DNA from: Bacillota bacterium
GTDB taxonomy: Bacteria > Bacillota > Clostridia > Oscillospirales > Feifaniaceae
Reading direction: 5' to 3'
DNA: 44,126 nt
NCBI GenBank assembly: GCA_030705925.1
Contig: JAUZPM010000011.1
Span: forward strand, 1 to 44,126
The position numbers and the translations under genes are program-made. The notes below the pieces were generated by a model. It searched no databases. It was not told the DNA's origin and saw only the letters and a program-made list of their open reading frames with translations. Of the stretch, positions 1 to 44,126 are shown piece after piece (the first letter of the stretch is position 1; each line of letters opens with the position of its first letter).

Positions 1-149
1 GAGTACGTAGACCCGTTTACGGGTAGCAAGTAACACACTTTTGCAAGTGGCAGACCGTACCAGCGCCTTGAGGCGCCGCCAGAAAAACAGGGCTTTGCCC
101 GCATATGAAGAACCCCCGGCTTTGCCGGGGGGTAACTATTAATTTTTTT
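1..149 (+). ncRNA. 3' part of a structured RNA, class not identified
   Basis: No open frame fits this stretch, but it is packed with short perfect hairpins: CCCG/CGGG (12-15/20-23, loop TTTA), CACTT/AAGTG (36-40/45-49), GCGCC/GGCGC (63-67/72-76, loop TTGA) and GGGC/GCCC (90-93/97-100). A closing helix GTACG/CGTAC (3-7/56-60) encloses the first two, giving a three-way junction. A strong intrinsic terminator (112-149) sets the direction as +. The window begins inside it, so the 5' end is missing. The density of compensable stems points to a real structured RNA. A raiA-type or similar Clostridial RNA is a guess I could not verify. It could also be the 3' UTR of an upstream gene. Confidence 0.55.
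112..149 (+). terminator. Intrinsic terminator of the left-edge RNA
   Basis: An 8-bp GC-only stem (113-120 with 124-131) with a TTT loop is followed after about 11 bases by seven T's (143-149). It closes the structured RNA and separates it from the enzyme I-like gene. Confidence 0.75.
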
Positions 150-300
150 GTTCCTAGTTCTGATTCATTATTTTATAGAAAACAAGAAAAAAATACAATA
201 TTTTATCCTTATTTCTGCCGTTTTTGTATAAGTCATGTCATAAATGTCAAAAATTATTAATATGCATACCATAGAATAAAAAGCTTGAATAAATTATTTT

Positions 301-333
301 TTGACAATTTTCGACACAAATTATTTGTATAAT
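301..333 (+). promoter_or_regulatory. Candidate promoter with over-long spacer and dyad
   Basis: A consensus -35 TTGACA (301-306) and a consensus -10 TATAAT (328-333) precede the enzyme I-like gene. The spacer is 21 bases instead of about 17. An inverted repeat ACAAA-TTA-TTTGT (316-328) sits between them and abuts the -10. Long spacers with a central dyad are typical of MerR-type activated promoters (family knowledge, usually 19-20 bases). Whether that applies here is inference. Confidence 0.45.
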
Positions 334-358
334 AAGAACGTCGGGGTGATGGTAATTT

Positions 359-1444
359 ATGGATATTGTTTCTTGCAAAACATTTGATTCAAAAGTTATA
401 GCAGGTCATACCGGAGTTGACATTCTGACGGATGTGGACGATATTTCAAATCTTATGCGTTATAAAAATACGATCAGCGGTGTAATTACTGATGAAAAAG
501 GTCTGCTGTCACACAGTGTAATTTTTTTAAAGCAAATGTGTGCGTCTATTGCTGTCGTTGAAAACGATATATTGTCACGCATAAGAAACAGTGAAAGTCT
601 TATTATAGACGGAAGACGTCATGTTATAATCATAAACCCCGATGAATCGCTGATGAACAGTGTAATTAATAAAGTACGACAACCTTTGGATATAAACAAC
701 ATAACAACAAGTGACGGTATTAAAATATCCTTATCTGCAAGCGTGCTTACTTATAAGGACATAATAGAGGCAACTGACAAATTTCCAGTTGACATAGGTA
801 TGTGGCGCAGCGAAGGTATTTTGATAGGCGGAGAGGATGAAGAAAAGAGTTATAGATCGGCATTTGATCGTTGCCGCAAAATAAACGTGCGCTTATTTGA
901 TGTAACAGGTGACAAAACTGAGTTATGCAAAAACATTTCCCAGGATGAACTATGCGAAATGCAGATTAAAAAACTAATAGATGCCGCTCAGGGACGTATG
1001 TTTAATATTATTATACCAAATGTAGAAGACGAAAAAGATATACTTAATGTAAAACCAATGTTCCGTGGGAATGTTGGTTTTGGCGCAATGATTGAAACCC
1101 CTTCAGCAGTAATACTTTGTGATGATATCATGCGGCATTGTGCCTTTGTTAACATTGGGTTTAATGGATTGATGCGTGAATTTAAGAGCACCAGGGCAGC
1201 TGTTAAAGCGGCGCAGAGAGTTGCACTTGCCTCTAGAAAAACTGGTATTCCAGCCGTTGCATGCGGAATAAAGCTTTGTGATCCGGCATTTTTAAAATTG
1301 GTAATTGGTGCCGGGATCACTAAGTTTTGCTTACCTGAAACTGACTTTAACGATTTTGCCGCAGCTGCAAAAAGCATATCATATACTGAAGCTGTTATTC
1401 AAACTTCTTCATTCTTGGGAAGCTATTATGCCGCTCTTGCATAA
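359..1444 (+). CDS. Diverged PTS enzyme I-like PEP-utilising protein
   Basis: A 361-residue protein that follows the order of enzyme I of the phosphotransferase system but without the HPr-binding helical insertion. Residues about 1-105 resemble the swivelling phosphohistidine domain: LLSHSVIF carries His52 where enzyme I has the phosphorylated His, followed by an INPDE segment. Residues about 115-361 resemble the PEP-binding TIM barrel: GMWRSEG (for GLxRTEF), VRLFDVTGDK (for iRTLDiGGDK), MIETPSA, IGFNGL (for IGTNDL) and VACGIK (for CGE). The barrel Cys and several Arg/Glu are kept, but the Asp of the ND pair is Gly and the Glu after CG is Ile. Start ATG has GGGGTGAT at 343-350. Phosphotransfer to HPr seems unlikely, so the function is unknown. 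It is probably co-transcribed with the phosphorylase 61 bases downstream. Confidence 0.7.
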   Translation: MDIVSCKTFDSKVIAGHTGVDILTDVDDISNLMRYKNTISGVITDEKGLLSHSVIFLKQMCASIAVVENDILSRIRNSESLIIDGRRHVIIINPDESLMNSVINKVRQPLDINNITTSDGIKISLSASVLTYKDIIEATDKFPVDIGMWRSEGILIGGEDEEKSYRSAFDRCRKINVRLFDVTGDKTELCKNISQDELCEMQIKKLIDAAQGRMFNIIIPNVEDEKDILNVKPMFRGNVGFGAMIETPSAVILCDDIMRHCAFVNIGFNGLMREFKSTRAAVKAAQRVALASRKTGIPAVACGIKLCDPAFLKLVIGAGITKFCLPETDFNDFAAAAKSISYTEAVIQTSSFLGSYYAALA

Positions 1445-1505
1445 TTGACATTAGTATCAAACATTTCTATAATATCTCTAAAGGAATCTATTAGAGGGTA
1501 AATAA

Positions 1506-2315
1506 ATGAAATTTTATAACTTAGCTGTAAGCAATATAAAAAGGTATATTGAAACAGAACCTGAAATAGGCATAGTATTGGGGTCGGGATGCGGTAATCT
1601 CGCAAAAGAGGCTGAAATCGCAGTTGAAATACCATTTGACGATATTCCGGGGTTCAAACCTTCAACAGCTCCCGGACACGAGGGAAAACTGGTATTTGGC
1701 AAACTGTCCGGTAAAGATGTTGTTTTAATGAACGGAAGACTTCATTTTTATGAAGGTTATTCCCCTCTTGATATTGTTTTTCCCATAAGAGTAATGAGGC
1801 TGCTTGGTGTAAAAACATTAATTTTAACAAACGCGGCAGGCGGGATAAATCCAAGCTTTTCACCCGGTAACCTTATGCTGATTACGGATCATATTAATTT
1901 TGCATTTCGCAACCCGCTAATTGGTCCTAATGCCGATGAATTCGGACCACGCTTTCCTGATATGAGTGATATATATACGCCCCGTTTGATTGAATTGTGC
2001 AAGGCTACCGCTGATAATTTGGGTATCTCTGTTAAAGAAGGCGTTTATATGTGGTTTTCAGGTCCCAGTTATGAAACACCTGCTGAAATAAAGATGGCAC
2101 GACTTCTTGGAGCCGATGCCGTAGGCATGTCTACCGTCCCAGAGGCTATAGCAGCACATCATGCAGGTATGGAAATTTTGGCTATATCCTGTATAACGAA
2201 TATGGGCACAGGAATATCGAAATATAAACTATCTCACAATGATATTACTAAAGCTGCTGAAAAAATTCAAAATGATTTTTCAAATTTAATTAAAAATACG
2301 ATCAAAAATCTATGA
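1506..2315 (+). CDS. punA: Purine nucleoside phosphorylase (trimeric type)
   Basis: A 269-residue enzyme of the trimeric PNP/MTAP family, which splits inosine and guanosine with phosphate to free base and ribose-1-phosphate (purine salvage, cytoplasm). The family landmarks are all visible: GIVLGSGCG near the N-terminus (phosphate loop), APGHEG, NGRLHFYEG (catalytic-site His), TNAAGGI, the purine-binding stretch SGPSYETPAE with its Glu, GMSTVPE with the sugar-contacting Met, and ITNMGTG with the base-contacting Asn. Length matches the family. Start ATG follows GAGGG about 8 bases upstream. It lies 61 bases after the enzyme I-like gene in the same direction with no terminator between, so a two-gene transcript is likely. 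An hpt salvage gene lies elsewhere in the window (28738). Confidence 0.95.
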   Translation: MKFYNLAVSNIKRYIETEPEIGIVLGSGCGNLAKEAEIAVEIPFDDIPGFKPSTAPGHEGKLVFGKLSGKDVVLMNGRLHFYEGYSPLDIVFPIRVMRLLGVKTLILTNAAGGINPSFSPGNLMLITDHINFAFRNPLIGPNADEFGPRFPDMSDIYTPRLIELCKATADNLGISVKEGVYMWFSGPSYETPAEIKMARLLGADAVGMSTVPEAIAAHHAGMEILAISCITNMGTGISKYKLSHNDITKAAEKIQNDFSNLIKNTIKNL

Positions 2316-2342
2316 TTTTTTATCAAAACACAAAAACAATCG

Positions 2343-2396
2343 AAAGGCATATACTGTATCGAATGGTCTTTAGAAAGGAAGATAGTATATGCCTTT
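2343..2396 (+). promoter_or_regulatory. Long hairpin enclosing the sodC start codon
   Basis: AAAGGCATATAC (2343-2354) pairs perfectly with GTATATGCCTTT (2385-2396). Past a two-base bulge (2355-2356), TATC (2357-2360) pairs with GATA (2381-2384). The 16-bp helix buries the ATG at 2389-2391, while the 20-base loop exposes the Shine-Dalgarno AGAAAGGAA (2372-2380). Such a layout would hold back initiation at this ATG until the helix opens. It could instead be a dyad operator. A second in-frame ATG at 2410 with its own AGGA (2400-2403) lies just beyond the stem. Confidence 0.6.
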
Positions 2397-2898
2397 AATA
2401 GGAACTGAAATGTTTACACGGCTGCTGCAAACACGTCACCCCGATGCTGTGGCCGATATCTTGGGTAACCCTGAGTATGAGGATATAAGAGGTCAGGTTG
2501 ACTTTTACGATGCCGGGAGAGGAACGCTTATAGTCGCTGAAGTATTTAATCTCCCAAAAACAGGAGCTGACGGCAAAGAATTAACAGGGATACATGGCTT
2601 TCATATTCACGAGGGCAGCAGTTGTACAGGCACTCCAGAACAGCCTTTTGCGGATACCGGAGGACATTATGACACCGATAGCCGACTTCATCCATTACAT
2701 ACAGGTGATATGCCACCTTTGTTTGCAAGTGACGGATATGCGTACTTAATTTTTTATACGACCAAATTTCGTCCTTTTGATTTACTGGGCAAAACTGTTA
2801 TAATACATCAAAATCAGGATGACTTAACAACAAATCCTTCGGGGAATTCCGGCGAAAAGATTGCATGCGGTGTTATTAAACAAAATTTAAGGATATAA
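2389..2898 (+). CDS. sodC: Cu/Zn superoxide dismutase family protein
   Basis: A 169-residue protein with the full copper/zinc SOD signature: GFHIHEG (Cu ligands His72 and His74), GGHYDT (bridging His93), HTGDMPPL (His104 and Asp107 as Zn ligands, His101 nearby), VIIHQNQDD (His140), and Cys79/Cys160 placed for the usual disulfide. The family converts superoxide to oxygen and peroxide. There is no signal peptide or lipobox, so it would be cytoplasmic, unlike most bacterial SodC. The loop between the Zn ligands is shortened. Two starts are possible: ATG 2389, which sits in a hairpin stem with the SD in its loop, or ATG 2410 with AGGA six bases upstream, which would remove 7 residues. A 38-bp palindrome follows the stop. 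Confidence 0.85.
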   Translation: MPLIGTEMFTRLLQTRHPDAVADILGNPEYEDIRGQVDFYDAGRGTLIVAEVFNLPKTGADGKELTGIHGFHIHEGSSCTGTPEQPFADTGGHYDTDSRLHPLHTGDMPPLFASDGYAYLIFYTTKFRPFDLLGKTVIIHQNQDDLTTNPSGNSGEKIACGVIKQNLRI

Positions 2899-2908
2899 TT
2901 ATCTATAT

Positions 2909-2946
2909 AAGTAAAGCTGCAGCATTTAAATGCTGCAGCTTTACTT
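2909..2946. terminator. Perfect 38-bp palindrome between convergent genes
   Basis: The two halves (2909-2927 and 2928-2946) are exact reverse complements, centred on TTTAAA. It lies between the convergent ends of sodC and ricT. Each arm ends in a short T run in either direction (CTTTACTT) but there is no long U tract, so bidirectional termination is likely but not certain. The remaining spacer to 3075 is AT-rich and shows nothing further. Confidence 0.6.
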
Positions 2947-3075
2947 GGTATTTGGGGTGGATAATATGAAAAGTGCTTTCCATATTTATATAATACACTT
3001 GGATTCTTAAATTAAAATGAAAAATTTGAAAATAATTTTTTAATATTTATAAAAAGGGCTGTGGTAAAAATTAAA

Positions 3076-3936
3076 CTATTCTTCTAAACCTTTCAGCATT
3101 TCAATTTCATTTTTTTCAACATGAATGACTGCGTCTTTAATTACTTTTATATCTTCGCGCGAATAAATTTTAGGCGGCAACTCCGGTGATTTTTCAAGTC
3201 CTATCTTAATTACTCCCGTAATAGGATTAGCTTCAACTACAGTCCCGTTCCCATCAGGTGTACTGACAATAGCGCCGGCTTTTGGAGTAATGCGCAACAG
3301 TTCGTCGTATGCAGCCTGCTCATATTTAAGACAGCACATAAGTCTTCCGCATGTACCTGAAATTTTAGTAGGATTAAGCGAAAGCCCCTGTTCCTTTGCC
3401 ATTTTTATTGATACAGGCTGAAATTCCCCAAGATGAGTAGCACAGCAAAATGGCTGACCGCATATTCCTACGCCGCCAAGCATTTTTGCCTCATCCCTAA
3501 CTCCGATTTGTCTAAGCTCGATACGAGTACGGAACACAGATGCAAGATCTTTAACAAGATCTCTGAAATCAACACGTCCGTCAGCTGTAAAATAGAACAG
3601 GATTTTATTATTGTCAAATGTGTATTCTACGTCAACAAGTTTCATATCCAGTTTGTGATGTGCAATCTTTTCGAGACATATCTTAAAGGCTGAATCTTCT
3701 TTCTTTTTATTTTCTGAGGCATGTTCCAAGTCTTCTTGAGTGGCAAGCCTTAAAACCTTCTTTATTTCCCGGCTTGGGTCAGGCTCGATATCTTTTGAGG
3801 CGATAGCGACCTCACCCATTTCTATTCCACGTATCGTTTCAACGATAACCATATCACCTACGGAAAGAGGAATGCCGGCGGGATCAAAGTAGTAGAGCTT
3901 CCCAACCTTTTTAAATCTGACTCCGCATATAATCAA
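3076..3936 (-). CDS. ricT: RicT (YaaT) PSP1-domain protein
   Basis: With a TTG start at 3936 this is a 286-residue PSP1-domain protein. In Bacillus, RicT forms the Y-complex with RicA and RicF, which carries Fe-S clusters and directs RNase Y processing and sporulation/competence control. Visible marks are the N-terminal barrel-like segment, then GICGQPFCC and GTCGRLMCC, the two Cys clusters that hold iron-sulfur centres in the family. The longest frame starts at 4020 deep inside holB without a site. The TTG overlaps the holB stop as TTGA, and GGGAGG (3944-3949) lies 7 bases upstream, which decides the start. It is last in the femX-alr-PLP-darA-holB-ricT operon. Confidence 0.92.
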   Translation of the reverse strand: MIICGVRFKKVGKLYYFDPAGIPLSVGDMVIVETIRGIEMGEVAIASKDIEPDPSREIKKVLRLATQEDLEHASENKKKEDSAFKICLEKIAHHKLDMKLVDVEYTFDNNKILFYFTADGRVDFRDLVKDLASVFRTRIELRQIGVRDEAKMLGGVGICGQPFCCATHLGEFQPVSIKMAKEQGLSLNPTKISGTCGRLMCCLKYEQAAYDELLRITPKAGAIVSTPDGNGTVVEANPITGVIKIGLEKSPELPPKIYSREDIKVIKDAVIHVEKNEIEMLKGLEE

Positions 3937-4928
3937 TGTATTTCCTCCCAGCATTTTAAAAGCATATTCATTGCAACGACAGATAGCGAGGTATTGGTGT
4001 TTTCTGCGGTGTCCCTGCATTTATGAATTATGTCTATTATATTAAACAGATTGGCTCTTGTCAATTTCCTCGAATACTCTGTGAGTATTTGCCTGCTTTC
4101 AGGATGAAAAAGGTTACCATTACTCTGGCCCTTGATTTTTATCAGATCACTGCACCCTTTTATGATTGAGTCACAATATTGTAAAAAAGAAGTTCGGTTT
4201 TCGGTCATAGAGAGAATTCTCTGCAAAAATGTATATAAGTCACCAGAGACGGCGGCTTTAAAAAACCCAGGTGCAAAACCTGTCACCTTAGTATTCTCTA
4301 AAATATTTTCCGCTTCTCCAGGTGCGCCACCCGCAAAGGAGGAGGCATTTGAGATTAACTCTTTTGGATACTTGGATTCATATTTTTTATTAAGGAAAAG
4401 TTTTGTATCTTCAATGCTAGGTGATATGAAATTGATTATAGAACCGCGTGATTTTACAGTGGGAAGAAGTTTTTGGAGATTTTCAGTGACGAGAATAAAT
4501 ACGGCAGAAGAGGGCGGCTCTTCAAATATTTTAAGCAGAGCATTCTGAGCAGCAATAGTCATTTTATGTGCATCGCGTATAATAAATATTTTTCTTTTGC
4601 CCTCGCTTGGCATAATATATGCCTGAGAGCGAATCGATCGAATTAATTCGACCTTTATTGATTTTACATTATCCCCGGCATCCGTGACTAACATGTCAGG
4701 ATGATTGCCGCTTGATACTTTTAAACAAGACGGGCAGTGACCGCAGGGCTTATTTTCATTATCGCATAATATCATCTGTGCAAAAAGTAAAGCCGTATTT
4801 GATTTGTAAAGTCCTGCCTGTCCGCTGAATATGTAGGCATGAGAAATAGTGTCCGTCCGAACCGCCTGTTCAAGACGGTCACGGACGGATTCGTTGCCAA
4901 ATACATTTTCTGTCAGGATACTGTTCAT
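3933..4928 (-). CDS. holB: DNA polymerase III delta' subunit
   Basis: A 331-residue clamp-loader AAA+ subunit. The N-terminus has a P-loop-like GQAGLYKSN, degenerate compared with GxxGxGKT, then a four-Cys zinc module CDNENKPCGHCPSC. The central segment QNALLKIFEEPPSSAVFIL is the signature shared by delta' and tau/gamma. The usual SRC arginine-finger motif reads SRGS, so Arg is kept but Cys is lost. In delta' the ATP site is commonly inactive, which fits the altered P-loop. Start ATG 4928 has GTGGGG about 6 bases upstream. It lies 20 bases after darA and overlaps ricT by 4 bases. The darA-holB-ricT order is widely conserved in Firmicutes. Confidence 0.92.
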   Translation of the reverse strand: MNSILTENVFGNESVRDRLEQAVRTDTISHAYIFSGQAGLYKSNTALLFAQMILCDNENKPCGHCPSCLKVSSGNHPDMLVTDAGDNVKSIKVELIRSIRSQAYIMPSEGKRKIFIIRDAHKMTIAAQNALLKIFEEPPSSAVFILVTENLQKLLPTVKSRGSIINFISPSIEDTKLFLNKKYESKYPKELISNASSFAGGAPGEAENILENTKVTGFAPGFFKAAVSGDLYTFLQRILSMTENRTSFLQYCDSIIKGCSDLIKIKGQSNGNLFHPESRQILTEYSRKLTRANLFNIIDIIHKCRDTAENTNTSLSVVAMNMLLKCWEEIH

Positions 4929-4948
4929 TCGAACCCCACAAAGAAATT

Positions 4949-5275
4949 TTATAACTTCTCGAATCTTTCAACATCGAGCACAAAAACGGTTGCACCGCCA
5001 ACTGTTACTTCTACAGGAAAAGAAGTGTACATTCCTAGACCATTGCCTGTAACAGCGGTTGGCATCACCTGTTTTCGCTGTTTGCTGTACTTTTCAATAA
5101 TTTCAAGGGCTTTGTCAACCTTATCCTCTTCAATCCCAATGATAAACGTTGTATTGCCGCTCATTAGAAAACCGCCAGTTGTTGCAAGTTTGGTGACCTG
5201 AATGCCTTCCTTAGTCAAATGCTTCTGGACTGCGGAGCTGTCATCATTGTTAACAATAGCCATAATTAATTTCAT
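4949..5275 (-). CDS. darA: Cyclic-di-AMP receptor, PII-like
   Basis: A 108-residue PII-like protein of the DarA/PstA (YaaQ) family, which binds c-di-AMP as a trimer and passes the signal to unknown partners. The N-terminus MKLIMAIVNNDD, the central LATTGGFLMSGNTTFIIGI and the charged C-terminal helix follow the family pattern at typical length. Its start lies two bases after the decarboxylase-like stop, with GGAGGG just upstream, so the pair is translationally close. The c-di-AMP phosphodiesterase GdpP is encoded at 23565-25568. Confidence 0.92.
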   Translation of the reverse strand: MKLIMAIVNNDDSSAVQKHLTKEGIQVTKLATTGGFLMSGNTTFIIGIEEDKVDKALEIIEKYSKQRKQVMPTAVTGNGLGMYTSFPVEVTVGGATVFVLDVERFEKL

Positions 5276-5277
5276 TT

Positions 5278-6645
5278 TCAGCCCTCCTCGATAATTGTGA
5301 TTTTATCTATAGTGCCTTTGCAATACTCAATAAATTCACGGGTAATTTTTTCACCGGGTGATATGAGAGGAATACCGGGGGGGTAAGGTATAACCGCTTT
5401 ACCACATATTCTATCAAGCGATTCATTTAGCGGGATTTCTTTTTTAATAGGGGAAAAGTATGCAGCCCGAGGCGAAAGCACTTGCTCAAAACGCAAATCC
5501 GGGATTTCTTTATTTTTAGGAGATTCGGGAAGTTTATTAAGAATGGTGCATAACTGCCGTCCAAAATACTTTAGGCTTTCTCTATTGGTTTTGGGAGGTA
5601 TGATTAGCACCATATAACGGTTATCTGCAAATTCTATAGAAATACCTTTTTTTAAGAGAGCGTCTGATGCAGTTTCTGCCGATAATTGTGTCATATTAAA
5701 ATCAAGGGTTAAACGCCAGGGATCCAAATAAAATGAATTGTTTCTGCTTTCTTTTCCGCCGCATATGACACTGACTTTTGAATGCGACTCAACATATTGT
5801 CCTACTTCTTCGATATATGTTTTTACTTCATTAAAATCAACCGTGGCTTTCCCGCTTATTAGATAATCTGTGCAAAGATCAGCCGACATTGATATAAGAT
5901 AAGAAGGACTTGATGATCCAAATAGAGACATCGCGGATTTAAGTTCTTCTGATGAAAAACGCTGTGAATGAAGCAAGGCTGCCCCCGTAAGGGCTGGTAA
6001 AGTTTTATGAAGCGAATCTATTACAATATCAGCGCCATTGAATAATGGATGAAGGTTTTTATCTAAAATTAGGTGTGAACCATGCGCATTGTCAACTACA
6101 AGAAGCGAATTATATTTATGACACACTTTTGATATTTCTTTGATATTACTTATTATACCATAATATGTGGGACTTGTAACGATTATGCAGGAAATGTTCG
6201 GCTTTTCCTTAAGCAAACTTTCAAGTTTCCCCGGGTCAATATAATTTAATACAGAATTTTTCTCAGCATCAGGGTAAATGTACACTGGCTTTTGATCAAG
6301 GAGAACCATTGTATTATAAACCGACTTATGGCATCTTCTGTCTACTGCAATCGTATTTCCCTGACCGCCTGCGAGCATTAGCGCAGTGTTTATGCAAAGC
6401 GTTGCCCCCCCGGCGGAAATAACGCTTGCTTTTGTGCCATAAAAATCTGTAATTTTACGTTCGCTTTGTTTTATAAAAGCTTTGGGATCATACAAATTAT
6501 CCGTTAATGAGGTCTCAGTAACATCAAACGGAAGTATGCTGTCTAATTCTTTTAAAATATCTTTGGAATCGAGTCCGCCGTGTCCGGGCATGTGAAAACG
6601 CGTCTGCAAATTTTCATACTCTTTTAATGCATTGTAGATAGACAT
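5278..6645 (-). CDS. Orn/Lys/Arg decarboxylase-family PLP enzyme
   Basis: A 455-residue fold-type I PLP enzyme of the Orn/Lys/Arg decarboxylase group (YaaO/SpeA-like). Motifs: FHMPGHGG near the N-terminus, SAGGATLCIN (PLP phosphate binding), SPTYYGI, VVDNAHGSH (Asp to the pyridine nitrogen, then Ala-His) and DSLHKTLPALTGA with the Schiff-base Lys. A C-terminal domain contains YPPGIPLISPGE. Family members make agmatine, cadaverine or putrescine, and the substrate cannot be told from sequence here. It starts at ATG 6645 behind a clear GGAGGAA. This enzyme type commonly sits beside the darA/holB genes in Firmicutes, where its role is unclear. It is shorter than the inducible enterobacterial decarboxylases, as expected for this subgroup. 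Confidence 0.85.
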   Translation of the reverse strand: MSIYNALKEYENLQTRFHMPGHGGLDSKDILKELDSILPFDVTETSLTDNLYDPKAFIKQSERKITDFYGTKASVISAGGATLCINTALMLAGGQGNTIAVDRRCHKSVYNTMVLLDQKPVYIYPDAEKNSVLNYIDPGKLESLLKEKPNISCIIVTSPTYYGIISNIKEISKVCHKYNSLLVVDNAHGSHLILDKNLHPLFNGADIVIDSLHKTLPALTGAALLHSQRFSSEELKSAMSLFGSSSPSYLISMSADLCTDYLISGKATVDFNEVKTYIEEVGQYVESHSKVSVICGGKESRNNSFYLDPWRLTLDFNMTQLSAETASDALLKKGISIEFADNRYMVLIIPPKTNRESLKYFGRQLCTILNKLPESPKNKEIPDLRFEQVLSPRAAYFSPIKKEIPLNESLDRICGKAVIPYPPGIPLISPGEKITREFIEYCKGTIDKITIIEEG

Positions 6646-6663
6646 TTTTCCTCCGAATTCGAG

Positions 6664-7758
6664 CTATCTGTATTCGCGAGGTATTTCTGAACTGACCAGC
6701 ATCGGACTGATATGACGGAAAATTGCAATATCTCCGGCGTTGCAGTTTATATCAGTAATATCTAATATTGTCCCGAGCATACATACCCTGCCCAGGGCAT
6801 AGGCTTTCTTGCCATTTATTTCGCAGCTTAAAATTTCTCTTCGAAGCATCGCACAAACAGCACGGTAAACACCGCGTAAGCCTTCTTTGAAATTAAACGC
6901 ATCTCCGGCTCTTTTAATATTAAGTCCGTCTGCATATCCGGCATCTGCGAGTGCGGTAACGGTCTCTTTTTTAGTTTTGAAAACATCTCCATATCCGACG
7001 TTATGACTGGGGGGCAGTTTTCTAATATTATCAATAGTGCATTCGAGATAGCCTACTGATTGCAATCCATACGTTTCTTTGAGAGGCAATTTGCCAACAA
7101 GGGCTGATCCTACTCTTACAGCATCCAATAATTTATCCTGATGTAAAAATACAGCACATGAATTTGCAATATGGCGCATGCCGGGATCTATATGACTCGA
7201 CTGCAATTTGTTGCATATTTCAGTAAATAAATTATACTGCTTGTCCACAAGCTTAAAGTTTTTGGAGAAAGATGCATACAGATGACTGAATGTTCCAGTG
7301 ATATTAATATATTTTAAAGATTTTATTAATGATATTACTCTGTCTATGTCTTCGGGCATAAAACCGTCACGACCAAATCCGGTGTCAAACAGCAGGTGGG
7401 CGGATATATTGACATTCGCCTCTGAAGCGGCTTTTTCCAGCTTTATAGCGCTGTCCTCATTTCCAATAGCAGCAGTAAGATTATATTTGAGTATACTATT
7501 AATCTCATCCTCAAGGCTGGTAGGAGTCAATACTAAAATTTCACACTCTATTCCTGCGTTGCGAATCGCTGCTGCCTCTGCTACTGTTGATACTGCAAGC
7601 ATGTCGGCCTCTTTCTCAACAATACGAGCAAGTGGGACAAGTCCAAGACCATATCCGTTTCCTTTAACAACGGCTATAAGTTTTGCTCCGCAAGAGTACT
7701 TTTTGATTATGTCTATATTACTTTGAATCTTGTCGGTTTCAACGACAAGCCGTTTCAT
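6664..7758 (-). CDS. Alanine racemase family protein
   Basis: A 364-residue fold-type III PLP racemase. VVKGNGYGLG holds Lys32, the PLP-binding and racemising base (VKANAYGHG in classic Alr). NVGYGDVF keeps the second catalytic Tyr, and DAVRVGSALVG keeps the Arg that contacts the pyridine ring. GFGRDGF and ADAGYADG are also family-like. The usual CMDQ motif reads CMLG, so Asp is lost, and identity looks low, so this may be a paralogue or act on another amino acid. The ATG overlaps the femX stop as ATGA, implying coupled translation with a cell-wall peptide-branching transferase. D-amino acid supply for peptidoglycan is the natural inference. The next gene follows 18 bases later. Confidence 0.8.
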   Translation of the reverse strand: MKRLVVETDKIQSNIDIIKKYSCGAKLIAVVKGNGYGLGLVPLARIVEKEADMLAVSTVAEAAAIRNAGIECEILVLTPTSLEDEINSILKYNLTAAIGNEDSAIKLEKAASEANVNISAHLLFDTGFGRDGFMPEDIDRVISLIKSLKYINITGTFSHLYASFSKNFKLVDKQYNLFTEICNKLQSSHIDPGMRHIANSCAVFLHQDKLLDAVRVGSALVGKLPLKETYGLQSVGYLECTIDNIRKLPPSHNVGYGDVFKTKKETVTALADAGYADGLNIKRAGDAFNFKEGLRGVYRAVCAMLRREILSCEINGKKAYALGRVCMLGTILDITDINCNAGDIAIFRHISPMLVSSEIPREYR

Positions 7759-8837
7759 ATTTTCTCCTCCCTATGCTGAGCGGAGTTCCTATTCTTAAGT
7801 TTATATCTTATTTTCGAAAAACGCTTAAAAGCATGTTCTCCTACGACAGTAAGTTTATTTATAAACGGGTTTAATACCAGATTCATTTCCCCCACAAACT
7901 CAGTAAATTCCCCGTTAAACCCTTTTTTAAAACGATATAAACCGTAGAGAGGATGAGTTTCATCTATAATTCCGGCGACGCCCCTAAAATCATAAATATT
8001 ACATTTTAGTTCTAAAGCCCAATTTATCATTTCCCACTGCATCAGGTAATTAGGCATCACATTTCTATAGGCGTTAGACGAGGCACCATATAGATACCAG
8101 ACCTTATCACCGTAATGAATCGCGATCGAACCGGATATAGGCTTATTATCGTGCATCATTAAGTAAAGTCTCATGTGCTCACCAAGTGCATCATACATAC
8201 GCTCAAAGTATGAAAGAGGACGCGTAACGAAATCGTCTCTCATGCCGGTTTCAAGCATAAGGTCGTAAAAAGCCTTTAAATCTTCTCTGGTTCCTATTTT
8301 TGAAGTGACCCCATTCTTTATTGCCACTCGAATATTATATCTAGTTTTACTATGAAACTGAGCCATTACTTCGTCAGATGTTTTATCTTTGATATCTAGT
8401 CTAAATACGTACCGAGGTTGTATGGCATCAAACGTTTTGCTGTCTTCACGTATCGTAAAGCCCATTTCTTTCATTATATCGCTGAATTCATGATCTGAAC
8501 TTTTTACATCAGGATCCATCTTGAAAATATAGGCGTGATAACGCTTTGCAAGTTCTTTCACACCTGCGATAAGCGAAGTTAAAACCCTTTTATCATGAAC
8601 ATCACAAACAGGCCCTCTTGGGGCGTACATAATAGAATAATTCATAAATGGTACTTTTCGTATTAAAATGCCCAGCGCACCGATAATTTCGCCATTTTCG
8701 TTTCGTTCGACAACAGCTTCAAATGCCCAGGCACTTTTCACTTTTGACCACATAATGCTTTGACAAAAATGCCCCTTGGGTGAAGTGGACACAAAGCTTT
8801 CATACTCTGCATATTGGTTTTTATTTAAAATCTCCGT
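7755..8837 (-). CDS. FemX/FemAB-like peptidoglycan bridge transferase, ACG start
   Basis: A 360-residue protein of the Fem family, which moves amino acids from aminoacyl-tRNA to the stem peptide of lipid II at the membrane face. Two GNAT-like domains are visible: GHFCQSIMWSKVK, IMYAPRGPV and MDPDVK first, then FHSKTRYNIRVA, ASSNAYRNVMPNY, DFRGV and GLYRFKKGFNG, which is typical of the family. The longest standard frame starts at GTG 8792 without a good site and cuts off a homologous N-terminus. In frame upstream lies ACG at 8837, right after a stop and exactly 6 bases behind AGGAGGGG (8844-8851), giving TEILNKNQYAEYESF. I therefore place the start at this ACG. A GTG 8792 start is the alternative. 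First gene of the six-gene operon. Confidence 0.82.
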   Translation of the reverse strand, partial: TEILNKNQYAEYESFVSTSPKGHFCQSIMWSKVKSAWAFEAVVERNENGEIIGALGILIRKVPFMNYSIMYAPRGPVCDVHDKRVLTSLIAGVKELAKRYHAYIFKMDPDVKSSDHEFSDIMKEMGFTIREDSKTFDAIQPRYVFRLDIKDKTSDEVMAQFHSKTRYNIRVAIKNGVTSKIGTREDLKAFYDLMLETGMRDDFVTRPLSYFERMYDALGEHMRLYLMMHDNKPISGSIAIHYGDKVWYLYGASSNAYRNVMPNYLMQWEMINWALELKCNIYDFRGVAGIIDETHPLYGLYRFKKGFNGEFTEFVGEMNLVLNPFINKLTVVGEHAFKRFSKIRYKLKNRNSAQHREEKI

Positions 8838-8868
8838 TTAAGACCCCTCCTGCATTAGTAGTATACCA

Positions 8869-8898
8869 ATTATAGCATAAATTTTCCTAACTACATAA
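8869..8898 (-). promoter_or_regulatory. Promoter of the femX-ricT operon
   Basis: On the minus strand TATAAT (8874-8869) is preceded by TGC, giving an extended -10 TGCTATAAT. The -35 region about 17-18 bases upstream (near 8892-8898) is poor (TATGTA), which extended -10 promoters tolerate. Transcription would begin near 8862, leaving a 24-base leader with AGGAGGGG. Confidence 0.65.
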
Positions 8899-9020
8899 AT
8901 AAATTTAAATTCAAATCCCAGGCCCCCATTTTTTAAAAAAATTATTGACTAAATCTGGAAGTTATATTAAAATACATTCGAACATATGTTCTTAACAAAT
9001 AGAATTTTGGGGGTGATGCA

Positions 9021-9311
9021 GTGTTTATGAAAACAAAGTGCATAATTTGTGGTAAGGATTTTGAAAAGAAAAGGTATGATATGATCTGTTGCAGCGTTAA
9101 ATGTCGAAAAAAATTGTATAGAAACGAAAGCCAGTATAGCAATGTTGCATCACTAAAAAAAGAATGTTTTACAAGTTTATGGACTGCTTTTAAAAAAAGC
9201 AGCGGATATATTGCACTTGAAAAAGCACTTCTTATGAAAAAATCAGAATGCAAATGTTGTGTTTGGGGGGCAAGCGGTGTATGCATTCGACCGAAATGCA
9301 ATAAGAAATAA
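9021..9311 (+). CDS. Small Cys-rich protein, probably zinc-binding
   Basis: A 96-residue basic protein not recognised as a named family. The N-terminal part has CIICGKDF...CCSVKC, a CxxC plus CCxxxC arrangement like a treble-clef or zinc-ribbon knuckle. The C-terminal end has CKCC...C...C. Between them is a Lys-rich helical stretch. GGGGGTGAT (9009-9017) precedes two possible starts: GTG 9021, or ATG 9027, which is two residues shorter and better spaced. It stands alone between the femX promoter region and a new promoter at 9351. Zinc binding is inferred from Cys spacing, and the role is unknown. An opposite-strand frame (8942-9301) is its shadow. Confidence 0.7.
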   Translation: MFMKTKCIICGKDFEKKRYDMICCSVKCRKKLYRNESQYSNVASLKKECFTSLWTAFKKSSGYIALEKALLMKKSECKCCVWGASGVCIRPKCNKK

Positions 9312-9350
9312 TGTCAAATTTTAATATAACGTGAATAATTACAAATTCAA

Positions 9351-9380
9351 TTGACATAAAACCCTTAAAAATAGTAAAAT
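9351..9380 (+). promoter_or_regulatory. Promoter of the PilP-like/LysM-secretin-N unit
   Basis: TTGACA (9351-9356) and TAAAAT (9375-9380) with an 18-base spacer. The leader from about 9387 contains two GC-rich dyads in otherwise AT-rich DNA: CGGCATGCCG (9403-9412) and CGCGG-TAA-CCGCG (9424-9436), before GGAG at 9469-9472. Confidence 0.7.
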
Positions 9381-9476
9381 AAATTATATATTTTTTTCAG
9401 TTCGGCATGCCGCCTGCCGTTTTCGCGGTAACCGCGAGTAATTACTTATTTCAATTTCAGCGGTTTTTGGAGTTTT

Positions 9477-9953
9477 ATGAAATATAAAAATAAATGGGCA
9501 AAAAGGCCAAGGTTAGTTCGTTTGATTGCAATAATAGTAATCCTGCTTGTTGCAGTAACCGCTTTCGGAATAATAACATATAATTTGCTAAGCGCAGATG
9601 AATTTGTTAGAGTTCAGACAGCTAAAGAGACCGATATTGATTCAGAAGTTAAAGAAGAACAAATGGATATGCTGCCTGTTAACAGGCTTGAAAATATAAA
9701 TAATAATATAACAGGTAAAATCGAATTAAAGGGAATTGTTCAAATTTCAAATGGCACTTCGGCCGCTGTATTAGATACGTCATACGGCGTTATATCAATC
9801 AGTGTGGGTGAAACCGTTGGGCAGATCAGTTTAGAAAGCGCAAGTGAAGGAACGGCGGTTTTTACAATAGGCGGTAAAAATGTACAGCTGACTTTAGACA
9901 ATCCTGCCTATACTATTCCGGCGCAAAAGCAGGAGGCTGATGATGAGAAATAA
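9477..9953 (+). CDS. Membrane-anchored PilP/GspC-like protein
   Basis: A 158-residue protein with a basic N-terminus, one transmembrane helix (about residues 15-36) and an extracytoplasmic part. The C-terminal 70 residues, with KIELKGIVQISNGTSAAVLD, a VGETVG turn and GGKNVQLTL, read like the small beta domain of type IV pilus PilP or type II secretion GspC, which contacts secretin N-domains. The resemblance is by pattern only. Context supports it: the next gene, overlapping by 11 bases, carries a secretin-type N-domain. There is no other pilus or secretion gene in the window. It might instead be an unrelated envelope protein of a sporulating or monoderm cell. Confidence 0.55.
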   Translation: MKYKNKWAKRPRLVRLIAIIVILLVAVTAFGIITYNLLSADEFVRVQTAKETDIDSEVKEEQMDMLPVNRLENINNNITGKIELKGIVQISNGTSAAVLDTSYGVISISVGETVGQISLESASEGTAVFTIGGKNVQLTLDNPAYTIPAQKQEADDEK

Positions 9954-11142
9954 ATATATCTTTCGTTTATGCGCTTTGCTATTAGTCCTTTCTTTTTTAT
10001 CAGTGACGTCTTATGCACAGTCTCAATATACTATTGAGAAAGGTGATACATTAGGAGGTATAGCGAAAAAGTTCGGGATTAAAGTTCAGGATATTAAAAA
10101 TGCAAACGGGATTCAAAATGACAGTATTACTGCCGGCAAAATTCTGATCATACCAGATCCGGGAAGTACACCTACACAGGCACCAAGTGGTCAGCCGACA
10201 GGAGAGCAGGGCATTACCGCAAGCGCTAATATTAATGTTGAACCAGAGTCAGAGTCACTTGAGGATATTTCGATTGATTTTCGTAATACCGATATAAGAG
10301 ATATACTAAATGTAATTTCGAATTTCTCCAATAAAAGAATTTTGTACATAGGTCAGCCTCAGAAAATTAGTATAACCGCCTCTGTTGTTTCTTATATAAA
10401 GGCATTAAATTTAATTACAGAAAAGGCGAATAATCTTTCCTATTTGGTTGACAATGATGTCGTTATTGTTGGCCCCAAGGACAGGCTTCAAAACACATTT
10501 ATTTATGAAGAGTTAGCTACAAAACTAAAACTTTCGAACTTAAATGCTCAGCAGTTAATCGAGGTTACTGATTCGCTTGGAATCGAGACAAGAAGTGTTA
10601 AGGTTAACAAAAAAGATGCGCATATTTTACTTATAGAAGCTACACCTAGAAATATAGCATATGCAATGCTTGTTTCCAGGATGATCGATAAGAAAGAATA
10701 CTTCAGTAAAGATGATAAAGGAAATTCTGTTTTAAATAAAGTTGAACTTAGTTTTAAAAATATTAATGCAAATGACTTTGAGGCAGTATTACAAAAATTA
10801 AATATTAAGGCAAGTATAGTGACAAAACCTGATGATCTGTCTTATGCAATGGCAGTAGGCAGCAAAGATACTATTACTGATGTTTCAAACATTTTTCAGA
10901 ATCTTGAAACAACAAAAAATGATTCAGCTGAGTCAATGCTTGAGGTTAGTAAATACAAGCCGGAAAATATAAATGCAAAAGCTGCATATGATGCTGTATC
11001 AGCGAATACTTTCGGGGCGCATGTTATTCTTCAGTCGGGGACATCCCCTTCGGAATTATATATTGTGGGTACCCAGGATCAATGTCAAAATTGCATAGAT
11101 GCATTAAAAGAGGCTGATATTGCAAGTACACCAAAATCATAA
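9943..11142 (+). CDS. Secreted LysM protein with secretin-type N-domains
   Basis: A 399-residue exported protein. A hydrophobic signal sequence ending near SYAQSQ has no lipobox. It is followed by one LysM domain (about residues 28-72: YTIEKGDTLGGIAKKFGI...GKILIIP), which binds peptidoglycan. After a Pro/Gln-rich linker come an STN/secretin N0-like segment (IDFRNTDIRDILNVIS...KISI, about 105-165) and N1-like repeats (ELSFKNINANDFEAVLQKL; LSYAMAVGSKDTITDVSNIFQNLE). There is no beta-barrel secretin channel at the C-terminus. ATG 9943 is preferred over 9940 because AGGAGG (9931-9936) is then 6 bases away. It overlaps the PilP-like gene, so the two are probably a functional pair. A duplicated, MITE-split terminator follows. 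Confidence 0.7.
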   Translation: MRNKYIFRLCALLLVLSFLSVTSYAQSQYTIEKGDTLGGIAKKFGIKVQDIKNANGIQNDSITAGKILIIPDPGSTPTQAPSGQPTGEQGITASANINVEPESESLEDISIDFRNTDIRDILNVISNFSNKRILYIGQPQKISITASVVSYIKALNLITEKANNLSYLVDNDVVIVGPKDRLQNTFIYEELATKLKLSNLNAQQLIEVTDSLGIETRSVKVNKKDAHILLIEATPRNIAYAMLVSRMIDKKEYFSKDDKGNSVLNKVELSFKNINANDFEAVLQKLNIKASIVTKPDDLSYAMAVGSKDTITDVSNIFQNLETTKNDSAESMLEVSKYKPENINAKAAYDAVSANTFGAHVILQSGTSPSELYIVGTQDQCQNCIDALKEADIASTPKS

Positions 11143-11163
11143 ATTTTCAATATATTATAGGAG

Positions 11164-11183
11164 GAGCCTGAATTATCAGGCTT
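11164..11183 (+). repeat. Left copy of 20-bp flanking duplication (terminator hairpin)
   Basis: GAGCCTGAATTATCAGGCTT occurs here and again at 11392-11411, directly abutting both ends of the 208-bp element. Each copy holds the AGCCTGA/TCAGGCT stem. This left copy has lost its T tract to the insertion. Confidence 0.85.
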
Positions 11184-11391
11184 CAGCTTGTCGAAAAACT
11201 ATGTTTTCGGCAAGCTGGCAGACATTGAAAAAGGACAAGCAGACGAAGAACAGGCGCTCGTCGCTGTATGCAGATACAGCAGGGCGCCTGTTCTGAAGAA
11301 AGCAAAAGCGCCCCGGTACGGGGACGCTTGAGCCATTCTTATTACTTATACGTAATCGCTTTTGCGGTGCGCGTACTTTTTCGACAGTCTG
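11184..11391. mobile_element. 208-bp MITE-like element with imperfect terminal inverted repeats
   Basis: The ends are imperfect inverted repeats: CAGCTTGTCGAAAAACTA on the left and the complement of CAGACTGTCGAAAAAGTA on the right (15 of 19 positions agree). Flanks are 20-bp direct repeats. No ORF of note is inside. The interior is full of hairpins: left-end stem 11184-11217, an 11-bp plus 7-bp stem 11247-11294, and AAGCG-CCCCG/CGGGG-CGCTT 11306-11329. AGCAAAAGCG (11301-11310) can also pair with 11357-11366. It is non-autonomous, so a transposase elsewhere must be assumed. Long duplications that include a hairpin recall elements targeting terminators (some IS1182-type elements). That link is inference. 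Confidence 0.75.
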
Positions 11392-11417
11392 GAGCCTGAA
11401 TTATCAGGCTTTTTTTC
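11392..11417 (+). terminator. Intrinsic terminator, right copy of the duplicated hairpin
   Basis: AGCCTGA-ATTA-TCAGGCT (11393-11410) followed by seven T's. It is the functional terminator of the 9477-11142 unit, now about 250 bases from the stop codon because of the element inserted beside its duplicate (11164-11183). Confidence 0.85.
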
Positions 11418-11445
11418 TTATTATAAACAAAAAAATAAATTACAA

Positions 11446-11474
11446 TTGATTTTTTTTAATACTAATAATATAAT
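11446..11474 (+). promoter_or_regulatory. Promoter of the liv operon
   Basis: TTGATT (11446-11451) and TATAAT (11469-11474) with a 17-base spacer. Transcription would start near 11481, giving a leader of about 50 bases ending in GGGGAGG before livJ. No T-box or riboswitch fold is apparent in it. Confidence 0.75.
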
Positions 11475-11531
11475 GGAAAATATAATAATTTTTAAGGTGC
11501 AATAGCATCAAAATCATGGGGAGGAAAATTT

Positions 11532-12719
11532 ATGAAGAAAAATCTATTAGTATTAACAGCACTAGTACTGGCACTCTCCCTTTTAGCAGGTTGCGCTTCA
11601 GGTGCGGCTTCAAAAGGAACTGACACTAATGCTAACAACAGTGCAAATACATCTAAAGCAATAAGCCAGGTTATGGTGGGAATTCTTGCTCCACTGACTG
11701 GAAACGTTGCAATTTATGGTACAGCGGCTAAAAACGGGGCTGTCCTGGCTTTTGATGAGATTAATAAGAATGGCGGCATAAACGGCGTACAGATTAAATA
11801 TGACGTCCTTGATGAAAAGGGTGACGCCACAGAAGCAGTAAACGCTTATAATAAACTTGTAAGTGAAAAGATGGATGTTCTTCTTGGCGATGTAACAAGC
11901 AAGCCGACTATTGCAGTTGCAGATAAAGCAGCTACCGACAGAATGCCTATGGTTACAGCAACAGCAACTGCTCCTGATGTAACTACATATGGCGACAATA
12001 TTTTCCGCGCATGCTTTATCGATCCTTTCCAGGGAAAAGTTATGGCAACATTTGCATCTGATAATCTTAAAGCTAAAAAAGTTGCTATAGTTTATAATGT
12101 ATCTGATGACTATTCTTCCGGCGCTGCTGCATCATTTAAATCAACAGCAGAATCAAAAGGCATGCAAGTTGTTGCATACGAAGGTTATGGCAACGACGAT
12201 AAAGATTTTAAGACACAGTTAACAAAAGTTCAGCAGTCTGGTGCAGACGCTTTATTTGTTCCTGATTATTATAATAGAGTCGCTTTAATTGGCGCACAAG
12301 CAAGAAGCGTTGGATTTGACAAGCCTCTCCTTGGTACAGATGGTTGGGACGGCGTTTTAAAAGTTCTTGATAAAGACGGTGCAAAAGCATTAGACAACTG
12401 CTATTTCAGCAATCATTACTTTAGTAAAGATACTGATCAAAAAGTTGTAAAATTCAACGAAGCTTATCAGGCAAAGTACAATGAAGCTGCAAATTCATTT
12501 GCTGCTCTTGGTTATGATGCTGCATACATAATAGCTAATGCAATTAAAACCGCTGGTACTACAGATAAAGAAGCTGTTATTAAAGCCCTTAAGAGCACTA
12601 GTTATGACGGCGTCACCGGCACTATTAAATATGGTAATAACGGTGATCCTATTAAAAATGTTACGGTTATAAAGATTCTGAATGACGACTACGTTCTTGA
12701 GACCAAAGTAAGCGCGTAA
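11532..12719 (+). CDS. livJ: Branched-chain amino acid ABC transporter, substrate-binding lipoprotein
   Basis: A 395-residue lipoprotein. The signal peptide ends in the lipobox LLAGC, so Cys is lipidated and the protein is tethered outside the membrane. The body is the periplasmic-binding type I (Leu/Ile/Val-binding) fold: VGILAPLTGNVAIYG, VKYDVLDEKGD-like and VLLGDVTSKPT strands, then LGTDGWDG and LGYDAAYIIANAI. It delivers branched-chain amino acids, or possibly another amino acid or amide, to LivHM. GGGGAGGAAAA lies before the ATG. Three hairpins separate it from livH, which fits higher expression of the binding protein than of the membrane parts. Confidence 0.93.
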   Translation: MKKNLLVLTALVLALSLLAGCASGAASKGTDTNANNSANTSKAISQVMVGILAPLTGNVAIYGTAAKNGAVLAFDEINKNGGINGVQIKYDVLDEKGDATEAVNAYNKLVSEKMDVLLGDVTSKPTIAVADKAATDRMPMVTATATAPDVTTYGDNIFRACFIDPFQGKVMATFASDNLKAKKVAIVYNVSDDYSSGAAASFKSTAESKGMQVVAYEGYGNDDKDFKTQLTKVQQSGADALFVPDYYNRVALIGAQARSVGFDKPLLGTDGWDGVLKVLDKDGAKALDNCYFSNHYFSKDTDQKVVKFNEAYQAKYNEAANSFAALGYDAAYIIANAIKTAGTTDKEAVIKALKSTSYDGVTGTIKYGNNGDPIKNVTVIKILNDDYVLETKVSA

Positions 12720-12726
12720 TTTAATT

Positions 12727-12762
12727 ACATATGGGCAGGCCTGTTTTGGTCTGCCCATATGT
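12727..12762 (+). promoter_or_regulatory. 15-bp hairpin after livJ
   Basis: ACATATGGGCAG (12727-12738) pairs with CTGCCCATATGT (12751-12762), extended inward by three pairs including one G-U, with a 6-base loop. It starts 8 bases after the livJ stop. No strong T run follows, so it may act as an mRNA 3'-end stabiliser more than as a terminator. Confidence 0.65.
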
Positions 12763-12776
12763 TAAATATTTTGCAA

Positions 12777-12832
12777 GCAAAGGGACTGTCCCGCCTGCTT
12801 GAACAATCAAACGGGGCGGAGAGTCGCTTTGC
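12777..12832 (+). promoter_or_regulatory. Imperfect long hairpin in the livJ-livH spacer
   Basis: GCAAAG (12777-12782) pairs with CTTTGC (12827-12832), then GACT/AGTC, then CCGCC/GGCGG with small bulges. It lies between the livJ hairpin and a terminator. Whether it is an antiterminator or simply spacer structure is open. Confidence 0.5.
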
Positions 12833-12857
12833 AAACCGCCGTAAGTAGCGGTTTTTT
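12833..12857 (+). terminator. Terminator/attenuator immediately before livH
   Basis: AAACCGC (12833-12839) pairs with GCGGTTT (12848-12854) around an 8-base loop and is followed by T's to 12857. It ends only 15 bases before the livH Shine-Dalgarno, so it would cut off livHMGF expression unless read through. Confidence 0.65.
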
Positions 12858-12885
12858 GATTTATGGTATCATAGGAGGATACAGT

Positions 12886-13770
12886 ATGGGCTTTATTAAG
12901 CAACTGTTGAACGGTTTGCAGCTTGGAAGCATATATGCCCTTATCGCTATTGGTTATACCATGGTGTACGGCATTGTTCAGTTAATAAATTTTGCGCACG
13001 GCGATATAATTATGGTCGGTGGGTACATATGCATAATGCTTATTCCTATCCTTGCACAGTTTGGAATACCTGCATGGATAAGCGTTTTTGGTGCAGTTGT
13101 CTTGTGCGCCATATTAGGCGTTTTGATAGAAATTGTAGCTTATAAACCGCTTCGTAATTCGCCCCGTATGTCTGCTTTAATCACAGCGATCGGCGTAAGC
13201 TTATTTCTCGAAAATTTATTTATGCTTTTGTTTTCGCCTGACCCGAGAAATGTTCCCCAAATGTTTAATGTAACTATGCCGTCTATCGGGGGATTTAATT
13301 TATCATTTCCAACACTGATAACTATTATTGTCTCTGTTTTAATAATGATAGGGCTGCAGGTATTTATTAAAAAGACAAAAATCGGTAAAGCGATGCGCGC
13401 AGTTTCAGAAGATACCGATACGGCGCGTCTTATGGGTGTCAATGTAAATGCTACTATTTCGATAACATTTGCGATCGGTTCCGGACTTGCAGCCGTTGCG
13501 ACTGTTTTATATGCATCGGCTTATCCGCAGATTGATCCTCTTATGGGTTCGTTTATTGGTATCAAAGCATTTATCGCTGCAGTTCTTGGCGGAATCGGCT
13601 TAATACCTGGAGCTATGGTGGGTGGTATCGTACTTGGTGTTGCAGAGAGCCTTGCGAAGGCGTATATATCATCACAGCTTGCTGACGCAGTCGTTTATGG
13701 AATTCTGATTATTGTGCTTCTTGTAAAACCGTCAGGTATTTTAGGTAAAAATCGCAGCGAGAAAGTGTAG
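12886..13770 (+). CDS. livH: Branched-chain amino acid ABC transporter permease LivH
   Basis: A 294-residue integral membrane permease. It has about eight hydrophobic segments, and the family markers GLQLGSIYALIAIGYTMVYG and INFAHGDIIM near the N-terminus, then AIGVSLFLENL and GKAMRAVSEDTDTARLMGVN, the cytoplasmic loop that contacts the ATPases. It ends with AVLGGIGLIPGAMVGG. The longest frame starts at 12799 inside the hairpin region. ATG 12886 has AGGAGG (12873-12878) seven bases upstream and gives the normal family N-terminus, so it is chosen. It forms the channel with LivM, which follows after 8 bases. Confidence 0.95.
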   Translation: MGFIKQLLNGLQLGSIYALIAIGYTMVYGIVQLINFAHGDIIMVGGYICIMLIPILAQFGIPAWISVFGAVVLCAILGVLIEIVAYKPLRNSPRMSALITAIGVSLFLENLFMLLFSPDPRNVPQMFNVTMPSIGGFNLSFPTLITIIVSVLIMIGLQVFIKKTKIGKAMRAVSEDTDTARLMGVNVNATISITFAIGSGLAAVATVLYASAYPQIDPLMGSFIGIKAFIAAVLGGIGLIPGAMVGGIVLGVAESLAKAYISSQLADAVVYGILIIVLLVKPSGILGKNRSEKV

Positions 13771-13778
13771 GTGCAAAT

Positions 13779-14822
13779 ATGGATAAAAATAAATTATTTA
13801 AAATTGGAAAACCTGCTTCCTACATAATTAACGTGGCAGCGATTTTGCTTGTTTGGTTAATAATGCAGTCTTTAATAAGCGGAGGGCTAATTAACTCATA
13901 CTATCAAGGCATTTTGCTTGTTATAGGCATTAATATTATTCTTGCAACAAGCTTGAACCTTGCGGTCGGTTTTCTCGGGGAAATGGCTTTGGGTCATGCT
14001 GGGTTTATGTCTGTCGGTGCTTATTCCGCAGCCTTATTAGCAAAAAATGCAGCGGCACTAGGCTTTGGGGGGCTTCCCAAGACTTCCTTGTTTTTTATCT
14101 CACTGATTTTTGGCGGATTAGTGGCGTCTATTTTCGGCATTCTTGTCGGTATTCCGGCTCTTCGTCTTCATGGAGACTATCTTGCAATCATTACTCTTGG
14201 CTTCGGGGAAATAATCAGAGTAATAATTGAAAATATGAAAATTACAGGAGGCGCTCGTGGCTTAAATAGAATCCCAAAGCTTGCGACTCCAAATACTGTA
14301 TACATAGTTACAGTGGTTACAGTCATTATTCTATATATGATAATAAGGTCACGGCATGGACGGGCCATAATGTCGGTTAGAGATGATGAAATAGCAGCAG
14401 AATCGCTTGGCATACCATCGACTTACTTTAAGGTTCTGGCATTTGCGATATCTGCATTTTTCGCAGGAGTTGCGGGAGGCATTTACGCGCAATATATCGG
14501 AATTCTCGGAGCAAAGGTATTCGACTATAATAAATCGATTGAGATCCTGGTCACAGTGGTACTTGGCGGAATGGGGAGTTTCACTGGCTCTATTTTAGCA
14601 GCGATATTCCTTACGATTTTGCCGGAGGCTTTGCGTGAATTTGCATCGTACAGAATGGTTTTGTATTCTGCGGCTCTCGTGATAATAATGATATTTAAAC
14701 CAACTGGCCTTCTCGGAACATATGAATTTTCACTTACAAGGTTAATAGAAAAAATAGTAAATTCAGTTAAACACAACAAAGATAATGGAACTCAAAGTAA
14801 AAAGGAGACGGACAGAAAATGA
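13779..14822 (+). CDS. livM: Branched-chain amino acid ABC transporter permease LivM
   Basis: A 347-residue permease partner of LivH. It is strongly hydrophobic with about nine to ten membrane segments, and carries LNLAVGFLGEMALGHAGFMSVGAY, GIPALRLHGDYLAIITLGFGEIIR and GRAIMSVRDDEIAAESLGI, the coupling loop of this permease type, followed by VLGGMGSFTGSILAA. A hydrophilic Lys/Asn-rich tail closes it. The stop overlaps the livG start by 4 bases (ATGA), indicating translational coupling. Confidence 0.95.
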   Translation: MDKNKLFKIGKPASYIINVAAILLVWLIMQSLISGGLINSYYQGILLVIGINIILATSLNLAVGFLGEMALGHAGFMSVGAYSAALLAKNAAALGFGGLPKTSLFFISLIFGGLVASIFGILVGIPALRLHGDYLAIITLGFGEIIRVIIENMKITGGARGLNRIPKLATPNTVYIVTVVTVIILYMIIRSRHGRAIMSVRDDEIAAESLGIPSTYFKVLAFAISAFFAGVAGGIYAQYIGILGAKVFDYNKSIEILVTVVLGGMGSFTGSILAAIFLTILPEALREFASYRMVLYSAALVIIMIFKPTGLLGTYEFSLTRLIEKIVNSVKHNKDNGTQSKKETDRK

Positions 14823-15580
14823 GTATTATTCTTGAAGTAAATAATCTGTCCGTGCAATTCGGCGGACTTAAAGCGGTTGAGAATTTTCAAATTGAGATTA
14901 ATGACGGTGAGCTTGTTGGTTTGATTGGACCTAACGGCGCCGGAAAGACTACAGTATTTAACTTGTTGACAGGTGTTTATCAGGCTACTAACGGAGATAT
15001 TTTTATTGACGGCAAACTTGTTAGAGGCAAAAAACCTCACCAGATTTCACGTTATGGGCTTGCACGTACTTTCCAGAATATAAGGCTTTTCAAAAAGATG
15101 AGTGTAATTGATAACGTTAAAATCGCATTTCATAAAAATATGCATTGTTCTTTGCCAGAAGCAATTCTAAGATTGCCGAGATACTGGAAAGAAGAAAAGC
15201 AAATGGATAATAAAGCGAAAGAGCTTCTTGCGGTTTTTGGACTGGAAAATTTATCTGACCAGCTTGCTGACAACCTGCCATATGGGCAGCAGAGAAAACT
15301 TGAAATAGCAAGAGCTCTTGCTACACAGCCTAAAATTTTATTGCTGGATGAACCAGCGGCAGGTATGAATCCTACAGAAACGCAGGATTTGATGAATACA
15401 ATTAAATTTATACGCGATAAATTCGGGGTTTCAGTTTTGCTTATTGAGCATGATATGAATCTTGTAATGGGGATTTGTGAGAGGATAGTTGTGCTTGACT
15501 ATGGTAATACAATCGCAATGGGCACTCCCGCTCAAATAGCTGCCGATCCTAAGGTTATCGGCGCATACCTAGGCAGTTAG
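14819..15580 (+). CDS. livG: Branched-chain amino acid ABC transporter ATPase LivG
   Basis: A 253-residue ABC ATPase: Walker A GPNGAGKTT, Q-loop region ARTFQNIRLF, signature LPYGQQRKLEIARAL, Walker B ILLLDEPAAGMNP and the switch His in IEHDMNL. The signature starts YGQQ rather than SGGQ, which is normal for LivG. It has the longer insert between Q-loop and signature that separates LivG from LivF. It drives transport through LivHM as a heterodimer with LivF, 15 bases downstream. Confidence 0.95.
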   Translation: MSIILEVNNLSVQFGGLKAVENFQIEINDGELVGLIGPNGAGKTTVFNLLTGVYQATNGDIFIDGKLVRGKKPHQISRYGLARTFQNIRLFKKMSVIDNVKIAFHKNMHCSLPEAILRLPRYWKEEKQMDNKAKELLAVFGLENLSDQLADNLPYGQQRKLEIARALATQPKILLLDEPAAGMNPTETQDLMNTIKFIRDKFGVSVLLIEHDMNLVMGICERIVVLDYGNTIAMGTPAQIAADPKVIGAYLGS

Positions 15581-15595
15581 GAAAGGAGAACGCTA

Positions 15596-16300
15596 ATGCT
15601 TTCGGTTAAAAATCTAAATGTATATTATGGCGGGATTCATGCTATAAAAGATGTCAGTCTTCATGTAAATGAAGGAGAAATAGTGTCGTTGATTGGTGCG
15701 AATGGCGCCGGAAAAACGTCAACGTTACAGGCAATATCAGGTCTAATCAAGCCTAAATCAGGGGAGATTACTCTCCGCGATCATAATTTACTTGCGGTAG
15801 ATGCTAGTAAAATTATAGGTTTTGGCATGGCACACGTTCCTGAAGGAAGGCGCGTATTTTCACAGCTGACCGTAAAAGAAAATCTTGAGTTAGGCGCCTA
15901 TATTTTAAAGAATAAAGATGACGTTGAAAAAAATATGCTTGCAGTCTATAGAAAGTTCCCAAGGCTTAAGGAAAGACAGAATCAGCTTGCGGGAACGTTA
16001 TCCGGCGGAGAACAGCAAATGCTTGCAATGGGTCGCGGGCTTATGGTAAACCCATCAATATTGCTTCTTGATGAACCTTCTATGGGGCTTGCACCTATTA
16101 TAGTCAAAAATATATTTGATATTATTAAAGAGGTAAATAGCAGCGGGGTTACTGTTCTTCTCGTTGAACAAAATGCTAAAATGGCGTTATCTATAGCAAA
16201 TAGAGCATATGTGTTGGAAACAGGCAGGATTGTAATGGAAGGCGTTGCAGATGAGTTGATGGAGAATGAAAAAGTTAAAAAGGCTTATCTAGGCGCGTAG
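15596..16300 (+). CDS. livF: Branched-chain amino acid ABC transporter ATPase LivF
   Basis: A 234-residue ABC ATPase: Walker A GANGAGKTS, MAHVPEGRRVFSQLTVKENL typical of LivF, signature LSGGEQQMLAMGRGL, Walker B LLLDEPSMGLAP and switch VEQNAKMAL. Its start follows GGAAAGGAGAA. It is the last gene of livJHMGF and is followed by an intrinsic terminator. Confidence 0.96.
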   Translation: MLSVKNLNVYYGGIHAIKDVSLHVNEGEIVSLIGANGAGKTSTLQAISGLIKPKSGEITLRDHNLLAVDASKIIGFGMAHVPEGRRVFSQLTVKENLELGAYILKNKDDVEKNMLAVYRKFPRLKERQNQLAGTLSGGEQQMLAMGRGLMVNPSILLLDEPSMGLAPIIVKNIFDIIKEVNSSGVTVLLVEQNAKMALSIANRAYVLETGRIVMEGVADELMENEKVKKAYLGA

Positions 16301-16322
16301 TAATATTATTTATAAAAATAGA

Positions 16323-16355
16323 TAATGGCACCGCTAAAACGGTGCCATTAATTTT
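16323..16355 (+). terminator. Terminator of the liv operon
   Basis: An 11-bp perfect stem (16323-16333 with 16340-16350) around CTAAAA, followed by ATTTT. It lies 23 bases after livF. The stretch from here to 16460 shows nothing recognisable. Confidence 0.8.
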
Positions 16356-16460
16356 AAAAAACTATTTAATTGCGACGTCCTGCCTAAGGCATTATAAGGT
16401 ATTTGTTTAACTCGAGAATCAAGGGGTAATTATTAGAGTGCATTTATATATTTCAATAAA

Positions 16461-16506
16461 AAAGGTCTCACGCTTTAAACTCGAAGCATGAGACCTTTAG
16501 TTTTTT
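16461..16506. terminator. Bidirectional terminator between liv operon and prsA
   Basis: AAAGGTCTCA (16461-16470) pairs with TGAGACCTTT (16489-16498), with an inner GCTT/AAGC. On the minus strand it runs straight into six T's, serving prsA. On the plus strand it is followed by AGTTTTTT. Confidence 0.8.
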
Positions 16507-16521
16507 ATTTAAGATTCACAA

Positions 16522-17835
16522 TTACTTACTGCTGGGCGCGCTAGAATTGCCTGACGGTGCAGCTGGTGCGGAGCTACTTGCTGTGTTATTTGCATTTGCT
16601 GAACTATTAGCTGCAGGCTTATTAGCTGTACTTGATGTGCTATTTGCCGATGATGAAGCAGCCGCAGAATTTGAAGCAGCCGCGGAGCTTGATGAAGCAG
16701 GTGCTGAACTGCTTGCAGCCGCTGAGTTTGCACTTGAGGATGAGCTATTACTTGCTGATCCATTTGAATTATTGGCTGAATTTGCTGCTGCTTGCTGCTG
16801 AGCTTTATAGTTATCAATTATCTCTTTAAGATATTTTTCTTCAACAGATTTGTTTATAGAAACCTTGGGATTTTTAGCCTGTGATTGAACATATTGTTTT
16901 AATTTAAATTTCTGAACTTCACTTTTAACAGTAGCTTTTTGGCTGTCAAAGGTCGTGTCTGCGTCTATCGGGTAACGTTTTATAATGTGAAAACCAAATT
17001 GTGTTTTGCATCCTTTGATTTCATTTTCTTTTAAAGACAAGCTTGTCTCTGTAAAAATCGAGTCGTAGTTAGTTGTATATTTACTTAAAAAATAGCCGTC
17101 TTTTTGAGATGTACTTCCTGGGTCTTCGCTGTGTGTTGAAACGAGGGAATCAAAATTTTCTCCATTTTGCGCTTTTGTCAGCAGGTCATTATATGTTGCC
17201 TCTTTTTGCTTTACGGCAGATTCGTCAAGATCTTTTCCCGTTGTATTATCCTTTGTCTGTAGAAGTATATGTTTTACTCTGTAATAATCGCTTTTGAAAA
17301 TCTCTTTAAGTTTTGCATCTGTAAGAGCCTCAACTGTACCTTTTTCGCCAAACAAGGAATCGGACAACTTGGTAACTTTTATATTATGTCTGTAGTATTC
17401 CTCAAGTTCAGACATTGTTAGCCCCTGCTCTTTTAAGGCAGCATCAAGGTTTGACTGACCCTTATAGTTATCGGCGATATTTGTAGTATATTGTCCAAGC
17501 GTTGTTCTATCTTTGTCGTCAAATGTTAAACCTGCAGTATCAAAATAAGTATCCTCAAGTGCATACTCTTTACCTAAATCATTTGCATAGCTGATAATAA
17601 AATCCTTATATGGCTTACCATCAACCTTGTCTGAATCAGTCATCTTATCAATAGATTTCAATAGTTTACTCTGTGCAACAGATATGCCTTCACTTAAAAA
17701 ATTTGAATAAGCGAGTTTATTAATCTTGTAACCGTTGACGGTCATTGCCGGCGCTGAGCTTAATCCACAACCTGATAACAGAGTTGCAGAGACTACAGCA
17801 GCTGTTATCATAGAAATTGTTTTACTGGCTTTCAT
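16522..17835 (-). CDS. prsA: PrsA-like peptidyl-prolyl isomerase lipoprotein
   Basis: A 437-residue lipoprotein (lipobox LLSGC near residue 22) that should sit on the outer face of the membrane and help secreted proteins fold. It has an N-terminal chaperone-like helical region, then a parvulin rotamase domain about residues 190-290 (VKHILLQTK, NGENFDSLVSTHSEDPGS, GYFLSKY, GFHIIKRY). The last 85 or so residues are almost only Ser, Ala and Asn with a few Pro/Gly, a disordered tail that may span the wall. GGAGG lies 11 bases from the ATG, which is wide. A consensus-like promoter is just upstream, and the gene is monocistronic. Confidence 0.88.
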   Translation of the reverse strand: MKASKTISMITAAVVSATLLSGCGLSSAPAMTVNGYKINKLAYSNFLSEGISVAQSKLLKSIDKMTDSDKVDGKPYKDFIISYANDLGKEYALEDTYFDTAGLTFDDKDRTTLGQYTTNIADNYKGQSNLDAALKEQGLTMSELEEYYRHNIKVTKLSDSLFGEKGTVEALTDAKLKEIFKSDYYRVKHILLQTKDNTTGKDLDESAVKQKEATYNDLLTKAQNGENFDSLVSTHSEDPGSTSQKDGYFLSKYTTNYDSIFTETSLSLKENEIKGCKTQFGFHIIKRYPIDADTTFDSQKATVKSEVQKFKLKQYVQSQAKNPKVSINKSVEEKYLKEIIDNYKAQQQAAANSANNSNGSASNSSSSSANSAAASSSAPASSSSAAASNSAAASSSANSTSSTANKPAANSSANANNTASSSAPAAPSGNSSAPSSK

Positions 17836-17871
17836 TTAATTTGTTACCTCCTAAAAATGTATAACAAAGTT

Positions 17872-17900
17872 ATTATACGTTTATTTTAAAAGCATGTCTA
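17872..17900 (-). promoter_or_regulatory. Promoter of prsA
   Basis: On the minus strand TAGACA (17900-17895) and TATAAT (17877-17872) are 17 bases apart. This gives a start near 17865 and a leader of about 30 bases. Confidence 0.75.
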
Positions 17901-17940
17901 CATATATTTAAAAGAAATTGGGCAAATATACTAAAAAATG

Positions 17941-17972
17941 TTTATTAAAAGGCTGCTTTATTTATTAAAAGG
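17941..17972. repeat. Two 12-bp direct repeats at 20-bp period
   Basis: TTTATTAAAAGG occurs at 17941-17952 and 17961-17972 in the divergent spacer between prsA and the nucleotidyltransferase fusion. The 20-bp period puts both on one face of the helix, so they may be regulator half-sites. Chance repetition in AT-rich DNA is possible. Confidence 0.45.
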
Positions 17973-18035
17973 TATTTTTATATGTCAATAGTTAATAATA
18001 AACTTACAACAAAATCTGCAGTAAAGAGGGAATAT

Positions 18036-20357
18036 ATGAAAGCAGTGATTATGGCGGGAGGGGAAGGCAGCCGCCTGCGTCCTATAACATGTGACACACC
18101 TAAGCCTATGGTTCCTCTGCTTGGGAAACCTGTCATGGAGTATATAATTGCCCTTCTCAAAAACAACGGAATTACAGATATAGCAGCTACTTTACAGTAT
18201 TTACCACGCGTTATTACAGATTATTTTGATGATGGAAGCCGGTTTGGTGTTAATCTCCGCTATTTTATTGAAGAGAAACCTTTAGGAACAGCTGGAAGCG
18301 TTAAAAACTGCGAAACGTTTTTAGATGGAGATTTTCTTGTGATAAGCGGCGATGCAGTTTGTGATTTCGATTTAAAAAGCGCTATAAAATGGCACAAATC
18401 GAAAAATGCGGCAGTAACAATTGTACTGACCCATATCCATAATCCTCTTGAATATGGCGTTGTAATGACAGACGATACCGGCAAAGTAACACGGTTTGTA
18501 GAAAAACCCGCATGGAATGAGGTTTTTGCTGATACAGTTAATACAGGGATATATATAGTAAACTCTGATGTGCTTAATCTTATTCCTGGGGATACAGTTT
18601 TCGATTTTTCAAAAGATCTTTTTCCAAAGCTGATGAATGATGGAGTTTCTATTTATGCATATGACGCTGAAGGTTACTGGTGTGATATAGGCGATATAAA
18701 CGCGTACACTGCCAGTAATATTGATTCGCTTAATGATAAGTTTAATTTATATACGAAACATGAGAATAATACAAATAAATTTAAGGGATGCAAAATTAAT
18801 GAACCTGTCTATTTTGGCGATGGAGTCAATATAGGAGAAGGGTCGACAATAGGACCGAATGTCATAATTGGGGATTTCACCTCAGTCGGAAAGAATTGCA
18901 GGCTTTCCCATAGTATTATTCATAGTTATTCACGAATTGGAGACAACTGTGAACTACAAGGGGCTGTAACTTGCCACGCGGCAGTCTTAAAAAAGGGTGT
19001 TTCTTTACAAGAGGGCAGTGTAATCGGCGCAAACTGTATCATTGGGGATAATGTCCAAATAAATCCTAACGTAAAAATTTGGAATAATAAAACAATTCCT
19101 GAACACGCGCATATTACAACAAATGTCGTTTGGGGTAATTCAGGAAATAATTTATTTGATGAAGAGGAGATTGCCGGCGAGGCAGGAATCGATATAACTC
19201 CAGAGATGTGCTGTAGGCTTGGCGCTGCCCTAGCATCGCTGAAAAAGGGTTTTAAATGTGGAATTATGTGTGATGGTTCGGCCACCGCCCGTTTGATAGG
19301 TTCTGCCCTTGCATCAGGAGCATCATTTTCAGGAGCAAATGTTTTCAGATTGGGAAAAGGGTTTAGCGCGCTGCTTTCTTATAGCATACATGCTTATGGT
19401 CTGGATGGCGGGTTTTTTATCTCTGAACGTAACGGTTTATTGCATATTGAGATAAAGGGCGAAGACAGTATTAGTATTCCCAGATATATAGAACGCAAGC
19501 TTCAAAATGCTTTTTATAAAGATGACTTCTCAAGGGCATCGTATACAGATATTAAAGCAACGCAAAGTATAGACGGTATAGATTTACTTTATATAAATGC
19601 TTTAACAAAGTCGATAAATACACCTCTCGTAGGGGAAGTATATATAGGGTGCAAATCTCAGATTATCCGATCGACAATAGTCAAAGCGCTGACTGCATGT
19701 GGAATAATGATCTCTGAAACTGAAAAACTGGGTATTCCTCACTTTTATATTGACAATAGCGGCACGTGGTTGTCCGCAAAAGATGAAGAGCTTGAAGTGC
19801 TTTCTTCAGACTTTACGGGAGCATTAACTTTGTTATCTATTATCGAAAAAGGTAAGAAAAAAGTATCTTATTTTTACAATCGTCCTTCTGCTTTCGACAG
19901 AATTTGCGAAGAATACGGAGTTAAATATGAAAAAGTGCTAGTTTCACCAGCGGACAACTCCGATAAGAATGCACGGCACCATCTATATGATGAGCCGGCA
20001 TTATACGATTCTCTATTTGCAGTAATGAGAATAATGGAATCACTTAGCAGAAATAAGATTTCTCTTAAAAAGTTCTCAGAACGTTTGCCGCGTTTCTTTA
20101 TTAAAAAAGCAGAAGTATGGATTCCTGCAAATCGTAAATCTTATGTTATACGAAAACTGCAAAGTAAACTTGAGGGAAGCGCTGAGTTAATCGAAGGAAT
20201 CCGATTTGAACAGAAAAATGCCGAGGTTCTTCTTGTACCCAAAAAAAAGGGAGGTTTTAATCTGCGAATTGAGGCTTCCAACACTGAAACGGCTGAGGAA
20301 CTTTGCAATTTTTATAAACGGGAGATTTATCGTCTTGCAGATAATGCGGAGCCATAA
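18036..20357 (+). CDS. NDP-sugar pyrophosphorylase fused to a degenerate phosphohexomutase-like domain
   Basis: A 773-residue fusion. Residues about 1-235 form a nucleotidyltransferase: MAGGEGSRLRPIT, CDTPKPMVPLLGKPV, EEKPLGTAGSV, VISGDAVCD and VEKPAW, as in mannose- or glucose-1-phosphate nucleotidyltransferases. Residues about 250-375 are left-handed beta-helix hexapeptides (GDGVNIGEGSTIGPNVIIGD). From about 385 on it follows the phosphoglucomutase/phosphomannomutase fold, but I find no TxSHNP serine loop. The matching place reads GGFFISERNG, so mutase activity is doubtful. The longest frame starts at 17982, but ATG 18036 is preferred because GAGGG lies 6 bases upstream and the family N-terminus begins there. 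It presumably makes GDP-mannose or a similar sugar nucleotide for envelope glycans. Confidence 0.82.
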   Translation: MKAVIMAGGEGSRLRPITCDTPKPMVPLLGKPVMEYIIALLKNNGITDIAATLQYLPRVITDYFDDGSRFGVNLRYFIEEKPLGTAGSVKNCETFLDGDFLVISGDAVCDFDLKSAIKWHKSKNAAVTIVLTHIHNPLEYGVVMTDDTGKVTRFVEKPAWNEVFADTVNTGIYIVNSDVLNLIPGDTVFDFSKDLFPKLMNDGVSIYAYDAEGYWCDIGDINAYTASNIDSLNDKFNLYTKHENNTNKFKGCKINEPVYFGDGVNIGEGSTIGPNVIIGDFTSVGKNCRLSHSIIHSYSRIGDNCELQGAVTCHAAVLKKGVSLQEGSVIGANCIIGDNVQINPNVKIWNNKTIPEHAHITTNVVWGNSGNNLFDEEEIAGEAGIDITPEMCCRLGAALASLKKGFKCGIMCDGSATARLIGSALASGASFSGANVFRLGKGFSALLSYSIHAYGLDGGFFISERNGLLHIEIKGEDSISIPRYIERKLQNAFYKDDFSRASYTDIKATQSIDGIDLLYINALTKSINTPLVGEVYIGCKSQIIRSTIVKALTACGIMISETEKLGIPHFYIDNSGTWLSAKDEELEVLSSDFTGALTLLSIIEKGKKKVSYFYNRPSAFDRICEEYGVKYEKVLVSPADNSDKNARHHLYDEPALYDSLFAVMRIMESLSRNKISLKKFSERLPRFFIKKAEVWIPANRKSYVIRKLQSKLEGSAELIEGIRFEQKNAEVLLVPKKKGGFNLRIEASNTETAEELCNFYKREIYRLADNAEP

Positions 20358-20374
20358 GCTTGATTTAGTGAGGC

Positions 20375-20403
20375 TTGACAATATATACCGTTGTAGTTAT
20401 AAT
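20375..20403 (+). promoter_or_regulatory. Consensus promoter before RNase J
   Basis: TTGACA (20375-20380), a 17-base spacer and TATAAT (20398-20403): a perfect housekeeping promoter. Transcription should begin near 20410, about 147 bases before the RNase J start. Confidence 0.85.
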
Positions 20404-20476
20404 TATTATCAATGTATTTGTTCGGATTTATTTTTTGTTTTATTTGATCGGAATCAACTAAACATTAATGGTGTTC

Positions 20477-20506
20477 TATAGGGGTCTTAAAAAACCCCTA
20501 TATTTT
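20477..20506 (+). terminator. Terminator inside the RNase J leader
   Basis: TATAGGGGT (20477-20485) pairs with ACCCCTATA (20494-20502) and is followed by TTTT. It lies about 70 bases after the predicted start site, between promoter and gene. It would therefore either attenuate RNase J or end a small RNA of about 95 nt. A second small hairpin ATTTACA/TGTAAAT (20516-20522/20529-20535) follows. Confidence 0.65.
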
Positions 20507-20556
20507 GCTGCTGTGATTTACATATCATTGTAAATTTATTTTGAACGGGGGATTAT

Positions 20557-22419
20557 ATGGCTGAAATTTCGGCAAAAGAAGATATTGTTAAAAAGAAAAA
20601 AAATAATTACAGGTATTATAAACGAAAAAAAGTACAAACTGCTGAGACTGATTTAGTTAATGACAATATTAAATCACAAAAAATACAGAATACAGTAAAG
20701 CCTGCGCAAAAGCAAAATGCCAAGAATTCTAATGCTTCTAAAGGGCATAATGAGGATGTCACATTTAAAGAGAAACTACGCGTTATACCGCTTGGTGGCC
20801 TTGATGAAATAGGGAAAAATACAACTGTTTTGGAATACGGCGACGAAATGATAGTAATAGATGCTGGTTTAGCATTTCCAAGCGGAGATATGCTCGGGAT
20901 AGATCTTGTTATTCCTGATTACAAATATCTGGTTAGTAATTATGAGAAAATAAAGGCGGTTATATTAACTCATGGACATGAAGATCATATAGGTGGATTG
21001 CCCTATCTTCTCAAACAGATAAATGTGCCTGTTTACGGAACAAGGCTTACTTTGGGAATCGTGCGTGCTAAACTTGAGGAGCATAAGCTTAAAAAAATTA
21101 AACTGCACGAAGTAAAAGCCGGTTCTACTATTACACTTGGTAAATTTAAAATTGAATTTATTCATACAAATCACTCAATTCCGGATTCAACAGCACTATC
21201 AATTACGACTCCTGTAGGAATTGTTATTTTTACAGGTGATTTCAAAATTGATACAACTCCTATAGACGGAGGAATGATCGATCTTGCCCGATTCGGAGAA
21301 TTAGGTAAGAAAGGTGTACTTGCGCTATTTTCTGATTCAACAAATGCTGAACGGCCTGGCATGGCGATGAGCGAGAAGGTTGTTGGCGAGGCCTTTGACA
21401 ACTTATTTAAAACTAATACTAAACGGATAATAGTAGCTACATTTGCTTCTAATGTCCACAGAGTTCAACAGGTCATTGACGCTGCAGTCAAATTCGGGCG
21501 AAAGGTTGCAGTTTCAGGCAGAAGCATGGTTAATATCATTAAAGTTGCTTCAGAGCTTGGCATGATGAATATTCCAGATGGGACAATGATTGACCTTTCA
21601 ATGATTTCACGTTATACGGATGATAAATTGGTATTGATCACAACAGGCAGCCAGGGAGAACCTATGTCAGCACTTGCAAGAATGGCTTCCTCTGACCACC
21701 GTAACGTTGAAATAGGTCCGAATGACATGGTTATTATCTCAGCCAATCCAATTCCTGGTAACGAAAAAACAGTTTCAAAGGTCGTAAACGAGCTTATTAA
21801 ACTTGTCGCGGAATTTATATCCGAAAGACTTCGCGAGATACATGTTTCAGGTCATGCTTGTCAAGAAGAGCTGAAGATGATGATATCACTTGTTAGACCG
21901 AAATTTTTCGTGCCGATACATGGTGAATATAAGCATATCTATAAGCATGCTCAGCTTGCAAAAAGGCTTGGTTACACCAATGATAATATTATAATGATGG
22001 AAACAGGAAAGGTATTGGAATTTACTGAAAGTACAGCAAAAATCAATGGCAGCGTTCCCAGCGGCGCAGTTTTAATTGATGGCCTTGGCGTGGGAGACGT
22101 TGGCAATATTGTCTTGCGTGATAGAAAATTATTATCTGAAGACGGATTGATAATAATTGTTGCTTCAATAGATGCGGCAACTGGGCAGCTTTTAGCAGGC
22201 CCCGATATTGTATCACGTGGGTTTGTTTATGTGCGTGAAGCTGAAGATATGATAGAAACAGCACGTAAAATAGCAAGAGATATTTTTGAAAAATACGAAA
22301 AAAATTATACACGCGATTGGCAGGCACTTAAAAGTGAAGTGAAGGATGAACTATCGCGGTATCTTTATTCGAAAACCAAAAGAAGCCCTATGATTTTACC
22401 TGTTATTATGGATATTTAA
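20557..22419 (+). CDS. rnj: Ribonuclease J
   Basis: A 620-residue metallo-beta-lactamase/beta-CASP ribonuclease, a 5'-3' exo- and endoribonuclease of Firmicute mRNA turnover and rRNA maturation. The first 65 or so residues are a Lys/Asn/Gln-rich, likely disordered extension. The catalytic core then begins: IPLGGLDEIGKNTT, the metal site THGHEDHIGG, HTNHSIPDS, FTGDFKID, then beta-CASP motifs FSDSTNAERPG, ATFASNVHRVQQ, TTGSQGEPMSAL and the final HVSGHA and FVPIHGEY. Start ATG follows GGGGGAT. A promoter and an internal terminator precede it, hinting at leader control. Assignment to J1 or J2 is not attempted. Confidence 0.94.
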   Translation: MAEISAKEDIVKKKKNNYRYYKRKKVQTAETDLVNDNIKSQKIQNTVKPAQKQNAKNSNASKGHNEDVTFKEKLRVIPLGGLDEIGKNTTVLEYGDEMIVIDAGLAFPSGDMLGIDLVIPDYKYLVSNYEKIKAVILTHGHEDHIGGLPYLLKQINVPVYGTRLTLGIVRAKLEEHKLKKIKLHEVKAGSTITLGKFKIEFIHTNHSIPDSTALSITTPVGIVIFTGDFKIDTTPIDGGMIDLARFGELGKKGVLALFSDSTNAERPGMAMSEKVVGEAFDNLFKTNTKRIIVATFASNVHRVQQVIDAAVKFGRKVAVSGRSMVNIIKVASELGMMNIPDGTMIDLSMISRYTDDKLVLITTGSQGEPMSALARMASSDHRNVEIGPNDMVIISANPIPGNEKTVSKVVNELIKLVAEFISERLREIHVSGHACQEELKMMISLVRPKFFVPIHGEYKHIYKHAQLAKRLGYTNDNIIMMETGKVLEFTESTAKINGSVPSGAVLIDGLGVGDVGNIVLRDRKLLSEDGLIIIVASIDAATGQLLAGPDIVSRGFVYVREAEDMIETARKIARDIFEKYEKNYTRDWQALKSEVKDELSRYLYSKTKRSPMILPVIMDI

Positions 22420-22446
22420 AAGGTGGCCTAAAGCCATCTTTTATTT
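22419..22446 (+). terminator. Terminator after RNase J
   Basis: AAAGGTGGC (22419-22427) pairs with GCCATCTTT (22433-22441), including one G-U, and is followed by T-rich sequence. The stem starts at the last base of the stop codon. Confidence 0.7.
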
Positions 22447-22510
22447 AAATTTTGATGTTTTTTCTATTTTTCGAAATTAAAAAAATATTATTTCAATATA
22501 ATAAATACCA

Positions 22511-22519
22511 TGATATAAT
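22511..22519 (+). promoter_or_regulatory. Extended -10 promoter of the yybS-ftsH gene run
   Basis: TGATATAAT (22511-22519) is an extended -10. A weak TTTCAA lies 17 bases upstream (22491-22496). The leader to the TTG start is about 30 bases. Confidence 0.55.
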
Positions 22520-22557
22520 ACTATATTAATCACACAACGTATTTGGAGAGTGAACAT

Positions 22558-23538
22558 TTGGAAAAGACAGATAACAGATATCAAGGGATTGCAGTATTTG
22601 CATCTATTTTTTATATTATTGCCTGCCTTATGATCATAATGCCCGGAACGCAAGTATTCGGGGTCGTGTTTTCTGCTGTATGCGGGGTTACACTCATTGC
22701 CGGCGGAAGATATAAAATCCTAACGATTGCGACGGTTGCTTTAACTGCGTACAGTTTTTTTGGCGCAAAGAATTTAGCAGGTGCTCTCTGTATTTTACTG
22801 ATAATTTTTCCGCTCTCGATTATCATGGGCCTAGGTGCTGTAAAAAAGACTGATATTAAAATACTGACGGTTTTTGGTGCTGAACTTTTAACTGCAGCAG
22901 CACTTGGGATAATTGCGTATGTTGTATTTAAAATTAACGGTAAACTTACGATAACTGATTTGCGCTCATTTATAAATAATTTAATCGACGGAATCTCACA
23001 GTCGTATGCTGGACTCATGCGCTCTATGCTTACGGGCAATCCATCTGCGGCTCAGCAAAACGAGATAAACAGCATTGCAAAGCTGCTAAAACAAACGCTC
23101 GGAATAGAATTTCCAGGAATCATAATTGTAATTGCGACTGTCACATCATTTGCTGCGGCAGTTGTTGCACGCGCGACAGATAAAATAGTAAGCGGCGATA
23201 AACGTAAATTACTGGAGGATTTTCGAGTATCACGTGCAGGGGCTGTTTTGGTTATAATCGCTATGATTGCAAGCGTATTTTTGGGAAATTTCGCAAATGT
23301 AATGCTGTATAATTTCGTATTTGTCATGACTCCGGCATTTATACTTGAGGGGATTTTATATTTAATCAGGTTATTCAAAAATGGTATGTTAATACGATCA
23401 CCTTTGATGTTTTATATCATCGTTTTTGGACTGTTTTTTATAGGTGTTATGAAGCTAATCGTATTTTTCGGTCTCTATGATGCACTTCGTATTAATTGGT
23501 CAAAGTTAATTAAGCGACCAGATGACGAAGACTTTTGA
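22558..23538 (+). CDS. YybS-like (DUF2232) polytopic membrane protein
   Basis: A 326-residue membrane protein with about eight hydrophobic segments and a central soluble loop (about residues 135-185) between the fourth and fifth. Topology, length and the position directly before gdpP-rplI-dnaB match the YybS/DUF2232 family, which has no established biochemical role and is often described as an ECF-transporter-like fold. The longest frame starts at TTG 22543, but TTG 22558 sits 7 bases behind GGAGAG and is preferred. The C-terminus ends in an acidic tail. It is followed by gdpP after 26 bases. Confidence 0.75.
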   Translation: MEKTDNRYQGIAVFASIFYIIACLMIIMPGTQVFGVVFSAVCGVTLIAGGRYKILTIATVALTAYSFFGAKNLAGALCILLIIFPLSIIMGLGAVKKTDIKILTVFGAELLTAAALGIIAYVVFKINGKLTITDLRSFINNLIDGISQSYAGLMRSMLTGNPSAAQQNEINSIAKLLKQTLGIEFPGIIIVIATVTSFAAAVVARATDKIVSGDKRKLLEDFRVSRAGAVLVIIAMIASVFLGNFANVMLYNFVFVMTPAFILEGILYLIRLFKNGMLIRSPLMFYIIVFGLFFIGVMKLIVFFGLYDALRINWSKLIKRPDDEDF

Positions 23539-23564
23539 TTTTTTCATATAAGAGAGGGGGATTT

Positions 23565-25568
23565 ATGAGAAAAATTCAAAAGGGGAAGTTAAAAAATAAC
23601 ATTATAATATCTTTATCTTTTTTGATTTTAATAATCATTGGATATTTCTTTGGATTAGTCGCTGGAACAGGTTTTCTTTTTGGAATAATTGCCAGCTTAT
23701 CAGTTTATATTGTTTTTACAGCTCTTCCTGTGGGAAAATTAAATGCATTTATGAATAAACTTCCCGCAGATATTACTGCCAACGCTGGAAATGCGTTAGT
23801 AAAATCTCCTTTTCCTATTGCTGTTGTAAGTGCTGACGGAACCATTGTTTGGGTTAATGACGCTTTTTCGAGAACAATTTCAAAAAAAGCGTTTTTTGGT
23901 AAAAAAATTAATGAATTCGAACAGGGTGTAGATATAGCAAAGGTAAAAAAAGATACATTGGCTTCAGGAGTGCATGTCACAGTTGGAGAAAATGATAAAA
24001 AGTTTATCATCTTTGGAATACCTGTTTATAATGAAAACAAGGAAAATGTTCCTGACCAGCAGATGTATGTTCTATATTTTGAGGAAGAAACAGAGTTTGT
24101 AAACCTAAGCAAGCTCTACAGAGACAGCAGGCCAGTTACTGGACTGGTTTTAATAGATAATTATGATGAGGTTGCCGCTTTTGCTAGAAGCCGTGATAAG
24201 TCAGGGGTAATGGCCGAAATAGACAAACAGATAAGCGAATGGGCTGAAGGAGCATGTGCTCTGTTCAGACAGATGGACAATAACAGGTATATAATAGTAT
24301 TTGAAGAAAAATATCTAGATCAAATTAAAGAGTCCAAATTCGGTATACTTGATTCTATAAGAAAAATAACAATTGACAAAACCCCTGTGACCATATCTAT
24401 CGGCATTGGCACTGAAGGTGCTACATTTGCCCAAAGCTATGAATTTGCGGCTCAAGCACTTGATATGGCTTTGGGTAGAGGCGGAGATCAGGCGGTAATA
24501 AAAACCAAAAATAACTATGAATTTTACGGCGGACGCTCTAAAGGCGTTGAAAAAAGAACAAAGGTCAAATCACGTGTAATAGCGGATTCATTGATGGCGC
24601 TTATTGAAAATAGCGATAATGTCCTCGTTATGGGACATAAATACGCAGATTTTGACGCTGTCGGTGCAAGTGTAGGTATTGCGCGCATATCTAAGGTTGC
24701 CGGCAAGCGTGTTAACATAGTATGCAACAGGAGCACCAACCTTGCAATGCCTTTAATTGAAAACTTGGAGAAAATGCCTGATTATGAAGGCGTGTTCGTT
24801 GATCCGCTTACGGGGCTCGATCTCCTTCGCTTAAAAACATTGCTTGTAGTTTGTGATGTTCACAGCCTTCATTATGTTGAGTTTGCAGATATAGTAAAAA
24901 ATGCTGCTAATATCGTTGTAATTGATCATCACAGGAAAATGACAGATTATATAGAAAACGCGGTATTGAATTATCACGAACCCTATGCTTCATCAACAAG
25001 TGAAATCGTAACCGAGCTAGTTCAATATATTGATGGTGAAGGAACACTTCTCAGTGACGAGGCATCAGCACTTCTTGCAGGAATTGTGCTCGACACCAAA
25101 AACTTCTTTTTTAAAACAGGGTTCAGAACTTTTGAAGCTGCAGCCTATCTCAGAAAAGCCGGCGCTGATCCTATGGAGGTCAAAAAGACATTCCAAAGCG
25201 ATTTCGACAGTTATGTAAGAAAGACAGAATTCATACAAAATGCTGACTTTTATAAGGATAAAATCGCCATTTCAATATGGAATGGAGAACCGTTTGAAGA
25301 TGCAAAAACTGTTATGGCACAGGCGGCGGATGAGCTTCTTTCCATTGAAGGAGTTGAAGCATCCTTTGTATTATATATGGTCGGCGATAATGTTCATATA
25401 TCAAGCCGGTCGTTAGGCACCATCAATGTTCAGAGTATTATGGAATATTTAGGCGGCGGCGGGCACATGACTAACGCCGGCGTTCAGGTAAGCGGCACCT
25501 TAGACGAAGCAAAAATAAAACTGATCGCGGCAATAGACCGCTATCTGGCAGAGAATAACGGAGGTTAA
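23565..25568 (+). CDS. gdpP: Cyclic-di-AMP phosphodiesterase
   Basis: A 667-residue membrane protein that hydrolyses c-di-AMP to pApA. Order: two transmembrane helices (about residues 10-60), a PAS domain (about 80-165), a degenerate GGDEF domain (about 175-300, no GGDEF motif), then DHH ([30 protein letters not shown]) and DHHA1 ending in [10 protein letters not shown]. All DHH metal-site motifs are present, so it should be active. ATG 23565 follows GAGAGGGGGA. The longer frame from 23535 overlaps the preceding gene and is unlikely. With DarA at 4949, the window holds both a c-di-AMP receptor and its degrading enzyme. rplI follows immediately. Confidence 0.95.
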
Positions 25569-25569
25569 C

Positions 25570-26016
25570 ATGAAAGTAATTTTGCAGGCAGATGTTAAAG
25601 GAACGGGTAAAAAAGGTCAGCTAGTCAATGTCAGCGACGGATATGCTCGAAATTTTCTTTTCCCCAAAAAACTTGCTACTGAGGCTAACGACACAAATAT
25701 AAGCAAGCTGAAAGCACAAGAGGAAGCGGTAAAATTCCGTTTAGAGACAGAAAAGAAAGAGGCAAGAGAACTTGCCGGTAAACTTGAAGGAAAAACTGTT
25801 AAAATTGCAGCTAAAGGCGGAGAACAAGGTAAATTATTTGGTTCTGTCACATCCAAAGAGATAAGCGAAGAGCTTTCAAAACAATTTGGACTTGTCATTG
25901 ACAAAAAGAAGATCGTATTAAATGACGATATCAAGCATTTTGGAACCGTTGAGGTCGAAGCAAAAATATATCCCGAAATATCCGCTAAATTTTTTGTTAT
26001 GGTTTATGCTGCTTAA
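25570..26016 (+). CDS. rplI: 50S ribosomal protein bL9
   Basis: A 148-residue protein. The N-terminal rRNA-binding domain begins [33 protein letters not shown], matching the family signature. A long charged helix and the C-terminal domain follow at typical length. It lies one base after the gdpP stop, so translation is probably coupled, and 18 bases before dnaB in the conserved gdpP-rplI-dnaB order. Confidence 0.97.
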
Positions 26017-26034
26017 TAAAAATAGGAGGCTGAA

Positions 26035-27357
26035 ATGGCTGAAGAAATGAATATTTCAAGAGTGCCGTTCAGCCTTGAGGCTGAACAGGCAGTTCTTGGA
26101 GCGGTACTTATTGACCCGGACAGCATGAATGATGTTGCCGACATGCTTACGCCGCAGGATTTTTATATAGAGCAGAATGCTCAAATTTATGAAATAATGT
26201 ACGGCATGTACACAGATAACCAAACGGTGGATGTCGTAACCCTGCTTGAGGGTATGAAAACGGCCGGAGTCTATGAAGAAGGTCAAAGCAAAAAATACGT
26301 GCTGCAGCTGGCAGAATTCGTGCCTACAAGCAGTAATATAAAAAAGTATGCACGTATAGTCTGGGAAAAATCACTGATGCGAGGTCTTATTGGAGCAGCT
26401 GGAGAAATCATAGATATGTGCTCAGAAGAGAGTGATGAGTTTGCAAGTATCCTCGACGCTTCTGAACAGAAAATCTATGATATTACGAACGGGCGAAAAA
26501 GTTATGAGTTCACGCCTATGCTTCAAATCGTATCTGATACATACCAGCGTATCAGTGATGCAGCAAGCGGCAATAATGACAAATATAAAGGCATTTCAAC
26601 CGGGCTGTCTGATTTGGACGAAATAATATCAGGACTGAACAGGTCCGATTTGATAGTTATTGCGGCTCGTCCTGGTGTCGGAAAAACATCACTTGCTATG
26701 AACATTGCTCAATATGCCGCAACGAAAGACGGTAAGAAAGCTGCGGTATTTTCACTTGAAATGTCAAAGGAGCAGCTTGTAGCCCGTATGCTTGCTACAC
26801 AATCCCGTATTCCGAGCACAAGACTTATGCGAGGCGATATAAGGGGGGACGAATGGGATAGGCTGACTGAGGCCGTTGATATGCTTGTTAAATGCAAACT
26901 GAGAATAGATGATAACCCTTCAGTAACAATTGCTGAGATGAAGGCAAAGATCCGACGCGAAAAAAATGTCGATCTTTTAATAATAGACTATTTACAGCTG
27001 ATGCATTCTTCACGCCGTTCTGAAAACAGGGTAATCGAGGTTGCGGAGATAACGCGAAGCCTTAAAATAATGGCAAAGGAACTAAATATTCCAGTTGTTG
27101 TTTTGTCACAGCTTTCACGTGGCTCTGAGTCAAGAAATGAGCCTGTCTTGTCAGACCTTCGCGAATCCGGCGCAATAGAACAGGATGCGGATATAGTACT
27201 TATGCTCTATCGTGATGAAAATCCGGCTGATGAACAGGTCAGCATTGCTAAATGTAAAATTGCTAAAAACAGGCATGGCAGAACTGATACAATAGAGTTA
27301 TACTGGGATGGAGAACTTACCCAGTTCAAAAACGTGGACAAGGTACACAATGAGTAA
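26035..27357 (+). CDS. dnaB: Replicative DNA helicase DnaB
   Basis: A 440-residue hexameric replication-fork helicase (DnaC in Bacillus naming). The N-terminal domain has SLEAEQAVLGAVLIDP. The RecA-like domain has Walker A ARPGVGKTS, FSLEMSKEQLVARML, Walker B LLIIDYLQLM, VVLSQLSRG and LSDLRESGAIEQDADIV. Length and motifs are standard with no intein. AGGAGG precedes the ATG. Its end overlaps tilS by 8 bases. Confidence 0.97.
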   Translation: MAEEMNISRVPFSLEAEQAVLGAVLIDPDSMNDVADMLTPQDFYIEQNAQIYEIMYGMYTDNQTVDVVTLLEGMKTAGVYEEGQSKKYVLQLAEFVPTSSNIKKYARIVWEKSLMRGLIGAAGEIIDMCSEESDEFASILDASEQKIYDITNGRKSYEFTPMLQIVSDTYQRISDAASGNNDKYKGISTGLSDLDEIISGLNRSDLIVIAARPGVGKTSLAMNIAQYAATKDGKKAAVFSLEMSKEQLVARMLATQSRIPSTRLMRGDIRGDEWDRLTEAVDMLVKCKLRIDDNPSVTIAEMKAKIRREKNVDLLIIDYLQLMHSSRRSENRVIEVAEITRSLKIMAKELNIPVVVLSQLSRGSESRNEPVLSDLRESGAIEQDADIVLMLYRDENPADEQVSIAKCKIAKNRHGRTDTIELYWDGELTQFKNVDKVHNE

Positions 27358-28741
27358 AAGAAACTTTGAAAAAAATCTGCTTAATATTATTCAAAAAGAA
27401 AAACTTGTTTATTCGGGGTGTACTGTTCTTGCTGCTGTTTCAGGAGGCGCTGATTCCACAGCATTGCTGTTAGCGCTGAACTCGGTAAAAGAAGCTGTAG
27501 GCTTTACACTTTGTGCAATACATGTCAATCATAATCTTAGAGGCGATGAATCTGACCGGGATGAATTATTTGTAAGGGATTTATGCGAAAAGTTAAAGAT
27601 ACCGCTAAGAGTGGCAAGCTGTAATGTAAAAAGCATAGAAAAGAAATTAAATATTTCAACAGAGCTTGCGGCACGTATAGCAAGATATAATGAATTTATA
27701 AATGAAGCCCGGGGATATTCCGGTTGTATCGTTGCAACTGCGCACACTCAGGACGATAACGCTGAAACAATACTTCATAACTTAATACGGGGAACAGGTC
27801 TTAAAGGCTTATGCGGAATACCACAGCGAATTGAGAAAGAAAGTATAGTTTTTATCAGGCCATTATTGAAAGTTACACGGAAAGAGATAATTGAGTATCT
27901 TGACGCTTATGGGCAAAGTTTTGTAACTGACAGCACAAATGCTGATGAAAAATACACAAGAAACGCAATTAGGCACAATATTAAAGCCTATATCGAGGAA
28001 CGGCTCAATCCGTCTTTCTCTAGAACGATTTCTAGAATGAGCGAAGGACTGATTGAAGATGAAGAATACCTAAACAGTAAAGCACAAGAGTTTCTAAGCA
28101 AGGCACTTATTTATAAAGATGATAATGAAATTATTTTATCCGCTGAAAAAATCAAAGATTTTCATAATGCAATCTCTACCAGGATAATAGCAGTATGTAT
28201 GAAATCATTAAGCGGCATTGATTATGAAAGATCTCATATTGAAGCGGGTCTGGATATTAGTTCTAAAGAAGGATTTAAAGAAGCCTCCGTTCCGGCAAAT
28301 CTCAATGTTTATAAAAGCGGAGACAAGCTTGTCTTTAGAAAAGATAATGAAACCCTAGAACCATATTGTAAAGAACTTAAAAAAGGCGAAACATTTATAC
28401 CTAACATTGGGAAATTTCATGTTTTAAGTCAGGATGATCCAAAAGTTAATTGTTTATTAATAAAAGAAAGAATCAGTTATGATAAAATCAGTAAAAATTT
28501 AGTTGTTCGAAGCCGCAGATCCGGGGACAGGATAGTTCTTAACACTTCCGCTGGGGGGAAAACATTAAAAAAATTATTTATTGAACTTAAAATACCAGCT
28601 GAGAAAAGAATAAAAATACCGGTTATTTGCGATGGCGATATGCCTATAGCTATTATGGGTTATGGTGTTACACCAATGTACAAACCGGATAAAAACACTA
28701 AGGATATAATGATAATTGGGTTGGAGGAGAGCAAACTATGA
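27350..28741 (+). CDS. tilS: tRNA(Ile)-lysidine synthase
   Basis: A 463-residue enzyme that converts C34 of the CAU-anticodon tRNA-Ile to lysidine using ATP. The PP-loop SGGADSTALL is near residue 30, followed by HVNHNLRG, TAHTQDDNAET and RPLLKVTRKEI. The C-terminal TilS domain contains RSRRSGDRI and LKKLFIELKIP. The frame could extend to 27308 inside dnaB, but ATG 27350 gives the family N-terminus and overlaps dnaB only by 8 bases. The stop overlaps hpt as ATGA, matching the conserved tilS-hpt-ftsH order. Confidence 0.95.
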   Translation: MSKRNFEKNLLNIIQKEKLVYSGCTVLAAVSGGADSTALLLALNSVKEAVGFTLCAIHVNHNLRGDESDRDELFVRDLCEKLKIPLRVASCNVKSIEKKLNISTELAARIARYNEFINEARGYSGCIVATAHTQDDNAETILHNLIRGTGLKGLCGIPQRIEKESIVFIRPLLKVTRKEIIEYLDAYGQSFVTDSTNADEKYTRNAIRHNIKAYIEERLNPSFSRTISRMSEGLIEDEEYLNSKAQEFLSKALIYKDDNEIILSAEKIKDFHNAISTRIIAVCMKSLSGIDYERSHIEAGLDISSKEGFKEASVPANLNVYKSGDKLVFRKDNETLEPYCKELKKGETFIPNIGKFHVLSQDDPKVNCLLIKERISYDKISKNLVVRSRRSGDRIVLNTSAGGKTLKKLFIELKIPAEKRIKIPVICDGDMPIAIMGYGVTPMYKPDKNTKDIMIIGLEESKL

Positions 28742-29283
28742 GTATGATGGACGATATTAAGGAGATTTTGATATCAGAAGAGAAACTTCATGAAAAAATT
28801 TCTGAAATGGGTCAAATAATAAGCGAGGATTATAAAGATAAAAATCTTTTGTTGGTTGGGATTTTAAAAGGTTCTGTAATGTTCATGACCGAACTTATGA
28901 AAAATATAACTATACCCGCCGCTATCGATTTTATGTCTGTTTCGAGTTATGGGAAAGGTACTAAATCGAGCGGAGTTGTTAAGATAGAAAAGGATCTTGA
29001 TATAGCACTTGACAAATATGATGTATTAATTGTTGAGGATATTCTTGACAGCGGCATTACTTTGAGTTATATAATGGAAGTACTAAAAAATAAAAACGCA
29101 AAAAGCATTGCTCTTGCAACACTGCTCGATAAACCCGACAGACGTAAAATGCCTGTAAAGCTGGATTATGAAGGATTTATAATACCGGACGAATTTGTAG
29201 TGGGATATGGACTTGATTATGCAGAGAAATACAGAAATCTTCCCTTTATAGGCATTCTAAAACCATGTGTTTATACAGAGTAA
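28738..29283 (+). CDS. hpt: Hypoxanthine phosphoribosyltransferase
   Basis: A 181-residue purine salvage enzyme joining hypoxanthine or guanine to PRPP. LLVGILKGSVMFMTEL and SSYGKGTKSSG, which carries the active-site loop, precede the PRPP-binding VLIVEDILDSGITL. The C-terminal VVGYGLDYAEKYRNLPFIG is also family-typical. GGAGGAG precedes ATG 28738. ATG 28744 or 28747 two or three codons on are possible alternatives. ATGA overlap with tilS couples translation, as in Bacillus. Confidence 0.95.
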   Translation: MSMMDDIKEILISEEKLHEKISEMGQIISEDYKDKNLLLVGILKGSVMFMTELMKNITIPAAIDFMSVSSYGKGTKSSGVVKIEKDLDIALDKYDVLIVEDILDSGITLSYIMEVLKNKNAKSIALATLLDKPDRRKMPVKLDYEGFIIPDEFVVGYGLDYAEKYRNLPFIGILKPCVYTE

Positions 29284-29319
29284 CAGGTTGTCCCTGACAG
29301 CATTAAAGGAGTGGAATAG

Positions 29320-31161
29320 TTGAAGATTAATTTAAAAAGTTTCGCATTTTACGCTTTACTTATTTTGGTTATTATTACAGCCATTACATTGCTGGATAGC
29401 GCGAATAGCAAAGAAAAACTGAAATATTCTGACATTATTGCTCAGTTTGAAGGTGGCAAAGTACAGGAATTTGTTATTGATGAAAATAACAATCTGACAA
29501 TGAAGCTGCAGGATAATACCGAGCAGAAATACCGTCTTCCAAGTGCTAACCTATTTTTAAACGATGTTGGCGATTTAATAAAGCAGCAGCGTAGAGACGG
29601 AATACTAAAATCATATGATTATGAAGCGGCTCAGCAGCTGCCTGTTTGGGTTTCATTTATACCGTATGCGTTGCTTATATTAGTGTTTGGCGCCATGTGG
29701 TATTTTATGATGAGCAATATGAATGGCGGCGGCAGTAAAGCGATGTCTTTTGCCAAGTCTCGCGCAAAGAAAGGCATTGACGAATCACGCAAAAAAACCT
29801 TTGACGATGTTGCCGGGGCTGACGAGGAAAAAGAAGAACTTAAGGAAGTAGTCGATTTTCTTAAGAATCCCCGAAAATACATGGAGATAGGCGCGAGGAT
29901 ACCTAAAGGTATATTGCTTGTTGGCCCTCCGGGAACAGGTAAAACTCTTCTTGCACGTGCTGTAGCAGGAGAAGCGGGCGTTCCGTTTTTCTCGATCTCC
30001 GGATCTGACTTCGTTGAAATGTTTGTAGGCGTCGGCGCATCACGTGTTCGTGATCTCTTTGAGCAGGCCAAAAAGAATCTGCCATGTATTATTTTTATAG
30101 ATGAAATTGATGCTGTCGGCAGACATAGAGGAGCCGGACTTGGCGGTGGCCATGATGAACGTGAGCAGACGTTAAATCAGCTGCTTGTTGAAATGGACGG
30201 ATTCGGAACCAATGAAGGAGTTATAATCATCGCCGCAACAAACCGTCCGGATATCCTTGATCCCGCTTTGCTGCGCCCAGGACGTTTTGACAGACAGATC
30301 GTTGTAAATGTCCCTGATATAAAGGGACGTGAGGAGATTTTAAAGGTGCATGCACGCGGGAAGCCGCTTGCACAGGATGTCAATCTCAAAACGATTGCGA
30401 AGTCTACTGCCGGATTTACAGGCGCTGACCTAGAAAATTTATTAAATGAAGCTGCTCTGCTGGCAGCCAGGTTGAATACAAAAGTAATTACTGAGAAAAA
30501 CATTCAGGATGCTACTATTAAGGTAATTGTCGGCCCAGAAAAGAGGTCACGAGTAATTACTGAACGTGAAAACAGACTTACCGCTTATCATGAAGCAGGT
30601 CATGCGATCGTAAGCAGATTTCTTGAGACACAGGATCCGGTTCATGAGATTAGTATTATTCCAAGAGGCCGCGCTGGAGGCTATACACTTTCGCTTCCAA
30701 AAGAAGATAAGTATTATTCAACACGGCAAGAAATGGAAGATGAAATTGTCGTACTGCTTGGAGGCAGAGCTGCTGAAAAACTGGCACTTACCGATATATC
30801 AACCGGTGCGTCAAACGATCTCGAACGTTCTACAAATATCGCACGCCAGATGATTACGAAATACGGTATGAGCGATAAGCTTGGCCCGGTTGTATTCGGC
30901 AATCCGCATGAAGAAGTCTTCCTTGGCCGTGATTTCACGACAACAAAAAATATATCAGAATCATTTGCCGCGCAGATAGATAACGAGCTTAAAAACATTA
31001 TCGACAAGTGCTATGAAAAAGCGATTGGAATTCTTGATAAGTATATGGATAAGCTTCACGTCGTTGCTAAGACACTTCTTGAAAAAGAAAAAATCAGCGG
31101 CGAAGAATTTGAAGCGATTTTTAACACTGTTGGTGAACCTGAAGATTCTAACGAAATTTAA
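29320..31161 (+). CDS. ftsH: ATP-dependent zinc metalloprotease FtsH
   Basis: A 613-residue membrane AAA+ protease for membrane and regulatory proteins. Two transmembrane helices (about residues 7-24 and 107-127) flank the extracytoplasmic domain. AAA motifs follow: Walker A GPPGTGKT, pore loop [17 protein letters not shown], Walker [13 protein letters not shown], and second region [18 protein letters not shown]. The protease site is HEAGH, with the later Asp in the [13 protein letters not shown] segment. The start is TTG 29320 with AAAGGAGTGG at 29305-29314. Last gene of the run before a bidirectional terminator. Confidence 0.97.
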
Positions 31162-31189
31162 TAGGCAGAAAATTATTTTCTTGGTATAG

Positions 31190-31223
31190 AAAGACCTCCT
31201 ATCGTAAATGATAGGAGGTCTTT
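31190..31223. terminator. Terminator between convergent ftsH and secA
   Basis: A perfect 14-bp stem (31190-31203 with 31210-31223) and a 6-base loop sit midway between the convergent stops. The plus-strand side continues ATTAGTTTTTAA. It can serve both directions. Confidence 0.85.
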
Positions 31224-31236
31224 ATTAGTTTTTAAT

Positions 31237-33969
31237 TTATGCTCCGCAGCATTTTTTATATTTCTTGCCGCTTCCGCAGGGGCAAGGATCATTTCTGCCA
31301 ACTTTAGGAGTATTGTTTTTCACTGTCTTACTAACCTTTTTTTCATCTCCGGCAAATCCTTCGCCGGTTTCACGAGCAACTTTTTCACGGCGCAACTCTG
31401 AATCGCTCTTTATTCTTGCAAGATAAATAAGTCTTACGGTATCTTCTTTGATTGCGTCAGTCATTGCCTCGAACATGTCATAGCTTTCAAATTTATACTC
31501 GATGACCGGATCTTGCTGACCATAAGCGCGAAGGCTTACGCCGCTGCGCAAATCGTCCATAGCGTCGATATGATCCATCCAGTTTTTATCGATACATTGC
31601 AGAAGTACTACACGCTCAAGCTCTCTCATTACGTCGTTTCCGTATTTCTGTTCCTTTTCGTCGTAAATCTTAAGAGCTTTTTGTTCGAGTTCTTCTATTA
31701 AATCATCCTTAGTCAGACCTTCAAGCTGCTCAATGGTATGATAATTTAAGTCTTCAGGCGTAAGGAATAACCCTATAAATGTCTGACGTAATTCATCGAT
31801 TTTCCAGTCATCCGTGATCTCGCTTCCGCCGGTTGCAAGACTTACGTGGGTAGCAATAACGCTCTTTATCATAGAGATTATATTGTCATGCAGGTTCTCG
31901 CCGTCCAGAACTTTTTTACGTTCGCCGTATATTACTTCTCTCTGTTTATTCATGACATCGTCATATTGGAGAACGTTTTTACGGATATCAAAGTTTTTGC
32001 CTTCAACTCGTTTTTGAGCTGTTTCTATTGAGTTGGAAAGTATCCCAGCAGCAATAGGAGTTTCGTCGTCCATACCAAGCTTTTCGACTATCGCCTGGAC
32101 TCTTTCACTTCCGAAAAGACGCATCAGATCGTCTTCAAGTGAAATGTAAAAACGCGATGCACCGGGGTCGCCCTGTCTGCCGGCACGACCGCGAAGCTGG
32201 TTATCAATACGTCTGCTTTCGTGCCTCTCGGTTCCGATTATAAATAATCCTCCCGATTCACAGACTTCATCAGCTTCAGCCTTTATTTGCTCTTTGAATT
32301 TACTGTTAAGTTCTGAATATTTTTTCCTTGCATCTATAATGTCTGGATTATCAGTCTCACCAAATGAATTAGAAACGTTAATAAGTTCCTCTGTGTATCC
32401 TTGTTTTCGCATTTCGTTTTTGGCAAGGAACTCAGCGTTGCCGCCGAGGATTATGTCGGTTCCACGTCCGGCCATGTTAGTTGCAATGGTAACGGCGCCC
32501 TTTTTACCAGCCTGTGCAACAATTTCGGCTTCTCTTTCATGCTGTTTAGCATTCAAGACATTATGCTTGATGCCCTGCATACCTAGCAGATGGCTGAGCG
32601 TTTCGGATTTTTCAATTGAAATTGTACCCACAAGCACCGGCTGACCTTTTTCATGACAAACCTTTATTTGTTTTACAACTGCATTGAATTTACCGTTTTC
32701 TGTTTTGTAAACCTCGTCGTCATAATCTTTTCTGACCATGGGTTTGTTTGTGGGAATTTCAATAACGTCAAGCCCGTAAATTTCTCTGAATTCAGTTTCC
32801 TCTGTAAGGGCTGTACCTGTCATACCTGATAACTTATCATAAAGTCTGAAATAATTCTGGAAAGTAATAGTTGCAAGCGTTTTTGATTCATTCTGAACCA
32901 TTACGTGCTCTTTTGCCTCTATTGCCTGATGAAGACCCTGAGAATACCGGCGGCCGAACATCAAGCGCCCGGTAAATTCATCAACAATTATTATTTCGCC
33001 ATCTTTTATGACATAATCGACATCACGTTTCATGATACCATGTGCCCTTAATGCCTGATTGATATGGTGAACTAAAGTTGTATTCTCCTGGTCTGACAAA
33101 ATTTCAACGTTAAAAAACTCTTCCGCTTTTTTAATGCCGGCTTTTGTTAAAGATACATTCTTTCCTTTTTCATCAATAATATAATCGGCGTCAACATCAT
33201 CCAAAAGTTCTTTTGAATCTTCCTCAAGCACTTTGTAGGGACGGAGACGCTTAACGAAATTATCTGCCTTTTGGTACATTTCAGTTGATTCTTCGCCAAC
33301 GCCGGAGATAATAAGCGGTGTACGTGCCTCATCGATCAAAATAGAGTCAACCTCGTCGACAATAGCAAAATTGTGACCACGCTGAACCATAAATTCACGG
33401 TATGTCACCATGTTGTCACGAAGGTAATCGAATCCAAATTCGTTATTGGTACCATATGTTATGTCAGCATTATATGCGGACTTGCGGTCTTCGACACCAT
33501 GGATAACGAGTCCGACCGAAAGCCCAAGATATCTGTATACTTTACCCATCCACTCACTGTCACGTTTGGCAAGGTAGTCATTAACTGTTACGATATGAAC
33601 GCCTTTTCCGGTCAAAGCGTTAAGGTAAGCAGGAAGAGTTGCAACAAGCGTTTTACCTTCACCGGTTTTCATTTCAGAAATACGCCCTTGGTGAAGGACA
33701 ATACCGCCGATCAGCTGGACTCGAAAGTGCCTCATGCCGAGAACACGCCATGAAGCTTCACGTACGGTTGCAAAAGCAGCCGGAAGTATATCATCAAGTG
33801 TTTCTCCTGCTTCAAGACGGCCTTTAAGCCATTCTGTTTTTCCTTTGAGCTCAGATTCTGAAAGCGCCTTATACTGGTCTTCCAATGCCTCTATGCTTTC
33901 AACAATATCATCAATACGTTTTAGCTCTCTTGAACTGTGAGAACCAAATATTTTTTCTATAAATTTCAA
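31237..33969 (-). CDS. secA: Protein translocase ATPase SecA
   Basis: A 910-residue motor that pushes unfolded precursors through SecYEG. N-terminus [17 protein letters not shown], Walker [21 protein letters not shown] context [30 protein letters not shown], preprotein cross-linking domain, then [11 protein letters not shown] and [10 protein letters not shown] of the second RecA domain. The C-terminus has the zinc SEC-C motif [13 protein letters not shown]. The longest frame from 34038 reads through the promoter. TTG 33969 follows GAGGTG with correct spacing and restores the usual N-terminus, so it is chosen. Monocistronic, convergent with ftsH. Confidence 0.96.
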
Positions 33970-34007
33970 TTTATTCACCTCGTTTTTTAACGCCATAATA
34001 TTATAAT

Positions 34008-34035
34008 AGTATAACAAAAACAAAATAAATTCAAA
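34008..34035 (-). promoter_or_regulatory. Candidate promoter of secA
   Basis: On the minus strand TTTGAA (34035-34030) and TATACT (34013-34008) are 16 bases apart. A TATAAT at 34005-34000 is an alternative -10 without a good -35. Either rules out the longer secA frame. Confidence 0.5.
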
Positions 34036-34073
34036 CAAAATACGTTATTTTATATATTGTTCATATTTTATTC

Positions 34074-34102
34074 TTGAAGATAAGGGTAAAATCACTTACA
34101 AT
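34074..34102 (+). promoter_or_regulatory. Promoter of trmL
   Basis: TTGAAG (34074-34079), 17-base spacer, TACAAT (34097-34102). Transcription would start near 34109, which excludes the longer frame beginning at 34108. Confidence 0.7.
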
Positions 34103-34137
34103 ATTATGTGATATTTTTGGCATTTGTGGAGATTTTA

Positions 34138-34635
34138 ATGAAAAAATTAAATATTGTACTATTAGAACCGGAAATTCCTCAAAATACTGGTAACATAGCA
34201 AGAACCTGCGCTGCTACCGGAGCATCACTTCACCTTATCAAACCTCTGGGGTTTTCAATAAGCGATAAACAAGTCAAAAGAGCGGGACTCGATTATTGGT
34301 ATCTTCTTGACCTGCATGTGTATGATAATATTGATGAATTTTATTCTCAGAATAATGTTAAGTATGCATCCTTTTACTATTCTACTACGAAAGCCCCTCA
34401 TGTATATTCAGATGTTAAGTATGATGGCGTTGTATACTTGATGTTTGGCCGTGAAACGGCTGGACTGCCTGAAAGCCTAATACTTAAAAATATCGATAAT
34501 GCGATAAGGATACCAATGATAGATGAGGCACGCTCTCTGAACTTGTCGAATTCGGTTGCTGTTGTAACATATGAAGTGCTTAGACAGTGGGGATTTGAAG
34601 GTCTTAAGGAAACAGGCAAATTCGCGAATCTTTAA
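34138..34635 (+). CDS. trmL: tRNA (cytidine/uridine-34 2'-O)-methyltransferase
   Basis: A 165-residue SPOUT methyltransferase that uses SAM to methylate the wobble ribose of tRNA-Leu isoacceptors. It begins LNIVLLEPEIPQNTGNIARTC, continues LHLIKPLGF and KRAGLDYW, and ends with the knotted SAM site VYLMFGRETAGLPE and IPMIDEARSLNLSNSVAVVTYE, all diagnostic of TrmL. ATG 34138 has GGAGA upstream and lies about 30 bases after the predicted transcription start. Length is typical. It stands upstream of pgk, which has its own promoter. Confidence 0.93.
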   Translation: MKKLNIVLLEPEIPQNTGNIARTCAATGASLHLIKPLGFSISDKQVKRAGLDYWYLLDLHVYDNIDEFYSQNNVKYASFYYSTTKAPHVYSDVKYDGVVYLMFGRETAGLPESLILKNIDNAIRIPMIDEARSLNLSNSVAVVTYEVLRQWGFEGLKETGKFANL

Positions 34636-34649
34636 TGGCAAAATATACA

Positions 34650-34678
34650 TTGACATTTTTTTAACAAGACTATACAAT
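34650..34678 (+). promoter_or_regulatory. Promoter of pgk-tpiA-gpmI
   Basis: TTGACA (34650-34655), 17-base spacer, TACAAT (34673-34678). Start near 34685 and a leader of about 37 bases ending in GAGGTG. No terminator separates it from trmL, so some read-through is possible. Confidence 0.8.
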
Positions 34679-34721
34679 TATAATGTTATAAAGTGGTTAT
34701 AAAAAAAGATGAGGTGTTAAA

Positions 34722-35927
34722 ATGTTAAACAAGAAAACTGTTGACGACATCAACGTTAAAGGCAAAAAAGTTCTCGTCCGCTGTGATTTTAACGTGCCGT
34801 TAAAAAATGGAGTCATTACTGACGAAAACAGAATAGTAAAGGCACTTCCGACGATTAAAAAACTTATGGCTGACGGTGGACGTATAATCCTTTGCTCACA
34901 TCTTGGCAAGCCAAAGGGAGAGCCGAAGCCTGAACTCTCACTTGCTCCTGTTGCAAAGAGACTTTCTGAATTACTTGGAGTAAATGTTGTTTTTGCCGCT
35001 GACAGCAACGTTGTTGGTGAAAACGCTAAAAAAGCTGTCGCTGCAATGAAAGACGGCGAAGTAATTCTTTTAGAGAACACTCGCTATAGGGTTGAGGAAA
35101 CTAAGAATGATCCTACGTTCAGCAGTGAACTTGCTTCACTTGCAGAAGTATATGTCAACGACGCTTTCGGTGCAGCACACAGAGCGCATTGCTCAACTGT
35201 TGGCGTTACTGAGTTTATAAAAGAAACTGCAGTAGGCTATTTAATGCAGAAGGAAATCGAGTATTTGGGAAATGCCGTAAACAACCCGGTTAGACCTTTT
35301 GTTACGATTTTAGGCGGCGCTAAGGTCGCGGATAAACTTAGCGTAATAGATAATCTTCTTGATAAGGCTGATACACTAATCATAGGCGGAGGAATGGCGT
35401 TTACTTTCCTCAAGGCTAAGGGTTATGAGATTGGCAACTCACTTTTAGATAATGAGAAATTAGATTACTGCAGAGATATGCTTAAAAAAGCTGAAAAGAA
35501 CGGCGTTAAGCTGCTTCTTCCAATAGATACCGTAATTGCTGAAAGCTTTCCGAATCCTATAGATGCGGAGATTGCAACAAAAGTTGTTGACGTTGAAAAT
35601 ATGCCTGCAGGCTGGCAGGGCCTTGATATTGGCCCGAAGAGTTGCGAGTTGTTTGCAGAGACAGCTAAAACAGCTAAAACAGTTGTTTGGAACGGACCTA
35701 TGGGTGTATTCGAGAATCCGACGCTTGCTAAGGGCACAATTGCGGTTGCAAAAGCACTTGCCGAGACGAATGCAACAACTATTATCGGCGGTGGAGACTC
35801 TGTTGCAGCAGTCAACCAGCTTGGATTTGGCGATAAAATGTCACACATTTCAACCGGCGGCGGAGCAAGCCTTGAATTCCTCGAGGGCAAGGAACTGCCG
35901 GGCGTTGCAGCTATAAACGATAAATAA
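34722..35927 (+). CDS. pgk: Phosphoglycerate kinase
   Basis: A 401-residue glycolytic kinase making ATP from 1,3-bisphosphoglycerate. [12 protein letters not shown] near the N-terminus is the family signature. [32 protein letters not shown], the hinge and nucleotide segment [22 protein letters not shown], and the C-terminal GGGDSVAA and [18 protein letters not shown] all match. Start ATG follows GAGGTG. First of three glycolytic genes. The usual gap gene is not upstream. Confidence 0.97.
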
Positions 35928-35957
35928 ATTAGGCAAATAGGGAAGGAAAATATATCA

Positions 35958-36728
35958 ATGAATAAAAAATTACGCCGCGCGGTAATCGCAGGCAACTGGA
36001 AAATGAATAAAACTCCTGCCGAGGCAGCAACTTTGATAAATGAAATAAAGCCACTTGTTAAGGATGCAGACTGTGATGTTGTAGTAGCAGTGCCATTTGT
36101 TTGCATTGCTACAGCTGTTGAAGCTGTTAAGGGCAGCAATATTAAGGTCGGCGCGCAGAATGTTCACTGGGAGAAAAGCGGAGCTTTCACCGGCGAAATT
36201 TCAGCAGATATGCTCAAAGCAGTAGGCACTGAATATGTAGTTATCGGGCATAGTGAGCGTCGTCAATATTTCGGTGAAACAGATGTAACTGTAAATAAGA
36301 GAACAGTTGCGGCTCTTGCTAATGGCCTTAAAGTTATACTTTGCTTAGGAGAGCGCCTTGAAGAGCGCGAGCAGGGCGTTACATTCGAAGTTGTTGCGAG
36401 ACAGCTTAAGATTGACCTTGCCGGCATTTCTGCTGAAGATGTTAAAAACAATGTAATTATAGCGTACGAGCCTGTTTGGGCAATTGGAACTGGAAAGACT
36501 GCTACCAATGAGCAGGCTGAAGAGGTCAATAAATTTATTCGTGACACACTGGCTTCCATGTATGATAAAGCAACTGCTGATGCTACCGTTATTCAATACG
36601 GCGGTTCAATGAATGCAGGCAATGCCGAAAGCCTTCTTGATAAAGAAGATGTTGATGGCGGACTTATCGGTGGCGCTTCACTTAAAGCAGCGGATTTTGC
36701 CGTTATTGTCAAAGCGGCAAGCAGATAA
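35958..36728 (+). CDS. tpiA: Triosephosphate isomerase
   Basis: A 256-residue TIM-barrel enzyme interconverting dihydroxyacetone phosphate and glyceraldehyde-3-phosphate. Active-site motifs are intact: GNWKMN (Asn and Lys), VIGHSERR (catalytic His), AYEPVWAIGTGKTA (catalytic Glu and flexible loop 6) and YGGSMNAGNA, with GGLIGGASL at the end binding phosphate. AGGGAAGGAAAA lies upstream. Thirty bases after pgk and 15 before gpmI. Confidence 0.97.
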   Translation: MNKKLRRAVIAGNWKMNKTPAEAATLINEIKPLVKDADCDVVVAVPFVCIATAVEAVKGSNIKVGAQNVHWEKSGAFTGEISADMLKAVGTEYVVIGHSERRQYFGETDVTVNKRTVAALANGLKVILCLGERLEEREQGVTFEVVARQLKIDLAGISAEDVKNNVIIAYEPVWAIGTGKTATNEQAEEVNKFIRDTLASMYDKATADATVIQYGGSMNAGNAESLLDKEDVDGGLIGGASLKAADFAVIVKAASR

Positions 36729-36743
36729 GCTGGGTGGTCATTA

Positions 36744-38258
36744 ATGAAAAAACCTTTGATTCTCATTATTATGGATGGTTACGGTATCAACAAGCCCGGA
36801 TCATTCAATGCGATATATAACGCAAAGAAACCCGTTTTGGATAAATTGTTTGCAACCTGCCCGCATACTAAACTTAATGCCTCTGGAATGGCCGTAGGGC
36901 TTCCTGAGGGTCAGATGGGCAACAGTGAAGTCGGTCACACAAATATCGGCGCTGGCAGAATTGTTTATCAGGAGCTTACAAGGATCACAAAAGAAATACG
37001 TGACGGAGGATTCTTTAAAGTTTCTGAGCTTGTAAATGCGTTTGAACAGGCAAAAAAGAAAAACAGTGCGGTACATCTTATGGGGCTTTTGTCTGACGGC
37101 GGAGTCCATTCTCACAACAGCCATTTGTTTGCGCTTTTGGAAATGGCAAAGAGTCAGGGCGTTTCAAAAGTTTATGTCCATGCGTTTTTGGATGGACGTG
37201 ATGTTCCGCCACAGTCCGGCGCAGATTATGTTAAAGAACTGCAGGATAAAATGAGCGAAATAGGCGTTGGAAAAATTGCAACGGTTTCAGGCAGATACTA
37301 CGCAATGGATCGAGACAACCGCTGGGAACGTGTTACTAAAGCTTATTCCGCTCTTGTATACGGCGAAGGCGTTCAAAATAATAACGCGTATGAAGCTGTT
37401 CTGGATTCTTATAAAAATGAAGTTACCGATGAATTTGTTGTTCCTGTAGTTTGCGATAAAGAGGGAACGATCAAGCATGATGATTCTGTAATTTTCTATA
37501 ATTTCAGGCCGGATAGAGCTCGCGAGATAACTAGAACTATTGTAGATCCTGATTTTAAAGGATTTGATAGAAAGAGCGGCTGCATTTCTCCGCTGTTCGT
37601 TTGCTTTACACAGTATGATGCTACAATGCCGGGCGTTTCGGTTGCTTTCAAGCCGCAAAGTCTTAGTAATACGTTTGGTGAATATATAAGCAAACTCGGA
37701 ATGAAGCAGCTTCGCATTGCTGAAACTGAGAAATATGCGCATGTTACGTTCTTCTTTAACGGCGGAGTAGAATCTGTGTATGAAGGTGAAGACCGTGTTC
37801 TTATTCCTTCACCTAAGGTTGCAACTTATGATATGAAGCCGGAAATGAGTGCTTATGAGGTAACTGATGCCGTTATTGAACGCATAAATGAAAATAAATA
37901 TGACGTCATTGTCCTGAATTTCGCCAACTGCGATATGGTTGGGCATACAGGCGTGTTTGAGGCAGCAGTAAAAGCTGTTGAAACTGTAGATACATGTGTA
38001 GGTCGCGTAGTCGATGCTATTCGCGCGCATGATGGCATCGCACTTATAACTGCTGACCATGGCAATGCAGACCTAATGATGGAAGAGGACGGCTCTCCGT
38101 TTACGGCTCATACTACTAATCCTGTCCCGTTTATTGCCGTGGGAAAAGATGTTGAGCTTAGAGAAGGCGGCTGCCTTGCAGATATAGCGCCTACGATGCT
38201 GAAACTTCTAGGTATTCCTCAGCCTGCAGAGATGAATGGAAAAAGTATTGCGGGATAG
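36744..38258 (+). CDS. gpmI: Phosphoglycerate mutase, 2,3-bisphosphoglycerate-independent
   Basis: A 504-residue manganese enzyme of the alkaline phosphatase superfamily interconverting 3- and 2-phosphoglycerate. IIMDGYGIN holds the first metal Asp, and [17 protein letters not shown] holds the phosphorylated Ser. [42 protein letters not shown] and the C-terminal metal sites [12 protein letters not shown] and TADHGNAD are all present. Length is typical. Last of pgk-tpiA-gpmI and followed by a strong terminator. Enolase is not adjacent. Confidence 0.97.
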
Positions 38259-38275
38259 ACTAATAAGTATATAAT

Positions 38276-38304
38276 AAAAGGAAGCGGAAAACCGCTTCCT
38301 TTTT
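38276..38304 (+). terminator. Terminator of the glycolytic block
   Basis: A perfect 12-bp stem (38276-38287 with 38292-38303), AAAA loop, with the 3' arm running into five T's. It is 18 bases after the gpmI stop. Confidence 0.9.
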
Positions 38305-38312
38305 AACCTAAA

Positions 38313-38341
38313 TTGCAAATGTTAATCCTATATGATATACT
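38313..38341 (+). promoter_or_regulatory. Promoter of the GT4 glycosyltransferase
   Basis: TTGCAA (38313-38318), 17-base spacer, TATACT (38336-38341) with an upstream TG (extended -10). Start near 38348, so the longer frame from TTG 38353 would have almost no leader and is not chosen. Confidence 0.75.
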
Positions 38342-38373
38342 AATTTGGTAATTTGAAAGTGCGAGGAATTTTT

Positions 38374-39552
38374 ATGAAAGTATTACTCGTTGCAGATATT
38401 CATCAGCGCATGATAAGTGGAGTATATGTATCCATGATGAATCTTGCGCACGGCCTTAAATCAATGGGTCATGAGGTTAAACTGCTGATTGTCTCTGATA
38501 GAGTCAATAATGTAAAAACGCCGGATTCATATCAAATCGCATCGTTTAATGCATCTATGTTTTACCCTAATATACGTCTAATTTTCCCATTTTCAGATAT
38601 TGTCCACATTCACGATATTATTCGCTGGCACCCCGATGTGATTCACACTCAATCTGAATTTTTTACTATGTCTCGTGCATTCTATATAGCGCGCAGACTT
38701 GGTATTCCGGTAATCCATACTTACCATACTCTTTGGGGTGATCCAGAGTACATTAAATATTTTAATAAGTATTTCGGCGGCTTTATAAGTGAAAGTACTG
38801 TTGGCATGCTGCTTAGAAACCGTCTGCTTACAGAACGGATTGCCGCGCTTATTGCTCCGACAGAAAAAACACGTGAAATACTGCTCAGTTATGGGATAGA
38901 TAAACCTATTTATATTATACCGTCGGGAATTTATCTTTCGAAATTTAGCTCATTGCCTGATGAGGAATTTCTGAAAAGAAAACGTGAGGAATTTGGGTTT
39001 AAGCCTGATGATAAAGTCATGCTGTTTGTAGGACGGGTTAGTAAAGAAAAACATATTGCCGAACTGATGGAATACTATTTCAAAGCTAAGAACGATATAC
39101 CCAATTTAAAATTTTTGATCGTTGGCGGGGGACCTGAATCGGAGCACATGAGGGAAATGGCGGATGCTTCTCCTTATAGTAAGGATGTTATTCTCACCGG
39201 CCTGGTTTCAACAACGGAAGTGCATAAATATTATTCCTTGGGCGATGTGTTTGCAACAGCCTCAACCAGTGAGACTCAGGGTATAACGTATATTGAGGCT
39301 ATGGCTAGCGGAACGCCAGTATTATGCCGCGAGGATAAAAGCGTTGAGGAACTCATGAAAAATGGGGTAAACGGTTTAACTTTTGAAGATTACGAGACAT
39401 TCCGCAAAGGATTGTTAGATTTGATTTATGATCAAAACAAAAGAGAAGAAATAATTAATAATGCCAAACAAACCGCATCTGTGTTTTCTGTTGAACATTT
39501 TACCGAAAGTGTTGTAGGAGTGTACAGAGATGCAATAGAGGCTTTTTCGTGA
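38374..39552 (+). CDS. GT4 glycosyltransferase, diacylglycerol glucosyltransferase-like
   Basis: A 392-residue GT-B fold glycosyltransferase of family 4. The N-terminal domain starts MKVLLVADIHQRMISGV and includes DVIHTQSEF and VIHTYHTLWGDPE. The C-terminal donor domain has LFVGRVSKEKHI, LIVGGGPESE and the E-x7-E segment SETQGITYIEAMASGTPV. The pattern resembles processive or monoglucosyl diacylglycerol synthases of Gram-positive bacteria, which make membrane glycolipids and lipoteichoic acid anchors. The acceptor cannot be proven. ATG 38374 follows GCGAGGAA. It is a single-gene unit between a glycolytic terminator and the S10 promoter. Confidence 0.82.
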   Translation: MKVLLVADIHQRMISGVYVSMMNLAHGLKSMGHEVKLLIVSDRVNNVKTPDSYQIASFNASMFYPNIRLIFPFSDIVHIHDIIRWHPDVIHTQSEFFTMSRAFYIARRLGIPVIHTYHTLWGDPEYIKYFNKYFGGFISESTVGMLLRNRLLTERIAALIAPTEKTREILLSYGIDKPIYIIPSGIYLSKFSSLPDEEFLKRKREEFGFKPDDKVMLFVGRVSKEKHIAELMEYYFKAKNDIPNLKFLIVGGGPESEHMREMADASPYSKDVILTGLVSTTEVHKYYSLGDVFATASTSETQGITYIEAMASGTPVLCREDKSVEELMKNGVNGLTFEDYETFRKGLLDLIYDQNKREEIINNAKQTASVFSVEHFTESVVGVYRDAIEAFS

Positions 39553-39557
39553 CGGAA

Positions 39558-39586
39558 CTCTAAAAAAAGTGTTGCTTTTTTTAGAG
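39558..39586 (+). terminator. AT-rich hairpin after the glycosyltransferase
   Basis: CTCTAAAAAAAG (39558-39569) pairs perfectly with CTTTTTTTAGAG (39575-39586), 5-base loop. The T run is within the 3' arm. It likely ends the glycosyltransferase mRNA and overlaps the -35 of the next promoter. Confidence 0.6.
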
Positions 39587-39603
39587 TATTATGGTATTAT
39601 AAT
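39572..39603 (+). promoter_or_regulatory. Promoter of the S10 ribosomal operon
   Basis: TTGCTT (39572-39577) with TATTAT (39595-39600) at 17 bases. A consensus TATAAT overlaps at 39598-39603 but would need a 20-base spacer. Transcription starts near 39608, 255 bases before rpsJ. Confidence 0.6.
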
Positions 39604-39862
39604 ATAGCTTGACTGCGATGATGCGGAAGGTTGCCGTTTGAAACGGGTTTTTCCGCGGAGTATGTCCGTTAACCGGGCGCTTTGAAAAGCAAAAAGAATG
39701 GCGGCAATGTGCTTGCGGCACACGATGAGCCTGTGTTTTATGTCCGGAATAAAACTGCCGCAGTTTGTTCCGGTTTTTTAATGCAAAGGTATGAAACACA
39801 CGGATGAGTGTTATCTTTTTGATTTTCTTTTTCGCCGAATATTATACAAAAGGAGAAAGAAC
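39604..39862 (+). promoter_or_regulatory. Structured 5' leader of the S10 operon
   Basis: About 255 bases without a gene. Helices: GCGGAA/TTCCGC (39623-39628/39651-39656) enclosing CCGTT/AACGG (39634-39638/39642-39646), GCTT/AAGC (39679-39682/39687-39690), TGTGC/GCACA (39708-39712/39718-39722), and a terminator hairpin (39744-39773). The stretch around 39648-39659 (TTTTTCCGCGGA) is nearly complementary to 39743-39754, the terminator 5' arm, so an alternative antiterminator pairing exists. This fits attenuation of the operon by a ribosomal protein (L4 plays this part in enterobacteria). The ligand here is unknown. After the terminator, 39781-39862 is plain and AT-rich. Confidence 0.65.
39744..39779 (+). 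terminator. Terminator within the S10 leader
   Basis: CCGGAA (39744-39749) pairs with TTCCGG (39768-39773), inner AAACTG/CAGTTT, loop CCG, then six T's (39774-39779). It is 84 bases upstream of rpsJ, so read-through must occur for the operon to be made. Confidence 0.8.
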
Positions 39863-40174
39863 ATGGCAAGCAATGAAAAAATAAGAATCAGACTTAAATC
39901 TTACGATCATAATTTAATTGATCAGTCTGCCGAGCGTATTATCGAAATAGCAAAGAAAAACGGAGCAAAGGTTTCAGGACCGGTTCCGCTGCCTACTAAA
40001 AAAGAGGTAGTAACAATTTTACGCGCTGTGCATAAATATAAAGACAGCCGCGAACAGTTTGAAACAAGAACACATAAAAGGCTAATTGATATTATAAAAC
40101 CGTCTGCAAAATGTGTTGAGGCACTTATGAATTTTGACATTCCCGCAGGCGTTGACATCGAAATAAAGCTTTAA
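39863..40174 (+). CDS. rpsJ: 30S ribosomal protein uS10
   Basis: A 103-residue protein. [52 protein letters not shown] and [10 protein letters not shown] match uS10 end to end. The frame is open back to 39791, but the family N-terminus and AAAGGAGAAAG place the start at ATG 39863. It opens the S10 operon, and its product also joins Nus antitermination complexes. The gap to rplC is unusually long (153 bases). Confidence 0.97.
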
Positions 40175-40181
40175 GACCATG

Positions 40182-40305
40182 GCCCTAAACGCAGAATTGA
40201 CGCTTAGGGCTGAACGTATGTTTATTAACTTTTTTACACGAACCCGCCGCGAAAGCGGCTGCATACAGCGCCCCTAGGGGTGCGGGTCAAGTTGGCGATG
40301 CCAAC
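40182..40305 (+). promoter_or_regulatory. Structured intercistronic RNA between rpsJ and rplC
   Basis: Three structured parts. Part 1: GCCCTAAACG/CGCTTAGGGC (40182-40191/40201-40210, one A-C mismatch). Part 2: a closed multi-arm element, outer stem ACCCGC/GCGGGT (40242-40247/40282-40287), holding CGC-GAAA-GCG with a GNRA loop (40248-40257), GCTG-CATA-CAGC (40258-40269) and a CCCC/GGGG arm (40271-40280). Part 3: GTTGGC-GAT-GCCAAC (40291-40305), 8 bases before the rplC Shine-Dalgarno. In most S10 operons these genes are close together. The fold suggests a ribosomal-protein binding site, processing site or other cis-regulator of rplC. No T run follows, so it is not a terminator. Confidence 0.65.
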
Positions 40306-40327
40306 CAATAACCAAGGAGGAATTAAA

Positions 40328-40954
40328 ATGAAAAAGGGCATTATCGGAAAAAAAGTCGGCATGACACAGATTTTCGATGAATCAGGCAAGGTTATCCCGG
40401 TTACCGTTATTGAAGCGGGTCCATGCGTTGTTGTTCAGAAGAAAACTGCTGAAACTGACGGGTATGCCGCAATTCAGCTCGGTTTTAGTGACCTTGCTGA
40501 AAATAAGGTTATCAAGCCGCAGAAGGGACATTTTGAGAAGAACAATCTTTCAGTCAAAAAGTACCTTAAAGAGTTTGCGTTTGACGAGGACAAAAATGTT
40601 GGAGACATAGTTGCTGCTGATGCTTTTGAAATTGGTGAAACTGTTGATGTCACCGGAGTTTCAAAAGGTAAGGGCTATCAGGGTACTGTCAAGAGATTCG
40701 GTCAGAGCCGCGGCAGAGAGACACATGGTGGCGGTCCTGTTCACAGACATGCAGGTTCCATGGGCGCAAACACAGACCCGTCAAGGGTTATGCCTGGTAA
40801 AAGGCTTCCTGGACAGATGGGAAATGAGCAGGTAACTATTCAGAACCTCGACGTTGTCAAGGTTGACGCTGAGAAAAACCTGCTGGTTTTAAAAGGTGCT
40901 GTACCCGGCCCTAAAGGCGGACTGCTCTTTATAAAGACGTCCGTCAAAGCGTAA
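40328..40954 (+). CDS. rplC: 50S ribosomal protein uL3
   Basis: A 208-residue protein beginning [20 protein letters not shown] with the uL3 signature, and containing [37 protein letters not shown] and GPKGGLL. The frame is open upstream to 40280 through the hairpin region, but AAGGAGG (40314-40320) places the start at ATG 40328. Followed by rplD after 16 bases. Confidence 0.97.
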
Positions 40955-40970
40955 GGGAGGAGGAATTTAA

Positions 40971-41594
40971 ATGGCTATAAACGTTAAAGTACTTGATATG
41001 ACCGGCAAAGAAGTCGGGACGATGGATTTAAATGAAGCAGTATTCGGTGCTCCAATCAACAAAATCGTGTTGCATCAAGCTGTAAAGGCTTATCTCGCTA
41101 ATCAGAGACAAGGCACACAATCCGCTCTTACACGCGCTGAAGTACGCGGAGGCGGAGCAAAACCCTGGAAGCAGAAGGGTACAGGTCGTGCAAGACAAGG
41201 TTCCATTCGTGCACCACAGTGGATACATGGCGGTATTGTGTTTGCTCCAAAGCCGCGTTCCTACAGGATTCTGATGACAAAGAAAACAAAACGTCTTGCT
41301 ATTGTTTCAGCTCTATCAGCTAAAGTTGCAGATGGCAATCTGATTGTTCTAGATAATATTAGTTTAGAAGATATAAAAACAAAGAAAATAGTCAGTATGT
41401 TAAAGGCACTTGAAGCCAATAAAGCGCTTATAATGTCAGGAGATATTGATCATAACTTAGTTTTATCTGCTAGAAACCTGCAGAATGTTTCAACCACAAC
41501 CGCAAAGTTATTCAGCGTTTACGACATTCTTAAGTATGAGAAGCTGATTCTCACTAAGGATGCAGTTGCGCATCTTGAGGAGGTGTATGCGTAA
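40971..41594 (+). CDS. rplD: 50S ribosomal protein uL4
   Basis: A 207-residue protein with NQRQGTQSALTRAEVRGGGAKPWKQKGTGRARQGS, the extended loop of uL4, then GGIVFAPKPRSY and ALSAKVADGNLIVLD. GGGAGGAGG precedes the ATG. In enterobacteria L4 is the feedback repressor of this operon. The structured leader and spacer upstream make a similar role worth testing, but it is not shown here. The stop overlaps the rplW start (TAATG). Confidence 0.96.
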   Translation: MAINVKVLDMTGKEVGTMDLNEAVFGAPINKIVLHQAVKAYLANQRQGTQSALTRAEVRGGGAKPWKQKGTGRARQGSIRAPQWIHGGIVFAPKPRSYRILMTKKTKRLAIVSALSAKVADGNLIVLDNISLEDIKTKKIVSMLKALEANKALIMSGDIDHNLVLSARNLQNVSTTTAKLFSVYDILKYEKLILTKDAVAHLEEVYA

Positions 41595-41887
41595 TGAAAA
41601 CCGCATATGACGTCATCAGAAAGCCCGTTATCAGCGAAAAAAGCATGGATGGGGCTAGAAATAAGATATACACTTTTGAGGTTGCCACTGATGCAACAAA
41701 AACGGAAATCAAATATGCTATTGAAGAAATCTTCAAAGTGAAAGTTGACACTGTTAACGTTATGAACATCAAGGGCAAAATCAAAAGAATGGGTGTCCAT
41801 GTAGGCCCCAGACCCGACAGAAGAAAAGCTATAGTAAAATTATCTGAGCAATCCAAACCCATCGAGTTCTTCGAGGGTATGATGTAA
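41594..41887 (+). CDS. rplW: 50S ribosomal protein uL23
   Basis: A 97-residue protein: DVIRKPVISEKSMDGARNKIYTFEVA, KTEIKYAIEEIFKVKVDTVNVMN and KRMGVHVGPRPDRRKAIVKL follow uL23. It lies at the tunnel exit and docks trigger factor and SRP. GAGGAGGTG lies upstream. Starts one base into the rplD stop. Confidence 0.96.
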   Translation: MKTAYDVIRKPVISEKSMDGARNKIYTFEVATDATKTEIKYAIEEIFKVKVDTVNVMNIKGKIKRMGVHVGPRPDRRKAIVKLSEQSKPIEFFEGMM

Positions 41888-41916
41888 TATTACATTAACC
41901 AAAAGGAGTGATAAAA

Positions 41917-42750
41917 ATGGCGACAAAGAAATACAACCCAACTTCTCCTGCTCGAAGAACTATGTCAGTCCTCACCTATGAGGAATTATCTAAAGTAGAT
42001 CCTGAAAAAAGCCTTTTGAGCAGCTTGAAGAATAAAGCCGGCAGAAACAGTTACGGCAAAATAACTGTTAGACATCAGGGCGGCGGTAATAAGAAGAAAT
42101 ACAGAATAATCGATTTTAAACGTGATAAAGTCGATATGCCTGCTAAGGTTATGACAATTGAGTATGACCCGAACAGAACCTGCTTCATATCTCTTCTTCA
42201 GTATGAAGACGGAGAGAAAAGATATATCTTAGCACCTGTTGGCCTTACAGTCGGAACGTCTATTGTAAGCAGCGCAACAGCTGATATTAAGCCGGGCAAT
42301 GCACTGCCGATCAGCAACATCCCAGTAGGTACATTTATCCATAACATCGAGCTCTATCCTGGAAAAGGCGGTCAGCTTGTCCGTGCCGCAGGCAATGCAG
42401 CACAGCTGATGAGTAAGGAAAACGGAGTTGCACAAGTACGTCTTCCTTCGGGCGAGGTTCGTATAATCCGTCTTGACTGTCTGGCTACAATAGGTCAGGT
42501 AGGCAACATCGATCATGAAAACGTTTCTCTCGGTAAAGCCGGAAAAACAAGACACCTTGGCATTCGTCCTGCAGTCCGCGGCTCTGTCATGAACCCGAAC
42601 GATCACCCGCACGGCGGCGGCGAAGGCAAATCACCTGTTGGTCAGCCTTCACCAATGACTCCTTGGGGCAAGCCTGCGATGGGTCTTAAGACTCGTTCTA
42701 AGAAGGCTAAGAGCAATAAGTATATCATTAAGAGAAGAAACGGTAAATAA
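41917..42750 (+). CDS. rplB: 50S ribosomal protein uL2
   Basis: A 277-residue protein: [63 protein letters not shown], the signature [22 protein letters not shown] and a Lys/Arg-rich tail. The frame also allows a start at 41908, but AAAGGAGTGAT positions ATG 41917. uL2 supports peptidyl transfer and subunit joining. Confidence 0.97.
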
Positions 42751-42771
42751 TAGGAAAGGAGTCGTGTTCAA

Positions 42772-43053
42772 GTGGGAAGAAGCATTAAGAAGGGCCCTTA
42801 TGTAGAGTCCGCATTGATGAAAAAAATTCAGAGCATGAATCAGGCCGGCGAGAAAAAAGTGCTTAAAACCTGGTCAAGAGCTTCAACAATATTCCCTGAC
42901 TTTGTCGGGCATACAATAGCCGTTCATGACGGCAGAAAACACGTTCCGGTGTATGTAACCGAAGATATGGTTGGGCATAAGCTCGGCGAGTTCGCACCGA
43001 CCCGTACCTTTAAGGGCCACTCGGGTTCAAAGACCTCTAACACCATAAAGTAA
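42772..43053 (+). CDS. rpsS: 30S ribosomal protein uS19
   Basis: A 93-residue protein with a GTG start behind [56 protein letters not shown] and [15 protein letters not shown] match uS19 throughout. It binds 16S rRNA with uS13 in the head of the small subunit. Confidence 0.97.
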
Positions 43054-43086
43054 TGGCGTGTTAAGTTTAGAAGGAGGAAAAAACAA

Positions 43087-43425
43087 GTGGAAGCGAGAGC
43101 AATAGTCAGACATGTCAGAATTGCGCCCCGCAAGGTTAAGATCGTTCTTGACCTTATTAGAAACAAGCCTATAGACTACGCCATTGCGGCTGTAAAGCAC
43201 ACACCCAAAGCTGCATCACCCGTTGTCGAAAAGCTTTTAAAATCTGCGGTTGCCAATGCTGAGAATAATTTTCATATGAATAAAGATAACCTTTATGTAT
43301 CTGAGACATTCGTCAGCCCCGGCCCCACTCTTAAGAGAGTAATGCCGAGAGCACAGGGAAGAGCATTCAGAATATTAAAAAGAACTTCCCATATCACTGT
43401 AGTTCTTAAGGAAAAGGAGGTATAG
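43087..43425 (+). CDS. rplV: 50S ribosomal protein uL22
   Basis: A 112-residue protein with a GTG start behind [40 protein letters not shown] and the beta-hairpin segment [24 protein letters not shown] that lines the exit tunnel identify uL22. Standard operon position between rpsS and rpsC. Confidence 0.97.
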
Positions 43426-43431
43426 TCAAAT

Positions 43432-44109
43432 ATGGGACAGAAAGTTAATCCACATGGACTGCGTGTTGGCGTTATTAGAAACTGGGATTCAAGATGGCTC
43501 GTCGGCGACGATAAATTTGGCGATACACTGGTTGAAGACAGTAAAATAAGAACGTTTTTAAAGAAGACACTTTACGCCGCAGGAGTTCCGAAAATAGAAA
43601 TTGAGAGAAGCGGCGATAAAATCAAGATTTTTATTCACTGCGCTAAACCTGGAATCGTAATCGGCCGCGGCGGCTCTGAAATCGACAAGATCCGTCAGTC
43701 CGTTGAAAAGATCACTAATAAGCCTGTAAATATCAATATTGTTGAAATCAAAAATGTTGATCTTAATGCACAGCTAGTTGCTGAAAACATCGCGGCACAG
43801 CTTGAAAAGAGAATATCCTTCAGACGTGCTCTGAAACAGGCGATCAGCAGAACAATGAAAGCTGGAGCGAAAGGTATCAAAACTTCAGTTTCGGGTAGAC
43901 TTGGCGGAGCTGAAATCGCAAGAACAGAGCATTATCACGAGGGAACAATTCCCCTGCAGACATTAAGAGCTGATATTGATTACGGTTTTGCTGAGGCGAA
44001 CACAACTTATGGCAGAATCGGAGTTAAGATCTGGATTTATAAAGGAGAGATCCTTCCCGCCGTTAAGAGAGCCGAACCGGCGGAAAAAGAGGAAGGAGGC
44101 AGCAAATAA
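43432..44109 (+). CDS. rpsC: 30S ribosomal protein uS3
   Basis: A 225-residue protein: [24 protein letters not shown]-domain segment [34 protein letters not shown] and the C-terminal [31 protein letters not shown]. Ends in an acidic, Lys-containing tail. The preceding SD AAAGGAGG lies at the end of rplV. Its stop TAA shares one base with the rplP ATG. Confidence 0.97.
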
Positions 44110-44126
44110 TGTTAATGCCTAAAAGA
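44109..44126 (+). CDS. rplP: 50S ribosomal protein uL16, 5' end only
   Basis: Only six codons (MLMPKR) are inside the window, beginning at the A of the rpsC stop (TAATG). GAGGAAGGAGG just upstream is its Shine-Dalgarno. The residues and operon position fit uL16. The gene continues past the window. Confidence 0.85.

Follow-up and report, generated by a model that had tools for sequence, protein, structure and literature searches.

A putative IS1182-type miniature element of Clostridia that duplicates whole terminator hairpins and carries a conserved structured RNA

Introduction

For the IS1182 family of insertion sequences (IS), ISfinder gives long and variable direct repeats, so that target duplication may in itself be known to specialists. 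Group IIC introns, too, insert beside terminator hairpins and carry structured RNA; they are not known to make a target duplication, and possess ribozyme domains and a reverse transcriptase. Within the IS1182 family, the staphylococcal elements IS1272 and TnSha1 target stem-loops, including terminators, without any preference for primary sequence, and delete or replace the target stem-loop without duplicating it (PMC4923244, PMC5678879). Duplication of a whole stem-loop was drawn by Wan et al. 2017 as a hypothetical 'pathway b', and that paper cites a review according to which some IS1182 members target palindromes.

The locus described here lies in a window of 44,126 nt, which is the whole stretch of DNA that was analysed (contig JAUZPM010000011.1 of a Bacillota bacterium from the class Clostridia). 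A sequence-only reading had recognized in it a MITE-like, ORF-less element of 208 bp inserted between 20-bp copies of an intrinsic terminator hairpin, and had suggested that such an element seeks terminator hairpins, keeps its target working after insertion and may act at mRNA 3' ends.

Results

Structure of the element at the window locus

The direct repeats that duplicate the hairpin are identical (GGAGCCTGAATTATCAGGCTT, 11163-11183 and 11391-11411, with a start-to-start distance of 228) and, given one ambiguous base per junction, were read as two 20-nt copies enclosing an element of 208 nt, CAGCTT...AGTCTG (CAG...CTG; Table 1). Each 20-nt copy folds as the hairpin AGCCTGA-atta-TCAGGCT. A T run follows only the right copy, from position 11410 on, and the terminator scan of the + strand scored this copy, and not the left one, as a terminator. 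No ORF of at least 60 aa was found inside the element, and the original description of a gene-less insert between exact hairpin repeats, with the T tract kept by the right copy only, holds as it stood. The imperfect inverted ends of the element are TCAGCTTGTCGAAAAA and TTTTTCGACAGTCTG; since the end sequence forms a palindrome already within the left end, this is not a simple two-ended MITE. The element is located between two genes of the + strand, one ending at 11142 and the other starting at 11532, and lacks about 57 nt of a variable part that is present in other copies of the same genome. Its RNA fold has an energy of -127.5 kcal/mol (z -10.5); this z value, the copy number and the hairpins at the element boundaries (see below) place the arrangement far outside chance expectation.

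Table 1. Features of the hairpin-flanked element, in positions of the window.
Feature	Position	Strand	Evidence
Left copy of the duplicated terminator hairpin, no T tract	11164..11183	+	Exact direct repeat; homologous left copies at other loci
Putative mobile element (MITE), 208 nt	11184..11391	+	23 loci in the source genome; ends common to 40/394 order genomes
P0, left terminal hairpin, palindrome of the end sequence	11184..11217	+	Fold; helix 1 of the class-wide alignment
P1 5' strand CAGACATTGAAAAAGG, inner copy of the end sequence	11219..11234	+	Pairs with 11376-11391 in the fold; helices 2-3
Match of covariance model R1 (conserved RNA core)	11237..11306	+	74.6 bits, E 1.4e-17; window copy outside the training set
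P2 hairpin with conserved internal loop, core motif 11259-11283	11247..11294	+	Fold; covariation
P4 5' strand GCAAAAGCG, long-range helix	11302..11310	+	Complementary to 11357-11365; helix 7 of the class-wide alignment, 7/7 pairs compensated
P3-position hairpin CCCCGGTACGGGG	11311..11323	+	Fold
P4 3' strand CGCTTTTGC	11357..11365	+	Complementary to 11302-11310
Right end / P1 3' strand CTTTTTCGACAGTCTG	11376..11391	+	Common to IS1182-family ends
Right copy of the terminator hairpin, then T tract to about 11417	11392..11411	+	Exact direct repeat; terminator scan

Copies, target preference and empty sites

The source genome (2.25 Mb in 115 contigs) contains 23 full or partial loci of the element, the nearest being 97% identical, so that the absence of further copies, which would have refuted the initial proposal, is clearly ruled out. 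Nearly all right ends directly adjoin a hairpin, which differs from copy to copy and in most cases has a T run, and copies with an intact left end have a homologous hairpin on the left as well; in older copies the loop has changed between the two hairpins, with the stem kept, and copies truncated at the left are devoid of the left hairpin. One copy (L066) has the opposite relation to the T run, and at another (L075) the flanking hairpins are unlike each other. At the start of contig 105 (L045), two elements appear to stand in tandem, a right end lying against the next inner end.

None of the seven other genomes of the source family carries a copy, and the source genus is represented by a single genome. 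At the level of the order, related elements occur in other families: the right-end 16-mer TTTTTCGACAGTCTGA was found exactly in 40 of 394 genomes, in up to 39 copies each, and its reversed control gave a single match. A hairpin (counted at a score of at least 13) starts at the junction in 144 of 162 distinct ends, versus 36 of 2033 control positions (1.8%). Where the repeat is clear (64 loci), its length rises with that of the hairpin (Spearman 0.93) and is most often hairpin length plus one, the duplications ranging from 17 to 37 nt; MITEs carrying the RNA core (see below) across the class likewise have exact whole-hairpin repeats, for example of 24-33 bp. The proposed seeking of terminator hairpins with target duplication is thus supported by many independent copies, each with a different hairpin. 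A bias in the orientation of elements relative to the T tract was looked for and not supported.

Unrelated MITE bodies without the RNA core, having the same ends and hairpin duplication, were noted at L263-L267 (genome G251), L146-L149 (G109), L257-L261 (G099), L118 and L140. Contig 24 of genome G152 (L159) harbors a 50-bp near-perfect end-to-end palindrome of IS ends beside a hairpin; this element is minimal, with hardly any interior.

Empty sites were sought with the joined flanks of elements from genus g337 (family f76, a different family from that of the source genome), which were searched in sister species. For locus L304 of genome G737, the counterpart in the related genome G686 is flanked by the same pair of genes, is 67% identical across the junction and has a single hairpin without the element. 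For locus L307 of G737, the right-hand gene is preceded in both G670 and G686 by a single hairpin and no element, only that side being alignable. The comparison with an empty site, as suggested by the sequence-only reading, was therefore achieved in relatives that have the same RNA-carrying elements, and not at the window locus itself, for which no sister strain was available. Another orthologous site is occupied in two species (L315 and L355) at entirely different hairpins, each exactly duplicated, and these are best read, on sequence evidence alone, as independent insertions. Taken with the many copies and with the transposase described below, the empty sites in relatives bear out the MITE-like mobility first proposed.

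IS1182-family transposases with the same ends

Several right ends of the elements run into a transposase gene. The best of these transposases, P0001, located beside an identical 16-bp end, matches the NCBIfam IS1182 model (NF033551) at 405.6 bits, above the cut-off of 270, and contains the Pfam domains DDE_Tnp_1_6 and DUF772; four relatives with hairpin duplications also exceed the NF033551 cut-off. The right end of one complete IS (L192) is identical to that of the MITE, and the hairpins on the two sides of this IS differ. A transposase sharing the ends, for which a search had been recommended, is thereby identified. The scan of named genomes yielded 45 relatives. Among 25 IS copies with usable flanks, a long direct repeat is present in 19 and absent in six, and in 18 of the 25 a complete hairpin is duplicated exactly or almost exactly (19-40 bp), directly against the CAG..CTG ends. 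Such hairpin-duplicating IS1182 relatives were found in Lachnospiraceae, other Clostridia, Sporosarcina, Lederbergia and Bacillus.

An intact autonomous IS1182 partner was not found in the source genome, where the family is represented only by a decayed C-terminal fragment whose right end is related and adjoins a terminator, and the complete genome G109 gave no match to PF13751, although it carries such MITEs; the active partner is therefore often missing. A partner in the same genome is not a strict requirement, because loss of partners is common and IS present in many copies assemble poorly in genomes of this kind. Other properties of an IS1182-family MITE are present, namely terminal inverted repeats that match those of an IS1182 element, the lack of an encoded transposase, small size, multiple copies, and the same kind of target and duplication as in the IS (whole hairpins). 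The decayed IS1182-type element on contig 13 of the source genome (L166, about 1310-1812) has its right end against a terminator hairpin, next to a gene which we take to be pyruvate-kinase-like.

Conserved RNA core

Element bodies from several families of the order have in common a P2 hairpin with a fixed internal loop and covariation support, and the covariance model of this core also matches the window copy (Table 1). It detects the core in 43 of 391 class genomes, belonging to about 30 genera; with respect to occurrence outside the class, the source genome was the sole match in a phylum-wide sample of 398 genomes. The full-length class-wide alignment comprises eight helices, with paired cells at 95.6% (78.7% after shuffling), changes on both sides in 46 of 71 pairs (24.8 after shuffling), and a covariation score of 0.462 (0.152 after shuffling and at most 0.099 in slid controls); in the long-range helix P4 every pair is compensated. 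Of the two strands, the better fold belongs to the one whose 3' side bears the conserved right end (sense -79 versus antisense -54 kcal/mol); this strand also gave 51 G.U versus 11 A.C cells in a strand test, the structure having been chosen on that strand.

The core is a conserved structured RNA with P0, P1, P2 (with its fixed internal loop), P3 and the long-range P4, and its function is unknown. Its fold is under selection, with the best support on one strand. As the core motif served to choose the sequences, and the structure derives from the same data, the covariation controls lend support but are not conclusive. Neither the IS copies nor the simpler MITEs that share these ends contain the core, and hence it is not needed for mobility. 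In many class-wide copies the P3 hairpin has a recurring UCGAU pentaloop despite its variable stem; this loop is absent from the copies of the source genome.

Searches of Rfam at gathering and permissive thresholds gave no match for the elements searched, so that a known Rfam family was rejected at the gathering score; a group II intron was rejected as well, there being neither an Rfam group II match nor an ORF for a reverse transcriptase. Plasmid and phage collections gave no core match. In IMG/VR, one contig (L363, 641-666) contains the exact core pattern. Neither the end sequences nor the core were found in the literature consulted as a known element, with the reservation that a survey of structured RNAs in the human microbiome (PMC8040213) may hold the motif in its supplements. 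The RNA core, uncatalogued in Rfam, is the most novel part of the element.

Discussion

With its shared ends, many copies, hairpin-length duplications, empty sites in relatives and an IS1182 transposase that has the same ends, the window element is very probably a non-autonomous IS1182-type MITE that targets hairpins by staggered cuts at the hairpin feet and carries a structured RNA whose function is unknown. The TCAGnnTGTCGAAAAA ends of the element would be recognized in trans by an IS1182 DDE transposase, which would pick a terminator hairpin as target; the 3' ends of the element would be joined to both 5' feet of the hairpin or cruciform once it is extruded, and gap filling would copy the whole hairpin to both sides, so that the right copy would keep the T tract and the terminator would survive. 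Mobilisation in trans by the IS1182 transposase is inferred, in the absence of a transposition assay, as is the cutting at the feet of an extruded hairpin.

A strong, conserved and covarying fold, and elements that always adjoin terminators, could also be expected of a resident regulatory or stabilising RNA of host 3'-UTRs, vertically inherited beside terminators and only superficially transposon-like. Such an origin is very unlikely: it is largely refuted by the orthologous sites without the element, and is at odds with the IS-like ends, the exact target duplications, the multiple copies and the patchy distribution (one of eight family genomes). Moreover, the elements lie in sense to the neighbouring gene (13) about as often as in antisense (16), which weakens a host 3'-UTR role, and the suggested role in mRNA 3' ends has found no support so far. 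The paired hairpins might alternatively result from recombination or from an IS1272-like replacement, with the second hairpin evolved later and no target duplication at all, as the replacement or partial deletion of hairpins by IS1272 and TnSha1 (PMC4923244, PMC5678879) and the unlike flanking hairpins at L075 and L192 would allow; this is extremely improbable in view of dozens of exact duplications (19-40 bp), which all differ from one another and match their hairpins in length. Stem-loop replacement of the IS1272 type was rejected, since the hairpin is duplicated and not removed.

An involvement of the RNA core in transposition, with the folded transcript or single strand binding the transposase or shaping the donor, would complement the hairpin-targeting IS1182-type MITE rather than replace it. 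It would fit the better fold of one strand, in both energy and G.U content, as well as the class-wide persistence, high copy number and common ends of the core-bearing elements; yet these ends and targets are also those of other MITEs and of the IS itself, all of which lack the core, and we hold this addition to be rather unlikely. That the core is a new functional RNA family, spread across the class by hairpin-targeting IS1182 MITEs, as their cargo or their cofactor, and active as RNA in mobility or on the host, can be advanced as a tentative hypothesis, possible but short of probable.

These elements provide many natural cases in which the length of the target duplication is set by DNA structure and not by a fixed stagger, and such duplications allow a direct test of the model in which the IS1182 family cleaves at the feet of hairpins. 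They also illustrate a way in which mobile DNA can become numerous in gene-dense genomes with each host terminator left intact, and bring to light a class-wide, strongly covarying RNA not catalogued in Rfam.

Among the systems known to resemble the window element, group IIC introns have in common with it the terminator-hairpin site and the structured RNA, whereas the window element has no Rfam group II match. The pneumococcal BOX, RUP and SPRITE and the Coxiella QMITE are likewise short, multi-copy and gene-less, with stable transcript folds, but none of them is described in PMC10969869 as having a terminator-hairpin duplication or a class-wide covarying RNA core. In the IS1182 family at large (NF033551), complete relatives from the taxa listed above share the CAG..CTG ends and the whole-hairpin duplications; they encode a transposase and lack the RNA core, whereas the window element is gene-less. 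Finally, IS1272 and TnSha1 resemble the group of the window element in their IS1182-family transposase and their stem-loop or terminator targets, but they replace or partly delete the hairpin, whereas the window element group duplicates it as a whole, which corresponds to 'pathway b' of Wan et al. 2017.
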